Positions 1-64,000 of a DNA stretch of 64,000 nucleotides are shown here, piece by piece. How positions within the stretch are numbered: the stretch's first letter is position 1; each line of letters starts with the position of its first letter. The stretch covers positions 1,869,932 through 1,933,931 of the forward strand of contig CP046179.1 of assembly GCA_014075275.1 (NCBI GenBank), written 5' to 3'. The notes beneath the pieces were generated by a model. The model saw only the letters and a program-made list of their open reading frames with translations, was not told the DNA's origin and ran no database searches. The DNA comes from Boseongicola sp. (GTDB lineage Bacteria; Pseudomonadota; Alphaproteobacteria; Rhodobacterales; Rhodobacteraceae). Both the position numbers and the translations under genes were made by a program.

Positions 1-722
1 CAGAAACCATAGGCAATATCGCAGCCACTCGCACCTTGGCCCGCGCCGGAGCACGCAAACCCCCCACCGGCAGTTTCCCCGTCCTCTATGACGAACGGGT
101 GGCCTCCGGCCTGATCGGCCACCTGCTGCAAGCGGTCAACGGCGCTGCCATCGCCCGCGGCTCAAGCTGGCTGCGCGACAAGATGGGCGAACAGGTCCTG
201 CCCGCCCACCTCTCTATCACCGAAAACCCGCATCGCGCCCGCACCAGTGCCTCGCGCCCTTTCGACGCCGAAGGCCTCGCCACCAAACCCCGCGACATCG
301 TCGCAAATGGCATCCTGCAAGGCTGGACCCTCGATCTCGCCACTGCCCGCAAACTTGGCCTCACCAGCACCGCCAGCGCCGCCCGTGGCACCGGCGGGCC
401 ACCCTCGCCCAGCCTGTCAAACATCGCCCTCACTCAAGGCACCCAATCCCGCGATGACCTTATCCGCGACATGGGCACCGGCCTTCTGGTCACATCCCTG
501 ATCGGAAGTTCCATCAACCCCACGACCGGCGACTACTCCCGTGGTGCCAGCGGATTCTGGGTCGAAAACGGCGAGATCACGTACCCGGTCAACGAATGCA
601 CCATCGCGGGCAACCTCCACCAGATGCTGGCCTCGATCATCCCCGCCAAAGACGCCCGCCAACACCTCAGCCGCGTTGTGCCATCGCTTCTGGTGGAAAG
701 CCTGACCATTGCCGGCGAGTGA
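1..722 (+). CDS. pmbA: PmbA/TldE-type metalloprotease homologue, 3' part only
   Basis: The frame is open from the first bases (codons from position 3 read ETIGNIAATRTLARAGA) to TGA at 720-722, so only about the last 240 residues are in the window; family members are about 450 residues. The C-terminal PmbA/TldD fold is recognised from GSFPVLYDERVASGL, NGAAIARGSSWLRDKMG and GSSINPTTGDYSRGASGFW. In the family TldD and PmbA form a heteromeric cytoplasmic peptidase that processes small peptides and antitoxins, with the zinc site in TldD. The next gene begins 14 bp before this one ends, which indicates cotranscription. No in-frame ATG lies inside the visible part, so the TTG at 36 is not a credible start. 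Confidence 0.85.
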   Translation, partial: ETIGNIAATRTLARAGARKPPTGSFPVLYDERVASGLIGHLLQAVNGAAIARGSSWLRDKMGEQVLPAHLSITENPHRARTSASRPFDAEGLATKPRDIVANGILQGWTLDLATARKLGLTSTASAARGTGGPPSPSLSNIALTQGTQSRDDLIRDMGTGLLVTSLIGSSINPTTGDYSRGASGFWVENGEITYPVNECTIAGNLHQMLASIIPAKDARQHLSRVVPSLLVESLTIAGE

Positions 723-1479
723 TCTCGCCCTTCTCGAAGCAGCCGCCCGCGAAAGCGGCGAGATTGCCTGCCGTTTCTGGCGCGATGACCCGCAGGTCTG
801 GGACAAAGGCGGCGATGACCCGGTATCCGAGGCCGACTTCGCCGTCGACACCCACCTGAAATCCCGCCTTCTGACCGCGCGCCCCGATTACGGCTGGGTC
901 AGCGAAGAGACCGAGGATGATCCCGCCCGCCTATCCGCCGAAAGCGTCTTCATCGTCGACCCCATCGACGGCACCCGGGCCTTCGTCGCTGGCGAAAAGA
1001 CCTGGTCCCACTCGCTGGCCATTGCCCGCAACGGCCAGATCACCGCCGCCGCCGTTTACCTGCCCGTCCTCGAGAAAATGTATCTCGCCGGCCTGGGCGA
1101 AGGTGCCACTCTGAACGGCACTCCCATTCGCGCCACCGAAACCGCACTCAGTCCCGGCACAACCCTTCTGACCCCCCGCGTCACGCTGCAAGATCGCTTC
1201 TGGTCCGGCGCGGTCCCAACGTTCGACCGGCACTTTCGCCCCTCTATCGCTTACCGCCTCGCGCTTGTCGGCGAAGGCCGCTACGACGGAATGCTGACCC
1301 TCAGACCTTCGTGGGAATGGGACATCGCCGCCGGTGCCCTCATCGTTTCCGAGGCCGGAGCCAAAGCCACGGACCGACGCGGCGCACCGATGACCTTCAA
1401 CAGCCCCGCGCGCCAAACCGCAGGCGTCGTCGCAGCAGGGCACCAGACCCATCGATCCCTGATCAAACGCCTCGCCTAG
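709..1479 (+). CDS. Inositol monophosphatase-family phosphatase, CysQ-like
   Basis: A 256-residue protein with the Mg-dependent phosphatase signatures: an EE pair near residues 66-67 (WVSEETE), DPIDGTR at 84-90 and WEWDIAAGA at 202-210. These bind the metal ions and phosphate in the IMPase/FBPase/CysQ superfamily. Spacing and the E-A-D start of the first helix fit the 3'(2'),5'-bisphosphate nucleotidase (CysQ) branch, which recycles PAP from sulfate assimilation; inositol- or histidinol-phosphate phosphatase activity cannot be excluded. The start is TTG at 709, inside the end of pmbA, and no better start exists near the N-terminus. Its 3' end overlaps the convergent LysR gene by 17 bp. Confidence 0.82.
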   Translation: MPASDLALLEAAARESGEIACRFWRDDPQVWDKGGDDPVSEADFAVDTHLKSRLLTARPDYGWVSEETEDDPARLSAESVFIVDPIDGTRAFVAGEKTWSHSLAIARNGQITAAAVYLPVLEKMYLAGLGEGATLNGTPIRATETALSPGTTLLTPRVTLQDRFWSGAVPTFDRHFRPSIAYRLALVGEGRYDGMLTLRPSWEWDIAAGALIVSEAGAKATDRRGAPMTFNSPARQTAGVVAAGHQTHRSLIKRLA

Positions 1480-2386
1480 GCCCAGATCTCAATCGACGTC
1501 GGACAAAGCCTTCAAAAAAAGCCCTCAAAACCGAATACTCCGCCCTCACCTTCGGAAACACACAAACATACGGCTTCGCCATCGCAATCGATACGCTCGA
1601 AGGCCGGACAAGCGCCCCACTTCCGATATGCCCTTCGACAAAGCTCCTCGGCACCAAAGCTACACCTGCCCCATGCAGCGCCGCCGTGATCGCCACCGAC
1701 AAATCACTGACAACCACACTCGAAGCCCCCAAACCGTCGACCGCCCGCCCCGCTTCACGAAACCAATCCCGCCAACTTGGGCCGCTGCTATAAGACGCTC
1801 CCCAATTGGTCTCGATCAGCTTTCTAGCCGGAATATTCACCAACAACCCGTCGGCATCCCCAAACTCCTGCCAGAACGCCGGAGAGCAAACGGGAACCGC
1901 CACATCCTTGAACAACTCCCGCTCTTGCATCGCCGAATAGTAAGTCGATTGATACGTCAGCCGAACGTCCACCCCATCGCGCACAAAGTCGATGGGGTCC
2001 TCCTGCACACGGATATCCAGAACCGCCCCCGCCGCATCGCTGAACCCGGCCACCCGTGGCATCAGCCAGCAATTTGCCAAGGAAGGGATCACACTGACAA
2101 CCAGCTGTCGCGGGCTTCGGTTTTGCCGCAACCCCTGAACAGCCTCCGCCATCTCGTCAAAGGCACCCGCCAACCTCGGAAACAACTCTGACCCCGCATC
2201 CGTCAAATGGATCCGATTGCCCTGCCGCTGAAACAACTTCTTTCCCAGATGCTCCTCCAGATGCCGCACCTGAAGACTGACCGCAGCCGAGCTAACCCCA
2301 AGCTCCTCGCCCGCCTGCACAAAGCTTCCACACTGCGCCGCTGCCTCAAACGCCCGCAATCCGGTCAGTGATGGAAGATCGCGCAT
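1463..2386 (-). CDS. LysR-family transcriptional regulator, GcvA-like
   Basis: A 307-residue LysR protein. Residues 1-65 hold the winged helix-turn-helix (LTGLRAFEAAAQCGSF, GVSSAAVSLQVRHLEEHLG, KLFQRQGNRIHLTDAG) and the remainder is the periplasmic-binding-like effector domain. The motif set resembles the GcvA/AmpR branch. It is transcribed away from the Fe(II)/2OG dioxygenase gene with a 100-bp shared promoter region, the usual arrangement for a LysR regulator and its target, so it probably controls that enzyme in response to its substrate. The effector is unknown. ATG start at 2384-2386. Confidence 0.9.
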   Translation of the reverse strand: MRDLPSLTGLRAFEAAAQCGSFVQAGEELGVSSAAVSLQVRHLEEHLGKKLFQRQGNRIHLTDAGSELFPRLAGAFDEMAEAVQGLRQNRSPRQLVVSVIPSLANCWLMPRVAGFSDAAGAVLDIRVQEDPIDFVRDGVDVRLTYQSTYYSAMQERELFKDVAVPVCSPAFWQEFGDADGLLVNIPARKLIETNWGASYSSGPSWRDWFREAGRAVDGLGASSVVVSDLSVAITAALHGAGVALVPRSFVEGHIGSGALVRPSSVSIAMAKPYVCVFPKVRAEYSVLRAFFEGFVRRRLRSGPRRGV

Positions 2387-2486
2387 TCCTTACCCCCAAT
2401 TATTCTTATGAAAGCCTACAATTTTTATAGTTGCAACAAAAGCAAAACGACCCAAACTGCCCCCACCCAGACGGAGACTGCCTAAA
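2387..2486. promoter_or_regulatory. Divergent promoter region between LysR regulator and dioxygenase
   Basis: This 100-bp gap separates the two divergent genes and is AT-rich compared with its surroundings. It contains an imperfect dyad, ctacaatttttatag, within about 2423-2440, close to the T-N11-A pattern bound by LysR proteins. The operator assignment is inference from position and symmetry only. Confidence 0.35.
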
Positions 2487-3311
2487 ATGGAAGACCTGAT
2501 CGATCTTGACCGCTACCCGCTGCACCAGCCGAACAGCGAAAAATACACCACCCTCGTTCAGCGCTGCAAAAAGCAGCTCGATGCAAACGGCATGTTCGAC
2601 CTGTCCGGCTTCTTCCATGATCACACCGTCAAAGCCGCCGCCGAAGCCGTAAAACCTGCCATGGCCACCAGCGCCTTCCGCCACGCCCGCACCCACAACG
2701 TCTACTTCAAGGATACCGTCGACGGCCTGCCCGCCGACCACCCCGCGCTCCAGAAGGTAGAGACCGTCAACCACACGCTCTGCGCCGACCAGTTCGAAGA
2801 CAACCCGGTCATCACGCTTTACGAATGGGAACCCTTCGCCACGTTCCTGGCTGCAACGATGGGTAAACCAAAACTCTATCCAATGGATGATCCCCTTAGC
2901 CGCGTGAATATCCAGGCCACCTATGACGGCGAAGGGCTCAACTGGCACTTCGACCGGTCCGAGTTCACCACAACCATGCTGCTTCAAGCCGCCGACGAAG
3001 GCGGCGAACTTGAGTACCGCTCCAACCTGCGCACGCCCGAGGATCCAAACTATGACGGCGTCGCAGCAGTTCTGCACGGCGAAGACCCCGAAGTCGCGCG
3101 CATCAAACTGGCCCCCGGAACCCTGAACGTCTTTCGCGGCGTGAACACCATCCACCGCGTCGTCCCGGTCAAAGGTCCAAACGAACGCCTGGTCACGATC
3201 TTCACATTCTACGAACGCCCCGGCGTGGTCTTCACCCCAAAAGAACAAATGGGATTCTACGGGCGGACGGCCCCTAGTTCGGTGAAATCATCCCGCACCT
3301 TGCGGCATTGA
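2487..3311 (+). CDS. Fe(II)/2-oxoglutarate dioxygenase, BesD/HalD-like fold, predicted hydroxylase
   Basis: A 274-residue protein with a complete facial triad: His154 and Asp156 in NWHFDRSEFTTTMLLQ and a distal His223 in NTIHRVVPVKG, followed by Arg234 (PNERLVTIFTF) suited to binding 2-oxoglutarate. The block HFD-x-SEF-TTTMLL and the EGGELEYRSNLR stretch after it resemble the family that contains the free amino-acid halogenases BesD/HalD. Those halogenases carry Gly where this protein has Asp156, leaving a site for chloride; with Asp present, hydroxylation is the expected reaction. The substrate is probably a small free amino acid or similar metabolite (inference). No signal peptide is seen. 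The neighbouring divergent LysR gene suggests substrate-induced expression. Confidence 0.78.
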   Translation: MEDLIDLDRYPLHQPNSEKYTTLVQRCKKQLDANGMFDLSGFFHDHTVKAAAEAVKPAMATSAFRHARTHNVYFKDTVDGLPADHPALQKVETVNHTLCADQFEDNPVITLYEWEPFATFLAATMGKPKLYPMDDPLSRVNIQATYDGEGLNWHFDRSEFTTTMLLQAADEGGELEYRSNLRTPEDPNYDGVAAVLHGEDPEVARIKLAPGTLNVFRGVNTIHRVVPVKGPNERLVTIFTFYERPGVVFTPKEQMGFYGRTAPSSVKSSRTLRH

Positions 3312-3368
3312 TGACTGCCATGCTTCCACCACCTGCCAGCACCGCGTTTCAAAGTTGTCGCATCAAAC

Positions 3369-3444
3369 TTCTTCTGTCCAAAAATACTTTCGCGCGACGC
3401 GCACGCGGGCCAGGCCCGCGTCCCGGATTTCGTGTCGAAATCCG
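3369..3444 (+). repeat. Intergenic leader-plus-hairpin element, copy A
   Basis: The block starts with ttcttctg (3369-3376) and aaaatact (3381-3388). Two perfect small hairpins follow: acgcgggcc / ggcccgcgt with a 1-nt centre (3403-3421), and cggatttcg / cgaaatccg with a 3-nt loop (3424-3444). The same leader occurs at three other intergenic sites in this window (near 10761-10789 reversed, 22471-22493 and 38996-39015), each next to different hairpins. It lies just downstream of the dioxygenase gene and may act as a transcription terminator or RNA-stabilising element. Confidence 0.6.
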
Positions 3445-3489
3445 TTCTCCAATCATTAACAAAGCCAAAACCCGCCGTTCGGGTCCACC

Positions 3490-3526
3490 GACGTAATACC
3501 GACGCGATACCGACGCGATACCGACC
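3490..3526. repeat. Tandem repeat of an 11-bp unit
   Basis: Three consecutive copies of gacgNNatacc (gacgtaatacc, then gacgcgatacc twice) at 3490-3522, followed by a partial fourth (gacc). It sits about 75 bp before the DUF4170 gene, in a stretch with no credible open reading frame. The rest of 3312-3596 holds copy A of the hairpin element and nothing else recognised. A role as binding site array is possible but unsupported. Confidence 0.55.
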
Positions 3527-3596
3527 GGCTCACTCACCACGCCTTGACCCCAGCCCATGACCCTTTAGCTTGGCGGAAAATCAACAAGAGGCCCCC

Positions 3597-3842
3597 ATGA
3601 CACAACGTCTGCACCTGGTATTCGGAGGCGAGTTGACCGACCCCTCCCAGAACGTCTTCCGCGATGTCGAAGACATCCATATCGTCGGAATTTTCCCAGA
3701 CTATGCAACGGCTTACAACGCCTGGAAGTCCGAAGCACAGCGCACCGTCGACAACGCTCACATGCGCTATTTCATCGCGCATTTACATCGCCTCCGCGAT
3801 GAAAACGCCCCGGCCTCAGCAACCGAGGAGCTGGGCACCTGA
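3597..3842 (+). CDS. DUF4170-family small protein
   Basis: An 81-residue protein starting MTQRLHLVFGGEL. The ATG at 3597 is preceded by aagag at about 7 nt and matches the conserved N-terminus; the longer frame from 3570 has no ribosome-binding site. The sequence VEDIHIVGIFPDYATAYNAW and the C-terminal HLHRLRDE are typical of DUF4170, a family found in alphaproteobacteria next to lipid A/Kdo genes. No catalytic function is known. Its stop codon overlaps the start of the WaaA-like gene, so the two are probably translationally coupled. A role in outer-membrane assembly is inferred only from the neighbours. Confidence 0.8.
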   Translation: MTQRLHLVFGGELTDPSQNVFRDVEDIHIVGIFPDYATAYNAWKSEAQRTVDNAHMRYFIAHLHRLRDENAPASATEELGT

Positions 3843-5107
3843 CCGAGTCCCGCCCCAGGCTGGTCTCGCGGCTTGTTTCGGCCGCCAATCGCCTGCGGGA
3901 TATCGCCCTTGCGCGCGATCCGGCGGGCGAAAATATCGATCCAAATCAGCGACTTGGGCAAACGGAAACACCGCGACCGGATGGCTGCCTGATCTGGTTT
4001 CACTCCGAAAGCGCCGCCGATTCAGGGGCCATTGCGGCACTTTCTCAAGAACTGTCCCGATTGCGCGGTGAACCTGTCTATGGTCTTGTAACTTCAACAG
4101 AAATTTCAACTTCGCCCCCGACATTCGCGTCCATGGCAATCCACCAATTGGCCCCAAGCGAAACAGCCGGGTCAGTCAGCCGCTTCCTTGATCACTGGCA
4201 CCCCGACGCAGCTGTCATCCTCGGCACCCCTAACCGTCCCAATCTTGTCACTGCAACCGACGCTCGAAACATCCCACTATTCCTGGCTGCCCCCGAGCGC
4301 GGTCAGATGGCACCAGGCGGCAAGCTGCCCCAAACGTCGGTCGCGATTATGCAGCATTTTCAAGCCTTTCTGGTACCATCAGCAGCAGAAGCACAGGCAT
4401 TTCAGTTCCTCGATGTTCCCAGCGAAAAGGTCATTGTATCGGGTCCGCTCAGCGACACGGTCCTTGCACTTGCCTGTGACAGCGACGCATTGGAACACTA
4501 CAGCCAATTGCACGGCGGTCGCCCTGTTTGGCTGGCAGCACAGATCACCAACTCCGAATTTGATGCGGTAGAAAAAGCCCAGCGCCGCACCATCCGAGGC
4601 GCCCACCGACTGCTTCTTATCATCGTGCCCCGAAATCCCACCGATGGCCCCTCCATCACCGCAAAACTTGACGAAAAGGGGTGGCGCACAGCGCTTCGAT
4701 CACGGGGGGAAATGCCAGACGAAGCCGTACAGGTCTTCGTAGCCGACGACCCCGACGAGATGGGTCTTTGGTATCGGCTTGCACCCGTCGCCTTTCTGGG
4801 TGGAACTTTGGACTCGGTTGCCGAGCCCACAGATCCCTTTGACCCAGCTGCACTGGGATCTGCGCTTATACACGGCCCAGAGTATCTCCCTTCATTTGAG
4901 CGTTATCAAAGACTTATCGAGGCCGATGCAACATCGGAAATCGCTTTTCCTGACGAACTCGGCGATGCTGTTTTTCAACTCTTGTCCCCCGACAAAGCCG
5001 CGATGTTGGCACACGCCGGTTGGGCCGTAACGTCAGAAAGCGCCCATGTCGTCGAGCAACTTGCCGAGCTGATTGACATCTCGCTCGACGAGCTCGGTGC
5101 CAGTTGA
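3839..5107 (+). CDS. WaaA/KdtA-like GT30 glycosyltransferase, divergent
   Basis: The frame is open from 3803 to TGA at 5105-5107 and has no ATG, GTG or TTG before 4061, yet homologous sequence (CLIWFHSESAADSGAIAAL) lies upstream of 4061. The best start is CTG at 3839, which overlaps the previous stop as CTGA and has gaggag at 3825-3830. This gives 422 residues, the usual size for Kdo transferase. The C-terminal donor-binding region is recognisable (VAFLGGTLDSVAE, DPFDPAALG) and lpxK follows. However, the position of the catalytic Glu of the WaaA motif HxxSVGE is Asp here (HSESAAD), and the usual GNLKFD motif reads SGPLSD. It may be a second, altered WaaA paralogue rather than the housekeeping Kdo transferase. 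Confidence 0.72.
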   Translation: MTESRPRLVSRLVSAANRLRDIALARDPAGENIDPNQRLGQTETPRPDGCLIWFHSESAADSGAIAALSQELSRLRGEPVYGLVTSTEISTSPPTFASMAIHQLAPSETAGSVSRFLDHWHPDAAVILGTPNRPNLVTATDARNIPLFLAAPERGQMAPGGKLPQTSVAIMQHFQAFLVPSAAEAQAFQFLDVPSEKVIVSGPLSDTVLALACDSDALEHYSQLHGGRPVWLAAQITNSEFDAVEKAQRRTIRGAHRLLLIIVPRNPTDGPSITAKLDEKGWRTALRSRGEMPDEAVQVFVADDPDEMGLWYRLAPVAFLGGTLDSVAEPTDPFDPAALGSALIHGPEYLPSFERYQRLIEADATSEIAFPDELGDAVFQLLSPDKAAMLAHAGWAVTSESAHVVEQLAELIDISLDELGAS

Positions 5108-6096
5108 TGCGACCTCCCGATTTCTGGCAAAATAAACCTGATCGGCCAGGGTTTATCGCCGCGATTCTGTCACCGTTGGCTTTTATTTACGCATCCGCAA
5201 CAGCGTACCGCGTTCAGCGGGCACCCGCAATCAAGCCTGACGTTCCTGTCATTTGCATCGGTAACCTGAACATAGGCGGCACCGGCAAAACGCCCACTGT
5301 GATTGCTCTAATCGAACTTTTGTCCAATCGAAATGTTCATGTCGTCACACGCGGATATGGCGGCAGTGAGGTTGGCCCTCTACACGTGAATGAAAAGAAC
5401 CACACGGCAGATGAAGTGGGCGACGAACCCCTTCTTTTGGCCGCCTTTTCAACGACATGCGTATCCAAGGACCGCGCTGCAGGCGTCCGTGCCGCACAAA
5501 ATGCCGGTGCCGAGGTTATCCTTTTGGACGATGGGTTTCAGAATCCAGACGTGGCCAAGTCGCTAAATCTTGTCGTCGTTGACGCCGCGCGTGGGTTTGG
5601 CAACGGCAAGGTTATTCCGGCTGGACCCTTACGTGAAACAATCCACGCAGGGCTTTCGCGCGCCGACCTGCTGCTATCTATCGGCAATTTGGAAGAGCAA
5701 GAAAAATTCGATCAACTATGGGGACATCAAATTACGGTCCCAAGGGTGCGCGCCGAAACCAAGCCGCTTCAAACTGGCATGGACTGGCAAGGTCAGCGAG
5801 TTCTGGCATTCGCCGGGATTGGACAGCCAGAAAAGTTCTTTCAAACACTTCGCTCGCTTGGGGCAAACATTGTGAAATCGGTTCCATTAGACGACCACCA
5901 GCCATTGTCCGACACGTTACTCAATCGGCTGCAAGCCGACGCAACCGCTTTGTCTGCGCAGCTGGTTACGACCGAAAAGGATGCAGTTCGTCTACCCACG
6001 GGCTATCGCCGCAATGTCCTTGCGCTGCCGGTTCGTCTAAAATTCACTCAACGGTCCGAGTTGGATATCCAACTCAATCGCCTAGACCTGACCTGA
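5107..6096 (+). CDS. lpxK: Tetraacyldisaccharide 4'-kinase LpxK
   Basis: A 329-residue inner-membrane-associated kinase that phosphorylates the 4' position of the lipid A disaccharide. The N-terminal segment FIAAILSPLAFIYASATAY is the membrane-associated helix, followed by the Walker A loop NIGGTGKTP near residue 60 and DDGFQNPDV, both characteristic of LpxK. The start is ATG at 5107, overlapping the stop of the WaaA-like gene as TGATG; the TTG three bases upstream is a less likely start. The gene ends 23 bp inside the convergent CoA-transferase remnant, with no room for a separate terminator. Confidence 0.93.
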   Translation: MRPPDFWQNKPDRPGFIAAILSPLAFIYASATAYRVQRAPAIKPDVPVICIGNLNIGGTGKTPTVIALIELLSNRNVHVVTRGYGGSEVGPLHVNEKNHTADEVGDEPLLLAAFSTTCVSKDRAAGVRAAQNAGAEVILLDDGFQNPDVAKSLNLVVVDAARGFGNGKVIPAGPLRETIHAGLSRADLLLSIGNLEEQEKFDQLWGHQITVPRVRAETKPLQTGMDWQGQRVLAFAGIGQPEKFFQTLRSLGANIVKSVPLDDHQPLSDTLLNRLQADATALSAQLVTTEKDAVRLPTGYRRNVLALPVRLKFTQRSELDIQLNRLDLT

Positions 6097-7213
6097 TCTT
6101 TTCGCCATCGGCATCCAGTTTTGGCGCTGCCTTCGGTTCAGACAGTTCTGCGTCCGAGAAAACGAATGGCGCGCGCACGCCCGGAACCCCGTCCTCCCCG
6201 ATTTTCATCTGACGGGCCTGAACCTGGGAGTCAGCGAAAACATCCGCCATCTCATTGATCGGCCCGGCTGGAATTCCTTGTGCCTCGCAGGCCGCCAGCA
6301 AATCGGCTTTCGCCCATTCAATGGTTTTTGCTGACAACAGACCGGTTAGCACGCTTCTATTTTCAACCCGGTCGGCATTGGTCACAAAAGACGGCGTCTC
6401 GGCCAACACCGAAAGGCTTAGCACAGCGCAAAGCCGTTGAAATTGCCCGTCATTTCCAGTGGCGATGATGATCCAGCCGTCACGGCATTCAAACACTTGG
6501 TAGGGCACTAGGTTAGGATGCGCATTGCCCAGACGACCAGGAGATGCGCCGGTGGCAAGGTAATTCAGCGCCTGATTGGCCGTGACTGATACCGCTGAGT
6601 CCAGCAAAGCCATGTCGATGTGCTGTCCACGCCCGGTCTGTTCGCGATGCGCCAAAGCCGCCTGAATTGCGATGACTGAGTAAAGTCCGGTGAAGATGTC
6701 TGTAATGGCGACGCCGGTCTTCATCGGCTAACCGTCCGGCTCGCCTGTCACGGACATCAGCCCGGACATTCCTTGAATTATATAGTCATACCCTGCGCGA
6801 TGCGCATAAGGCCCGGTTTGACCGAAGCCGGTGATGGAACAATAAACCAGGCGGGGGTTGAGCTTGGACAAGTTGCCATAGTCCAACCCGTATTTCTCCA
6901 ACCCGCCAAGTTTGAAATTCTCAATCAGCACATCGGCGTCGGCCACAAGCTGACGCACCAGAGCCTTGCCCTTCTCAGTTCTGAAATCCGCTACCACCGA
7001 TTGCTTGCCGCGATTACAAGCATGAAAATACGCCGCCGAGCGATCTCCGTCGCGCTCTATAAATGGCGGCCCCCAACGGCGAGTGTCATCGCCCTCTGGA
7101 CTTTCGACTTTGATGACTTCCGCACCGAGGTCTGAAAGTGTTTGACCGGCCCAAGGGCCGGCCAAAATACGTGCTAACTCAACAACTTTTAGGCCCGCCA
7201 GAGGCGTCGCCAT
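6074..7213 (-). pseudogene. CaiB/BaiF family III CoA-transferase interrupted by in-frame TAG
   Basis: One continuous frame from ATG at 7211-7213 to TGA at 6074-6076, 380 codons, broken only by TAG at 6728-6730 (codon 162). The N-terminal part has LAGPWAGQTLSDLGAEVIK and IENFKLGGLEKYGLDY; after the TAG the frame resumes PMKTGVAITDIFTGL, the expected continuation after SVTGEPDG. Such enzymes transfer CoA between carboxylic acids, for example formyl-CoA or carnitine derivatives. A single G-to-T change of GAG would create the TAG. It could be a true nonsense mutation, a sequencing error, or a read-through codon. It starts 1 bp inside the dsbA-like gene, so it is in that operon. Confidence 0.85.
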
Positions 7214-7854
7214 TAGCTGCCCAGACCTTCCTCGATGATGGCCTTCATCTCGTCATAGGGCATGTTGGAATGCTGCACACCGTTGATGATAAAGGTGGGT
7301 GTCGATCTCACACCGTCAGCCTCGGCCTGCTGCAGATAACGTGCGTAGAGCTTTTGAGCATTATCGCCATCCGAGAAACAGGAATCCAACTGCGCATCAG
7401 AAAGCCCGGCAGTTTTTCCGATACGGCGAAGCCGTAGAACAATCTCAGATGGTTCATTTTGCCGTGCCCAGTCCCGTTGTTCGGCATAGAGCATATCGGC
7501 GATGCCGAAGTACCGATTCTCGGCACCATCACCACAGCGTGCGACGATGGCGGCCCAAAGACCGAACCGATCAAAATAGACTTCGCGATAAACGAAATTG
7601 ATTTTACCTGTGTCAATGAAGTCTTCTTTCAACTGCTTATACGCACCGGCATGGAAAGACGCGCAATGCGGACAGGTGAACGAGGCGTATTCGACAATAG
7701 TTACTGCCGCATCCGGGTTTCCGATGGACATTTCAGGGATGTCGGACGTATCGATATCAGACGCATCTTGAGCCATTGCAAACTGCGTCGACAGAAAAAG
7801 TGCCGTCACCATTGCGAAGAAAATTCCGGCCAGAGCCGTTATTGGTCGGGTCAT
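7213..7854 (-). CDS. DsbA-family thiol:disulfide oxidoreductase, exported
   Basis: A 213-residue protein with an N-terminal signal peptide (MTRPITALAGIFFAMVTALF, cleavage after AMA) and a thioredoxin-like DsbA fold. The active site is CPHC in EYASFTCPHCASFH near residue 62, and the cis-Pro loop is seen in VRSTPTFIINGV. It should introduce or exchange disulfides in the periplasm. I chose ATG at 7854, which has aagg about 10 nt upstream; the TTG at 7863 would add three residues. It follows dciA by 12 bp and overlaps the CoA-transferase start as taATG. Placement beside dciA and mutY is common in Rhodobacteraceae. Confidence 0.9.
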   Translation of the reverse strand: MTRPITALAGIFFAMVTALFLSTQFAMAQDASDIDTSDIPEMSIGNPDAAVTIVEYASFTCPHCASFHAGAYKQLKEDFIDTGKINFVYREVYFDRFGLWAAIVARCGDGAENRYFGIADMLYAEQRDWARQNEPSEIVLRLRRIGKTAGLSDAQLDSCFSDGDNAQKLYARYLQQAEADGVRSTPTFIINGVQHSNMPYDEMKAIIEEGLGS

Positions 7855-7866
7855 AATCGTCAAACC

Positions 7867-8388
7867 TTATGTTTTACGAGAGTGGGTTAAGACGTTTCCG
7901 CCCAGGTTTTCAAGGGCTGTTCTTAATCCCTCGTCATGTATCGGAGCTGCTGTTTGCTCTGCCAAATTTTTCAACTCTTCAGTTACGTCACTGGACGTAG
8001 ATTTTTTTTGCGGCGTGAATGAGGCAGAAGGCTCGGCGAAACCGGCAGCAGATGTCTGTGTCAGCCTGATCCGCTGAATGGCCGCATACCCGTAACAAGC
8101 GTTCACCCGCTCCCGGATATTTTCTTTCTGCATTTCCACCATGGGCGCAACTGCACCACTGGTCAAAAGAGTCAGTGTCGCGCCAAATCCGCGCCCATAA
8201 TTAACTTCCACGGGACGCGCCTGTCCAGCCAGATCAGGCCCGACAATGTCATCCCAATGGGTTAAAAGCCGTGACACAGCGAATCCCCGTGTCTCTGAAG
8301 CACTGCGAATACGGTCTCCCAACAGGCTGGATGCCCGTTGAAACCCACGTTTCTTGCGTATATCGCGCTTTTGCTTACCATCAGCCAT
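7867..8388 (-). CDS. dciA: DciA-like DUF721 protein, probable DnaB helicase loader
   Basis: A 173-residue protein with a DUF721 domain in the first ~110 residues (LTHWDDIVGPDLAGQARPV, the hallmark WxxIVGxxLA pattern, then LTLLTSGAVAPMVEMQK) and a less ordered, polar C-terminal tail. DUF721 proteins of the DciA group are the helicase operators of bacteria that lack DnaC or DnaI. It is the first gene of the minus-strand operon with dsbA and the CoA transferase, and diverges from mutY across a 66-bp gap. It could also be called simply DUF721; no catalytic motif is expected. Confidence 0.8.
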   Translation of the reverse strand: MADGKQKRDIRKKRGFQRASSLLGDRIRSASETRGFAVSRLLTHWDDIVGPDLAGQARPVEVNYGRGFGATLTLLTSGAVAPMVEMQKENIRERVNACYGYAAIQRIRLTQTSAAGFAEPSASFTPQKKSTSSDVTEELKNLAEQTAAPIHDEGLRTALENLGGNVLTHSRKT

Positions 8389-8454
8389 TGTGCGTTCATT
8401 TTAGTCTGGAATGCTGATTGTGCCACTCTAAAGGCGAACACGGGGGAATAAACA

Positions 8455-9516
8455 TTGCGTGACCGGCCAAGCTCTGCCGATCTTCTGGCCTGGTATGACA
8501 TTCACGCCCGCGAAATGCCCTGGCGTGTCGGTCCGGCTCAGCGGGCCAACGGCATCCGTCCGGACCCTTATCGCGTCTGGCTGAGTGAAGTCATGTTGCA
8601 GCAAACCACAGTTGCCGCCGTCACCAAGTATTATCTGCGGTTCACCCAGCTTTGGCCCACTGTCGCGGATCTGGCATCGGCCGACGATGCAGACGTCATG
8701 GGTGAATGGGCCGGTCTTGGATACTATGCCCGGGCGCGCAATCTGCTGAAATGCGCGCGCACGATCACGGCAAAACACAACGGCGAATTTCCGAACACCA
8801 AAGCCGAGCTTCTTACCCTGCCCGGTATCGGACCCTATACTGCGTCCGCCATCGCCGCGATTGCCTTTGACGAGGCTGCGACAGTTGTCGATGGCAATGT
8901 CGAGCGCGTCATGGCACGGCTCTATTCGGTGGATACACCACTGCCGACAGCCAAGCCGGAATTGACGGCCCTTGCAGGCGAACTCACACCGTCCACAAGG
9001 CCAGGCGACTATGCACAAGCCGTTATGGATCTAGGCGCAACCATCTGCACGCCTCGAAACCCGGCCTGCGGGATTTGCCCGCTGAAGGGTGCCTGTTCCG
9101 CCCGCACGGCCGGGACCGCCGCCGAGTTGCCGCGAAAGGTGCCCAAAAAAGCCAAACCGACAAGACACGGCACGGTGTATCTGGGCCGACGCGGCGACGG
9201 TGCTTGGCTGCTGGAAACCAGGCCGCCGAGGGGATTGTTAGGCGGTATGCTCGGTTGGCCAGGGTCAGAATGGACTGAAAACTTGCCTGCGACCGCCCCG
9301 CCCTGCGAGGCAAATTGGCAAGACACAGGCGGCGAAGTGCTTCACACGTTCACACATTTTCACCTGAGGCTGAAGGTATTCAAGGCAGATTTGCCCTTGG
9401 ATGCCGTTTCTGAGACTGGGAGCTTCATCGATCAAAAGAACTTTCGCCCGACTGACTTGCCGACCGTGATGCGCAAAGCATTCGACATAGCGTCAACCGT
9501 GTCTCATGCGGATTGA
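8455..9516 (+). CDS. mutY: A/G-specific adenine DNA glycosylase MutY
   Basis: A 353-residue DNA repair enzyme that removes A mispaired with 8-oxoguanine. The helix-hairpin-helix LPGIGPYTASAI is near residue 122, the catalytic Asp is in VVDGNVERV, and the [4Fe-4S] cluster ligands follow as C-x6-C-x2-C-x5-C (CTPRNPACGICPLKGAC). The catalytic Glu region PYRVWLSEVMLQQTTV is intact. The C-terminal MutT-like domain shows GGMLGWPGSEW. The start is TTG at 8455 with gggg about 8 nt upstream; no in-frame ATG precedes conserved sequence. Confidence 0.95.
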   Translation: MRDRPSSADLLAWYDIHAREMPWRVGPAQRANGIRPDPYRVWLSEVMLQQTTVAAVTKYYLRFTQLWPTVADLASADDADVMGEWAGLGYYARARNLLKCARTITAKHNGEFPNTKAELLTLPGIGPYTASAIAAIAFDEAATVVDGNVERVMARLYSVDTPLPTAKPELTALAGELTPSTRPGDYAQAVMDLGATICTPRNPACGICPLKGACSARTAGTAAELPRKVPKKAKPTRHGTVYLGRRGDGAWLLETRPPRGLLGGMLGWPGSEWTENLPATAPPCEANWQDTGGEVLHTFTHFHLRLKVFKADLPLDAVSETGSFIDQKNFRPTDLPTVMRKAFDIASTVSHAD

Positions 9517-9576
9517 GCCGCGATCAGGGGCGGTTATACTGGCTACAATCAACCCATTCGCGCGACCCGACCTTTG

Positions 9577-10710
9577 ATGACCAGCAAATCCTATCCTAAT
9601 CGCGTGCCTGACGCGCTGCCATTCTGGGCTTCACTGACGATCGTTCCGGTCACCTGGGTTGCTGCGACAGTTGGCGGGATCGGGCTGGGCCTGATCCCAA
9701 TGTACGCTTGGGTTGCATTTTCGGTTATGGATTACGTTTTCGGCACAGACCCCAGAAACCCAGACATCGAAACACCGAACGACGCTCTTTTCTGGCATCG
9801 CGCAGTGACCTGGGCCTGGCCGCCCGTCCAGATCGTGAACACCTTTGCCCTGTTGGCATTTGCAACGACAACAGATCACCTCGGCTCGGTTGAAAAAATC
9901 GCATTATTTCTAGGCGTCGGCATTGTGAATGGCACAATCGGAATCGTCTATGCTCATGAATTGATGCACAAATCCTCACGTTGGGAAAGATTTCTGGGTG
10001 ATGCCCTGATGGCCATGGCGCTTTACGGTCATTACAGATCTGAGCATTTGCTGGTGCATCACAGTTATGTCGGAACCCCACGCGATCCGGCAACCGCGCG
10101 CTATAACGAGCACTTCTGGCGGTTCTTTCCGCGCGTGCTGTGGCAAAGTTTGGTGTCGTCATGGAATGCCGAGAAAGCCATGTTGGTGCGCAGAAAACGT
10201 CCGATGTGGCACCGTTCAAATTCGTTCTGGCGCTACATCGGTCTGGACGTAGCATTCATCGCTTTGGCGGCAATGATTGGTGGCTGGTCAGGTGTTCTGC
10301 TGTTTGCCATCGCTGCCGGTTTCGCAGTTTTCCAGTTAGAACTTGTCAACTACATCGAGCACTATGGGTTGACCCGCAAACATCTGGGCGACGGCAAATA
10401 CGAACCGGCAAAGGCGCATCATAGCTGGAACTCAGGGCATGCGGCGACAAGTGCCTTGTTAATCAATGTCACCCGTCACTCGGATCATCATGCCCGTCCG
10501 GACCGACCCTTTCCGTTGCTGCAAAACCCTTTGGAAGATGAGGCGCCGTTTTTGCCTCAAGGGTATGCGATCATGACCACAATGGCGCTCATCCCGCCGT
10601 TGTGGCTGCGACGCATGAACCCACGAGTGCGGGAATGGCGCAGGACGTTTTATCCCGAGATCAAAGATTGGCGCGCCTACAACAGCGCATCAAATCCAAT
10701 GCCGAAGTGA
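9577..10710 (+). CDS. alkB: AlkB-type membrane alkane 1-monooxygenase
   Basis: A 377-residue integral-membrane diiron hydroxylase. Six transmembrane segments are visible (for example FWASLTIVPVTWVAATVGG) and all histidine boxes are present: HELMHK near residue 128, HLLVHH near 158 and RHSDHHARPDRPF near the C-terminus, plus the NYIEHYGL signature. AlkB oxidises terminal carbons of medium-chain alkanes using rubredoxin; no rubredoxin gene is adjacent here. ATG at 9577 is preferred to the TTG three bases upstream. Family members include fatty-acid and other omega-hydroxylases, so the natural substrate is not certain. Confidence 0.9.
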   Translation: MTSKSYPNRVPDALPFWASLTIVPVTWVAATVGGIGLGLIPMYAWVAFSVMDYVFGTDPRNPDIETPNDALFWHRAVTWAWPPVQIVNTFALLAFATTTDHLGSVEKIALFLGVGIVNGTIGIVYAHELMHKSSRWERFLGDALMAMALYGHYRSEHLLVHHSYVGTPRDPATARYNEHFWRFFPRVLWQSLVSSWNAEKAMLVRRKRPMWHRSNSFWRYIGLDVAFIALAAMIGGWSGVLLFAIAAGFAVFQLELVNYIEHYGLTRKHLGDGKYEPAKAHHSWNSGHAATSALLINVTRHSDHHARPDRPFPLLQNPLEDEAPFLPQGYAIMTTMALIPPLWLRRMNPRVREWRRTFYPEIKDWRAYNSASNPMPK

Positions 10711-10740
10711 GATTGCGCCGCGCTTTACGCGTCGCTGTAG

Positions 10741-10789
10741 GCGGGGGCGTAGCCCCCGCACTCCCGGAGTATTTCAACCAGAAAGAAGG
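10741..10789 (-). repeat. Intergenic leader-plus-hairpin element, copy B (reverse), likely bidirectional terminator
   Basis: On the minus strand this reads ccttctttctggttgaaatact (split across 10768-10789), then ccgggag and a perfect hairpin gcgggggc / gcccccgc with a gta loop on the plus strand (10741-10759). It fills the gap between the convergent alkB and dimethylglycine dehydrogenase genes, so a terminator role for both is plausible. The leader matches the other three copies in the window. Confidence 0.6.
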
Positions 10790-10790
10790 A

Positions 10791-13292
10791 TTAACCGTCT
10801 TTGCGGATGGTCTCGTTCTTTGAGTCATAGGGGCTGTCTTCGGTCACAACCGCGTCCCAGAGTTTGGTCTGCACCCGCACTTTCAGCTTGGTGCCCGGCG
10901 TTGCCAGATCAACCGGGACATAGCCCATGCCGATGGATTTTCCGAAGGCAACCGAATAGCCCCCCGAAGTCAGGCGCCCGACGCGATTGTCGCCGCTGTA
11001 AAGTGCTTCGCGGCCCCAGGGATCAGCATCGGCTGGACCATCGATCAGGACCGTAACACACATAAAGCGAGTTCCAGTCTCGACCAGTTTGTCCTTGCCG
11101 TAGAAATCTTTGTCGAGGTCGACAAAGCGCGGCAATCCGGCCTCAAGCGGCGTTGCGTCGCGACCAAGTTCGGTGCCAAACGCGCGATAGCTTTTTTCCT
11201 GACGTAGCCAGTTTTGCGCCCGCGCACCGACCAGTTTCATGTCGTGCTTTTCGCCCGCAGCCGTCAGTTGATCCCAAAGATAGGCCTGCATTTCGATCGG
11301 GTGGTGCAGTTCCCAGCCCAGTTCACCGGTATAGGCCACGCGGATCGCGCGGACCGGGCACATACCCAACTCGATGTCGCGGCATGACAACCAGGGAAAG
11401 CGTTTGTTGCTAAGAGTGGTTTCAGGGTCCGCATCGACCACGATCTCTTTCAACACATCACGGGATTTCGGTCCGGCGATCGCCAGCACACCCCACTGGG
11501 TGGTGACATCGTGGATATCCACCCAACCGCCGCCGTCAGCCATGAAATCTTCGGCTGACTTTATCAGGAAGTCGGCATCATAGGCCGTCCAGGCACCAGC
11601 GGACACACAATAGTATTCGTGGTCGGCCAAGCGCACGATGGTGTATTCCGTGCGCGTCGTGCCGTGCCCGGTTAGGGCGTATGTCAGATTGATACGGCCA
11701 ACCTTGGGCAGACGGTTACAGGTGAAGTGATCCAGGAACGCCGTCGCTCCGGGCCCTCTTACCAGATGTTTGGTAAAGGCGGTCGCATCAATCAGGCCAA
11801 CGCCGTTACGGATAGCTTCGGCTTCTTCTTTGGCGTGCTCCCACCAAGCACCGCGGCGGAAAGACCGCGAATCATGATCAAAGCTGTCAGTAGCGTCCAA
11901 AGGTCCGTAGTAGTTGGGACGTTCCCATCCATTCACCTGACCAAACTGTGCGCCCGCTGCTTTTTGCCGGTCATAGGCCGGGGCAGTCCGCAAGGGGCGG
12001 GCAACGCCACGCTCTTCATCGAGGTGATGAACAACATAGACGTGGGAATAGCATTCCTCGTTCTTGCGCGAGGCATATTCCGTGGTCATCCAACTGCCGT
12101 AGCGCTTGGGATCAAGGCTGGCCATGTCGATTTCGGCTTCGCCTTCGACCATCATCTGCGCCAGATATTCACCCGTTCCACCCGCAGCCGTGATCCCGAA
12201 GGAAAAACCCTCGGCCAACCACATGTTGCGCAGACCCGGGGCGGGGCCAACAAGCGGGTTTCCGTCCGGCGTATAACAAATCGGGCCGTTGAAATCGTCC
12301 TTCAGGCCGCATTCGATACAGCTTGGAACCCGTTCGGTCATCGCCTCGTACTGGCCCGCAATCCGGTCCAGATCCAGTTGGAACAGATCGGCGCGGAAGC
12401 TATCCGGCACCCCATGTTCGAACCGCGCAGGCGCGCCTTCCTCGTAAACGCCCAAAATCCAGCCACCGCGTTCTTCGCGGGCATAGGACTGTGCATCGGC
12501 GTCGCGGATCACAGGGTGTTCTGGGTTGGTCTTGCGCCATTCCACCAGTGCCGGGTCTGTGTCCATCACGATAAACGTGTGTTCTACTGGAATCGCTGGG
12601 ATCTTAATGCCCAACAATCCGGCAGTGCGTTGAGCATGGTTGCCCGTGGCGGTCACGACGTGCTCGGCGTGAATGACAATCTGCTCGTCGGTGGCAACCA
12701 GATTGCCGCCCTTCTCGCCCATTTTAGTGCAGGTCACGTCCCAATGGGTGCCGGTCCACTTGTAGCCGTCAACCTGCCACTTGCGCTCAATCATCACTCC
12801 GCGTTGGCGGGCGCCTTTGGCCATCGCCATGGTGACGTCGGCGGGGTTAATATAGCCATCGGTCGGGTGATACAGCGCGCCCTGAAGGTCATCGGTGCGG
12901 ATCAGCGGCCAGCGATCCGAAATATCCTTGGCAGTCAGCCACTCATACGGCACGTCGCAGGTTTCGGCGGTCGAGGCATACAGCATGAATTCGTCCATGC
13001 GGTCTTTGGTCTGCGCCATACGCAGGTTGCCAACTACCGAGAACCCGGCATTCAGGCCAGTTTCCGCTTCAAGCTGCTTGTAGAAATCTACCGAATACTT
13101 GTGGATGTGGGTCGTCGCATAAGACATGTTGAACAAGGGCAGCAAGCCCGCCGCATGCCAGGTTGACCCCGAGGTCAGCTCGTCGCGCTCCAAAAGCATG
13201 ACGTCATCCCAACCGGCCTTTGCCAGGTGATAGGCGATTGATGTTCCAACAGCACCGCCGCCGACGACCAAAGCTTTGACATGCGTTTTCAT
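10791..13292 (-). CDS. FAD-dependent dimethylglycine/sarcosine dehydrogenase with C-terminal GcvT domain
   Basis: An 833-residue fusion enzyme. Residues 1-380 form the FAD-binding DAO domain (ALVVGGGAVGTSIAYHLAKA dinucleotide fold, SGSTWHAAGLLP covalent-FAD region), then an FAO_M linker, then the aminomethyltransferase GCV_T domain (VGLIDATAFTKHLVRGPGA, GWELHHPIE). Such enzymes demethylate dimethylglycine or sarcosine and pass the methyl carbon to tetrahydrofolate. The start is ATG at 13290-13292, preceded by gggagg; the 24-residue N-terminal extension of the longer frame lacks homology. It fits the THF/corrinoid genes at 58-64 kb, giving a route from betaine-type compounds into the C1 pool. 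The exact N-methyl substrate cannot be read from sequence. Confidence 0.88.
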   Translation of the reverse strand: MKTHVKALVVGGGAVGTSIAYHLAKAGWDDVMLLERDELTSGSTWHAAGLLPLFNMSYATTHIHKYSVDFYKQLEAETGLNAGFSVVGNLRMAQTKDRMDEFMLYASTAETCDVPYEWLTAKDISDRWPLIRTDDLQGALYHPTDGYINPADVTMAMAKGARQRGVMIERKWQVDGYKWTGTHWDVTCTKMGEKGGNLVATDEQIVIHAEHVVTATGNHAQRTAGLLGIKIPAIPVEHTFIVMDTDPALVEWRKTNPEHPVIRDADAQSYAREERGGWILGVYEEGAPARFEHGVPDSFRADLFQLDLDRIAGQYEAMTERVPSCIECGLKDDFNGPICYTPDGNPLVGPAPGLRNMWLAEGFSFGITAAGGTGEYLAQMMVEGEAEIDMASLDPKRYGSWMTTEYASRKNEECYSHVYVVHHLDEERGVARPLRTAPAYDRQKAAGAQFGQVNGWERPNYYGPLDATDSFDHDSRSFRRGAWWEHAKEEAEAIRNGVGLIDATAFTKHLVRGPGATAFLDHFTCNRLPKVGRINLTYALTGHGTTRTEYTIVRLADHEYYCVSAGAWTAYDADFLIKSAEDFMADGGGWVDIHDVTTQWGVLAIAGPKSRDVLKEIVVDADPETTLSNKRFPWLSCRDIELGMCPVRAIRVAYTGELGWELHHPIEMQAYLWDQLTAAGEKHDMKLVGARAQNWLRQEKSYRAFGTELGRDATPLEAGLPRFVDLDKDFYGKDKLVETGTRFMCVTVLIDGPADADPWGREALYSGDNRVGRLTSGGYSVAFGKSIGMGYVPVDLATPGTKLKVRVQTKLWDAVVTEDSPYDSKNETIRKDG

Positions 13293-13440
13293 GAGCCGAT
13301 TCCTCCCGCTAACCTGGCGCGATATAAGCCTACTTGCACACGCCACGTCAGGTCCATCCGACAATTTGCGTCAAAATACGACGCCCTCGACCAGATGCGA
13401 CTTGCCGCTTAGAGTGAAGGTCAAATCATGGGGGTTAATG

Positions 13441-13917
13441 ATGAGAAACTTAATTATCGCTTTTGTTGTCGGCGGCATGTTCGGCATGCCTGCGGGGGCG
13501 TTCCTTTGGTATGCATTTTCGCCCTTGTTGTTCGATGAGGTCGTGGCTGAAAATCTAACCGAGGCGCAGGTCGTCTCAACCGGCTCTTTTCGCGACGCTG
13601 ACCGGGCACACAAGGGTTCGGGAATGGCCACCTTGGTTGCATTGCCCGGCGGTGGTCACGAAATTCAACTGACTGAATTCCAGGTTACAAATGGCCCCGA
13701 TCTGGAAGTTTGGTTATCCGCCCATCCTGACCCCGAGAAGTCATCAGATGTCTCAGGGAATGCTTGGATCGCACTTGGGCAACTAAAAGGAAATGTAGGC
13801 GACCAAGCCTATTCCGTTCCGGCTGGCACGGATATTTCGACGGTTCAGTCTGTGGTTATTTGGTGCGAGCAGTTTGGCGTCCTCTTCTCACCGGCGGCTT
13901 TGTCACCCGCATCGTGA
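13441..13917 (+). CDS. DM13-domain protein, exported or membrane-anchored
   Basis: A 158-residue protein. An N-terminal hydrophobic segment (LIIAFVVGGMFGMPAGAFLW) anchors or exports it, followed by a DM13 domain: TGSFRDADRAHKGSGMATLV, NGPDLEVWLSAHPD, and VVIWCEQFGVLFSPAAL, with the conserved C in WCEQF. DM13 domains are proposed to be electron-transfer or redox modules; the function in bacteria is not established. ATG at 13441 has gggg 6 nt upstream; ATG at 13438 is equally possible. It diverges from the dimethylglycine dehydrogenase-like gene. Confidence 0.8.
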   Translation: MRNLIIAFVVGGMFGMPAGAFLWYAFSPLLFDEVVAENLTEAQVVSTGSFRDADRAHKGSGMATLVALPGGGHEIQLTEFQVTNGPDLEVWLSAHPDPEKSSDVSGNAWIALGQLKGNVGDQAYSVPAGTDISTVQSVVIWCEQFGVLFSPAALSPAS

Positions 13918-13986
13918 TCAGAACCGTCAGGCGCGAAGTCATCCGTCCAATCTTATGTTTGTGAAGCCACAGAGCATAATTACCCT

Positions 13987-15294
13987 TTGCTAGAGCACCT
14001 TACACCGCTTCTGGATCAAGCCGTTAACCAGGCGTCATTGCTGATGCTACCTTCGCGGCAGTATCAGGTTGGCATCCTGGCATTGTGCATCGCATTGGCC
14101 TGGCTTCTTACCCAGCGGTTACGCCCGCACATGCGCGCATGGATGCACACTCTGTCCGGACGACCAAAATGGCAACTTCGCGGACTGCTAACACTCAACA
14201 ATCGTTTGGGATTGATCACATTTACCGTACTGGTCTGGGCGTCTGCCAAGGGCATGGAACTCATAACGCCCTGGCGTTCGAGCCGTTTCCTGCTTGAGCT
14301 TGTCGGCACAATCACCGTCGCTATCCTAATTGTCGGCATCGCGACACGGCTTGTCAAAAACCCTTTTCTACGCAAGGTCGTCACGTGGTGTCTCTGGATT
14401 TATGTGACACTCTATTACCTGGGGATCACCGACGAGATCGCGCAATTCCTGGATAGCCTTGCTCTCTCTATCGGAGATTTTCACCTTTCCTCACTGACAG
14501 TACTGCAGGGTCTCGTTGTCATCGGCGTGTTGTTTACACTGGCGCGTTTCACCGCAAATACAGCAACTGATCGCATCCAGTCCAACAAAGACATTTCACC
14601 GTCAATGCAAGTGCTGGCGGTGAAATTCCTGCAAGTTTTGCTGTTTGGTGCGGCCTTTTTCATCGGCCTCAAGGCAGTTGGATTTGACCTGACAGGGCTT
14701 GCCGTCCTTTCCGGCGCTATCGGCATCGGCCTTGGATTTGGCCTACAGAAAGTCGTCTCGAACCTGGTATCGGGCGTCATCATCCTTTTGGACAAGTCCA
14801 TCAAACCGGGCGACGTCATCTCTATCGGGGACACTTTCGGTTGGATCAACGCCTTAGGCGCTCGCTACGTCTCGATCACAACCCGCGACGGCCGTGAGTA
14901 TCTTATTCCCAACGAAGATCTAATCACTGGTCAGGTCGTCAACTGGTCTCACTCCAACGATTTTGTTCGCCTGGATATCTATTTCGGCACAGCTTACGGC
15001 GATGATCCGCATTTAGTGCGAAAGCTCGCACGCGAAGCCGCTGCAAGTGTCGATCGCGTTCTCAGTGATCGCGCACCGGTGTGCCACATCGTCGGCTTTG
15101 GTGACAGCTCAGTAGACTACATCTTACGGTTCTGGATACTCGACCCAACGGGAGGGCTGACCAACATCCGCGGGAACGTTTACTTGGCTTTGTGGGATAA
15201 ATTTCAGGAAAACGGCATATCCATTCCGTTCCCACAGCGCGAAGTTCGTATGCTGGACCAACCAGATGCGCCAGATGCGCCCACACACAAATAA
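13987..15294 (+). CDS. MscS-family mechanosensitive ion channel
   Basis: A 435-residue inner-membrane protein with four or five N-terminal helices and a classical MscS core. The pore-lining helix and beta domain read GIGLGFGLQKVVSNLVSGV, then DKSIKPGDVISIGDTFGWI and TTRDGREYLIPNEDLI, near residues 240-315. The C-terminal alpha-beta domain follows. These channels open on hypo-osmotic shock. The annotated start is TTG at 13987; a TTG/ATG further in would shorten the poorly conserved N-terminus. The tamA start lies about 70 bp downstream. Confidence 0.9.
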   Translation: MLEHLTPLLDQAVNQASLLMLPSRQYQVGILALCIALAWLLTQRLRPHMRAWMHTLSGRPKWQLRGLLTLNNRLGLITFTVLVWASAKGMELITPWRSSRFLLELVGTITVAILIVGIATRLVKNPFLRKVVTWCLWIYVTLYYLGITDEIAQFLDSLALSIGDFHLSSLTVLQGLVVIGVLFTLARFTANTATDRIQSNKDISPSMQVLAVKFLQVLLFGAAFFIGLKAVGFDLTGLAVLSGAIGIGLGFGLQKVVSNLVSGVIILLDKSIKPGDVISIGDTFGWINALGARYVSITTRDGREYLIPNEDLITGQVVNWSHSNDFVRLDIYFGTAYGDDPHLVRKLAREAAASVDRVLSDRAPVCHIVGFGDSSVDYILRFWILDPTGGLTNIRGNVYLALWDKFQENGISIPFPQREVRMLDQPDAPDAPTHK

Positions 15295-15361
15295 TTGCCC
15301 TGTTTTTTGCGCGCCGGTCGATATAATCGGAATTGTGGTTTCGGTATTGGAGCGTCTTCAG

Positions 15362-17155
15362 GTGAGTTGGTGGAAAACAGGGAGACTTGCGGCATCTTTG
15401 TTCCTTGCCTCAACTATTGCTGTCTCTGCTGAAACCGCCATCGTTGTTGGCGTAACCGCTGGCAACAAAGACATGCGCGATGCCATAGGCAACGCCTCGC
15501 TGGTGCTGCAAGCCCGGCGCGAAAGTGTTGAAGATCCTCAAGAATTGTTCGCTGCTGCTCGCGCGGATTATGCCAGACTCCTGGGCGTTTTATACGGTCG
15601 AGGGCACTATGGCGGTGTCATTTTGATCACAGTGAACGGACGCGAGGCCGCGTCGATCCAGCCTCTAAACGTCCCCGAGACCATCGACACCATTCGTGTT
15701 GTCGTGAATCCGGGCCCGCTTTATCGTTTTTCCGATATAGCCATTGGCCCGCGCACCGGGCTCACCGAATTGCCACAGACATTCATTCCGGGCGCCGCCG
15801 CCACTACCGGTGCTATGCGTGATGCCACGGCGGCCACTATTGATGGTTGGCGTGAGCAGGCCCATGCAAAGGCCGGTGTCTCGGATCAACGGATCATCGC
15901 CCGCCACAACGAAAACCAAATCGACGCGACTATCCGCATTGATCCGGGCCCAAAACTGAACTTCGGCACCGTATCCATTGACGGCAACAAAGATGTCAGT
16001 ACCCGCCGCGTGGGCATCATTGCCGGCCTCGAAGAAGGGCGCGAGTTTGATCCCAAAGAAGTCGCCCGCGCCGAACGCCGTCTGCGCCGAACCGGCAGTT
16101 TCAGCTCGGTTGTCGTGGAAGAGGCTGCCGATATTGGGCCCAACAACAGCCTTCCGATGAACATTACAGTGGTTGAGGCAACACCTCGCCGTTTCGGTTT
16201 TGGCGCAGAATACAGTACCGTCGAAGGGGTCCGACTCTCTGGTTTCTGGCTGCACCGCAATTTCCTTGGTGGGGCCGAGCGTTTCCGTGTCGATGGCGAG
16301 GTTTCCGGCATTACAGGGGAAACTGGCGGCGTCGATTACTCGATAGGTGTGCGCTATGAACGCCCGGCAACGCCGCGCGCCGACGTAGACCTGTTTGCCA
16401 CTTTCGGCATCGAAAAACTCGATGAACCGGACTTCATATCTTACTCCAGCGAGTTCAATCTGGGCCTCACCCGTTATGCCACCGACGAACTGGTCGTAAA
16501 CGGTGGCTTTGGTTACCTTTATTCCGAGGTTGACGACGCGACTGGCAGCGAAATCTATTCGCTATTGACCATGCCACTTGGGGCAACCCTGGAACGCCGC
16601 GACGAACCATTGAACCCCTCAAAAGGTGTCTTCGTCGACCTTGAGGCGACCCCGTTCTTTGGTCTTGATGAAAGTGCCAGCGGCTCCCAAGTAAAACTGG
16701 ACGCACGTGGCTACAAAACCTTTGATCTTGGCAACCCAATAACAGCAGCGCTGCGCCTGCAATTCGGCTCGATCGTTGGGCCAAATCTTGCAGACAGCCC
16801 ACCATTTTACCGCTTCTATTCGGGCGGTGGCGGCACAGTGCGCGGGCAGGACTATCAGTCACTTGCCGTTGACCTTGGCGGCAATCGCAGCGGCGGTCGC
16901 TCTTTTGCCGGTCTGTCCGCAGAAGCTCGCGTGCCTATTCAAGGGGATTTTTCCCTCGTTGGGTTTTACGACTGGGGATACGTCGGCAGCGAAAGTTTCC
17001 CTGATGGTAGCGGCGACAGCCACTCTGGCGCAGGACTTGGCTTACGCTACAACACTGGCATCGGACCCATCCGGCTGGATGTCGCGACACCGGTCAGCAA
17101 CAAGTCCGGCTCTTCCAGCTATTATCTTTACGTCGGCATCGGGCAGGCCTTCTGA
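15362..17155 (+). CDS. tamA: Outer-membrane translocation and assembly protein TamA (Omp85 family)
   Basis: A 597-residue Omp85 protein: signal peptide (GRLAASLFLASTIAVSA then ETA), three POTRA domains and a 16-strand barrel. POTRA signs include VVNPGPLYRFSDIAI and IDPGPKLNFGTVSIDGN. The barrel shows SGGGGTVRGQDYQSLA, the conserved loop-6 VRGxxY motif, and ends in Phe (YLYVGIGQAF) as outer-membrane proteins do. I chose GTG at 15362 because it begins a good signal peptide and has ggag about 11 nt upstream; the frame itself extends to 15266 inside the MscS gene. It overlaps tamB by 1 bp (TGATG), so the TamAB transport complex is one operon. Confidence 0.9.
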   Translation: MSWWKTGRLAASLFLASTIAVSAETAIVVGVTAGNKDMRDAIGNASLVLQARRESVEDPQELFAAARADYARLLGVLYGRGHYGGVILITVNGREAASIQPLNVPETIDTIRVVVNPGPLYRFSDIAIGPRTGLTELPQTFIPGAAATTGAMRDATAATIDGWREQAHAKAGVSDQRIIARHNENQIDATIRIDPGPKLNFGTVSIDGNKDVSTRRVGIIAGLEEGREFDPKEVARAERRLRRTGSFSSVVVEEAADIGPNNSLPMNITVVEATPRRFGFGAEYSTVEGVRLSGFWLHRNFLGGAERFRVDGEVSGITGETGGVDYSIGVRYERPATPRADVDLFATFGIEKLDEPDFISYSSEFNLGLTRYATDELVVNGGFGYLYSEVDDATGSEIYSLLTMPLGATLERRDEPLNPSKGVFVDLEATPFFGLDESASGSQVKLDARGYKTFDLGNPITAALRLQFGSIVGPNLADSPPFYRFYSGGGGTVRGQDYQSLAVDLGGNRSGGRSFAGLSAEARVPIQGDFSLVGFYDWGYVGSESFPDGSGDSHSGAGLGLRYNTGIGPIRLDVATPVSNKSGSSSYYLYVGIGQAF

Positions 17156-20100
17156 TGCGCCGCATTCTGACAGCAGCTACAATTCTGACCGTCTCTGTCG
17201 GGGTCGCCTTGGCACAGGACGAACCCGGTTGGCTGGATCGCATTTTCAGTTCCACGTCCGAAACCGATGCCGAAGAAGACCCCGGCGGCTTTCTGGAGCG
17301 CCTGATCGAAGACAACCTGTCCGGCGAAGGACGCAACGTTGAAATCACCGGTTTCGCAGGCGCAATTAGCGGCAAGGCCACTTTGGAAACTTTGCGTATC
17401 TCCGACACCAACGGCACCTGGCTAACGCTGACCGACGTAACGCTCGACTGGTCCCGCGCGGCGCTTCTCAGAGGCCGGATCGACGTGACCGAACTTTCTG
17501 CAGAAACCATCGATCTGCCGCGCCTGCCCCTTCCAGCCGAAGCTCAGACACCGGCGCCCGAAGCAGGCGGTTTCAGCCTACCCGAACTTCCCGTCTCGGT
17601 TGAGATCGACAAAATCGATGCCGCCCTGGTTAATATCGGACGTCCAGTCCTTGGCGAAGACATTGCCGCCAGCATCACCGGCAACCTGTCACTTATCAGC
17701 GGTGAAGGGGCAGCGGGTCTCGACATCCAGCGACAGGATCGCGACGGTCAATTCGTTTTTGACGCCAGCTACAGCAACGCATCGACCCGGCTAACTCTTG
17801 ATCTAAGTGTGACCGAGGGCCCCGATGGCCTGGTCGCTAACCTGGCGGGGCTTCCCGGCAAGCCCGCGCTCGACTTCACCATCAAAGGCGACGCGCCGCT
17901 GAACGCCTTTACCGCCGACATAACATTGGCAACCGACGGTCAGGAACGTTTCGGAGGCACCATTTTGACCAGAACACCGGACGACACTCCCGATGCAACG
18001 CTGGAAATAACCGCAGACTTAGGCGGCGATCTGGCCCCGGTGTTTTTGCCAGAGTACCAGCCGTTTTTTGGCCCCGACGTCGCTTTGAGAACCCGGGTCA
18101 CACAGTTTTCCGATGGCCGCCTGGATATTTCGGACATCGCGTTAGAGGCTCAGGCCGTCAAGTTGCAGGGCAATATCGCACTGGCCAGCACCGGTCTGCC
18201 TCAAACCATCGACATCAGCGGCGGAATCGCTTCGCCTGACGGATCGCCGGTTCTGTTGCCAATTCCCGGCCCAGAAACTCGAGTGGACTCGGTCAATCTT
18301 GGCATCGGCTTTGACGCCGCCCGTGGCGAAGCCTGGGCGGGTGAATTTAAAATCAACGGATTGGATCGCCCCGGGTTCGCGGCCGACGAACTCACGCTTG
18401 CCGGACAGGGAAATATCCAAAGCCAGCCCTCGCGCGCGGTTGAAGCAACGTTTGATTTCGACGTCTTGGCCCTGGACCTTGGCGACCCGAACGTCGAAGA
18501 CGCCCTTGGGGAAAAAGTGATAGGGCAACTCACGCTCGACTGGCAGCAGAACGCGCCATTACGCATCACCAAATTCGATGTTCAGGGGGAAAGCTACACA
18601 TTGAACGGGGCGGCCGAACTGGTCTTTTCCGAAGAAGGTCCGCTGGCAACTGGTACAGCGCAAGCTCGCGCCGCGCGGCTGGATGCATTTTCTGGCCTGG
18701 CCCAGCGACAACTTGCGGGTGCGGTCGACATAGACACCGCCTTTACCGTGGCACCGCTTGCCGGTGTTTTTGACATCTCTGCGACCGGAAGCAGCCAGGA
18801 TTTGATCGTCAGCCAACCCCAGGCTGACCGCATTCTCGCTGGTCAAGCGCAATTGGCCATCCGCGCGGCACGCAGCACCGAAGGCACAATTATCGAGCTA
18901 AACCAGCTTCAGTCACCAAATGCCCAGATCACTGGCCGTATCGCGTTGGAAACCGGAAGTGCGACAACCGAAGTAACAGCCAGTCTTGCAGACGCATCAC
19001 TTGTGATACCTGAACTCTCCGGCCCGGTAAGCCTTACAGCCAGTGCCGAAGCAATCGACGGGATTTGGGCCTGGCGAACGAATACCAATCTTGGCCGCAC
19101 GACACTCACGGCCGACGGCACCGCACGAGATATTTTTGAGGTTCCATTCATCACGGCCGACGGGCGGTTACAGGCGGCCGATATCGCGGACTTTGCAGCA
19201 CTGGCCCAACGGCCAATATCAGGCCGCGTCGACACCGATTTTGCGCTTGCAGGCACCTCCGATCTAAGCCGCGCATCCATCGAACTCGATGGTACCTATA
19301 CCGACATCACAACCGGCCAGCCCCAGGCTGATGCTCTGCTTACAGGCCCCGTTTCGCTTCTGATTGATGCCAACCTGGAGAACGGCACATATACTTTGAA
19401 GAATGCCAAGTTGGACGGGCAAGAGATCACTGCGCTCGCCAACGGTTTCATTACCGACAGCACTGGTCAGTTCACTCTGTCCGGGGCCATCACAGACGCC
19501 CGATCTCTTGCCGAAACCGCCCCCGAAGGGCCTGTTGCATTTCGTACCGAAGCTGCGCGCCAAGACAGCGACTGGACATTTGACACGGCATTGAGCGGAC
19601 CTGCCGCAACGGTAAACGCTACCGGCACGGCCTTTGATCCACTGGGCGACAGCCCATCCCTCTCGGGCGTCCTTGTGGCCGATTTGCCGGACCTCTCCGT
19701 CTTTGCAGGTCTCGCCGATCGCCCACTGGCGGGACAGGTCAGCGCCAATGCCAAGGGTGATCTCTCGATTGATCTGAACCACTTCGATGTCGAAGCGACG
19801 GTCAACGCCAGCGGCATTCGAACCGGCAACGCCGAAGCCGACAACCTCCTTTCCGGCGACATTGCGCTGACCCTCGATGCCCACCGCGATGGGGCTGCGG
19901 CTGAATTCACGACCTTTGACATATCAACCCGCACAATTACTGCGACTGCCAATGGCACCCTTGGCACCGTCGGCAGCCAGATTGATCTAAATGCGCGCCT
20001 GAATGACGTCGCACCTTTTGTCTCTGGCATCGCCGGTCCAGCAACGATCAATGGGACAATCGCACAGGCTAGCGGCAACAGTCTGGATATCAACGTCAAC

Positions 20101-21456
20101 GCAACAGGACCCGGTGGAACATCCGCACGTATTTCCGGCACCGCTGCCGATGATTTCTCAACTGTAAACCTTAATTTCGACGGACAGGCTCCGCTCGGCC
20201 TTGCCAATCGCTTTATTCAACCGCGGTCCCTGGCCGGCACGCTCAATTTCGATCTTGCAGTCAATGGCCCGCCGACACTCGCGAGCGTTTCCGGCCAAAT
20301 GCAAAGCAGCGGCGCGCGCTTTGTGGCACCTGCCATTGGCATGACACTGGAAAACGCTGAACTCAGTGTCGGCCTTGCCAATGCCCGTGCCAACATCAAC
20401 CTGCGCTCAACTGTCAACACCGGTGGAACACTGGCCATTACCGGCCCCGTGGGCCTGCAAGCGCCATTCAGTTCCGACCTGAACATCACTCTGAACCAAG
20501 TCGGCCTCATCGACCCGCGCCTGTTCGAAACCACCGTCACCGGCACAATCACCGCCTCGGGCCCCCTCGCAGGCGGAGCCTCCATCGCTGGCACGCTGAA
20601 CCTTGGCGAAACCAACATTCAGATCCCCTCCACCGGCCTTGGCGGCGCAGGAGACATCCCGGAAGTCATCCACATCAATGAACCACCCCCAGTGCGGGGT
20701 ACCCGCCAGCGCGCCGGGCTTCTGGAAACCGCCGATGCGGGGGCAGGCGGCAGCGGCCCCGGATTTCCGCTTAACATTCAAGTCAACGCCCCCAATCGCG
20801 TCTTTGTGCGTGGTCGGGGTCTCGACAGTGAATTCGGCGGCGGCCTGCAGATCACCGGAACCAGCAACGACGTCATCCCCATCGGCGCCTTCAACCTGAT
20901 CCGGGGTCGCCTCGACATCCTTGGCCAAAGGCTCGAAATCGAGGATGCCAACATCACAATGCAGGGCTCCTTCGTCCCCGTGATCAGCCTTCTTGCCAGC
21001 ACCCGCACCGACGACGCCACAGTCAACATCGTCATCGAAGGCCCCGCCACCAACCCAGACATCGCCTTCACGTTCGATCCCGACCTCCCGGAAGAAGAGG
21101 TTCTCGCCCGCCTGATCTTCGGGCGCGGCATCGAAACCCTGTCCCCCTTACAGGCCGCACGCCTCGCCCTTGCGGTGCGCACCCTGGCGGGACAAGGCGG
21201 CGAAGGCGTGGTCGGCAACATCCGACGCGGCGCAGGTCTGGCTGATTTCGACGTCACCACAGACGAGGCTGGCAATACCGCTGTCCGCGCAGGCGCTTAC
21301 CTTGGCGACAATCTTTACACCGATGTCACGGTCAACGCCGAAGGCGAAACTGAGCTGAACCTCAATCTGGATGTCTCCAATTCGGTCACACTCAAGGGTT
21401 CTGCGACAAATACCGGCGAAACCAGCATTGGCATTTTCTACGAGCAGGACTATTGA
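17155..21456 (+). CDS. tamB: TamB, periplasm-spanning translocation and assembly protein (DUF490)
   Basis: A 1433-residue AsmA/TamB-family protein. It has an N-terminal signal/anchor (ILTAATILTVSVGVALAQ), a long repetitive beta-rich region with recurring NANGTLGT- and DLSG-like segments, and the conserved C-terminal DUF490 domain (NAPNRVFVRGRGLDSEFGG, GRLDILGQRLEIEDANI, EEEVLARLIFGRGIETLSP). TamB spans the periplasm and works with TamA; members of the AsmA family also carry phospholipids between membranes. It ends with FYEQDY. It overlaps tamA by 1 bp. Confidence 0.93.
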   Translation: MRRILTAATILTVSVGVALAQDEPGWLDRIFSSTSETDAEEDPGGFLERLIEDNLSGEGRNVEITGFAGAISGKATLETLRISDTNGTWLTLTDVTLDWSRAALLRGRIDVTELSAETIDLPRLPLPAEAQTPAPEAGGFSLPELPVSVEIDKIDAALVNIGRPVLGEDIAASITGNLSLISGEGAAGLDIQRQDRDGQFVFDASYSNASTRLTLDLSVTEGPDGLVANLAGLPGKPALDFTIKGDAPLNAFTADITLATDGQERFGGTILTRTPDDTPDATLEITADLGGDLAPVFLPEYQPFFGPDVALRTRVTQFSDGRLDISDIALEAQAVKLQGNIALASTGLPQTIDISGGIASPDGSPVLLPIPGPETRVDSVNLGIGFDAARGEAWAGEFKINGLDRPGFAADELTLAGQGNIQSQPSRAVEATFDFDVLALDLGDPNVEDALGEKVIGQLTLDWQQNAPLRITKFDVQGESYTLNGAAELVFSEEGPLATGTAQARAARLDAFSGLAQRQLAGAVDIDTAFTVAPLAGVFDISATGSSQDLIVSQPQADRILAGQAQLAIRAARSTEGTIIELNQLQSPNAQITGRIALETGSATTEVTASLADASLVIPELSGPVSLTASAEAIDGIWAWRTNTNLGRTTLTADGTARDIFEVPFITADGRLQAADIADFAALAQRPISGRVDTDFALAGTSDLSRASIELDGTYTDITTGQPQADALLTGPVSLLIDANLENGTYTLKNAKLDGQEITALANGFITDSTGQFTLSGAITDARSLAETAPEGPVAFRTEAARQDSDWTFDTALSGPAATVNATGTAFDPLGDSPSLSGVLVADLPDLSVFAGLADRPLAGQVSANAKGDLSIDLNHFDVEATVNASGIRTGNAEADNLLSGDIALTLDAHRDGAAAEFTTFDISTRTITATANGTLGTVGSQIDLNARLNDVAPFVSGIAGPATINGTIAQASGNSLDINVNATGPGGTSARISGTAADDFSTVNLNFDGQAPLGLANRFIQPRSLAGTLNFDLAVNGPPTLASVSGQMQSSGARFVAPAIGMTLENAELSVGLANARANINLRSTVNTGGTLAITGPVGLQAPFSSDLNITLNQVGLIDPRLFETTVTGTITASGPLAGGASIAGTLNLGETNIQIPSTGLGGAGDIPEVIHINEPPPVRGTRQRAGLLETADAGAGGSGPGFPLNIQVNAPNRVFVRGRGLDSEFGGGLQITGTSNDVIPIGAFNLIRGRLDILGQRLEIEDANITMQGSFVPVISLLASTRTDDATVNIVIEGPATNPDIAFTFDPDLPEEEVLARLIFGRGIETLSPLQAARLALAVRTLAGQGGEGVVGNIRRGAGLADFDVTTDEAGNTAVRAGAYLGDNLYTDVTVNAEGETELNLNLDVSNSVTLKGSATNTGETSIGIFYEQDY

Positions 21457-21545
21457 CGCGATTCTTGGAAATTCCACATGCCGGTGTTACATTGATACCG
21501 TGGTCCGACGCCGGGCCCAGACAAGGCGTGTAGCAAAGGAGGACA

Positions 21546-21611
21546 ATGTCCTGTCAAACGTCCACATCGCAGCCAACGCATCGGCTGCTGGCAGCAAAGG
21601 TCGCACAATGA
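21546..21611 (+). CDS. Possible 21-residue leader peptide coupled to rsfS
   Basis: A short ORF, ATG at 21546, translating as MSCQTSTSQPTHRLLAAKVA plus Gln. It is preceded by the strongest ribosome-binding site in this interval, aaaggagg at 21536-21542, three bases before the ATG. Its TGA at 21609-21611 overlaps the rsfS ATG as ATGA, the classic arrangement for translational coupling. The rsfS start itself has only a weaker aaagg. No homologue is known to me. The rest of 21457-21545 shows no feature. Confidence 0.45.
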   Translation: MSCQTSTSQPTHRLLAAKVAQ

Positions 21612-21976
21612 CCGATGACACTGCCCCCCTGACAAGCGAGCAATTGCTTGCCCACATTTTGACATCGCTGGAAGAAGACAAAGCCGAAGACGTGGTTCAG
21701 ATCGACCTGCGTGGCAAATCCGAGATGGCCGACTATATGGTCGTCGCCTCGGGCCGCTCCACACGTCAGGTCGCCGCCATTTCGGATCACCTGGTCGGCT
21801 CGCTGAAGCAGGAACACGGGCGGCTATCTAAACTCGAAGGCAAAGATGCCGGCGACTGGGTTCTGATCGACACGGGCGATATCATCGTCCACGTCTTCCG
21901 CCCTGAAGTGCGCGAGTTTTACCAGATCGAAAAGATGTGGCTGACCCCAACAGCAGCAACCACGTCCAAATCATAA
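21608..21976 (+). CDS. rsfS: Ribosomal silencing factor RsfS
   Basis: A 122-residue Iojap/RsfS protein that binds uL14 on the large ribosomal subunit and blocks subunit joining in slow growth. The core DVVQIDLRGKSEMADYMVVA, SGRSTRQVAAISDHL, and the C-terminal IIVHVFRPEVREFYQIEKMW are diagnostic. The start is ATG at 21608, giving MTDDTAPLTSEQLLAH, the normal N-terminus; the frame is open further upstream but without homology. It is 13 bp before rlmH, forming the common rsfS-rlmH pair. Confidence 0.94.
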   Translation: MTDDTAPLTSEQLLAHILTSLEEDKAEDVVQIDLRGKSEMADYMVVASGRSTRQVAAISDHLVGSLKQEHGRLSKLEGKDAGDWVLIDTGDIIVHVFRPEVREFYQIEKMWLTPTAATTSKS

Positions 21977-21989
21977 GCACGGCGCGGCG

Positions 21990-22457
21990 ATGAAACTCAA
22001 AATCGCCGCCGTCGGACGCATGCGTGCTGGTCCCGAAGCCGATCTGACCGCCGATTACCTCAACCGATTTGATCGCACGGGCCGCGCCCTGGGCCTTGGC
22101 CCCGTTACCGTGGCCGAGGTTGAAGCCAAAAAAGGCGGCATGCCCGCCGAAGCCACCCTTCTCGAAAAATCCATCGGCAACGCCACTCCGATCTGCACCC
22201 TCGACGAACGCGGCAAACTCATATCTTCCCGCGATTTCGCCGACCTCATCGCCAACTGGCGCGATCAAGGCCGCGCCGAGGCTGCCTTCGTCATCGGCGG
22301 CGCAGATGGCATCGATCCCGCTTTGCGCGCCAAAGCCGACTACAGCCTCAGCTTCGGCAAAATGGTCTGGCCCCACTTGCTGGTCCGCGTGATGCTGGCA
22401 GAACAACTCTATCGCGCCGCCTCGATCCTCGCAGGCGCACCCTACCACCGGGACTAA
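21990..22457 (+). CDS. rlmH: 23S rRNA (pseudouridine-1915-N3) methyltransferase RlmH
   Basis: A 155-residue SPOUT-class methyltransferase. The trefoil-knot SAM site shows CTLDERGKLISSRDFA, FVIGGADGID and the C-terminal KMVWPHLLVRVMLAEQLYRA plus PYHRD ending, all signature parts of RlmH. It methylates pseudouridine 1915 in helix 69 of 23S rRNA. ATG at 21990 lies 13 bp after rsfS. Copy C of the leader-plus-hairpin element follows and probably ends the transcript. Confidence 0.95.
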   Translation: MKLKIAAVGRMRAGPEADLTADYLNRFDRTGRALGLGPVTVAEVEAKKGGMPAEATLLEKSIGNATPICTLDERGKLISSRDFADLIANWRDQGRAEAAFVIGGADGIDPALRAKADYSLSFGKMVWPHLLVRVMLAEQLYRAASILAGAPYHRD

Positions 22458-22470
22458 CCGGTCGACCAAA

Positions 22471-22519
22471 CCTTCTTCTGATTAGAAATACTCTGGGGGT
22501 CCGGGGGTGAAACCCCCGG
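22471..22519 (+). repeat. Intergenic leader-plus-hairpin element, copy C, probable terminator
   Basis: The leader ccttcttctgattagaaata is followed by ctctgggggt and a perfect hairpin ccggggg / cccccgg with a tgaaa loop (22501-22519). It lies between the convergent rlmH and pgm genes. The leader contains the dyad ttctgattagaa, nearly identical to copy D at 38999-39010. Confidence 0.6.
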
Positions 22520-22555
22520 CGGATCCGCGCCGTCAGGCGTGGACCCAAACAGACC

Positions 22556-24199
<1,644 letters not shown>

Positions 24200-26275
24200 T
24201 TATGTCTCGTCCGCGATCAGCACGAAGGCCGCTACGCTTTGCTCCGCAATCTCCAGCCTATCATCCAAAACCGGAAACGCGACATGATCCAGATTGGACG
24301 TGTCGACCTTCTGACACCAGCGTTGCCCGTCCGGCGCGTCAGGCATCGCAACTTCAGTCGCTCCGCCCGCATTGAACACCATGAAAATCGCCGCTTCCAT
24401 CGCCGCATAGGCGGGCGTTCCGGCCGCCATCCGCTTTTCTACCGCCACGATCTTGCGCGCCGGATCATGCCAGTCACTCGCTTCCATCGCCGCGCCGTCT
24501 TCACGCCACCAAAACAGGTCTTCCAACCCATCCACAGCCCGTTCGCGAGAATGCAAAAACAGCTTCTGGCGCAGAATCGGATGCGCCGCCCGAAAGGCAA
24601 TTAACCCAGCTACAAAATCTGTCAGCTCACCATCTGCCCCAGGCCAATCGACCCAGGCCGTCTCGTTATCCTGATTATAGGCGTTGTTGTTGCCGCTCTG
24701 CGAGTTTCCAAACTCGTCCCCCGCCAACAACATAGGCGTGCCTTGCGCCAGAAACATAGTCGCCAACATCGCCCGCTTCCGCCGCCCGCGCGCCGCAAGA
24801 ACCTCAGGATCGTCACTAAAACCCTCGACTCCGAAGTTGTCCGACAGGTTCTCTGAATGCCCATCGCGCCCGTTCTCGCCATTCGCCTCATTGTGCCGCC
24901 GCGAATAGCAAACCAAATCCTCTAGCGTGAACCCGTCATGGGCCGTCAGAAAATTGACCGAGGCCGACGCCATCCGGCCCGAGTGATCAAACTCCCCAGC
25001 CGAACCCGTCAACCGCGCTGCCAAATCCGGAGCAAGTCCTACATCACCCCGCCAAAACCGGCGCACACCATCGCGAAACTTGTCGTTCCATTCCTGAAAT
25101 GGCGGCGGGAATGCCCCCAACTGATACCCCCCGGGACCAATATCCCAAGGTTCAGCAATCAGTTTGGTGGTCGCCAAAGCCGGGTCCTGCCGGATCGCAT
25201 CAAAGAACCCGGCCCCCTGATCAAACCCCTCTGCCGTCCGCCCCAGAACCGCCGCCAGATCAAAGCGAAAGCCGTCAACGCCCATCACCTCAACCCAATA
25301 GCGAAGACTATCCATCACCATCCGCAACACCATCGGACGATCAACGTTCAGAGTGTTCCCGGTCCCGGTATCGTTGATGTAATACCGCTGGTCGTCATGC
25401 AGTCTATAATAACTCGCGTTGTCCAACCCCCGGAAGCTCAAGGTCGGCCCAAGCTCGTCCCCTTCACCCGAGTGATTGTAAACAACGTCCAGTATCACTT
25501 CTATCCCGGCCTCGTGGAACCGATCCACCATCGCCCGAAACCCGGCAATCCCGTCCGGCCCTAAATACCGATGATCCGGCGCGAAAAAACCGACTGTCTG
25601 ATAGCCCCAATAGTTCACCAACCCTTTGTCGACCAGAAACCGGTCATTCAAAAACGCCTGCACCGGCAACATCTCAATCGCCGTCACTCCAAGCCGTTTC
25701 AGATGCGCCAGCACCGGGTCCGAGGCCACACCGGCAAACGTCCCTGCGCCCTCAACCCCCGGTAAACGTTGGGTCAGCCCGCTTACGTGTGCTTCGTAAA
25801 TCACCGTTTCGTCGTCAGGGGTATCAGGATGCACAGCCGCCTCCGGCGCATAATCGGTCACAACACATCGTGGCATGAAATTCACGCTATCTCGCGTATC
25901 AAAACTTAAATCCCGCGCTTCGGCCCCACGATCATACCCATAGATCGCATCGTCATACTCTGGGTGACCGGTGATCTGCCGCGCATAGGGGTCCAAAAGC
26001 AGCTTATGCACATTGAACCGGTGCCCGTCGTCCGGGCGATACGGCCCGTCCGCACGCAACCCATACAACTGACCCGCGCCAATCCCAGCGATATGCCCAT
26101 GCCAGATACCGCCATCAAATTCAGGCAAGGCAATCCGAGTCTCAACTCCGCTATCATCAAATAAACAAACGTAAATCTGGGTTGCATTCTCCGAGAAGAC
26201 GGCAAAATTTACGCCGTCGCTCTCGACTAAAGCGCCCATCTCGGCGCAATGTCCTGCCGTGACCTGATAATTCAT
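24200..26275 (-). CDS. glgX: Glycogen debranching enzyme GlgX
   Basis: A 691-residue GH13 enzyme that hydrolyses alpha-1,6 branches left by phosphorylase. An N-terminal CBM48 (FAVFSENATQIYVCLFDDSG) precedes the barrel with the four conserved regions: DVVYNHSGEG, DGFRFDLAAVLG (nucleophile Asp), IAEPWDIGPGGYQLG (acid/base Glu) and FLTAHDGFTLEDLVCYSRRH. The ATG at 26273-26275 overlaps the glgA stop by 4 bp. Confidence 0.94.
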   Translation of the reverse strand: MNYQVTAGHCAEMGALVESDGVNFAVFSENATQIYVCLFDDSGVETRIALPEFDGGIWHGHIAGIGAGQLYGLRADGPYRPDDGHRFNVHKLLLDPYARQITGHPEYDDAIYGYDRGAEARDLSFDTRDSVNFMPRCVVTDYAPEAAVHPDTPDDETVIYEAHVSGLTQRLPGVEGAGTFAGVASDPVLAHLKRLGVTAIEMLPVQAFLNDRFLVDKGLVNYWGYQTVGFFAPDHRYLGPDGIAGFRAMVDRFHEAGIEVILDVVYNHSGEGDELGPTLSFRGLDNASYYRLHDDQRYYINDTGTGNTLNVDRPMVLRMVMDSLRYWVEVMGVDGFRFDLAAVLGRTAEGFDQGAGFFDAIRQDPALATTKLIAEPWDIGPGGYQLGAFPPPFQEWNDKFRDGVRRFWRGDVGLAPDLAARLTGSAGEFDHSGRMASASVNFLTAHDGFTLEDLVCYSRRHNEANGENGRDGHSENLSDNFGVEGFSDDPEVLAARGRRKRAMLATMFLAQGTPMLLAGDEFGNSQSGNNNAYNQDNETAWVDWPGADGELTDFVAGLIAFRAAHPILRQKLFLHSRERAVDGLEDLFWWREDGAAMEASDWHDPARKIVAVEKRMAAGTPAYAAMEAAIFMVFNAGGATEVAMPDAPDGQRWCQKVDTSNLDHVAFPVLDDRLEIAEQSVAAFVLIADET

Positions 26276-27696
26276 GCGCCGTCGATCAACCCATCATACA
26301 GCGCCGCGTACTCACCAGCCGAGGCCGCCCAACCGGCGTCCTGTTTCATCGCGTTTTTCTGCAATTGTGCCCAGGCGGTTTGGTCGGAGTATAATCCTCG
26401 AACCCGCGTCAAAGCCCCCGCCAAAGCATGGGCCGTCACCGGCGCAAACTGCACGCCCGTCGCCACACCCGATCGCATCGCCATCGGACTGGCGTCAATC
26501 ACCGTGTCCGCCAATCCACCCGTCGTGGCCACCACCGGGATCGTGCCATACCGCAATCCGTAAAGCTGCGTCAGACCGCATGGCTCAAACCGCGATGGCA
26601 CCAAAATCGCATCCGCACCCGCCATCATCCGGTGCGAAAGAGCCTCGTCATATCCGATCTTAACCGCAACATTCTGATGCTCGGTTGCCCGCAGAAATGC
26701 CGTTTCCAACGTTTTGTCACCCGACCCCAACAAAGCCAATTGCCCGCCGTGATCCACAAGCGCAGGCAGGGCCTCTAACAGCACATCAAGACCCTTCTGG
26801 TGGCTCAACCGCGAAACAACAACGCACAACGGTCCATCCGCCGCCGGTAGTCCTAACTCTTGCAACAGAGCGGCCTTGGCACGCCCCTTGCGCCTGGCAG
26901 TCTTGTAAGTGGCGATGTTTTCATCGGTGGCCGGGTTCCAAACATCCAGATCGATGCCGTTCAGAATACCCTGCAAGTCGCCCTCGCGATTGCGCAGCAC
27001 CCCGTCCAAGCCCATGCCAAACTCTTCCGTTGTCAATTCCCGCGCATAGGTCGGACTAACCGTGGTCAGCTTGGTCGCAAACTGCAAACCGGCTTTCAAA
27101 GCCGAGATATTTCCCCAGAACTCAAAACCCGCTTCGCCGAAATCCGCAGGGTCAAGGCGCAGCCCAATCAACTTTTCAGCCCCGGCAATCCCATGAAACG
27201 CAATGTTGTGAATGGTCAGAACCGAAGGAACATCAACTCCCTGCTGTCGCAAATAGTAGGGCGCCAAACCAGCCTGCCAGTCATGGCAATGCACCACATC
27301 AGGTTGCCATCCGCCGACTCCATCCCGCGCAATCACCATCGCAACCCAGGAAAGAGCCGCAAAGCGTTCAGGATTGTCAGCAAAGTCCCTGCCAGCGTCG
27401 TCCAAATAAGGCGAACCACCACGGTCAAACAAATGCGGCGCGTCGAGAACCAACAAATCCAAACCAGAGACATTTGACGCCAGCACCTTAGCCGTGCCGC
27501 CAAACAAATCAGCGTCTTTTAGAACGACTTTGCTCTTACTCAAACCCGCCAGAACACCAGGATACCCCGGCAACAACACCCGCATCTGGACCCCGAATGG
27601 CGCCAAAGCCCCCGGCAGTGCGCCCACAACATCCGCCAACCCACCGGTCTTCACCAGCGGAGCACATTCAGACGCCACGGACAGCACTTTGGTCAT
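26272..27696 (-). CDS. glgA: Glycogen synthase GlgA (ADP-glucose dependent)
   Basis: A 474-residue GT5 enzyme that elongates glycogen from ADP-glucose. The N-terminal ADP-glucose site [16 protein letters not shown] is near residue 17, [15 protein letters not shown] near 135, and the C-terminal GT-B signature [18 protein letters not shown] near 375 with the catalytic Glu. It overlaps glgC and glgX by 4 bp on each side, indicating tight translational coupling. Confidence 0.95.
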
Positions 27697-28958
27697 TCAG
27701 AAGCGACCTTTGCATCCACCATTTCTTGCGTAATCAAAGTCACACCGCCTTCCGAAACCCGGAAGAAATCAGCATCCGCCACCGGATCTTCACCCACTAC
27801 CAGACCTTCCGGAATCTGCACACCTCTATCGACAACGCAATTCGTCAATCGAGCAGACCGGGAAACGTTAACATACGGCAGCGCCACCACGTGATCCAAA
27901 ACCGCGTAACTGTTTGTATGCACTTGCGTGAACAGCAGCGAATTGCGAATTTCAGTTCCCGAAATCACACATCCCCCCGACACCAACGAAGACACAGCCG
28001 AACCGCGCCGTTCTTCCTGATCATGGATAAACTTCGCAGGTGGCACACTTTCCGAGTATGTCCAGATCGGCCATTCCTTGTCCCAAAGGTCCAGATCAGG
28101 GTCGAAATCGGTCAGGTTGATATTTGCCTGCCAGAACGCATCCACCGTCCCCACATCGCGCCAATAAGCCGGGGCGTCACTGCGATGGCGCACGCAACTG
28201 TCAGTAAATCGATGCGCCTGCGCTTTGCCGTTCTTCACGATATCCGGGATCAGATCGCCGCCGAAGTCGTGGGTCGAGTCAGGATTGGTCGCATCCGCCA
28301 ACAACAACTCGCGCAAGAAACTCCACTTGAAGACATAGATACCCATCGACGCCAAAGCATGATCAGGATCGCCGGGAATTGCAGGGGGATCGGCAGGCTT
28401 TTCCAGAAACTGAGTGATGCGGTCGGTGTCATCGACATGCATCACACCAAAGGCAGTCGCCTCCATCCGCGGCACCGTCAAACATCCAACCGTCACATCC
28501 GCATTCGTGTCTACATGCTGACGGATCATCAGTTCGTAATCCATCTTATAGATGTGATCGCCGGCCAAAATCAGAATGTAATCAATGTCATAGCTATCGA
28601 CGATATCAATATTCTGGGTCACCGCATCCGCCGTGCCCACATACCATTTGTTCTCGTCCACACGCTGCGAGGCAGGCAGTATGTCCAGATACTCGTTCCG
28701 CTCAGCCCGGAAAAAATTCCAGCCACGCTGGCAGTGTCGAATAAGCGAGTGCGCCTTATACTGGGTCGCCACCGACATTTTCCGAATACCCGAATTCAGC
28801 GCATTGGAGAGCGCAAAGTCGATGATCCGCGTCTTGCCGCCGAAGAAAACGGCCGGTTTAACCCGATTGTTCGTCAATTCTTTCAACCGGGATCCGCGCC
28901 CCCCGGCCAGCACAAAGGCCATTGTTCTGTGGGCTAGGCGGTTCTGTGTCGCTGACAT
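27693..28958 (-). CDS. glgC: Glucose-1-phosphate adenylyltransferase GlgC
   Basis: A 421-residue ADP-glucose pyrophosphorylase, the committed step of glycogen synthesis. The N-terminal nucleotide loop [21 protein letters not shown] contains the allosteric and substrate-binding Arg/Lys residues. [20 protein letters not shown] and [10 protein letters not shown] follow, then a left-handed beta-helix C-terminal domain ([17 protein letters not shown]). In Rhodobacteraceae GlgC is typically activated by fructose-6-phosphate or pyruvate (family knowledge). It follows glgB by 18 bp. Confidence 0.96.
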
Positions 28959-28976
28959 TCGTATCCTCCCCTTTTG

Positions 28977-31211
28977 TTATTCACCCTCGTACCGAAGGAA
29001 AATCACACTCAACGGGGGAATGGTGACTTTCGCCGACACCGGTTGTCCATGCCAACCTTCGGTGTCTGTCACGACTTCCCCGTAATTTCCGCGATTGCCG
29101 CCTCCGTAAATGGCCGCATCCGTATTCAACACTTCGCTCCATCGACCGGCTTCCGGTAAACCACACTGCCAATCGACCCGCTCGATTGGCGTGAAATTGC
29201 AGATCACCGCTACCGGCGCATCATCCGCACCCCCACGTCGCACCCAGACAAACGTGCTGTCTTCCGCCGCCCCGGCCTCGATCCAGTCAAACCCGTCCGG
29301 CTCACAATCCTTCAAGTGCAGCGCAGGTTCCCCGCGATAAAGCGTGTTCAGATCGCGCACCAATCGCTGCATCCCGCCGTGCTGATCATCGCCCAAACAA
29401 GCCCAGTCCAATTCCGCATCGTGGTTCCACTCCGCAGACTGTGCAAACTCCTGTCCCATGAACAACAGCTTCTTGCCGGGATGGCCCCACATGAACCCGT
29501 AATAAGCGCGCAGATTGGCAAACTTTTCCCACCGATCCCCCGGCATCTTGCCCAGCATACTGCCTTTGCCATGCACAACTTCGTCATGGCTGATTGGCAA
29601 AACAAAGTTCTCGCTAAAAGCGTAATGCAGACCAAAAGTCATCTGATCGTGGTGGTATTTCCGGTGGACGGGATCCTTCTTCACGTATTCCAACGTGTCG
29701 TTCATCCACCCCATACTCCACTTATAGCCGAACCCCAGACCGCCCGCGTCAACAGGGCGCGACACGCCAGGAAAACTGGTCGATTCCTCGGCAACCGTCA
29801 TGATCCCGTCGACCTTGCCATAGGTCACCGAATTCATCCGTTGCAAAACCTCGATAGCTTCGAAGTTCTCACGGCCACCATCCTTGTTCGGCACCCACTC
29901 GCCATCTTTACGGCTGTAGTCGCGGTATAACATCGAGGCCACCGCATCCACACGCAGCCCATCCACATGATACTCTTCCAGCCAGTAAAGCGCGTTTGAG
30001 ATCAAATAGTTGGAAACTTCCCGCCGCCCATAGTTGTAAATGAGCGTATTCCAATCCTGATGGAACCCCTCGCGCGGATCGGCGTGTTCATACAAAGCAG
30101 TGCCATCAAACCGACCCAACCCATGGGCATCAGTCGGAAAATGCCCCGGCACCCAATCCAGAAGCACCCCCAGCCCCTTCTGATGCGCCGCATCCACCAG
30201 ATCTCGAAACTCGTGCGGCGGGCCAAATCGCACAGTCGGTGCGAACATCCCCACCGGCTGGTATCCCCAAGACCCGTCAAACGGAAACTCGCTGACCGGC
30301 AGCAGTTCCAGATGGGTGAACCCCATCTCAACCGCGTAATCGACCAGTTCTTCCGCCATTTCCTTGTAACTAAGCGGTCGCCCACCATCGTCAACCTTGC
30401 GGCGCCACGACCCCAGATGCACTTCGTAAACGCTGATCGGCGCAGTTCGGGCATTCGACGCCCCACGCGCCGCCATCCAATCACCGTCGCCCCAACCGTA
30501 CCCGGCAATATCGCGCACAACGCTGGCATTCTCGGGTGGATGCTGACTGCCAAATCCCACGGGATCGGCCTTCAACGGCTGGGTCACGCCATCAATTCCG
30601 ACGATCTCATATTTATACCCCGTGCCTTCGCCAAGGCCCGGCACGAACGTCTCCCAAACCCCGGTAGACCCGCGCGATCGCATCGGATGCCGCCGCCCGT
30701 CCCAGACATTGAAATCTCCAACAACCGAAACCCGCTGCGCATTCGGTGCCCAAACCGCGAAATGCGTTCCCCGCGCGCCCTCGTGGTCGATCACATGGGC
30801 GCCCAGCACTTTCCAGATACGCTCATGCGTACCCTCGGCCAGCAAGTATTCGTCCATCTCGCCCATGACAGGACCGAAACGGAAGGCATCTTCCATCTCC
30901 CACGACCCGCCGGCATCATCTTCACCCACTAGTAAGTAAGGCTTTGTCCCAGGCACCTTGCCGCTGAAAACACCTCTCACATCCGGCACCGCCGCCAGTG
31001 CATGACGTTTCCCAGCAACCACAGCGAACAGGCGCACCGCGCCCGGATCAAACGCCGTCACAAACCGCGAGCGCCCAAATTTATGCGGACCAAGGACAGA
31101 AAACGGATCGTCGTGCTGACCGACAACGATGCGCCGGGCATCGTCGATGGAAATGGCTGTTTCGGCACCGTCCGGCGTCTGAGGCATCCCAATCCCTGTC
31201 ACTCTGCCCAT
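28977..31211 (-). CDS. glgB: 1,4-alpha-glucan branching enzyme GlgB
   Basis: A GH13/CBM48 enzyme of 744 residues. The CBM48 segment THFAVWAPNAQRVSVVGDFN precedes the catalytic barrel with VLLDWVPGHFPTDAHGL, GLRVDAVASMLYRDYSR (nucleophile Asp), TVAEESTSFPGVSRP (acid/base Glu) and LPISHDEVVHGKGSM. It makes the alpha-1,6 branches of glycogen. The first ATG at 31211 is used here; MPQTPDG at 31187 has a better aggg site about 6 nt upstream and may be the real start. Confidence 0.94.
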   Translation of the reverse strand: MGRVTGIGMPQTPDGAETAISIDDARRIVVGQHDDPFSVLGPHKFGRSRFVTAFDPGAVRLFAVVAGKRHALAAVPDVRGVFSGKVPGTKPYLLVGEDDAGGSWEMEDAFRFGPVMGEMDEYLLAEGTHERIWKVLGAHVIDHEGARGTHFAVWAPNAQRVSVVGDFNVWDGRRHPMRSRGSTGVWETFVPGLGEGTGYKYEIVGIDGVTQPLKADPVGFGSQHPPENASVVRDIAGYGWGDGDWMAARGASNARTAPISVYEVHLGSWRRKVDDGGRPLSYKEMAEELVDYAVEMGFTHLELLPVSEFPFDGSWGYQPVGMFAPTVRFGPPHEFRDLVDAAHQKGLGVLLDWVPGHFPTDAHGLGRFDGTALYEHADPREGFHQDWNTLIYNYGRREVSNYLISNALYWLEEYHVDGLRVDAVASMLYRDYSRKDGEWVPNKDGGRENFEAIEVLQRMNSVTYGKVDGIMTVAEESTSFPGVSRPVDAGGLGFGYKWSMGWMNDTLEYVKKDPVHRKYHHDQMTFGLHYAFSENFVLPISHDEVVHGKGSMLGKMPGDRWEKFANLRAYYGFMWGHPGKKLLFMGQEFAQSAEWNHDAELDWACLGDDQHGGMQRLVRDLNTLYRGEPALHLKDCEPDGFDWIEAGAAEDSTFVWVRRGGADDAPVAVICNFTPIERVDWQCGLPEAGRWSEVLNTDAAIYGGGNRGNYGEVVTDTEGWHGQPVSAKVTIPPLSVIFLRYEGE

Positions 31212-31227
31212 TTAGTCGGGCAGTTCA

Positions 31228-33618
31228 TTATTCAGCCGCGATATCCCGCAATGGCTTTGACGGAAGCGCGTCCCATATCTCAGCAGCATAACCACGAATG
31301 GTCCGGTCTGACGAGAACCAACCTGACCGCGCTGTATTCAGCGCCGCCATCCGCGCCCAGCGGGCCGGGTCACGGAATGCACCGTCGGCATCACGGGAAG
31401 CGCGCCAATAGTCGCTGAAATCTGACGCCACCAAAAAGTAATCCGGTCCTGCGATGTTATCCGCAATGCCCCGGAACCGGTCATGATCGCCATCAGCAAA
31501 AGTGCCGTTGCGCAACGCATCCAGCGCCCGCGCCAATCGCGGATCAGCCGCAATCGCTTTGCTGGCATGGCCATCGACCGCACGACGTCCATCCACTTCT
31601 TCAGACCTAAGCCCAAACAGAAAGAAGTTGTCCTCGCCCACATGCTCGCGGATTTCCACGTTCGCACCATCCAGCGTGCCAATCGTTAGCGCGCCATTCA
31701 TCGCAAATTTCATATTGCCGGTGCCCGAGGCCTCTTTGCCCGCCGTCGAAATCTGTTCAGACAAATCCGCTGCCGGGATCAACCGCTCGGCCAGCGTCAC
31801 GTTATAGTTTGCGGGGTACACCACCTTCAGCCATTTCGACGTCACCGGATCATCATTCACTACCCGGGCAACCGAATTGATCAGATAGATGATGTCCTTG
31901 GCAAACCCATACCCGGGCGCCGCTTTGCCGCCGAAGATCTTGACCCGTGGTGTCCAGTTCCCATTCGGATTGTCGCGCATCTCCTGCCACAGCGCGATGG
32001 CTTCCAGAATGTTCAGATGCTGACGCTTGTATTCGTGAATACGCTTGATCTGCACATCGAACATGGCCTCAGGATCAACCTGAACACCCATCTCAGACGC
32101 GATCCAATTCGACAGCTCAGCCTTGTTTCCCCGCTTGGCCGCGCCAAAACGATCCAGGAACCCGGCGTCATCCACATGTGGTTCAAGCTGTTGAAGTTCC
32201 TCGGCATTCCCGATCCAACCGTCGCCGATCGTCTCGGAAATCAAGCCAGACAAGCGTGGGTTACAGGTTTTTAGCCATCGTCGCGGCGTAACCCCGTTTG
32301 TGCGGTTCACAATCCGTTCCGGGTGCACCTGATGCAGATCGCGGAAGACGGTTTTCTTCATCAATTCCGTATGCAGCGCCGAAACACCGTTCACTTTCGA
32401 CGCCATGATAAAGCTCAATTCGCCCATCTTGACCTGGCCGTGTTCACGGATCGACACGCCGGGATATTGCGCCTTGTGCGCCTTATCAATGTCGTCAATC
32501 AGCCCAAGGTGACGCGGCAAAAGATACCCCATTAACCCGTCCGACCAACGCTCTAACGCTTCAGGCAGCAACGTGTGGTTCGTGTAGTTCAGACACCCGC
32601 GCGCCGTCTCAATCGCATCTGCCAGCGGCATCTTACGCTCGTCATGCAGCAGTCGGACCAATTCGGGGCCCGCAATCGCCGGATGGGTGTCGTTCAACTG
32701 GATCGCGACTTTCTTCGGCAGATCACGCAGATCCGAATGCTCAGATTCAAACCGTCGCAAAATATCGCGCAGCGAGGCTGCCGTGAAGAAATATTCCTGC
32801 TTCAGGCGCAGCGTCTTACCGCCGTCCGTCGTGTCATCGGGATACAAAACCCGGCTGATTGTCCGTGCCAGCGCCTCAGGCTCTGCCGCCCCTGCATAGT
32901 CGCCACGGTTGAACCGCTCCAAGTCCAACAACTTCTTCGGCAATGCCCCCCAAAGTCGCAGTGTATTGCCCCAGTTCCCCTGCCAGCCGATCACCGGCGT
33001 GTCGAAACCTTGCGCGATCACCGCCTCGTGCGGACGCCAGACAAAACGGCCGCCCTCGTGGCGCACTTCGCCGCCGAAACCAACCTCATAGGCCGCCTCA
33101 GGGCGCTCAAATTCCCAGACATGCTCTTGATTCAGCCAGTCTTCAGGCTCTTCCACCTGCCGACCATCTTCGAACCGCTGCCGGAACAACCCGTGTTCAT
33201 AGCGAATGCCATAGCCATAGGCCGGGATACCCAGCGTCGACAGGCTTTCCAGAAAACACGCCGCCAACCGGCCCAACCCGCCATTGCCCAGCGCCGCATC
33301 CGGCTCATCATGCACGACCTGATCAAACGGCAAGCCAAGGTCATCAAAAACCGCCTTCGCCTCGTCCAGAACGCCGGTGTTGACCATCGCGTCTTCCAAC
33401 AGACGCCCGATCAAAAACTCCATGGAAAGGTAGTAAACACGCTTAGCGCCCGCGCGATACGTCGCGCGCGTCGAGTCAAACCACGGATCCACAATCCGGT
33501 CACGCACGGCCAATGACAGGGCCACACGCCAATCATAGATCGTCGCATGTTCCGCATCTTTGCCAATGGCATATTTCAGGTGGCCCAGAATATCGGCCTT
33601 CAAAGCGTCGCGTGACAT
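31228..33618 (-). CDS. glgP: Glycogen phosphorylase GlgP
   Basis: A 796-residue GT35 enzyme that releases glucose-1-phosphate from glycogen. The pyridoxal-phosphate lysine lies in the signature EASGTGNMKFAMNGAL near residue 640, and NGGLGRLAACFLESL near residue 110 is also typical. The start is ATG at 33616-33618, preceded by aagg; TTG at 33622-33624 would add two residues. It is the first gene of the operon glgP-glgB-glgC-glgA-glgX-pgm. The 94-bp gap to the MFS gene should hold the promoter, though I see no clear -35/-10 pair. Confidence 0.95.
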   Translation of the reverse strand: MSRDALKADILGHLKYAIGKDAEHATIYDWRVALSLAVRDRIVDPWFDSTRATYRAGAKRVYYLSMEFLIGRLLEDAMVNTGVLDEAKAVFDDLGLPFDQVVHDEPDAALGNGGLGRLAACFLESLSTLGIPAYGYGIRYEHGLFRQRFEDGRQVEEPEDWLNQEHVWEFERPEAAYEVGFGGEVRHEGGRFVWRPHEAVIAQGFDTPVIGWQGNWGNTLRLWGALPKKLLDLERFNRGDYAGAAEPEALARTISRVLYPDDTTDGGKTLRLKQEYFFTAASLRDILRRFESEHSDLRDLPKKVAIQLNDTHPAIAGPELVRLLHDERKMPLADAIETARGCLNYTNHTLLPEALERWSDGLMGYLLPRHLGLIDDIDKAHKAQYPGVSIREHGQVKMGELSFIMASKVNGVSALHTELMKKTVFRDLHQVHPERIVNRTNGVTPRRWLKTCNPRLSGLISETIGDGWIGNAEELQQLEPHVDDAGFLDRFGAAKRGNKAELSNWIASEMGVQVDPEAMFDVQIKRIHEYKRQHLNILEAIALWQEMRDNPNGNWTPRVKIFGGKAAPGYGFAKDIIYLINSVARVVNDDPVTSKWLKVVYPANYNVTLAERLIPAADLSEQISTAGKEASGTGNMKFAMNGALTIGTLDGANVEIREHVGEDNFFLFGLRSEEVDGRRAVDGHASKAIAADPRLARALDALRNGTFADGDHDRFRGIADNIAGPDYFLVASDFSDYWRASRDADGAFRDPARWARMAALNTARSGWFSSDRTIRGYAAEIWDALPSKPLRDIAAE

Positions 33619-33712
33619 CGTCAAACCTTACAATCGGCGGACAACCCACCGCCGTTAGCGTTAACTTTTCATGTATCGAACTTGCGGCAGTAAATGCAAC
33701 AACCACCTGAGT

Positions 33713-34897
33713 CTATAGACGCATTCTCTTAACGACGTGCCATAACAGCAGAAAGCCCGAAACTGACGCTGCGACACAGCCCCAGAACTGGAAATAACGT
33801 CCAACTTCGGGCACCGGCACTACACCGGGCGACAAACACATCACGATGGCCCCCGCACTCAGCAGCAAAACGATGTAGGACTTCATGCGTCCCGCCGTCT
33901 GTTCGGTGCTGGCGCGCAACACACAGGCATCGACCGAGATATGAGTCAGCCAGACAAAGAACCCCATCAAACCATGCAGCAAAACTAACACCGGAACGGT
34001 TGTTGCTACGCCCAACACCGCAGTCGCCAATCCCGCAAACCCCGATGTCACGAACAGAAACCAGTTGCGTTGCAAAATCGCCAATCCAAGGCTCATCACT
34101 CCGGCGGCCACCATCCCTCCAACCGGCCATGCCGCATCCACCAATCCGAACACATCGCTTCCGTGTCCAAGGTCATTGCGGATAAGGCCGGACAGCACCG
34201 CATTCGAAAGCTGCCCAACCGGCAAAACTACCAGCGCCAACAGCGCAGCGACCCGAATCTCCGGGTTCGTTCGAAAAGTCCGAAAACCCACTGACAATTC
34301 CGCCAGATAGGTCAATGGCTTCGGGCCGCCCGCCGATTTGATCGCTACGGCCAGGTATCGCGCCGCAAATATTACACCGAACGACGTCAATGCAGATCCG
34401 GCAAAACCAGCGAATGCACCAAAAGCATGGATGACCCAACCCGCCGCTATCGTCCCAACTGTCGTCGCCAATAGATGCGTGGTGCGCAGCCGGGCCAACA
34501 GCACCATAACCTCGGCGTCCTCCGCATTCGCACGGATCAACGCGTCATGCGCCAGCTGATACAAAAGGCGCAATAACTGCGCCCCAAAGGCCACCGCAAA
34601 GAACAAAAGCGGGGTTGTCCAACCAAAGGCCAACGCTGCTCCACCGCCCAGCATAACGCCCGCAACCCCTAAATGTGCTAACGCTGCGATTACCCGGCGA
34701 TCCTTACGGTCAACAATAGTCCCGAGCAGAGGGCCGCCCAGCATATTGGCCAGCATTGCAAGAATGAAAACCTGCCCCACCACGGCTACTTCGCCGGTCA
34801 CAACTAACGTCGTCCAGCCTATGCACACCAGATAGGATCCGCGCGACAAACCCGCGAAAACCTCCATGATGAATAGCCAAAGATGGTTACTGCGCAT
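33713..34897 (-). CDS. Major facilitator superfamily transporter
   Basis: A 394-residue protein with about twelve hydrophobic segments and the MFS loop 2-3 motif LLGTIVDRKDRRVIAALAH near residue 55. The pattern GPLLGTIVDRKDRR resembles drug/enterobactin-exporter-like MFS members (MFS_3 type). Substrate unknown. The start is ATG at 34895-34897; the TTG at 34909 would add four residues. It lies 33 bp downstream of... the glpK end on the same strand, so it may be read with the glp genes, but glycerol transport is not implied because the sequence is not GlpF-like. Confidence 0.8.
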   Translation of the reverse strand: MRSNHLWLFIMEVFAGLSRGSYLVCIGWTTLVVTGEVAVVGQVFILAMLANMLGGPLLGTIVDRKDRRVIAALAHLGVAGVMLGGGAALAFGWTTPLLFFAVAFGAQLLRLLYQLAHDALIRANAEDAEVMVLLARLRTTHLLATTVGTIAAGWVIHAFGAFAGFAGSALTSFGVIFAARYLAVAIKSAGGPKPLTYLAELSVGFRTFRTNPEIRVAALLALVVLPVGQLSNAVLSGLIRNDLGHGSDVFGLVDAAWPVGGMVAAGVMSLGLAILQRNWFLFVTSGFAGLATAVLGVATTVPVLVLLHGLMGFFVWLTHISVDACVLRASTEQTAGRMKSYIVLLLSAGAIVMCLSPGVVPVPEVGRYFQFWGCVAASVSGFLLLWHVVKRMRL

Positions 34898-34929
34898 TGG
34901 GCCGCCCAATCAGCGGCCTTCAGCGTCCG

Positions 34930-36414
34930 CTAGACACTCATAGTCGCAGCCACGGCCTTTTTCCACAGATCGTATTTGGCCGCGCGATCCGCCTCATCCA
35001 TTGCAGGCTCGAACCTTGTCTCAAGCGCCCAGTTTTTGGCGAACCCTTGTTGATCGGGGTAAATACCCGCTCGCATTCCGGCCAACCAGGCCGCACCCAA
35101 GGCCGTCGTCTCCTGCACTTCGGGTCGATCCACCGGCGCACCGATGATGTCGCTCAAAAACTGCATGGTCCAATCGCTGGCCGACATGCCGCCATCAACC
35201 CGCAATGTCCCCTTCAACTCACCTGGCGCGTCTGCCGTCATCGCTTCCAGCAAATCCCGCGTCTGATAACCAACGCTTTCCAGTGCCGCCCGCGCTAGCT
35301 CCTCCGGGCCTGAGTTTCGCGTCAAACCAAACACCGCACCCCGGCTCTCCGGGCTCCAATAAGGTGCGCCCAATCCCGTAAACGCTGGCACCAACACCAC
35401 CGATTGCGCTGGATCTGCCTTTTCTGCCAAAGGCTGCGTCTCCGGTGCTTCGCGAATGATCTTCAACCCATCCCGCAACCACTGGACAACCGCGCCCGCA
35501 ATAAAGATCGAACCCTCCAGCGCATAGGTCGGCTTCCCGTCCAGCTGATAGGCCACCGTCGTCAGCAATCGGTTCTGCGACCGGATCGGCGTATCGCCCG
35601 TATTCAATAGCGCAAAACAGCCAGTGCCATAGGTCGATTTCATCATCCCAGGCTCAAAACACGCCTGCCCTACGGTCGCCGCCTGCTGATCGCCCGCAAC
35701 GCCCAAAATTGGGATCTCGCGCCCGAACAGATCGGCCCGCGCCATCCCGAAATCAGCCGCCGAGTCATTTACTTCCGGCAACATCTCCATCGGCACGCCC
35801 AAAAGCTCGCAAATCGTGCTGGACCATCCGCCTTTTCGTATGTCGTACAGCATCGTCCGGCAGGCGTTTGTGGCATCCGTCACATGGGCCGCGCCGCCGG
35901 TCAGCCGCCAAATGATGTAAGTATCCACCGTCCCGAACAGCAATTCACCCTTTGCCGCCCGTTCGCGCGATCCCGGATTCTGGTCCAATATCCACTTCAG
36001 CTTGGTCGAACTGAAATAAGGATCAAACAGCAGCCCGGTCTTCGCCGTGATCGTCTCTTCATGCCCCGCGGCAACCATCTCGGCGCAATACTCCGCCGTG
36101 CGCCGATCCTGCCAGACAATCGCGTTGTGCAACGGCTCGCCCGTCACCTTGTCCCACACCAACGTCGTTTCCCGCTGGTTGGTAATCCCAATGGCCGCAA
36201 TGTCGTCCGCCGAAATCCCGGTCTTTTCGATCACAGCCCGACATGTTGCCGCCACCGTCGACCACAGATCCGAAGGGTCATGCTCAACCCAACCACTGGC
36301 CGGGTAATGCTGCGGAAACTCTTCCTGCGCCATTCCGACGATCTTCATTGCATCGTCAAACAAAATGGCACGGCTTGACGTCGTGCCCTGATCAATCGCC
36401 ATGACGTAACGCAT
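34930..36414 (-). CDS. glpK: Glycerol kinase GlpK
   Basis: A 494-residue FGGY-family kinase forming sn-glycerol-3-phosphate from glycerol. The N-terminal phosphate loop [15 protein letters not shown] is near residue 6; [20 protein letters not shown] and [18 protein letters not shown] are conserved family blocks. ATG at 36412-36414. It follows glpD by 40 bp on the same strand, so glpD-glpK form an operon controlled by the divergent GlpR. Confidence 0.96.
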
Positions 36415-36454
36415 GGGGCTTCTCCCTGATGTCTTTTCTTTTGTTCTAGCGCGC

Positions 36455-38026
36455 CTAAGACGCCGCTTCCACCTGTCGGCCAGTCATCCACGCATCCAGC
36501 GCCTCAATCTCGGCCTCATCCATCCGCAATCCCAGCTTTGACCGCCGCCAGACCACATCCTCGGCCCGACGCGCATATTCCTTCTCCATAAGCCAGATTA
36601 CTTCGGCTTCGGTTAAAGTCGCGCCAAAGTTCCGGCCTAAATCTTCCGGGGTCTCAGCCGCCCCCATCAATTCGCTTGCCTCGCTGCCATAGGCCCGCAC
36701 TAAACGGCGGGCCCAACGGTCGCCCAGAAACGGGTGGGCAGCCACCAAATCAGCCACCAAGGCCTCAAACCCATCCACCAGAAAGTCCCCGCCAGGCAAA
36801 GCCACCCCGGCCGTCCACTCATCACCCATCTCATCGAAATGCACCGCCAGCTTCTTCAATGCACCTTCTGCCAGCTTGCGATAGGTGGTGATCTTACCGC
36901 CAAACACGCTGAGCATCGGCGCACCGTTGTCATCCACCGACAACACATAATCCCGCGTCGCCGCTGTCGCCGATTTCGCACCATCATCATACAAGGGCCG
37001 CACCCCGGAATAGGTCCAGACCACATCTTCTGTGCCGATATCCTGTTTGAAATACTGGTTTGCAAAGGCCAACAAATAGTCCCGCTCTTCATCGGTGCAG
37101 GCCGCATCCGAAGGGTTCCCGTGATACTCCTTATCCGTCGTCCCGATCAGCGTGAAATCCGTCTCATAAGGAATCGCAAAAATGATCCGCCCATCTTCGC
37201 CCTGAAAGAAATAGCACTTCCCATGGTCGAACAGGCTTTTCGTGACAATGTGGCTTCCCTGAACCAACCGAATACCTTCAGATGAATTCAGCCGCGCAAT
37301 CCCCTTCACCACGTCCTCAACCCAAGGCCCGCCCGCGTTCACAATCGCCCGCGCCATATGAATGGCTTGCGCGCCGCCTTCCGTTTCGGTCGTGATCTTC
37401 CACAAGTCCCCGTCACGTTCGGCTGAAACGACCTTGGTGCGCACCAATATCGTCGCGCCATGTTCCTCGGCGTCGCGTGCGTTCAACACAACCAGCCGGG
37501 CATCCTCGACCCAGCAATCCGAATACTCATATGCATACTGAAACCGATCCTCGATTGGCTCTCCCGCCGGGTCGATAGCCAGGTTCAACGTCTTCGTTCC
37601 CGGCAAAATCTTCCGCCCGCCCAGATTGTCATACAGGAACAGCCCCAGCCGGATCATCCACCCCGGCCGCCGCCCCTTCATCCAGGGCATCACCGTCTGC
37701 AATAGTTTCGCCGCCGGAGTCGTGGTCTCAAACCGCATGTCCTTGTGATAGGGCAGTACAAACCGCATCGGCCACGAGATATGGGGCATCGCCGTTAGCA
37801 ATGTCTCGCGCTCTTTCAGCGCTTTGCGGACCAGATCAATCTCAAAATACTCTAGATACCGCAGGCCGCCATGAAACAGTTTGGTCGAGGCAGAAGACGT
37901 CGCAGACGCCAGATCGTTCATCTCGGCCAAGGTTACCTGCAAGCCACGGCCTTGAGCATCCCGCGCAATCCCGGTGCCATTGATCCCGCCACCAATGATA
38001 AAAAGGTCGCTCACCTGTTCGGTCAT
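36455..38026 (-). CDS. glpD: Aerobic glycerol-3-phosphate dehydrogenase GlpD
   Basis: A 523-residue FAD enzyme oxidising glycerol-3-phosphate to dihydroxyacetone phosphate and passing electrons to quinone at the inner membrane. The FAD dinucleotide fold is [20 protein letters not shown] at residues 9-28, followed by [19 protein letters not shown] and the substrate region [13 protein letters not shown]. It diverges from glpR and precedes glpK, consistent with glycerol-inducible control. Confidence 0.95.
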
Positions 38027-38040
38027 CGCCTAGGTCCTAA

Positions 38041-38205
38041 TATAGAAAGTTCGTTTGAAGATCGGTATTTTCTTTTCGCTCACATTCTCTCAAATCCAAC
38101 CTATCCATACAATTGCAAAAAACCACTCAATTACTGCGGCAATCAGCGCAAGTGGCGAACACCCAACCCAATAGACAGCCCTAAAATGTTCGTTATATTC
38201 GCCTA
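38041..38205. promoter_or_regulatory. glpD/glpR intergenic region with GlpR-like half-sites
   Basis: The 208-bp divergent gap contains several TTCG-type half-sites expected for a DeoR-family GlpR operator: aagttcgtttg at 38048-38058, ttttcgctcac near 38072-38083 and aatgttcgttata at about 38184-38196. The last matches the half-operator WATGTTCGWT known for enterobacterial GlpR. The binding claim is by analogy only. Confidence 0.4.
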
Positions 38206-38234
38206 GAAACCAACCCGAACACGACACCCACATC

Positions 38235-38993
38235 ATGCCCGAAAACATCCGCCTCGGCCAAATCCTCGACCTCGTCCGCCGCGACGGCAAGGTCACCACT
38301 GATTCGCTCGCCCAAACCTTCGATGTGACGGTTCAAACCGCCCGCCGCGACCTTGCCGCCCTCTGCGACACCGGCCAACTCACCCGCGTCTATGGCGGCG
38401 CGGTCCTGCCATCGGGCACCCGCAACATCGGCCACCACGACCGCCAGACCCTCCACGCCGAAGCCAAAACCGCCATGGCCCAACTCATTGCCGCCCGTAT
38501 CCCGAACGGAGCCTCCGTCTTCCTCGACATCGGCACCACGCTAGAATCCGTCGCTGAAGCGCTCAGAAACCACCAGAACCTCATGGTCATCACCAACAAC
38601 CTCCACGTCGGTAACATCCTCGCTTACGCACCGGGCATCGACGTCATCCTGACCGGCGGCCTTTTGCGCCCTGCCGACGGCGGCCTCGTAGGCGAAGTCA
38701 CCGCCGAATTCGTCCAACAATTCCGCCCCGACTACGCCCTCCTCGGCGCATCGGCCCTCAGCGCAGACGGTGACGCCCTTGATTTCGACTTCCGCGAAGT
38801 CCGCGTTGCGCAGGCCGTCAAAAAACGCGCCCACCAGTCGATCCTCATGGCCGACTCCTCCAAATTCACCCGCTCCGCCCCGGTCTGCATCGCCCAGATC
38901 GCCGACTTCAATACCTTCGTCACCGACGCCCAGCCCCCCGACACCGTCCAATCTGCCTGCCGCGAAACAGGCTGCAAAATCCTCACCCCTTGA
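38235..38993 (+). CDS. glpR: DeoR-family transcriptional repressor GlpR
   Basis: A 252-residue DeoR repressor. The HTH lies at residues 3-57 (RLGQILDLVRRDGKVTTDSL, QTARRDLAALCDTGQLTRVY with the diagnostic GG after it). The C-terminal sugar-phosphate sensor domain contains FLDIGTTLESVAEAL and NNLHVGNILA. Its position opposite glpD-glpK identifies it as GlpR, releasing DNA on binding glycerol-3-phosphate (family knowledge). ATG at 38235. Copy D of the hairpin element lies immediately downstream. Confidence 0.9.
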   Translation: MPENIRLGQILDLVRRDGKVTTDSLAQTFDVTVQTARRDLAALCDTGQLTRVYGGAVLPSGTRNIGHHDRQTLHAEAKTAMAQLIAARIPNGASVFLDIGTTLESVAEALRNHQNLMVITNNLHVGNILAYAPGIDVILTGGLLRPADGGLVGEVTAEFVQQFRPDYALLGASALSADGDALDFDFREVRVAQAVKKRAHQSILMADSSKFTRSAPVCIAQIADFNTFVTDAQPPDTVQSACRETGCKILTP

Positions 38994-38995
38994 TC

Positions 38996-39134
38996 TTCTT
39001 CTGATCAGAAATACTCCCGCCTCAAGCGTTGCCTGCAACGCTGACCCGGCAGGCAATTGTTTTCAATTGCCGAAAGGGGAGGCACCGCGACGCGCCGAAG
39101 GCGCGGCGCAAAACATCGAATGCGCCAGAGGCGC
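38996..39134 (+). repeat. Intergenic leader-plus-hairpin element, copy D, with four hairpins
   Basis: The leader cttcttctgatcagaaatac (dyad ttctgatcagaa at 38999-39010) is followed by four separate perfect hairpins: agcgttgc / gcaacgct (39025-39042), ggcaattg / caattgcc with tttt loop (39052-39071), cgcgcc / ggcgcg with gaa loop (39091-39105) and gcgcc / ggcgc with aga loop (39122-39134). It fills the gap between glpR and the metallo-hydrolase gene. This is the longest of four such sites in the window. Confidence 0.65.
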
Positions 39135-39199
39135 TCCTTTCAACGTCCCTTTGCCAGTTCTCAATCCCGCGCTAGGTTCATGCCTGAAAGGACCAACAC

Positions 39200-40039
39200 A
39201 TGCCGCGTGCCCTCTTCCTCGCCTTGACGATCCTCGCGACGACGACACCCGCTCACTCGCAAGACCGTCGCCCCAGCCACTGCATCGCCATCGCCGATGC
39301 CGCTCCGGGGCTCAAATACCTGCACAAGGCCAGCTTTTCCGATCCGCTGCCAACAGAATTCACGGTCCGTCTCACCTACCTCGACCACTCAATGTATCTG
39401 TTGCAAACCCATGGCGGTCTCGCCGCCGTCACTGACTACACCGGCTATATCGGCGAGGGCGACCTGATCCCCAATGTCGTCACTATGAACAACGCCCACG
39501 ACAGCCACTGGACCGCCTTTCCTCACCCCGAAATTCCCCATGTCCTCCCCGGTTGGTGGCAAAACAGTGAACCCGCCGACCACCACCTCGACCTTGACGA
39601 GATGCTTGTGCGCAATGTCACCACCGACATCCGCAGTAGGTTCGATGGAACCACTCGCATCAAAAACAACAACTCAATTTTTGTCTTTGAAGTCGCGGGG
39701 CTTTGCATCGGCCATCTCGGCCACCTCCACCATGAACCCAGCAACGAACAATACGCCGCGCTTGGCCGCCTCGATATCGTCATGGCAGCAGTCGACGGCG
39801 GCCTGACGGTCGACACACCCACCATGGTCCGCATCATAAAGCGCCTTAAATCCTCGATCGTCCTGCCCATGCATTGGTTCTCACGCTTTTCGCTCGACAG
39901 TTTCCTAGCTGGCGTGCGCGACGAGTTTGATATTCAGCGTCCCGGAAACAGCTCACTCGAGGTTTCACTCAGAACTCTGCCGCGTCGCCCCACCGTCATC
40001 GTCCTGGAACCGCGCCTTCTTCCGGCGTTCGACGATTGA
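39200..40039 (+). CDS. Exported metallo-beta-lactamase-fold hydrolase, UlaG-like
   Basis: A 279-residue protein with a signal peptide (ALFLALTILATTTPAHS, then QDRR) and a metallo-beta-lactamase-like fold. Metal-binding candidates are YLDHSMYLLQT, NAHDSHWT and GHLGHLHHEPSNEQ, ending with VLPMHWFSRFSL. The pattern is closest to the UlaG/RomA branch whose members act on lactones, phosphodiesters or acylated amines; no specific substrate can be named. ATG at 39200 has aaagga about 9 nt upstream. It is 31 bp before the FAD-linked dehydrogenase and likely cotranscribed. Confidence 0.75.
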   Translation: MPRALFLALTILATTTPAHSQDRRPSHCIAIADAAPGLKYLHKASFSDPLPTEFTVRLTYLDHSMYLLQTHGGLAAVTDYTGYIGEGDLIPNVVTMNNAHDSHWTAFPHPEIPHVLPGWWQNSEPADHHLDLDEMLVRNVTTDIRSRFDGTTRIKNNNSIFVFEVAGLCIGHLGHLHHEPSNEQYAALGRLDIVMAAVDGGLTVDTPTMVRIIKRLKSSIVLPMHWFSRFSLDSFLAGVRDEFDIQRPGNSSLEVSLRTLPRRPTVIVLEPRLLPAFDD

Positions 40040-40070
40040 CACTTCGGGCCCGGGTCCGCACCTTCGCGCC

Positions 40071-41486
40071 ATGCTGACCGCCTTCACAGACGACCTCGCC
40101 AATCAATTGGCCACCCACGCCCCCGATGTGCCCCTGAAACAAGCCGCGCCGCGCTACCTCGAAGACCCGCGCGGCAAGTTTGAAGGCCTCCCCGGCTTCG
40201 TCGCCGCCCCGCGCACCAGCGAAGACACCGCCCGCATCCTTGCTTTTGCAAACACGCACAAATGCCCGATCCAACCCTACGGCGGCGGCACCGGTCTCGT
40301 CGCGGGCCAGATCACCCTATCCGGTCCCACGCCTCTGATCCTGTCGATGGAAAACATGACGGCGATCCGCGACATCCGCCCGACCGAATACAGCCTCACT
40401 GCCGAAGCAGGGGTCACCATCGAGGCCATCCAGAACGCCGCCGCCGAGGCAAACCGCCTCTTCCCCCTCAGCTACGCCAGCAAAGGCACCGCCCAGATCG
40501 GCGCGGGCCTCTCGGTCAACTCCGGTGGCCTCAATGTGTTGCGCTACGGCATGGCCCGCGACACCTGCCTGGGGATCGAGGCTGTCCTGCCCGACGGCTC
40601 CATCCTCCACGGGTTGAAACGCCTCAGAAAAGACAACACCGGCTACGATCTGCGCCACCTCATAATCGGGGCCGAAGGGACGCTTGGCATCATCACCGCC
40701 GCCGCCCTGAAACTCAGCCCGCAACCGCAAAACATCGCCACCGCCTTCCTGCAAGTCTCAAGCCCTGCCGCCGCCCTCGACCTTTTAGCGATGCTCTGGG
40801 ATCAGGCGGGCGAGGTTGTCTCAGCCTTCGAACTCATCGCCGGCACCGGCCTTGACATGCTGGCCGAAACTTACCCCGACACCCGCCAACCCTTCGACAC
40901 CCCGCCGGAATGGTCCGTCTTGGTCGAAATAGGCACCGGCGCCAGCACCGACGCCACGGAAATCCTCGAAACCCTCTACATGCTCGCTCATGAAAAAGGC
41001 CTCACCGGCGATGGCATCATCGCTTCCAGCGGCCAACAACGCGACGCCTTCTGGACGGCGCGCGAAACCATGCCCGCCGCCAACAAGGCCATTGGCTCGA
41101 TTGCGTCCCACGACATCTCGGTTCCCCTGTCAGAACTCCCCGGCTTCATCGACGCGGCCGACACAGCGATCAACAAGCTCGGCACCTTCCGCATCAACGC
41201 CTTCGGCCACCTCGGCGACGGCAACCTCCACTACAACATCTTCCCGCCCAAGGGCCGCAGCCGCGACGACTATCGCAACCTCTCGCCCCAGATCACCCGC
41301 ATCGTCCACGACCTCACCGACGAACGCGGCGGCAGCGTCAGCGCCGAACACGGGCTGGGCCGCCTGAAACCCGACGAGTTGAAACGCTACGGCGACCCCA
41401 CCAAAATCGCCCTGATGCGCCAGATCAAAGCCACGCTAGACCCCAACGGCATCATGAACCCCGGCGCAGTGCTCCCTGAAGGCTGA
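40071..41486 (+). CDS. FAD-binding oxidoreductase of the D-lactate/glycolate dehydrogenase family
   Basis: A 471-residue protein with an N-terminal PCMH-type FAD domain (PIQPYGGGTGLVAGQI, NSGGLNVLRYGMARDTCLG, YDLRHLIIGAEGTLGIIT) and a C-terminal FAD-oxidase domain (FGHLGDGNLHYNIF, SAEHGLGRLK, the conserved catalytic His segment). Members oxidise D-lactate, glycolate or D-2-hydroxyglutarate and pass electrons to an electron carrier. It is single-subunit, so it is more like D-2-hydroxyglutarate or D-lactate dehydrogenases than GlcD of a GlcDEF complex. I chose ATG at 40071; the frame extends to 39927 but overlaps the previous gene. Confidence 0.88.
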   Translation: MLTAFTDDLANQLATHAPDVPLKQAAPRYLEDPRGKFEGLPGFVAAPRTSEDTARILAFANTHKCPIQPYGGGTGLVAGQITLSGPTPLILSMENMTAIRDIRPTEYSLTAEAGVTIEAIQNAAAEANRLFPLSYASKGTAQIGAGLSVNSGGLNVLRYGMARDTCLGIEAVLPDGSILHGLKRLRKDNTGYDLRHLIIGAEGTLGIITAAALKLSPQPQNIATAFLQVSSPAAALDLLAMLWDQAGEVVSAFELIAGTGLDMLAETYPDTRQPFDTPPEWSVLVEIGTGASTDATEILETLYMLAHEKGLTGDGIIASSGQQRDAFWTARETMPAANKAIGSIASHDISVPLSELPGFIDAADTAINKLGTFRINAFGHLGDGNLHYNIFPPKGRSRDDYRNLSPQITRIVHDLTDERGGSVSAEHGLGRLKPDELKRYGDPTKIALMRQIKATLDPNGIMNPGAVLPEG

Positions 41487-41859
41487 CAACGGCATTTGTC
41501 GCCGTAGCATGTCGAGAAAGCACAATGATCTAAAAGCTGTTCGCCGCGGTTGCCGCTTATGACGCGCGCACCAAATGCTCACATCAAAAGGCGCAAACCC
41601 GCCCACTCTGCATTCGGAACCGAGCCAGAAGGCTGATTTCGACCTCTCAGATCTGGGTCCAGCCCCATCAATTGGATTTTCACTGCCAAGAACCGAACAA
41701 CGTCAGCTCTGCGGACAAAGCAGTCAGTCGTCCATCATCTGACCCAATAGCAGCTACGCGGGAAAATCTCCCATCGATGAGACTGCATAACCTTGACACA
41801 CTCCTAGTGATCATCAGAGAGTTTTTGAGGTGTTGGATAGAGTTCCCGGAGGCTTAAAT
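41487..41859. other. Gene-free interval
   Basis: This 373-bp stretch has no credible reading frame on either strand and no clear hairpin terminator. It includes ttgaca at 41793-41798, a possible -35 box, without a convincing -10. A strong ribosome-binding site ggagg at 41848-41852 lies just before the glycosyltransferase-like remnant. Base composition is noticeably less GC-rich than the glpR-dehydrogenase genes to the left. Confidence 0.5.
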
Positions 41860-42315
41860 ATCAAAATTCTCCACATCGTCCCCCCCAAAAAATTTCTGAA
41901 CCATGTCGTTGATTTTTCCGTGGCGTTAAACCGAGGTGACAACGTCTATGCCTGTATCGCAGCGAGTAGCGAAATTAGCTGTGCCGAAGTTTCATGCGAT
42001 CCGGATATCGGCACAGGTTTCGGCGCAACAGCGTTCCAGGAGCCGGAGGACATGAATGCTCAGGCAGGCGCGATATTTGTCCATACGCTTTGGGAACACA
42101 TGTGCGATCGGCTTGGCAATGCCCGTCCAGAAACTGCCCTTGTCTGGTGCGGGATGGGTGCCTATTATATTCGCTTCGCTCCGGCATTCCGGGGCCGCTT
42201 GCTGCTGTCAGCGACAAAATGGCAGGCTACCTTGGGCAAGTGGAATTCCCATTTGTCGGCAGCTGCGCACCACAAAACGATGCGATGCCATGGGATCAGT
42301 TGGCTCAGCCAATGA
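41860..42315 (+). pseudogene. Truncated glycosyltransferase-like fragment (WecF/TDP-Fuc4NAc transferase-like start)
   Basis: About 150 codons beginning IKILHIVPPKKFLNHVVDF, which looks like the N-terminal Rossmann-type start of WecF-like or other GT-B transferases; IFVHTLWEHMCDRL and TALVWCGMGAYYIRF support this weakly. The ggagg at 41848-41852 is spaced 7 nt from codon ATC at 41860, exactly where an ATG would be expected, so the start codon seems lost. The frame ends at 42313-42315, 11 bp inside the convergent icd gene, well short of the ~350 residues usual for such enzymes. It may instead start at GTG 41830. Homology is my recollection and should be treated as tentative. Confidence 0.45.
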
Positions 42316-44494
42316 TGCTGTTCAGGGTCTGAGACGGGCGCATCACTGCCGAAGTCTTGGCTATATCGGTGCGGTAATATCCACCCAGATTAATAGCGGG
42401 GCCTTGTGCTGCAGCAAAATCAGCGAGGATTTTCTCTTCATTGGCCGACAGTGCCTCGGCGATCGGGGCGAAATGCGCCGCAAGGGCTGCATCATCTGAC
42501 TGCGCGGCCAAGGCCTCGGCCCAATACCGGGCGAACCAATAGTGACTGTCGCGATTGTCAGGCTCACCCAACTTGCGAGATGGCGAGCGACCGTTGTCGA
42601 GGATGCCCTGCGTAGCGTCTTCGACAGCTTTGCCCAAGACGCGCGCCTTCTCGTTGCCTTTGGTGTCGGCAAGGAAGGTCAGGCTTTCCCCTAATGCGCA
42701 AAATTCACCAAGACTGTCCCACCGCAGGTGGTTTTCCTCGGTCAGTTGCTGCACGTGCTTCGGAGCAGAGCCGCCTGCGCCTGTTTCAAACAGTCCACCG
42801 CCATTCATGAGTTTCACAATCGACAGCATCTTTGCTGAAGTTGCCAATTCCAAAATAGGGAACAGATCCGTCAGATAGTCACGAAGGACGTTGCCAGTAA
42901 CCGCGATGGCGTTGTCACCCTTGGTGATTGTTTCAAACGAAGCGCGCGTCGCTTCGCGCGGAGCTAGGATTTCGAACTTGTCGGCCACATCCCGCGCTAC
43001 CAAGATCGGTTTCAAGTAGGCGATGAGTTCGGCGTCATGCGCGCGGTTTTCGTCCAACCAGAAGATCGCGCGGCAGCCCTCCACCTTTTGGCGTGCAATG
43101 GCAAGGTTCACCCAGTCTTCGATCGGAGCTTTGCGGGTGGAGGCCGCGCGCCAGATGTCGCCCGGTTCCACCGCGTGTTGATGCAGAACCGTACCGTCAT
43201 CGAGGATCATTTTGACGGTGCCCGCCTCAGGGATCTCGAACGTGGTGGGGTGCGAGCCGTATTCTTCCGCCTTTTGCGCCATCAGGCCGATGTTTTGAAC
43301 GGTGCCAGCCGTGGCAGGGTTCAGCTTGCCGTTCTCTTTGAAGAATTTGATCGTCTCGTCATAGATTGGGGCATAGGAGTTGTCGGGAATGATGCAATTG
43401 GTGTCTTCCTCCTTGCCGTCAGGCCCCCAGCCTTTGCCACCCGCCCGGATCAACGCTGGCATCGAGGCGTCAATGATCACGTCGGAGGATATATGCAGGT
43501 TTGTCAGACCTTTGTCGGAATCTACCATATACATGGGTGGGCGGTCAGCCATGCAGGCGTCGATATCTGCCACGATGGCGGCATCGTCCTTCACCCGCGC
43601 AAGCAAATCACCAAGACCGGAATTCGGGTTAACGCCGAGATCAGCCAATGCATCGCCATGCGCTTCAAAAACCGGAGCGAGGTAAGCCTTGACGCCATGG
43701 CCGAAGATGATGGGATCGGAGACCTTCATCATTGTTGATTTCAAGTGCAGCGAGAATAGGGTGCCCTGCGACTTCGTCTTTTCGATTTCGGCTGCCAAGA
43801 AGTCCTTAAGCGCAGCCGCGCTCATGAACGTGGCATCAACGACAGTCCCAGCGGGATACTCGATACTCTCCTTCAGGGTTGTTTCGCCGGTTGAAGTTTC
43901 AAGCACAATCTTGGCGACAGCGTCTTTTCTTAGGGTGCTGGAGACTTCGTTGGAACAAAAGTCATTGCCGGGCATGGACGATACTTGTGTTTTGCTGTCC
44001 GCCGTCCAGTCGCCCATGCGATGTGGGTTTTTTTGGGCAAAGCTCTTCACGGCTTTTGCGGCGCGTCTGTCCGAGTTGCCTTCGCGAAGAACCGGATTCA
44101 CGGCTGAACCCTTGGCAGCGTCATACTTGGCGCGCACCGATTTTTCAGCGTCCGTTTCCGGCGCATCGGGGTAGTCTGGCAGGTTAAATCCCTGGGACTG
44201 CAGTTCATTGATGGCGGCCACCAATTGCGGAACTGAGGCCGAGATATTCGGCAGCTTGATCACGTTCGCCTCAGCCGTTTTCACCAAGCAGCCCAGTTCT
44301 GCAAGGTCATCGGACTGGCGCTGATCTTCGCTGAGATGCTCTGGGAAGGAGGCTAAATACGCCCAGCCATGCTAATGTCCTTTGTCCCCACGGTTACGCC
44401 AGCGGCGGCTGCATACTTCTGGATGATCGGCAGCAACGACGCAGAGGCCAGTTCCGGTGCTTCGTCCACTTTTGTGTAAATGATGTCGGACATG
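42305..44494 (-). pseudogene. icd: Monomeric NADP-dependent isocitrate dehydrogenase, frameshifted near the N-terminus
   Basis: Monomeric IDH (about 730 residues expected). The N-terminal part starts at ATG 44492-44494 ([20 protein letters not shown]) and runs in frame to GRI, where TAG appears at 44353-44355. A one-base shift restores ASFPEHLSEDQRQSDDLAEL, LVKTAEANVIKLPNISA and the rest to TGA at 42305. Family signatures such as SAVNPVLREGNSDRR and DNSYAPIYDE are intact. The missing base lies in a T run (ATTTAGCC where ATTTTAGCC would read through), so this could be a sequencing error in a central TCA-cycle gene or a real mutation. A protein restarted at GTG/ATG after the shift would lack about 70 residues. 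Confidence 0.9.
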
Positions 44495-44612
44495 AATTGC
44501 TCCCATTGGCTGAAGTAGGGGCCTCATACCTGACACTTACCTAGGCGTCGACAGTATACCGTCGCATACGGTGCGACAAAACCGTCCACTCAGGATGGCG
44601 ATCGGAATATCT

Positions 44613-45365
44613 TTATCTCTTGGCCGCGTAATAGGATACGCGCCGTTCCAGATAGGCCAGAAACTCAGAGATGGTGAAGGCCAGTGCGAACAAGACGATC
44701 AGAACTGCCCAGAAATGCCCCATCAGAAAATTAGCTGAATAGAGTTCAAACAAGGCTCCGAAGCCAACGATCGAGATCAGAAGCTGTCCGATGATCACGC
44801 CTTTTACAGCCCGTATGATGCCGATGCGAACGCCTCCCAGAATTTCAGGAAGAGCTGCCCAGAAGTAAATTTTGAAGAACGCATCGATAGGTGACGCACC
44901 GAAACAATGCGCCATTTCAACCAGTGACCGGTTGATCTGTTTCACACCGGCGCGCGAATTCAGAATGATGATCCATATCGCAAAAAGCGTCGTCGTGATA
45001 ATGATCGACTTCATACCAAAGCCGAACAGGACCATCAGCACAGGAACCAAGGCAGTCAGTGGTGCACTAAGAAAGACGTTCACCCAGGGCAACAGCAACT
45101 CGTCAAGCAAGCGGTTCTTGCCCATCAGAATCCCAACGGGGATACCAATCACGATGGCGAAGAAAACGCCTGCGCAGAAGGCATAAGCGGTTTCGAATAA
45201 GGCTTTTTGGAAGGCGGAAGTTTGAATGACCTCGAAAAGTGTGACGAAGACTTCGGATAACGGCGGAACAAAGAACGTCGCGCCTGTCTGACCGACAATT
45301 TCCCAGAGAAGACCCCAGAGGATCAGCGAAGACATGCCCGGCAGGCGATAGCCGAAAAGTGTCAT
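44613..45365 (-). CDS. ABC transporter permease, NitT/TauT/SsuC type
   Basis: A 250-residue BPD_transp_1 permease with six helices. The EAA loop region reads HCFGASPIDAFFKIYFWAAL, PEILGGVRIG, followed by AVKGVIIGQLLISI. It belongs to the nitrate/sulfonate/taurine/hydroxymethylpyrimidine importer family. It is the last gene of the minus-strand cluster binding protein (truncated) - permease - ATPase - permease. The two permeases are different sequences, so the channel is probably a heterodimer. Confidence 0.88.
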   Translation of the reverse strand: MTLFGYRLPGMSSLILWGLLWEIVGQTGATFFVPPLSEVFVTLFEVIQTSAFQKALFETAYAFCAGVFFAIVIGIPVGILMGKNRLLDELLLPWVNVFLSAPLTALVPVLMVLFGFGMKSIIITTTLFAIWIIILNSRAGVKQINRSLVEMAHCFGASPIDAFFKIYFWAALPEILGGVRIGIIRAVKGVIIGQLLISIVGFGALFELYSANFLMGHFWAVLIVLFALAFTISEFLAYLERRVSYYAAKR

Positions 45366-45368
45366 GAC

Positions 45369-46172
45369 CTACTCCACATAGGACCGCAGCGAGGCCCAGA
45401 TTTCGTCGACAATGTCGAGGTATTCCGGATCGCGGCGGATGTTGTCGACGCCCTTATAGCGGAAACTGCTGGGGCGGATGATTTCGGAAACCCGGCTGGG
45501 GCGCGGCAGAAGGATCGCGATCTGGTCAGAGACATAGACCGCCTCTTCGATGGAATGTGTGACAAAGATGAAGGTCTTGTTCTCATTCTGAACCAGGTTC
45601 AACAGGTCTTCCTGGAACTTGCGCCGGGTCTGTTCGTCGACGGCTGAAAATGGTTCATCCATCAACAACACTTGGCTGTCCACGGCCAGTGCGCGCGCAA
45701 GGCCAACACGTTGGCGCATGCCACCGGACAGCTCGTGCGGGTAAGCGTTTTCAAAGCCTCCGAGGCCGACCTCTTTGATATAACGTTCCGCCTTGGCGTC
45801 GCGTTCGGATTTGGCGACACCGCGCATTTCCAGCCCGAAGGCCACGTTGCGCAAGACTGTTGCCCATGGCAGCAGCGCAAAGTCCTGAAACACAAAGGCC
45901 CGGTCGGGGCCGGGGCCAGTGACGGTCTTGCCGTTCACCTCGACCTCGCCCGATGTAGGTTCCAACAACCCCGCGATGATCTTCAACAACGTGGTTTTCC
46001 CGCACCCCGACGGTCCGAGCAGCGAGGTCAACTGACCGCGCGTAAATTCCAATGACAGATCGCGCAGCGCCTCCACCTCGCCGTAAAACTTAGTGATATT
46101 GCGGGTCGAGACGGCGCTTTCCGGCACGTCCCCGACATCAGCGGGCGTAGGTTCAGTCTGAGACATAGCCAC
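45369..46172 (-). CDS. ABC transporter ATPase, NitT/TauT/SsuB type
   Basis: A 267-residue nucleotide-binding subunit with Walker A GPSGCGKTT near residue 53, Q-loop VFQDFALLPW, signature LSGGMRQRVGLARAL, Walker B VLLMDEPFSAVDE and H-loop FVTHSIEEAV. It energises import with the flanking permeases. GTG at 46172 is preferred because aaagga lies 7 nt upstream; ATG at 46166 is two codons in. It overlaps the upstream permease by 20 bp and precedes the second permease by 3 bp. Confidence 0.93.
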   Translation of the reverse strand: MAMSQTEPTPADVGDVPESAVSTRNITKFYGEVEALRDLSLEFTRGQLTSLLGPSGCGKTTLLKIIAGLLEPTSGEVEVNGKTVTGPGPDRAFVFQDFALLPWATVLRNVAFGLEMRGVAKSERDAKAERYIKEVGLGGFENAYPHELSGGMRQRVGLARALAVDSQVLLMDEPFSAVDEQTRRKFQEDLLNLVQNENKTFIFVTHSIEEAVYVSDQIAILLPRPSRVSEIIRPSSFRYKGVDNIRRDPEYLDIVDEIWASLRSYVE

Positions 46173-46911
46173 GTTGGTTTCCTTTGAAGAGAACGGATTC
46201 GATCTTTTCCAAAAGGTTCAGGAACAGAACCGCAAGAACGATGATCGAGAAGATTGCAGCATACATGCTGGGATAATCGGCAATGGACCGGCTGAATGTG
46301 ATGATATCGCCGACACCGGTAGGTGTGATTTTTAATTCCGCCAGAATCGCGCCGATGAAACCGGCCGACACACCAAGGCGCAGACCGGCGAATATTACGG
46401 GTGAAGCGGCGGGTATAACGATCCGCAACAAGATTGCCGGGTCGGAGGCGAGGTATGCCTTGCCCATTTCCTTTAGGTTTTCGGGTGTATTGCGCACCGC
46501 GCTGGCAGTGTTCAACACGATGACTGGCATTGCCATGATACACACAACCAAAACCTTGGATGTCAGCCCGATGCCGTAGGCGAGAACCAACAAGGGGATC
46601 AGTGCGGCCAGCGGTGCGGCCTGCATAACGATGAAAATCGGGGAAAACAGCCATTCAAAAAAATTGTTGAGGCCGACCCAAAGGCCGATACCGATGCCAA
46701 GGAACGCGGAAATCGCAACGCCGACGACCAGTGGCTGCAAGGTTTCGGCATAAGCCGAGACCAGGGTGCCATCAACGGCCATCCTCCAAAGCGCGGCCAT
46801 GGATTCAATGAATGTAGGAAAGGCAAAACTAACCGGGACACGTCCCGCAATCTCCCACGCGCCGAACAGGATCAGGGCGCTTACAATCTTTAGAGTGGTT
46901 GCACGGTTCAT
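46153..46911 (-). CDS. ABC transporter permease, NitT/TauT/SsuC type
   Basis: A 252-residue six-helix permease with the EAA loop in KEMGKAYLASDPAILLRIVI and PAASPVIFAGLRLGVSAGFI. It is paralogous to the permease at 44613-45365. ATG at 46909-46911. The 3' remnant of a substrate-binding protein gene lies just upstream, separated by a strong hairpin. With its binding protein truncated, the importer is probably not functional unless a binding protein is encoded elsewhere. Confidence 0.9.
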   Translation of the reverse strand: MNRATTLKIVSALILFGAWEIAGRVPVSFAFPTFIESMAALWRMAVDGTLVSAYAETLQPLVVGVAISAFLGIGIGLWVGLNNFFEWLFSPIFIVMQAAPLAALIPLLVLAYGIGLTSKVLVVCIMAMPVIVLNTASAVRNTPENLKEMGKAYLASDPAILLRIVIPAASPVIFAGLRLGVSAGFIGAILAELKITPTGVGDIITFSRSIADYPSMYAAIFSIIVLAVLFLNLLEKIESVLFKGNQRGYVSD

Positions 46912-46930
46912 CGCGTGTTGCGTCCCGATA

Positions 46931-46964
46931 ATGGCCGCCGCGCCCAGTCGAGCGCGGCGGCCAT
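46931..46964. promoter_or_regulatory. 13-bp perfect stem-loop between binding-protein remnant and permease
   Basis: atggccgccgcgc (46931-46943) pairs perfectly with gcgcggcggccat (46952-46964) around an 8-nt loop. There is no T run, so it is more like the intercistronic hairpins that stabilise binding-protein mRNA relative to permease mRNA in ABC operons than a terminator. Confidence 0.7.
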
Positions 46965-46968
46965 TGGC

Positions 46969-47112
46969 TTAGTTCATTGCGGCGTCAAGCGGAGCGAGAT
47001 ACCAGAAGTCTTCGATGTTCAGCGTGCTGGCGTCGCCGTCGAGCTGACCGGCGGAGGAATACCATTCCATGTCCGCCTGTGCCGCGGCGCGACCGCCGCC
47101 GTTTGGATCATA
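46969..47112 (-). pseudogene. 3' remnant of ABC substrate-binding protein gene, cut by IS
   Basis: The last 47 codons of a binding protein, reading YDPNGGGRAAAQADMEWYSS, then AGQLDGDASTLNIEDFWYLA and PLDAAMN to TAA at 46969-46971. The start of this stretch coincides with the left inverted repeat of the IS3-family element at 47113. It is in the same direction as, and directly upstream of, the permease gene, which is the normal place for the periplasmic binding protein of a NitT/TauT importer. The 5' part is not found on the other side of the IS. Confidence 0.8.
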
Positions 47113-47186
47113 TGTCCGTCGTCAGGGTTTTGGGAACCAAGAGTTGCTTAAACAAGTAAAGAGTTTGGCTCGTCTGGTTGATGTTA

Positions 47187-48167
47187 TTATGCGGCGCGCT
47201 GTCTGTGATGCAAGCGCCGCGCTTCGAGCGTCTTTCGTTTGATCCTTTCCCGTTGTCTTAGAATGGCTTTGTCACGCCCGAAGTAGACGTCGGCGGGTGT
47301 GACGTTGTTCAGGCTCTCGTGGTAGCGCTTGTGATTGTAGTGATCGACGAAGGCTTCGATCTGGGTTTCGAGGTCTCCCGGAAGGAAGTAGTTCTCCAAT
47401 AGGATGCGGTTCTTCAGGGTTTGATGCCACCTCTCGATCTTGCCCTGTGTCTGGGGATGATATGGTGCGCCCCGAGAATGCTTCATGCCTTTGTCCTGCA
47501 GCCATTCAGCCAGATCGCCAGAGACGTAACTGGACCCGTTGTCGCTGAGGAGGCGGGGTTTGTGGATGACGTGAACCTGATCGCACCCTGATGCTTGTAG
47601 CGCCAAATCCAGGGTGTCCGTCACGTCCTCTGCCCGCATGTTCGTGCAGAGTTTCCACGAGATGATGTAGCGGCTGTAGTCGTCCAGGATTGTGCTGAGA
47701 TAGAACCAGCCCCAGCCAAGCACTTTGAGATAGGTGAAGTCGGTTTGCCAAAGCTGGTTGATCGCAGTGGTCTTGTCTTTGAACTCGTTTGCCGCCTTGA
47801 GCACGATAAAGGCCGGGCTGGGGATCAGATCGTGGGCCTTCAGGGCCCGATAGACTGAAGATTCCGAGACGAAGTAGCGCTCCCGATCCGTGAACGTCAC
47901 TGCCAGTTCGCGCGGCGACAGCTCCGTCTCCTGCAGCGCCAGCTTGACGACCTTGCGCCGGACTTCGTCGGGGATGCGGTTCCAGACATGTCTGGGCTTA
48001 GGCGCTTGATCCACAAGGCCAGCGTCGCCGCGCTGCCGATACCGATCATACCAACGGTAAAATGTGGTGCGGGGGATGCCCAGCTTTGCCAATGTTCGAC
48101 GAGCAGACAAATGCGACCCCTCAACAAGCCGGATGATCTCCAACTTCTCAGATGCAGCATACCTCAT
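47187..48167 (-). CDS. IS3-family transposase OrfB (DDE integrase domain)
   Basis: A 326-residue rve-type transposase. The N-terminal helix-turn-helix is RRTLAKLGIPRTTFYRWYDR; the catalytic triad is Asp in LWQTDFTYLK, Asp in RLLSDNGSSY and Glu in GKIERWHQTLK. The ATG at 48165-48167 overlaps the OrfA stop as ATGA. As in other IS3 elements the active protein is probably an OrfAB fusion made by -1 frameshifting at the A7 run upstream (48196-48202 on the minus strand), where the OrfB frame is open. Confidence 0.92.
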   Translation of the reverse strand: MRYAASEKLEIIRLVEGSHLSARRTLAKLGIPRTTFYRWYDRYRQRGDAGLVDQAPKPRHVWNRIPDEVRRKVVKLALQETELSPRELAVTFTDRERYFVSESSVYRALKAHDLIPSPAFIVLKAANEFKDKTTAINQLWQTDFTYLKVLGWGWFYLSTILDDYSRYIISWKLCTNMRAEDVTDTLDLALQASGCDQVHVIHKPRLLSDNGSSYVSGDLAEWLQDKGMKHSRGAPYHPQTQGKIERWHQTLKNRILLENYFLPGDLETQIEAFVDHYNHKRYHESLNNVTPADVYFGRDKAILRQRERIKRKTLEARRLHHRQRAA

Positions 48168-48538
48168 TCTTGGTCGCCCCCACCGCCGGTCATGCTTTTT
48201 TTGAGAAGACGCAGTTCCAGTGTTTGCTCGGCAACGACCTCCTTCAGGTCTCGGGCTTCGCGGCGCAGGTCCTTGACTTCGTCGGTCGTAGCCGCACGCG
48301 CCGTATCTCCAGCAAGCCGCCGTTTGCCAGCTTCCATGAAGTCCTTGGACCATTTGTAGTAGATACCTTGAGATATTCCCTCACGACGGCACAACTCAGC
48401 AATGCTGTCTTCGCCACGCAAGCCATCCAGCACGATCCGGATCTTCTCTTCTGACGAATACTGTTTGCGCGTCGCGCGCTTGATCTCTTTGACGATCTTC
48501 TCGCCGGGGCTCCTGCGAGTTCCAGTTGTCTGTCTCAT
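48164..48538 (-). CDS. IS3-family transposase OrfA (HTH domain)
   Basis: A 124-residue DNA-binding protein: helix-turn-helix in SIAELCRREGISQGIYYKW and a C-terminal leucine-zipper-like coil (LRREARDLKEVVAEQTLELR). The start is ATG at 48536-48538 with gaggag about 7 nt upstream; the frame extends further to 48586 without a site. It contains the slippery aaaaaaagc sequence near its end, where ribosomes can shift -1 into OrfB. Confidence 0.9.
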   Translation of the reverse strand: MRQTTGTRRSPGEKIVKEIKRATRKQYSSEEKIRIVLDGLRGEDSIAELCRREGISQGIYYKWSKDFMEAGKRRLAGDTARAATTDEVKDLRREARDLKEVVAEQTLELRLLKKSMTGGGGDQE

Positions 48539-48582
48539 GTCCCACTCCTCAGTGGTTACGATGAGCCAACAACTCTCTCTTA

Positions 48583-48972
48583 TCAAATAACGCTATTTGG
48601 ACCCATAGGCGCTGACTTCAGACACCCCTCCAACAACACCGCAACCAGCCCGGTGCCGGAGGTGATATCAATCGATCCCTGCATGTAAGCCGACCAGCTA
48701 CGCAATGGCAGAACCACAGTCGCACCCGTTGCGATTGACCCAACAGCTAGGCCACCAGAAATATCGACTGGACCGGCCCCTGTGGCCTGCACAGTCGTTC
48801 CGCCGTCCCCATCGATAACTGGTGAAATGGCTCCCCCCGTAGGATTGCGCAGCACAAGAACCAGGTCGAGACCAGAGTCATAAGTAAATGTGTCGCTGGA
48901 ACCATCCAATGTGGTTTCTGTAACTGTGATCACTCCGCCAGCGCGGGTGTCTGTTGCAACGATGGTTGCCAT
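48583..48972 (-). pseudogene. Phage-structural-like small protein, 3' end replaced by IS terminus
   Basis: MATIVATDTRAGGVITVTET starts at ATG 48970-48972, with aggag about 8 nt upstream. It resembles small phage particle proteins with glycine- and threonine-rich beta structure (LVLVLRNPTGGAISPVIDGD, SAYMQGSIDITSGTGLVAVL). The native sequence ends at LLEG, where the IS right end (48624) begins; the last codons CLKSAPMGPNSVI and the TGA are IS sequence. The gene is therefore probably slightly truncated. Function is inferred only from general similarity that I recall; it sits among other prophage remnants. Confidence 0.55.
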
Positions 48973-49099
48973 TTTCATTTCTCCTAAAATTCGGCACCAC
49001 AATTGATGGATGCCAGCCAGTCTAAGGCAGCCACCTCTCAATGGCCGCCAAGTTTCATTGCTGTAATCAGTTTGAATTGGCTTGCTGGCATTTGCTGGC

Positions 49100-49428
49100 C
49101 AGCGCCGTGACCGCCTCGCCCAACCTTGCCTCGCCTAAACGTGCCGCGCCACGCCGCGCGCTGCCTCTCCGCACCGCTCCATGACCGCCGAAGCCCGACA
49201 TACCACGCCTCGCCGTTTCATAACCACCTCGCCTGATCTCGCCGAGCCATAACTTACCTATACTTGATGCACCTTGACCGCCAAAACTTGCCACGCCGCA
49301 CCTTACCGCGACACGCCATACCGAACCGTGACACTCCGTAACCGCCTTGCCCGAACATGCCTCAACCCGCCATACTTCACCGGACCACGCCGTACCAAAA
49401 CCGCCCTATCTTGCCTTGACCAAACGCG
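49100..49428. repeat. Degenerate pentanucleotide repeat array, about 65 units
   Basis: On the minus strand most five-base windows read GG(C/T)NN, for example ggtac-ggcgt-ggtcc-ggtga and ggcaa-ggcgg; on the plus strand acgcc-gcacc-ttacc-gcgac. The phase slips a few times, so it is not a clean coding repeat. The apparent ORF 49067-49294 on the minus strand merely translates the repeat into a Gly/Arg/Ala pattern. I recall such arrays from phage and prophage genomes, usually near recombination or packaging genes, but cannot verify this. Positions 49042-49099 show nothing else. Confidence 0.75.
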
Positions 49429-49432
49429 CTGA

Positions 49433-49936
49433 TTATGCGGAGCGCGCCAACCGCCATCCTGCTTCGGACAATATGCCCTCTATGGGCTTCAACGAAGTCC
49501 CCTGCCCTTCGAAGGCTCCCTGATAGCGCGAAAGCCACGCACGCAAAGCAACGATGCCCTGACGCTGCAATTCCATCACACTATTCGGGTCGTGTGGGTC
49601 AAACGCTTCATATCCACCGCCTGTGCTTCGACCGCTCTGTGGCGATATGAAGGCAGGGAACTCCCGCGCCTCCACGCTAACCACCGTGCCTTTGTCTGGT
49701 GCTTCAGAGATGCGTGCCGTGATCCGTAATCCGCTGGCCATTTGTCTTGCCAGTGAAACCCTAAATTCCCGGGCTGCTTCCTCGTCAGTTTTGCCAAAGA
49801 ACCATGGATAGGCTTCGTGCTCTTCCTGATCGCTCAACTAGTCCACGAACTCGCCTGCGTGGAACATGTTCCGTCCCGTCTCAGCGAGATATTCGTCGAT
49901 GATGCGCTGCCGGTCGTTTCGAATGAAGCGTCCCAT
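49433..49936 (-). pseudogene. Unknown phage-type protein interrupted by one in-frame TAG
   Basis: One frame from ATG 49934-49936 (MGRFIRNDRQRIIDEYLAET) to TGA... at 49433, 167 codons, with a single TAG at 49838-49840 (codon 33) between GEFVD and LSDQEEHEAYPWFFG. A Trp codon TGG mutated to TAG fits the sequence context. Downstream codons are fully open and contain EEAAREFRVSLARQ and LRAWLSRYQGAFEGQG. The downstream half could restart at TTG 49837. I do not recognise a domain; no signal peptide or membrane segment is seen. It lies beside the pentanucleotide array. Confidence 0.6.
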
Positions 49937-49969
49937 TACCTATCGGTGCCCGTTTTGCGCATTGATACT

Positions 49970-50423
49970 TCATCGAAACTCAGAATGATTTCGCAGGCAA
50001 TCGTTTGCGCATAGTGTGGTTGCTCTCTCCATAAGTATCCGAACACAGTAATTGTAAAACCATTGCTTTCCGCCGCGTTTAGCAGCCCGGTTGTTGTTGT
50101 GACCCTTCATATTAAGTTTGTGTGAACATACCGCAAAAGCTCTCACGGGCAGATTTGACAAAGCTCGGCACGCGGAGTCTTTCTTGGAAGGGCTAAGATT
50201 TCGATAGTGAAGAGCGGCCCCTTGCCTAGCATCGATTGTATTGCGAATGTCCCGAACCCAATCGACCACATCCGCTTCGTGGTTTGACCTAGTCAGCAAA
50301 CCACCAATACAAAGCCACTCACTTGCTTAATTCTCGTCACTAGGGCGAATTCTTCGCCAATCCGTCATCACCGGCTTCGTCAATGTAAAGAATATACTCG
50401 TAAGGCTCTAATTCCGACGTCAT
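49970..50423 (-). pseudogene. Decayed DUF3800 protein gene
   Basis: ATG at 50421-50423 begins MTSELEPYEYILYIDEAGDD, the usual DUF3800 start with acidic YIDExGDD. The frame is lost after NSP; in a second frame SDEN, then a TAA, then ASEWLCIGGLLTRSNHEAD continues, followed by VRAFAVCSHKLNMKGHNNN and WFYNYCVRILMERATTLCA, and ends early at 49970. DUF3800 proteins have a probable RNase H-like nuclease fold and are common in mobile and defence contexts. With a frameshift, a stop and a missing C-terminus this copy is dead. Confidence 0.7.
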
Positions 50424-50567
50424 TTGCCATCCGAACATGTGAGCTGGAGACAAGCCAAATCCAAGATGACGACAACATCCGCCAATTGCTAGGGTGGATT
50501 TCTGGGTGGATACATGTATCTAAAAATTATATATAATATTATTATTAATGAATTATTTGAATTTTGA

Positions 50568-50653
50568 TGGTGCGGGCGGTGGGACTCGAACCCACACAGC
50601 CATACGGCCTTCGGATTTTAAGTCCGATATGTCTACCATTCCATCACGCCCGC
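50568..50653 (-). tRNA. tRNA-Leu (anticodon UAA)
   Basis: Reverse strand reads gcgggcgtgatggaatggta and so on. The acceptor stem gcgggcg pairs with cgcccgc, the anticodon stem is tcgga / tccga with loop cttaaaa giving UAA, the T arm is gtggg-ttcgagt-cccac, and a class II variable arm is present. Discriminator A and CCA are encoded (50568-50571). The 3' end faces the prophage remnants, a favourite phage attachment position. Confidence 0.95.
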
Positions 50654-50704
50654 TTGGAGACGTCCTAGAACGCGCGCGCCTCTTGGGCAAGTCCCGAGAT
50701 ACAA

Positions 50705-51247
50705 TCAGAGTTCTTCACCGTCGGGTTCTTTCAAAAACCGCCGCTCAGAGAGCCACGGGTTCAGTGCAAGGGCTTCGCGCAGGACAACCTGTGCAGCCTC
50801 ATCATCTTCCAACCCCATCAGTGTAAGCGCCTTACCGGCGATCGCCGCGACGTGACGTGGAGATCGGGCAATTGCCAGATCCAGATCGACCAAGGCAACT
50901 TGGTAGTTCTGTTGCAAAAAATTGACGAATGCACGCTGGTTGTAACCTTCAGCATAGTTTGGGCAATATTCAACCAGTTCATCAAATGCTTTCGCAGCAG
51001 TGTCGAAAGCAAAAACCTCTCGCGCCTGCATGCCACGATCCAAAAGATCCTGCGCCTTTTCATCCGGGGCCTTTGTCCAAAGAACCCAAAACTGATTGGA
51101 AATTTGCCGCGCGGCGCGCTCGTTCGGTGCGGACTGCACTTGCTCAAGCAAAACGTCAACTGCTGCTGTTATGTCAGGTGCGTTCGGGCAAGCGGCGTGC
51201 GAAGGCAACGCAAATGAGAAAAGACAGAGGGTCAGCAAGTTTCGCAT
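50705..51247 (-). CDS. Exported tetratricopeptide-repeat protein
   Basis: About 180 residues with a signal peptide (MRNLLTLCLFSFALPSHAAC) and TPR-like helices: AFDTAAKAFDELVEYCPNYA, EGYNQRAFVNFLQQN, YQVALVDLDLAIARSPRH, AAIAGKALTLMGLEDDEAA. The pattern NYAEGYNQRA is typical of a small alphaproteobacterial periplasmic TPR family of unknown partner. The start could also be ATG 51253. It is read toward the tRNA-Leu gene. Confidence 0.8.
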   Translation of the reverse strand: MRNLLTLCLFSFALPSHAACPNAPDITAAVDVLLEQVQSAPNERAARQISNQFWVLWTKAPDEKAQDLLDRGMQAREVFAFDTAAKAFDELVEYCPNYAEGYNQRAFVNFLQQNYQVALVDLDLAIARSPRHVAAIAGKALTLMGLEDDEAAQVVLREALALNPWLSERRFLKEPDGEEL

Positions 51248-51277
51248 GACCATTAAGTGCGCCGGAACTTTCATTGG

Positions 51278-51748
51278 TCAAGTCACGATGCCGCCATCCT
51301 TGATTGCTTGCATAGCCACATGGGTTGCTGTCTGGGCAACATGAGGCAGGCTCGACACCTTTTCACCCAGGACATGTCGGTAGCGTGTCATGTCCTGGGT
51401 GCGAACTTTGAGAAGATAATCAAATGCACCTGCAATCATGTGACATTCCTCTACTTCGGGGATGGCGACTGCGGCTTTGTTGAACTCTCCGAGAGCTTTC
51501 TCACGAGTGTCGCTCAGCTTGACTTCGACGAAGGCCACATGATCAAGACCAAGCATTACCGGATCTACAATTGCCCGATATCCCCGAATAACACCCAATG
51601 ATTCCAATCTCTTAAGACGTGCCTGCACAGGTGTTTTTGACAAGCTGACACGCCGCGATAGTTCGGTGATCGATATGCGGGCGTCTCCGGATACAATCTG
51701 GAGTATCTTTCGATCTAATTTGTCCATTTCTATAGACGAATTGGGCAT
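51278..51748 (-). CDS. putR: Lrp/AsnC-family regulator PutR
   Basis: A 156-residue Lrp-type protein: HTH in residues 5-60 (DKLDRKILQIVSGDARISIT, LSRRVSLSKTPVQARLKRLE) and RAM ligand domain (VAFVEVKLSDTREKALGEFN, ECHMIAGAFDYLLKVRTQDM). It diverges from putA, matching the alphaproteobacterial PutR that activates putA with proline. ATG at 51746-51748 overlaps the left half of a large inverted repeat. Confidence 0.9.
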   Translation of the reverse strand: MPNSSIEMDKLDRKILQIVSGDARISITELSRRVSLSKTPVQARLKRLESLGVIRGYRAIVDPVMLGLDHVAFVEVKLSDTREKALGEFNKAAVAIPEVEECHMIAGAFDYLLKVRTQDMTRYRHVLGEKVSSLPHVAQTATHVAMQAIKDGGIVT

Positions 51749-51789
51749 AACTTACTCCATATTATGGTGTTATTACCCATGGTATGCCC
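51743..51789. promoter_or_regulatory. Candidate PutR operator between putR and putA
   Basis: Two nested dyads are seen: ccata-t-tatgg at 51757-51767 and the wider gggcata (51743-51749) / tatgccc (51783-51789). Nested symmetric sites are typical of Lrp-type regulators that bind as octamers. The left half overlaps the putR start, so autorepression is plausible. Confidence 0.5.
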
Positions 51790-51834
51790 ATATTTAAGAA
51801 CTTTCGCAAACTAAACCTGTGCTAAACAATCTGT

Positions 51835-54800
51835 ATGACACAGATTAGCCCATCCCGATTTCACAAATTCCCGGCCGAGACCGAGATTGTTGCAAACCTA
51901 ACCAAGACGGCAGCGCTGAGCGCCCATGATCGTGCACGCATTTCTGACAATGCTGCAGCGTTGGTTGACGGCATTCGAAACGCAGGCAACCCGGGAATGA
52001 TGGAGGTTTTTCTTGCGGAATATGGTTTTTCCACCGAGGAAGGTATCGCACTGATGTGCCTTGCTGAAGCTTTGTTGCGCGTGCCAGATGCCGAGACCAT
52101 TGACGCATTGATCGAGGACAAAATTGCGCCGTCGGATTGGGGCAAGCATCTGGGTCATTCTTCCTCTTCACTGGTAAATGCGTCGACTTGGGCGCTCTTG
52201 CTGACCGGACGGGTGCTGGACGACACCGGACCCGGTTTGGCAGGTGCATTGCGCCTGGCGGTTAAGCGCCTTGGCGAGCCAGTGATCCGCGTGGCGGCCA
52301 AAAAAGCGATGCGCGAGATGGGGCAGCAGTTCGTTCTGGGCGAAACCATGCAGGCAGCAACATCCCGCGCAACCAAGCTGGAAGAGGACGGTTACACATA
52401 TTCCTACGACATGCTGGGCGAAGCCGCGATGACGGAAGACGACGCCGCGCGCTACTTCGCGTCCTATGCGAATGCGATCAAAATTGCCGGCGGCGTGCAA
52501 GTTGGCAAATCGGTCGCTGATCGCCCGGGCGTTTCGGTGAAACTATCGGCGCTTCATCCGAGATATGAAGTGGCCAAGCACAAGCGCGTCATCGAAGAAC
52601 TGGTCCCACGCTTGCGCGACCTTGCCAGGATGGCGGCAAAGCGCAATATCGGGCTGAATATCGACGCGGAAGAAGCTGACCGACTGGAGATCTCTCTGGA
52701 CATTATCGGCGCGGTTCTGGCGGACGAAAAGCTCGCAGGTTGGGACGGGTTTGGTATCGTTGTTCAAGCCTATGGTTTGCGCGCCGCGCCGGTCATCGAT
52801 CACCTATTTGAGCTGGCGAAAAATCTGGACCGCCGGATTATGGTTCGACTGGTCAAGGGTGCCTACTGGGACACCGAAATTAAACTGGCACAAGTTGAGG
52901 GGCTGCAACGTTTTCCTGTCTTCACAACTAAGCCGGCAACGGACGTTTCTTATCTGGCTTGTGCCCGCAAGTTGCTGGCGATGACCGACCGAATTTACCC
53001 GCAATTCGCAACCCACAACGCACATACCGTCGCCGCAGTTCTGGATATGGCGCGTGACCCATCGACTTTTGAATTTCAAAGGTTGCATGGCATGGGCGAG
53101 CAGCTGCACGAGTTGGTCAAGAACCAGAACAATACGCGCTGTCGTATTTACGCCCCTGTCGGGGCACATCGTGACTTGTTGGCCTATTTGGTCCGACGCT
53201 TGCTGGAGAACGGCGCGAATTCGAGTTTTGTGAACCAGGTTGTCGACGAGGATATTCCGCCGCATATCGTTACAGCTGATCCGTTTGATGCTTTGGGGGC
53301 GCCATCAGGCATTCCTGCCAGTCGCGATCTCTATCAACCGCAGCGGATCAATTCGCGCGGGTGGGATTTGACTGACGGCGCAACTTTGGCAGAGATCGAT
53401 GCCGCGCGTGCGCCGTTTTTGACTAACTTGTTCAAAGCAGTTCCATTGGTAGCTGGAGAGACAACTTCAACTGAACCTATTGAGATCAGGAACCCAGCGA
53501 AACCCGATGATATTGTTGGACAAGTCAGTCTTGCATCTGCTGCGGATGCGAGCATAGCATTGACCAATGCCCTGCCCTGGGATGCCAGCGGAGCGGAACG
53601 TGTTGTCGTATTGAACCGAGCAGCCGAATTGTATGAAGCGAATGCTGGCGAGTTATTTGCACTTTTGGCACGCGAAGCCGGCAAGACGCATATGGACGCC
53701 GTCGCAGAGTTGCGTGAGGCCGTAGATTTTTTACGTTACTATGCGGCAATGGGTGCGGAGCTGGGTGGCCTGCCAATTGGCATCGTTGCCTGCATTTCAC
53801 CCTGGAACTTTCCTCTGGCCATCTTCACCGGGCAAATCGCCGGGGCGTTGTCTGCTGGCTGTAGTGTTTTAGCGAAACCGGCCGAACAGACACCGCTTGT
53901 CGCATACCGCGCTGTTCAACTTTTGCACGAAGCGGGCGTGCCGCTCGAGGTCCTGCAGTATTTGCCGGGCGATGGGGCTACTGTGGGTCGCGCGCTAACT
54001 TCAGATCCGCGGGTTGGTGGCGTTGCGTTCACTGGCTCGACGGAAACGGCCAAATTGATCCGCAAAGCCATGGCTGCGAATATGGATCCCGGCGCACCGC
54101 TGGTTGCTGAGACCGGCGGTATCAATGCCATGATTGTCGATTCGACCGCTCTGCTGGAGCAGGCAGTACGAGACGTCGTAGCCTCGGCATTCCAATCGGC
54201 CGGGCAACGCTGCAGCGCATTACGTTGTCTTTATGTGCAAGAAGATATCGCCGAGGCGTTTTGCGAAATGCTTTTTGGCGCGATGGATGAGCTGAAAGTC
54301 GGCGACCCCTGGAATCTGGACACGGATGTCGGCCCCCTGATTGATGCGGAAGCCAACGACGACATTGCGCAATATCTGACGGATCACGGCTTTGCCAAGC
54401 AATTGAGAACGCCGATAAAAGGCTACTTTTGTGCGCCCGCAGTTGTGGAAGTTGAAGGCATATTATCGATCCCACAGGAGGTATTCGGGCCGGTACTGCA
54501 CATCGCGACTTTTTCCTCTGATGAACTTGATCAGGTGATTACTGACATTAATTCAACGGGATATGGGCTGACCTTTGGCCTACACACTCGAATTGACAGC
54601 CGAGTGCAGGAAGTTGTCGAGAAAATTGAAACCGGAAACACATATGTTAACCGCAACCAGATTGGCGCAGTTGTCGGGACCCAGCCTTTTGGCGGCGAAG
54701 GATTATCCGGCACAGGACCGAAAGCTGGCGGGCCGTTTTATGCAGCCCGTTTCCAGACCAACGCGGTCACTGACCGCACGCGGCAGCGGGAGATGCCGGG

Positions 54801-55155
54801 CCCTACTGGCGAAACCAATCAACTGACACTTCACACACGCCCGCCGTTTCTGTGTTTGGGACCGGGAGACGATGTTGTATCCCAACAGCTGGCGGCAGTT
54901 CGGGCCGCGGGTGGTATTGGCCAGAATGCGGAAGGCATCACTCCGGACGAGCTTCGTTCCTTTGGCGATATTGGGGGTGCTTTGTGGTGGGGGGACGAAA
55001 GCGACGCCCGCAAACTGGCCGAGGCCATGGCTGACCGAGACGGGGCGATACTGCCTCTAATTACAGGAAAGCCGCGTGCGTTCGAAGTCCTGCACGAACG
55101 CCACCTTTGCGTAGACACCACGGCATCCGGCGGCAATGCCGCCTTGCTGGCCTAG
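51835..55155 (+). CDS. putA: Bifunctional proline dehydrogenase / glutamate-semialdehyde dehydrogenase PutA
   Basis: An 1106-residue enzyme converting proline to glutamate. The FAD proline-dehydrogenase barrel lies at about residues 100-480 (GVSVKLSALHPRYEVAKHKR, RIMVRLVKGAYWDTEIK, ATHNAHTVAAVL) and the NAD-dependent ALDH domain at about 570-1000 (CISPWNFPLAIFTGQIAGAL, VAFTGSTETAKLI, catalytic Glu in AETGGINAM and Cys in QSAGQRCSALR). There is no N-terminal ribbon-helix-helix, so regulation is left to PutR. ATG at 51835 lacks a clear ribosome site. Ends with TAG at 55153-55155. Confidence 0.96.
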   Translation: MTQISPSRFHKFPAETEIVANLTKTAALSAHDRARISDNAAALVDGIRNAGNPGMMEVFLAEYGFSTEEGIALMCLAEALLRVPDAETIDALIEDKIAPSDWGKHLGHSSSSLVNASTWALLLTGRVLDDTGPGLAGALRLAVKRLGEPVIRVAAKKAMREMGQQFVLGETMQAATSRATKLEEDGYTYSYDMLGEAAMTEDDAARYFASYANAIKIAGGVQVGKSVADRPGVSVKLSALHPRYEVAKHKRVIEELVPRLRDLARMAAKRNIGLNIDAEEADRLEISLDIIGAVLADEKLAGWDGFGIVVQAYGLRAAPVIDHLFELAKNLDRRIMVRLVKGAYWDTEIKLAQVEGLQRFPVFTTKPATDVSYLACARKLLAMTDRIYPQFATHNAHTVAAVLDMARDPSTFEFQRLHGMGEQLHELVKNQNNTRCRIYAPVGAHRDLLAYLVRRLLENGANSSFVNQVVDEDIPPHIVTADPFDALGAPSGIPASRDLYQPQRINSRGWDLTDGATLAEIDAARAPFLTNLFKAVPLVAGETTSTEPIEIRNPAKPDDIVGQVSLASAADASIALTNALPWDASGAERVVVLNRAAELYEANAGELFALLAREAGKTHMDAVAELREAVDFLRYYAAMGAELGGLPIGIVACISPWNFPLAIFTGQIAGALSAGCSVLAKPAEQTPLVAYRAVQLLHEAGVPLEVLQYLPGDGATVGRALTSDPRVGGVAFTGSTETAKLIRKAMAANMDPGAPLVAETGGINAMIVDSTALLEQAVRDVVASAFQSAGQRCSALRCLYVQEDIAEAFCEMLFGAMDELKVGDPWNLDTDVGPLIDAEANDDIAQYLTDHGFAKQLRTPIKGYFCAPAVVEVEGILSIPQEVFGPVLHIATFSSDELDQVITDINSTGYGLTFGLHTRIDSRVQEVVEKIETGNTYVNRNQIGAVVGTQPFGGEGLSGTGPKAGGPFYAARFQTNAVTDRTRQREMPGPTGETNQLTLHTRPPFLCLGPGDDVVSQQLAAVRAAGGIGQNAEGITPDELRSFGDIGGALWWGDESDARKLAEAMADRDGAILPLITGKPRAFEVLHERHLCVDTTASGGNAALLA

Positions 55156-55201
55156 GTCGGAAAGGCTTGACGTTACTAGCGGAACGGGATCGGCTAGGCC
55201 A

Positions 55202-55930
55202 ATGTTCCCGTTTCGCGACCACAACCCATCCTTACGCACGCCATTTGTAACGTGGTCGCTGATTGCAGTTAACATTGTGATCTTCACAAGCTACTGGCCG
55301 CTATTCAGCGACGAACGGGCATTGTGGTTCTATTTTCTGGAATGGGGGTTGGTGCCTGCAGCCGCGCGACCCGAGACTTTCGTCACATCAATGTTCCTAC
55401 ATGGTGGGGTCATGCATTTGGCGGGCAATATGCTGTTTCTCTGGGTGTTCGGCGACAATCTGGAGGATGCGCTTGGCCATTTCCGATTTGCGCTTTTCTA
55501 TCTGGCAAGCGGGTTAGCAGCGGCGGGCGCGCAGTTTGCAGCCGATCCTGGCAGCATGGTGCCAATGGTCGGTGCGTCAGGAGCCATCGCTGGTGTGATG
55601 GGTGGCCACTTATTGTTATATCCTCGTGCCCGGGTAGACGTTTTGATTTTCATCGTCATCATAATCCGTGTCATTCCTGTACCTGCGTGGCTCGTTCTAA
55701 GCGGCTGGTTTGGAATTCAACTATTGCAAGGCAGTGTTGTTTCCAGCGCCGGCGGAGGAGTGGCCTATTGGGCGCATGCTGGCGGGTTTGTTGCTGGGTT
55801 GGTTTTGATTTTTCCGGTTTGGCTCAGACGAGGTGCAACACGGTTCTGGGACCAAACCAATGGTTTACCGCCCCACCCTGAAGCTAAGTATCAATACGTC
55901 CGTTCAGGGATACCTCGGGTACGCCGTTAA
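55202..55930 (+). CDS. Rhomboid-family intramembrane serine protease
   Basis: A 242-residue membrane protein. The N-terminal helix (FVTWSLIAVNIVIFTSYW) is followed by the HGGVMHLAGNMLFLWVFGDN oxyanion region, the catalytic Ser in VGASGAIAGVMGG near residue 130 and the catalytic His in YWAHAGGFVAGL near 210. Rhomboids cleave transmembrane substrates; the substrate here is unknown. ATG at 55202 gives MFPFRDHNPSLRTPFV, the usual bacterial start; the longer frame begins inside putA. It converges on the SMR gene. Confidence 0.92.
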   Translation: MFPFRDHNPSLRTPFVTWSLIAVNIVIFTSYWPLFSDERALWFYFLEWGLVPAAARPETFVTSMFLHGGVMHLAGNMLFLWVFGDNLEDALGHFRFALFYLASGLAAAGAQFAADPGSMVPMVGASGAIAGVMGGHLLLYPRARVDVLIFIVIIIRVIPVPAWLVLSGWFGIQLLQGSVVSSAGGGVAYWAHAGGFVAGLVLIFPVWLRRGATRFWDQTNGLPPHPEAKYQYVRSGIPRVRR

Positions 55931-55936
55931 GTCGCT

Positions 55937-56275
55937 TCACGAGTGGGTAGTCGAGTTGGAAAATAGGTGAATCACCAATATGCCGCCAAGGATCATTGCC
56001 AGACCGAGGATCGCTGGAGCGTCAAGTTTTTGGCCAAACACTGCAAATCCTATGATTGCGATAAATGCGATGCCTAAACCGGACCAAATGGCATATACTA
56101 AGCCAACCGGCATAATCGTCAGTGTCAGCGACAGTAGATAGAATGCCAATGCATAGGATATGACCACGATAACTGACGGGCCAGGTCGCGAGAATTGATA
56201 ACTTGCCTGCAAAGCCGTTGTCCCGATGGTCTCGGCCAAAACAGCCAGAAAAAGATAAATGTAATGCACCGGCAT
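55937..56275 (-). CDS. Small multidrug resistance (SMR) transporter, EmrE/SugE type
   Basis: A 112-residue protein with four transmembrane helices. The conserved membrane Glu lies in LFLAVLAETIGTTALQ near residue 16, and YALAFYLLSLTLTIMPVGLV and YAIWSGLGIAFIAIIGFAVF are standard SMR blocks. The dimer exports cationic drugs or guanidinium by proton antiport. It is followed upstream (on its strand) by an Lrp regulator 12 bp away, so that regulator may govern it. Confidence 0.92.
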   Translation of the reverse strand: MPVHYIYLFLAVLAETIGTTALQASYQFSRPGPSVIVVISYALAFYLLSLTLTIMPVGLVYAIWSGLGIAFIAIIGFAVFGQKLDAPAILGLAMILGGILVIHLFSNSTTHS

Positions 56276-56287
56276 TTTGAGGCCCCT

Positions 56288-56752
56288 TTATGACAACGGC
56301 AACGCTGTAGTTTCTTTCAACTCTTCCATGACGAATGACGCCGAAACGTCCGACATTTCAACCCGTCGGATTAACTGTTGATACAACAGATCGTAGGCGC
56401 CCATGTCTTTAACCCGGGCATGCACCAGATAATCCAGATCGCCAGTCATCCGATATGCAGCGACGATTTCGTCCATATCGTCTGTCGCCTTAGAGAACTC
56501 TTTTAGCCAGTTTGGATCGTGGCGGTTGGTGCGGATCTGGATGAACACAGACAAACCAAGGCCCAGCCTCTCGGCATCAAGAACCGCGACCCGCTTGCGG
56601 ATGACCCCGGAAGACTCCAAAGACCGAACTCGCCGCCATGTGGCGTTGCGACTGAGACCTACCGCTTCGCCCAGCGCATCGAGTCCAATGCTTGCGTCCT
56701 TTTGCAGAACTGACAGGATTCGCCGATCTAAATTGTCGAAATTCTCATTCAT
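56288..56752 (-). CDS. Lrp/AsnC-family transcriptional regulator
   Basis: A 154-residue Lrp-type regulator: HTH with DRRILSVLQKDASIGLDALG and VGLSRNATWRRVRSLESSGV, and a RAM domain (LGLGLSVFIQIRTNRHDPNW, VAAYRMTGDLDYLVHARVKD). It is distinct from PutR. It is in tandem with the SMR gene and diverges from the DUF6356 gene. The effector is not evident, although amino acids are usual for the family. Confidence 0.9.
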   Translation of the reverse strand: MNENFDNLDRRILSVLQKDASIGLDALGEAVGLSRNATWRRVRSLESSGVIRKRVAVLDAERLGLGLSVFIQIRTNRHDPNWLKEFSKATDDMDEIVAAYRMTGDLDYLVHARVKDMGAYDLLYQQLIRRVEMSDVSASFVMEELKETTALPLS

Positions 56753-56862
56753 TGTGTATCTCGTGGTATGTTTATCCCAATATTATGCCATATTTCGCAA
56801 ATTTTGGGAATACATCCCGCGCAAAACATGTCGATATTCCTAAAATAATACAGGAGACGGCA

Positions 56863-57069
56863 ATGATCGCGCGCATATTCATGAACCACCCTGCAAGCGT
56901 TGACGAAACTTACGGTGAACACGCCCGATTTGCGTTTGGGTTCTTGATGAAACTGTTTGGCGCGGGCCTTGCCGCTTTGGTGCATGCCGTCATTCCGTGT
57001 CTGTTTGAGAAAACGGCGAGCGGCATGATTGCAGAGATGTATGCCAAGACCCACAATCGAGGTCAGTAA
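56863..57069 (+). CDS. DUF6356-type small protein
   Basis: A 68-residue protein starting MIARIFMNHPASVDETYGEH with a ribosome-binding site (caggaga) 9 nt upstream. It has one or two amphipathic or membrane helices (AFGFLMKLFGAGLAALVHAV, IPCLFEKTASGMIAEMYAK). The HPxSVxETYxEH start is characteristic of a small family seen in alphaproteobacteria, with no known function. It diverges from the Lrp gene and overlaps the convergent ppx stop by 7 bp. Confidence 0.75.
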   Translation: MIARIFMNHPASVDETYGEHARFAFGFLMKLFGAGLAALVHAVIPCLFEKTASGMIAEMYAKTHNRGQ

Positions 57070-58178
57070 GGGCCGTCATCCAGCACGCCGTCCGCGGTCA
57101 TCTGAGCATAAAGTAGGCCCTCGCGGAGACCACGGTCAGCTACAGACAGCCGATCTGTGGGCCATAACCGTAGCAAAGCCTGCAAAATCGCAGCCCCCGA
57201 CATAATGAGCGCATGGCGGTCGCGACCAATTCGCGGATCGGCACGGCGCCCTTCCGGGCCAAGATCGAGGTACGTGCGAATGACCTTATCAATTTGGTCC
57301 GAGGTCATTCGAAGCCCATCGACTTTGTTGCGGTCATAGCGCCGCAACCCAAGATGGCTGGCCGCAACTGTGGTCACAGTGCCGGAGGTTCCGATAATCT
57401 GAAACCCTTCACGGGCTTGCTCGTCATCGTAGGGCGAAAAGGCGGAGAGGTTTTCTTCGAAAAACCAGCTCATCAACGCGAACCGCGCGGCGTCGTCTTC
57501 GACATCGTTGAACTGATCGCGCAATGTTGCCACGCCAAGAGGAACCGAAATCCAATCTACAACGCGAGCGGCTGGAAATGGTGTGTTGTCATCAGGCTTG
57601 AAACCGGCATGTAGTCGCATGATCGCTCGCGGACGGTCAAACTTTGGGACACGAGACAAGTCAATCCAGACCAGTTCGGTCGATCCGCCTCCAATGTCGA
57701 CCACCAGCAGTTGCTCAGTTTTGGTCGACACAAGTGGGGCGCATGAAATTACAGCAAGTCGCGCTTCTTCCTCTGGTTTGATGATGTCCAGATTTAGCCC
57801 AGTTTCACGACGTATGTTCTTGAGGAAATCTTCACCGTTGCGGGCGCGCCGACATGCTTCGGTTGCCACCAGACGCAATCGGCGAACGCCATGCTTGTCC
57901 AATTTCGAGCGACAAATTTTCAGCGCCTGAAGGGTCCGGCTCATCGACGCGCGGCTAAGGCGTCCGGTCCGTTCGAGACCAAGTCCAAGCTGAACTGACT
58001 TAGAGAAACTATCCACGACGTGAAACTGATTACCCTTGGGTTGGGCAATCAGCATCCGACACGAATTTGTGCCGAGATCCAGCGCCGCATAGAGCTCGGC
58101 TGGATCGGCTTGCGCAGAGCCGGACGGCTCGACCTTTGCAGGGAACCGTCCGGCGCCACGTGAACGCCTGGGCGCCAT
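57063..58178 (-). CDS. Exopolyphosphatase / GppA-type phosphatase
   Basis: A 371-residue ASKHA-fold enzyme. The phosphate-1 loop is ALDLGTNSCRMLIAQPKGNQ, and the phosphate-2 loop is LLVVDIGGGSTELVWIDLS. It hydrolyses polyphosphate or pppGpp; the family members in Rhodobacteraceae are single-domain and cannot be separated into Ppx or GppA by sequence alone. It has an Arg-rich N-terminus (MAPRRSRGAGRFPAKV). The frame runs to 58178 with ATG there. Confidence 0.9.
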   Translation of the reverse strand: MAPRRSRGAGRFPAKVEPSGSAQADPAELYAALDLGTNSCRMLIAQPKGNQFHVVDSFSKSVQLGLGLERTGRLSRASMSRTLQALKICRSKLDKHGVRRLRLVATEACRRARNGEDFLKNIRRETGLNLDIIKPEEEARLAVISCAPLVSTKTEQLLVVDIGGGSTELVWIDLSRVPKFDRPRAIMRLHAGFKPDDNTPFPAARVVDWISVPLGVATLRDQFNDVEDDAARFALMSWFFEENLSAFSPYDDEQAREGFQIIGTSGTVTTVAASHLGLRRYDRNKVDGLRMTSDQIDKVIRTYLDLGPEGRRADPRIGRDRHALIMSGAAILQALLRLWPTDRLSVADRGLREGLLYAQMTADGVLDDGPY

Positions 58179-58400
58179 ATCGCCCTCCGATACTTGGTTA
58201 GGTCCACCCTATGCGTGGCGCGGGCGATCTTGCAAGCCTCACGATGATCATGAATGGAATTCACGGCAAAACCCCTGCCATGTTCCGCTTTGAAACGCTA
58301 AACTCTGCACGCGTCGCGAAGGCGCTACAAAATGTCGAATTTCATTGTTGCAAAAAATTCACTCGCGCGTAGATGGGGCCGATAGAAGAGAGGATCAGTT

Positions 58401-58697
58401 ATGCCTGATGTCACGATCGTTTATTGGCGCGATATTCCTGCACAGGTCATCGTAGGCAAAGGCCGTCGCGGCTCGAAGGCCCCGCTGCCGGAACGATTTG
58501 AGCAAGCTATCGATCGTGCCGCCATGAAGATAAATGCTAAAGACAGCGACGCCTATCTTGCTGAGTGGCGCAAAGCCGAGCCGTACACGGTCGAAGGTGA
58601 GCCAGATGAGGTCGCAAAAGCCGAAGCCGCACGTCTAGACGCAGAATACGATCAAGACAGAGTCAAAACCCTGATTGCCAACGACGGATGGGCATGA
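58401..58697 (+). CDS. Virulence-factor-domain small protein of the corrinoid C1 cluster
   Basis: A 98-residue protein starting MPDVTIVYWRDIPAQVIVGK, the start of the so-called virulence factor domain (PF13769). The central KAPLPERFEQAIDRAAMKIN and the C-terminal EWRKAEPYTVEGEPDEV are typical. The name is historical; function is unknown. In Roseobacter genomes it accompanies MetF-like and methyl-THF:corrinoid methyltransferase genes, as here. The MetF-like gene begins 27 bp later. Confidence 0.82.
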   Translation: MPDVTIVYWRDIPAQVIVGKGRRGSKAPLPERFEQAIDRAAMKINAKDSDAYLAEWRKAEPYTVEGEPDEVAKAEAARLDAEYDQDRVKTLIANDGWA

Positions 58698-58723
58698 CGC
58701 CCACTGACATAAGGAATGCGCTG

Positions 58724-59656
58724 ATGGCCCTGCTTCAGTTCAAACGGAAAAGCGATAAGGAAACCACTCCGGTGTTGCCGGAAACCGAGACGTTTCTCAA
58801 AAATTACTCGATCGAAATAATGCCTCGCACGGCCGAGAAGGTCGAAGATTTCCGGGCCCTTCTTCCAGAAGGAACACGGGTTTATATCGCGCACATCGAA
58901 GGCACGCCAATCGAAGATATGGTCGCGACAGCCAAGCGCGTAGCGGCAGACGGCTATCAGGTCATGCCACATTTCCCGGCTCGTATCATCAAAGACGAAG
59001 CCACATTGGGCGACTGGATCGCCCGCTATCAGGGTGAAGCAGGCGTTGAACAGGCGCTAATGCTGGCGGGTGGTGTCACCAACCCCGTCGGAGACTTTGA
59101 TAGCTCAATGCAACTTTTGGAGACCGGTCTGTTCGACAAGGCAGGCTTCAAACGTTTGCACGTCGCCGGTCACCCGGAAGGCAATCGCGACATCGATCCT
59201 GACGGCAGCACGCTCAACGTTGATTCTGCCATGCGCTGGAAGAACGACTTCAACAACCGCACAGATGCCGAGATGGCACTTGTTACCCAGTTCGCATTTG
59301 AAGCCGGACCCATTATAGAATGGGCGAACGCTGTCCAGTCTTCGGGCATTAATCTGCCAATCCACATTGGCATCGCCGGACCCGCCAAGCTGCAGACACT
59401 GATCAAATTCGCAATTGCCTGTGGCGTTGGCCCGTCTTTGAAGGTTCTACAGAAGCGCGCGATGGACGTTACCAAACTGGTTTTGCCTTACGAACCCGAC
59501 GACATCGTCAACGCTTTGGCACAACACAAAGCGGCCAACCCGGACTTTGCCATCAGCCACGTACACTTCTTCCCACTTGGCGGCATAAAAACAAATGCAA
59601 ACTGGGCCATTTCCCGCGGGGGTGTCTCGGGGCGTCCCGCCGCAGCGACCGCCTGA
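58724..59656 (+). CDS. MetF-like methylenetetrahydrofolate reductase
   Basis: A 310-residue TIM-barrel flavoprotein related to MetF. YSIEIMPRTAEKVEDFRALL, VMPHFPARIIKDEATLGDWI and MLAGGVTNPVGDFDSSMQLL give the folate/FAD pocket, and GIAGPAKLQTLIKFAIACGV is a conserved barrel segment. In this operon it probably runs in the oxidative direction, turning methyl-THF from corrinoid demethylation into methylene-THF (inference). The start is ATG at 58724, with aagga upstream; the frame from 58688 overlaps the preceding gene. Confidence 0.88.
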   Translation: MALLQFKRKSDKETTPVLPETETFLKNYSIEIMPRTAEKVEDFRALLPEGTRVYIAHIEGTPIEDMVATAKRVAADGYQVMPHFPARIIKDEATLGDWIARYQGEAGVEQALMLAGGVTNPVGDFDSSMQLLETGLFDKAGFKRLHVAGHPEGNRDIDPDGSTLNVDSAMRWKNDFNNRTDAEMALVTQFAFEAGPIIEWANAVQSSGINLPIHIGIAGPAKLQTLIKFAIACGVGPSLKVLQKRAMDVTKLVLPYEPDDIVNALAQHKAANPDFAISHVHFFPLGGIKTNANWAISRGGVSGRPAAATA

Positions 59657-59677
59657 TCTTTACACAGAAAGAATTCA

Positions 59678-60844
59678 ATGACCCGCACCGTACTCGAGTC
59701 CAAATCCAAGACAGTCGTCATCGGCTTTGAAGAACCGTTTTGCGTTATTGGCGAGCGCATCAACCCTACGGGACGCAAGAAACTGGCCGCCGAATTGGAA
59801 GCTGGCGACTTTTCGACCGTTGAAAAGGACGCAATCGAGCAAGTCGCTTGTGGCGCGCAGGTTTTGGACATCAACGCTGGCGTTGTCTACAACTCGAACC
59901 CAAATCCGAATGAGACCGAACCGCCCCTGATGACCAAGGTTGTCGACACAGTTCAGGCGCTTGTCGACATCCCACTATGCATCGACTCGTCCGTTCCCGG
60001 CGCGCTGGAAGCCGGTCTGGCCGCCGCAAATGGCCGTCCTTTGCTAAACTCGGTCACCGGCGAGGAAGATCGTCTGGAGTTGGTGTTGCCACTGGTTAAG
60101 AAATACAATGTTCCGGTCGTGGCGATTTCCAACGACGATACCGGCATCTCGGAAGACCCGGATGTACGTTTTGACGTCGCAAAGAAGATTGTTGAACGTG
60201 CCGCCGATTTCGGAATTCCAGCCCATGACATTGTCGTTGACCCGCTGGTGATGCCAATTGGCGCGATGGCGACCGCTGGCCTTCAGGTCTTTTCTCTAGT
60301 TCGGCGTTTGCGCGAAGAGCTTGGCGTCAACACGACCTGCGGTGCATCAAACATTTCATTCGGGCTGCCCAATCGTCACGGCATAAACAACGCGTTTCTT
60401 GCGATGGCTTCGGCCGCGGGGATGACTTCTGCCATCATGAATCCCGTCGCCATGCCCCCGACCCGCAAAGTCATCGGCGAGCGCCTGGATGCATTAAAGG
60501 CTCTGGGAGTAACCGCCGTTGATGACGTGGATCTTGGCGCCGTCGGGCCATTGCTGGGGTTGACCACTTCCGACGACCTGATTGCTGAACGCATTGCCCG
60601 TCTGGCGGATATCGGAGTAACCGTTCCGGAAGGAATTGATCCAAGGAAACTGGGACCTCTTCTGGGACTGGGCAAGCTGTCCGGCGTCGCATCAGAAGAA
60701 GTTCTTTCTATTCGCGCAGCGGACTTCCTGGTGGATCAGGACCCGTCGGGCGGCAACTGGATCAGAATGAATAAACCTGTTGCAGCACCTGGCGGTGGCG
60801 GAGGTCGTGGCGCACGCGAAGGTCGTCGGCGTCGCCGGAGCTGA
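59678..60844 (+). CDS. Methyltetrahydrofolate:corrinoid methyltransferase, DHPS-like
   Basis: A 388-residue pterin-binding TIM barrel. VIGERINPTGRKKLAAELEA, CGAQVLDINAGVVYNSNPNP, CIDSSVPGALEAGL and NTTCGASNISFGLPNRHGIN match the MetH/AcsE methyl-THF-binding domain. It moves methyl groups between THF and a corrinoid protein. There is no own cobalamin domain, so a partner is expected outside the window. The C-terminus is unusual: PGGGGGRGAREGRRRRRS, a Gly/Arg tail. It is 21 bp after the MetF-like gene and followed by a clear terminator. Confidence 0.9.
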   Translation: MTRTVLESKSKTVVIGFEEPFCVIGERINPTGRKKLAAELEAGDFSTVEKDAIEQVACGAQVLDINAGVVYNSNPNPNETEPPLMTKVVDTVQALVDIPLCIDSSVPGALEAGLAAANGRPLLNSVTGEEDRLELVLPLVKKYNVPVVAISNDDTGISEDPDVRFDVAKKIVERAADFGIPAHDIVVDPLVMPIGAMATAGLQVFSLVRRLREELGVNTTCGASNISFGLPNRHGINNAFLAMASAAGMTSAIMNPVAMPPTRKVIGERLDALKALGVTAVDDVDLGAVGPLLGLTTSDDLIAERIARLADIGVTVPEGIDPRKLGPLLGLGKLSGVASEEVLSIRAADFLVDQDPSGGNWIRMNKPVAAPGGGGGRGAREGRRRRRS

Positions 60845-60866
60845 AGCCAATCTTATTAGTAAGTTT

Positions 60867-60898
60867 AAGGTCGGGGGGAAATCCCTCGGCCTTTTTTA
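60867..60898 (+). terminator. Rho-independent terminator of the MetF/methyltransferase operon
   Basis: The stem aaggtcgggg pairs with the ccctcggcctt half around a short gaaat loop, followed by six T residues (ccttttttat). It is 23 bp after the methyltransferase stop. The rest of 60899-61206 has no credible gene. Confidence 0.85.
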
Positions 60899-61206
60899 TC
60901 TGAAGGCTGCGGTCTGTTTCTTTGGTGTCATCGCAAGCGACTTTAGAAATCGTGAGCGAATGTGAACGCTGGACGGTTCGGCCCTACCTATATCAGTAAG
61001 ATAACCTGCCAGTCGCCAATTGGGTCGCGCCAGCAATCAATGCGCGCAAATGGCAACGAATGCGATGGAACACCCTATCGCAAACGGAGGCGACTGTTCG
61101 TCTAAGCCGACAGGTGTTAGCGTCGCGTCTAATCCCGATGTGCGATTTGGATGAATTGAACTTGTCCACTGCGGCCTGTGCGCGGCAAAACACAACAAGG
61201 CGACTT

Positions 61207-61893
61207 ATGTCCGACAAGGATCAGTTCCCGCCGATAAAATCAGGCCTTCTGCGTATTGCCTCTAAGGTCGTCTTTGTTGTGCTGGCCGTTATGATCATTC
61301 ATTTCGCTATGGAATGGGCCACAGAGCGTGCTGAGATTGTCGGAAACGAAAAGCTAATGTGGGGACTGTTGGCGACTGTCCTGGTCGCCTACGCGTTACT
61401 TATCGCCATTCCGTTTGTTCCAGGTATCGAGATTGGTATTTCTCTATTGCTACTCAAGGGTGCCGAAGTCGCCCCCATGGTCTATCTGGCAACTGTCATT
61501 GGCCTGACTATCGCTCTTATTGCTGGCAGGTTCACGCCTTACGCATGGCTACATCGCGTGCTGGCCGACCTACATTTGCGACGCGCCTGCGATCTTGTCG
61601 AGCGACTTGCCCCAATGAGCCGGACGGAAAGACTGGAACATCTGGTCCAAAGAGCACCGAAATGGATGCATCCCCTGCTTCGATCCGGGCGTTACATCCT
61701 GTTGGCGGCTTTATTGAACATTCCCGGAAACTCGGTGATCGGCGGCGGCGGTGGGATTTCTTTCATCGCCGGATTCAGCCGCCTGTTCCACACACCTACG
61801 TCGGTCGCCGTAATTGCATTGGCCGTTTTGCCGGTCCCGCTTGCCGTGTGGATCGGGGGTGCGAATTTCCTGATGAACTCAGTCTCTAATTGA
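61207..61893 (+). CDS. Polytopic membrane protein of unknown function
   Basis: A 228-residue protein with several hydrophobic segments (VVFVVLAVMIIHFAMEWA, GLLATVLVAYALLIAIPFV, YLATVIGLTIALIAGRF, ILLAALLNIPGNSVIGGGGG) and a charged C-terminal half of the middle loop. No family is recognised. ATG at 61207 has aagg upstream. It ends 8 bp inside the convergent amber-interrupted membrane ORF. It lies within the corrinoid cluster but no link is shown. Confidence 0.65.
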   Translation: MSDKDQFPPIKSGLLRIASKVVFVVLAVMIIHFAMEWATERAEIVGNEKLMWGLLATVLVAYALLIAIPFVPGIEIGISLLLLKGAEVAPMVYLATVIGLTIALIAGRFTPYAWLHRVLADLHLRRACDLVERLAPMSRTERLEHLVQRAPKWMHPLLRSGRYILLAALLNIPGNSVIGGGGGISFIAGFSRLFHTPTSVAVIALAVLPVPLAVWIGGANFLMNSVSN

Positions 61894-62158
61894 TGTCTGG
61901 CTGAACAATTCTGAAGACCTGAGACAACAGGATCAAAAAGATCAGATAAGCCAATCCCAGCGGCACAGCCAAAGTGCCCAAAAGTTCTGATCCTGGAACT
62001 CCGAACAGGCCGGCCGTCACCGAACCGATCATCTATATGCACAGCGCCGGCACGGGCAAAATTGCCGCAAGCAGCCATAGACCTGTGAAGCTAAAAATTG
62101 TCGCGGCCTGAAGCAAAACATAGATCAGTGCGACGGATGCCAAAACCATAGGCTCCAT
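61886..62158 (-). pseudogene. Small membrane protein ORF interrupted by in-frame TAG
   Basis: Reverse frame from ATG 62156-62158 (MEPMVLASVALIYVLLQAAT) to TAG 61886-61888, 91 codons, broken by TAG at 62033-62035 (codon 42) between ALCI and MIGSVTAGLFGVPG. The two halves together form a three-helix membrane protein ending LAYLIFLILLSQVFRIVQPD. Either half alone is too short to be a normal gene. It resembles unnamed small membrane proteins; no function can be given. Confidence 0.5.
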
Positions 62159-62318
62159 GGGGATTACCTTTCCCAAAACTTGTTACAATCTTCAGGGTAT
62201 CACCAGATTGCCTAAATTCAAGAAATCCATGCCGTTTCGGGCATATTTTCTGGCGTGACTGGCCCTTTCAACGGCTGTAAAGAGGGCTATCTTATGCCCA
62301 AGAACAGGCGGAAAATCC

Positions 62319-64000
62319 ATGACTGACAAAGCGTTGGTGATCTTCACCCCTTCGGGCAAACGCGGCCATTTCGAGCTCGGCACACCAGTGTTGACGGCTG
62401 CGCGACAATTGGGCGTAGATTTAGACTCTGTTTGCGGAGGGCGAGGAATTTGCTCGAAGTGCCAGGTCACACCGGGATTCGGAAATTTCCCAAAGCACGG
62501 TGTGACTGTGGCAGAAGACGCGGTTTCTCAATGGAATGCGGTCGAGGAACGCTACAAGCAAAAACGTGGATTGATCGACGGTCGTCGCCTTGGGTGTCAG
62601 GCGCAAATTCAGGGCGATCTGGTTATCGATGTGCCGCCGGAAAGCCAGGTACACAAGCAGGTTGTACGCAAGCGAGCGGAAGCGCGCGATATTACCATGA
62701 ATCCGGCTGTTCGGCTGGTTTATGTTGAGGTCGAAGAACCTGACATGCACGACCCCACTGGTGACCTTGAGCGTCTGTCAAAGGCTCTGGAAGAGCAATG
62801 GCAGATCAAGGGGGTCCATGCGGATCTGGGCGTCATCCAAAAGATGCAGCCGCTGTTGCGCAAGGGTGCCTGGAAAGTCACTTGCGCCATTCACATGGGC
62901 GACGACTTTTACGCCCCGCGTGTGATGCAAATTTGGCCGGGTTTCTACGAAGGATCGGTCTATGGCCTTGCGATCGATTTGGGGTCGACCACGATAGCTG
63001 GTCATCTATGTGATCTGCGCACCGGTGAAGTTGTTGGCTCGGCGGGACTTATGAATCCGCAAATTCGCTTTGGCGAGGACCTGATGAGCCGCGTCAGCTA
63101 TTCGATGATGAACGACAGCGGTGCCGATGAAATGACTGCGGCCGTGCGCGAGGGCATCAATAGCCTGACACAAGACATTGTTGCGGATGCGAATATTACG
63201 GCCGATTTGATCATGGAAGGTGTTATCGTCTGCAATCCGGTCATGCACCACTTACTATTGGGTATTGATCCGTTTGAATTGGGACAGGCCCCGTTTGCAT
63301 TGGCCACATCTGACGCTATGCATCTTTGGGCGCGCGAGCTTGACTTTGAATGGCATAACGCTGCCCGTCTCTATTTGCTGCCGTGCATCGCCGGCCATGT
63401 TGGGGCTGACGCAGCAGCAGTTGCGTTGTCAGAAGCGCCGGACAAATCCGAAGATCTCGTTCTGGTCGTCGATGTCGGCACTAACGCCGAAATTCAGCTT
63501 GGCGATAAGAATGGCGTTCTCGCCTGTTCATCTCCTACCGGTCCTGCCTTCGAAGGCGCGCAAATCAGCTCGGGACAGCGCGCCGCGCCCGGCGCAATTG
63601 AGCGCGTCGAAATTGATCCGATTACCAAACAGCCCCGATTCAAAGTCATTGGCAGCGACTTGTGGTCAACTGAAGAAGGTTTTTCCGATGCCATAGCGAC
63701 GACTGGAGTCACCGGTATTTGCGGCTCGGGGATCATCGAAATGGTCGCAGAGATGCGGATTGCCGGATTAGTCGACGCAAGCGGCCTAATCGGAAGCCCA
63801 ACGCAAACTGGATCGGAACTGTGTGTCGCGGACGGCCGCACCTGGTCCTATTTGGTGTGGGATGGTTCGGCCAATGATGGTCCGGTCATCACTGTCACCA
63901 ACCGCGACATCCGTGAAATTCAGATGGCCAAGGCAGCGCTTTATTCAGGCGCACGTCTGTTGATGGACAAGCGCGAAGTGGACAACGTAGATCGCGTGGT
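62319..64000 (+). CDS. Ferredoxin-ASKHA corrinoid-activating protein (RACo/RamA-like), 3' end outside window
   Basis: The frame is open from ATG 62319 to the window end (560 codons so far). Residues 1-95 form a [2Fe-2S] ferredoxin domain with Cys39, Cys45 and Cys48 (VCGGRGICSKC) and Cys93 (LGCQ). A middle region precedes an ASKHA ATPase domain (VYGLAIDLGSTTIAGHLCDL, VVDVGTNAEIQLG, CGSGIIEMVAEMRIAGLV). Such proteins reactivate inactive Co(II) corrinoids by ATP-driven reduction. Its presence beside the methyl-THF:corrinoid methyltransferase fits a cobalamin-dependent demethylation pathway. ggcgga lies about 9 nt before the ATG. Confidence 0.9.
   Translation, partial: MTDKALVIFTPSGKRGHFELGTPVLTAARQLGVDLDSVCGGRGICSKCQVTPGFGNFPKHGVTVAEDAVSQWNAVEERYKQKRGLIDGRRLGCQAQIQGDLVIDVPPESQVHKQVVRKRAEARDITMNPAVRLVYVEVEEPDMHDPTGDLERLSKALEEQWQIKGVHADLGVIQKMQPLLRKGAWKVTCAIHMGDDFYAPRVMQIWPGFYEGSVYGLAIDLGSTTIAGHLCDLRTGEVVGSAGLMNPQIRFGEDLMSRVSYSMMNDSGADEMTAAVREGINSLTQDIVADANITADLIMEGVIVCNPVMHHLLLGIDPFELGQAPFALATSDAMHLWARELDFEWHNAARLYLLPCIAGHVGADAAAVALSEAPDKSEDLVLVVDVGTNAEIQLGDKNGVLACSSPTGPAFEGAQISSGQRAAPGAIERVEIDPITKQPRFKVIGSDLWSTEEGFSDAIATTGVTGICGSGIIEMVAEMRIAGLVDASGLIGSPTQTGSELCVADGRTWSYLVWDGSANDGPVITVTNRDIREIQMAKAALYSGARLLMDKREVDNVDRV

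Follow-up and report, generated by a model that had tools for sequence, protein, structure and literature searches.

The oxygenase gene and its divergent regulator

The window, a stretch of 64,000 nucleotides of DNA from Boseongicola sp., carries an open frame with an ATG start at positions 2487-3311 (+) and a GGAG ten bases 5' of that start. The frame, the Pfam HalD profile and the predicted fold identify its 274-residue product as a putative hydroxylase-type oxygenase that depends on Fe(II) and 2OG and has the BesD/HalD fold. An antisense frame at 2406-3248 (-) was set aside as a by-product of codon use. Divergently oriented at a distance of 100 bp lies a gene at 1463-2386 (-), whose 307-residue product has profile matches to HTH_1 and LysR_substrate. 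The pairing with a divergent LysR gene, pointed out in the first-pass annotation, was thus confirmed. A LysR gene also adjoins the oxygenase in most of the 80 loci of relatives that were inspected, in many of which LysR is the sole neighbour. Comparison with these relatives also revealed a LysR-type box, TTATGAAAGCCTACAA (2406-2421), with one mismatch to TTAT-N8-ATAA. In the eleven relatives whose LysR proteins are most similar, the intergenic region contains a perfect TTAT-N8-ATAA, 71-76 bases 5' of the oxygenase start. Overall, 13 loci contain a perfect box, compared to 0.1 in single-base shuffles, a number that is inflated by related sequences. The nearest NCBIfam model of the regulator is GcvA, with a score well below the cut-off, and for this reason the profile does not name an effector. 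The expectation that the LysR partner would reveal the natural substrate was therefore not borne out, and the neighbours of the relatives proved more informative.

LysR is the only gene adjacent to the oxygenase in the window, with an inositol-monophosphatase-like gene beyond it; 3' of the oxygenase there is a gap followed by unrelated genes. Further along, at 6074-7213 (-), a frame of 380 codons for a CaiB/BaiF-type CoA-transferase contains one in-frame TAG (6728-6730).

Fold and active site of the oxygenase

The Pfam HalD profile (PF23169) scored 40.3 bits with the window protein, against a curated cut-off of 26, and a weak WelO5 match was also recorded in the profile search, while NCBIfam gave no model for the oxygenase. 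A phmmer search with the single sequence returned HalB as the sole match (E 0.24), and the use of a family profile in its place brought this match to 1.5e-6. An AlphaFold2 model, built from the window protein and 35 relatives, was confident (mean pLDDT 92.9, pTM 0.89), with low confidence at residues 265-274. The window protein has about 12 additional C-terminal residues (3273-3308), absent from most orthologs and modelled with low confidence. In Foldseek the top ranks went to BesD, HalD, HalB, HalA and 7JSD, the lysine hydroxylase of the BesD family, with TM values of 0.60-0.65 by query length at 12-17% identity. VIA-align 2 gave Z scores of 19.5-20.3 for most of the same set (about 20 for HalB, BesD and 7JSD); the next oxygenase, from outside this set, reached 16.8. 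The first-pass annotation had described the protein as BesD/HalD-like and had suggested a profile search and a structure prediction as checks; since the HalD cut-off is passed and both structural rankings put the solved members of this superfamily closest, the placement is right.

The His154-Phe155-Asp156 codons lie at 2946-2954 (+), with His154 and Asp156 as metal ligands by alignment, that of the second metal histidine, His223, at 3153-3155 (+), and that of Arg234, the 2OG-binding arginine by alignment, at 3186-3188 (+). The window protein therefore contains the motif of 2OG/Fe(II) hydroxylases, His-x-Asp...His plus an arginine for 2OG, where the earlier reading had located it, and alignments of 22 orthologs and of a second set of 36 have all four residues invariant. 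When the family profile was aligned with HalB, Asp156 fell opposite the glycine of WHWG, His223 opposite the second metal histidine and Arg234 opposite an arginine close to the C-terminal end of the fold; the metal role of Asp156 was judged from this alignment and from the fold match. Asp156 was present in 100 of 100 aligned relatives, and also in 20 of 20 paralogs (26-40% identity). For 80 of the 100 relatives this agreement is partly by construction, since the patterns used to retrieve them partly included the His-Phe-Asp motif, and the 20 relatives found by whole-protein search keep Asp156 as well.

In the BesD family, the change of the carboxylate ligand to a non-coordinating residue makes a halogenase, while a hydroxylase homolog retains the aspartate (PMC13244439). 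The free amino-acid halogenases BesD, HalB and HalD (6NIE, 7U6J, 7U6H) share with the window protein the fold, the WHx[G/D] motif and the C-terminal histidine and arginine, but the window protein has aspartate for glycine at the metal, and its substrate positions are changed. Because Asp156 is kept where halogenases carry glycine, a hydroxylase-type reaction is strongly expected from the alignment, in line with the hydroxylation rather than halogenation foreseen at first. A BesD-family hydroxylase with this aspartate is already known, namely the lysine hydroxylase "Hydrox" (PDB 7JSD), which has the same fold (Z 19.9 over 231 residues) and the same His-Asp-His triad (PMC13244439), but shares only about 15% identity with the window protein and has a different gene context. 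A further difference lies at positions that bind lysine in BesD. There, the aspartate that follows the glycine (D143) is one of the residues contacting the lysine amine, and the histidine three residues before the first metal histidine (H137; numbering of PMC13244439) is one of those contacting the carboxylate. Of these positions in HGWHWGD, the first histidine is replaced by Leu151 and the aspartate by Arg157 in the window protein, which argues, as far as the alignment goes, against a lysine-like free amino acid as substrate.

Distribution and gene neighbourhoods of the relatives

Homologs at E <= 1e-5 occur in 90 of 292 Rhodobacterales genomes, far beyond chance; about 34 of these matches have 48-65% identity and the remainder are paralogs at 40% or less. 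Closer relatives were also found in Rhizobiales, Pseudomonas, Sphingomonadales and others, one of them on a Mesorhizobium plasmid, and plasmids of Pantoea and Yersinia carry paralogs at about 33%, some also with a divergent LysR. A tree built from 100 relatives places the window protein, on a long branch, together with 17 proteins (SH-aLRT 87). The literature searched, with subscription papers mostly outside it, gave no assayed enzyme of the oxygenase clade.

Of the 80 oxygenase loci, 12 contain HAL-family genes, compared to an expectation of 0.29 at a density of one such gene per 4 Mb. The 20 paralog loci contain none, and along the tree the presence of a HAL neighbour switches nine times or more. 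In the subclade of the window protein, five loci link the oxygenase to a MIO-less lyase together with urocanase, an importer or both. Two of them (L079, and L081 from Cypionkella) have the order Dpp importer, LysR, oxygenase and a HAL homolog of the family f19, and a third (L088) has oxygenase, MIO-less HAL and Dpp. In L093, ProX-ProW-ProV is followed by a MIO-less HAL, LysR, the oxygenase and a second ProX, and in L086 the oxygenase and ProX face LysR, hutU, HutG- and HutI-like frames and a MIO-less HAL on the opposite strand. The HAL-like neighbours are of two kinds, f19 (with the motif VGAA-DL) and one with SVGY---L, and the two kinds share about 30% identity. Since the MIO-forming Ala-Ser-Gly is missing from all of them except the one in Silicimonas, their annotation as HutH was dropped. 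Homologs of the VGAA-DL type were seen in L033, L035, L079, L081, L094, L098 and L112 (as VGAS-DL in L112), so far solely beside this oxygenase family. At E <= 1e-60, f19 occurs in two of 292 Rhodobacterales genomes, both of one genus and in both cases 1.4 kb from the oxygenase. Deamination of free histidine requires MIO, and ergothionase is a MIO-less HAL homolog that expels trimethylamine from ergothioneine. Because ergothionase (6S7J) is the best solved match of f19, likewise without MIO, a quaternary amine is the probable target of the lyases next to the oxygenase; this likeness concerns the neighbour of the relatives and not the window oxygenase itself.

Among 385 genomes of the class, eight contain the SVGY-type lyase, and in all eight there was no oxygenase within about 10 kb of it, indicating that the lyase route has no need of the oxygenase there. 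Three of the eight, of one genus, have ProX-ProW-ProV-lyase-HutU, and another has HisJ-, HutF- and HutU-like genes. The arrangement ProX-ProW-ProV-(MIO-less HAL)-HutU without the oxygenase is seen in L208, L209 and L210, which are candidate trimethyl-histidine operons. Such an operon alone looks like a route from trimethyl-histidine to urocanate, and the oxygenase would then be an extra step. The Paracoccus litorisediminis (L093) and Pseudomonas (L122) loci have a second binding protein along with the oxygenase. Identity between the oxygenase-adjacent ProX proteins of L086 and L093 is 65%, and that to lyase-adjacent ProX is 57-61%; the Pseudomonas HisJ proteins adjacent to the oxygenase have 70-93% mutual identity and 49-56% identity to three lyase-linked HisJ; the exception is the HisJ of L075 which, although beside the oxygenase, groups with the lyase-linked ones. 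Binding proteins of the ProX type form an aromatic cage around the quaternary amine of histidine betaine (PMC9732360). The separate groups of binding proteins would be consistent with a second, related ligand, which the oxygenase may convert for the lyase.

In other branches the neighbours differ. DddP-like M24 proteins are encoded in 23 of the 80 loci, mostly directly downstream of the oxygenase; their nearest solved relative is the M24-family DMSP lyase DddP (4B28, 4RZY), but the partner scores 399 bits with the DddP model, against a cut-off of 600, and it does not adjoin the window gene. A Rieske oxygenase, MttB-family and DMGDH-like proteins, an Ldh-family oxidoreductase or a Dpp importer are encoded beside the oxygenase elsewhere, with Rieske, MttB, Ldh and enolase-superfamily (MR-MLE) genes in L101, L118 and L074. 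In Silicimonas the oxygenase and M24 genes adjoin a complete canonical hut cluster, whose HutH has the MIO motif. These neighbours are compatible with onium-group chemistry in which the oxygenase is the constant part, and other branches may use other betaines.

In the genome from which the window was taken, no pathway partner lies beside the oxygenase. The search for f19 gave pieces of canonical HutH alone, and the proteins most similar to the M24 partner had at most 41% identity, none adjoining the oxygenase; a DddP-like M24 gene lies far from it (L164, 8454-9875). The hut cluster of this genome has a canonical HutH in two frames and is flanked by MttB-family and DMGDH-like genes. As these are only 25-37% identical to their oxygenase-adjacent counterparts elsewhere, they were discarded as a direct link to hut and our case does not rest on them. 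The cluster (L163, G000:C1:3311500-3331000) lies between two transposase genes of the same orientation, equal at 980 of 981 bases; the two frames of hutH overlap, and the DMGDH-like gene next to MttB encodes 518 residues and ends beside a transposase, compared to about 810 residues in relatives. Since the partners are absent from this genome or weakly similar, the role in this organism is based on relatives of 69% identity or less.

Candidate substrates and their implications

Our preferred reading, which we put forward tentatively, is that the window protein is a hydroxylase-type member of the BesD/HalD superfamily from a branch serving most likely in betaine catabolism, with histidine betaine as the first candidate for its subclade. 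The oxygenase, with its intact His-Asp-His triad, would oxidise a histidine-derived betaine, either by hydroxylation or by removal of a substituent through hydroxylation, and the product would enter onium removal and then the urocanate (Hut) route. Hydroxylation of the ring or of a methyl group, demethylation and desulfurisation are candidate reactions. The divergent LysR would control the oxygenase. The neighbourhoods lead us to infer an N-methylated amino acid as the substrate, presumably histidine betaine or one of its derivatives (hercynine, ergothioneine or a similar compound) in the subclade, and to assume that the window protein would keep the role of its relatives although adjacent partners are missing in its own genome. 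It is tempting to go further and to speculate, with considerable doubt, that this branch of the halogenase fold is an undescribed aerobic entry step for a histidine betaine derivative, for instance the removal of the sulfur of ergothioneine or the loss of an extra methyl group. This step would feed both types of lyase without MIO, and in the remaining branches it would feed onium-removing enzymes that are DddP-like or of the Rieske or MttB type.

Several other readings have to be weighed against the histidine betaine. The link to histidine might hold in some branches only, the oxygenase acting on another onium compound, a proline-type betaine or a DMSP-like sulfonium. The DddP-like M24 genes and the Rieske, MttB, Ldh and enolase-superfamily genes would suit this, the latter group also fitting proline-type betaines, but the M24 partner is far below the DddP cut-off and it is precisely the subclade of the window protein that has the HAL-type lyases, urocanase and ProX, so that we regard this reading as unlikely. 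Somewhat less probable is the hydroxylation of a free, basic amino acid, as the first-pass annotation had assumed in naming free amino acids as substrates. Fold and triad match 7JSD, and the HisJ-like neighbour in Pseudomonas scores 210 bits with a lysine/arginine/ornithine model (cut-off 256). Against it speak Leu151 and Arg157 at the positions that hold lysine in BesD, the low identity to the lysine enzymes, and the genes beside the relatives, which handle onium compounds and betaines.

If the oxygenase were an oxidative N-demethylase of histidine methylated at the ring or the alpha-amine, it would supply histidine to a canonical HutH, as the Silicimonas locus and the MttB-family and DMGDH-like genes flanking hut in the window's genome might suggest. 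Most HAL neighbours lack MIO, however, and the low identity of those flanking genes to their counterparts weakens the second point, which makes this reading quite improbable. A halogenase could be argued from the Pfam HalD and WelO5 matches, but is very improbable indeed, since the glycine that accommodates chloride (glycine or alanine in place of the metal-binding carboxylate) is aspartate in every member seen.

Halogenation and hydroxylation of free amino acids are the reactions for which PF23169 proteins are known. If a histidine betaine or a related compound is indeed the substrate, the fold would gain a further class of substrates through a widespread branch that works on betaines, and a family whose homologs occur in about one third of the Rhodobacterales genomes sampled would be given a role. 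The MIO-less lyases beside the relatives are candidate trimethylamine-releasing enzymes. Such a branch of the oxygenases would also hint at how bacteria of soil and water make use of compounds like ergothioneine or hercynine.
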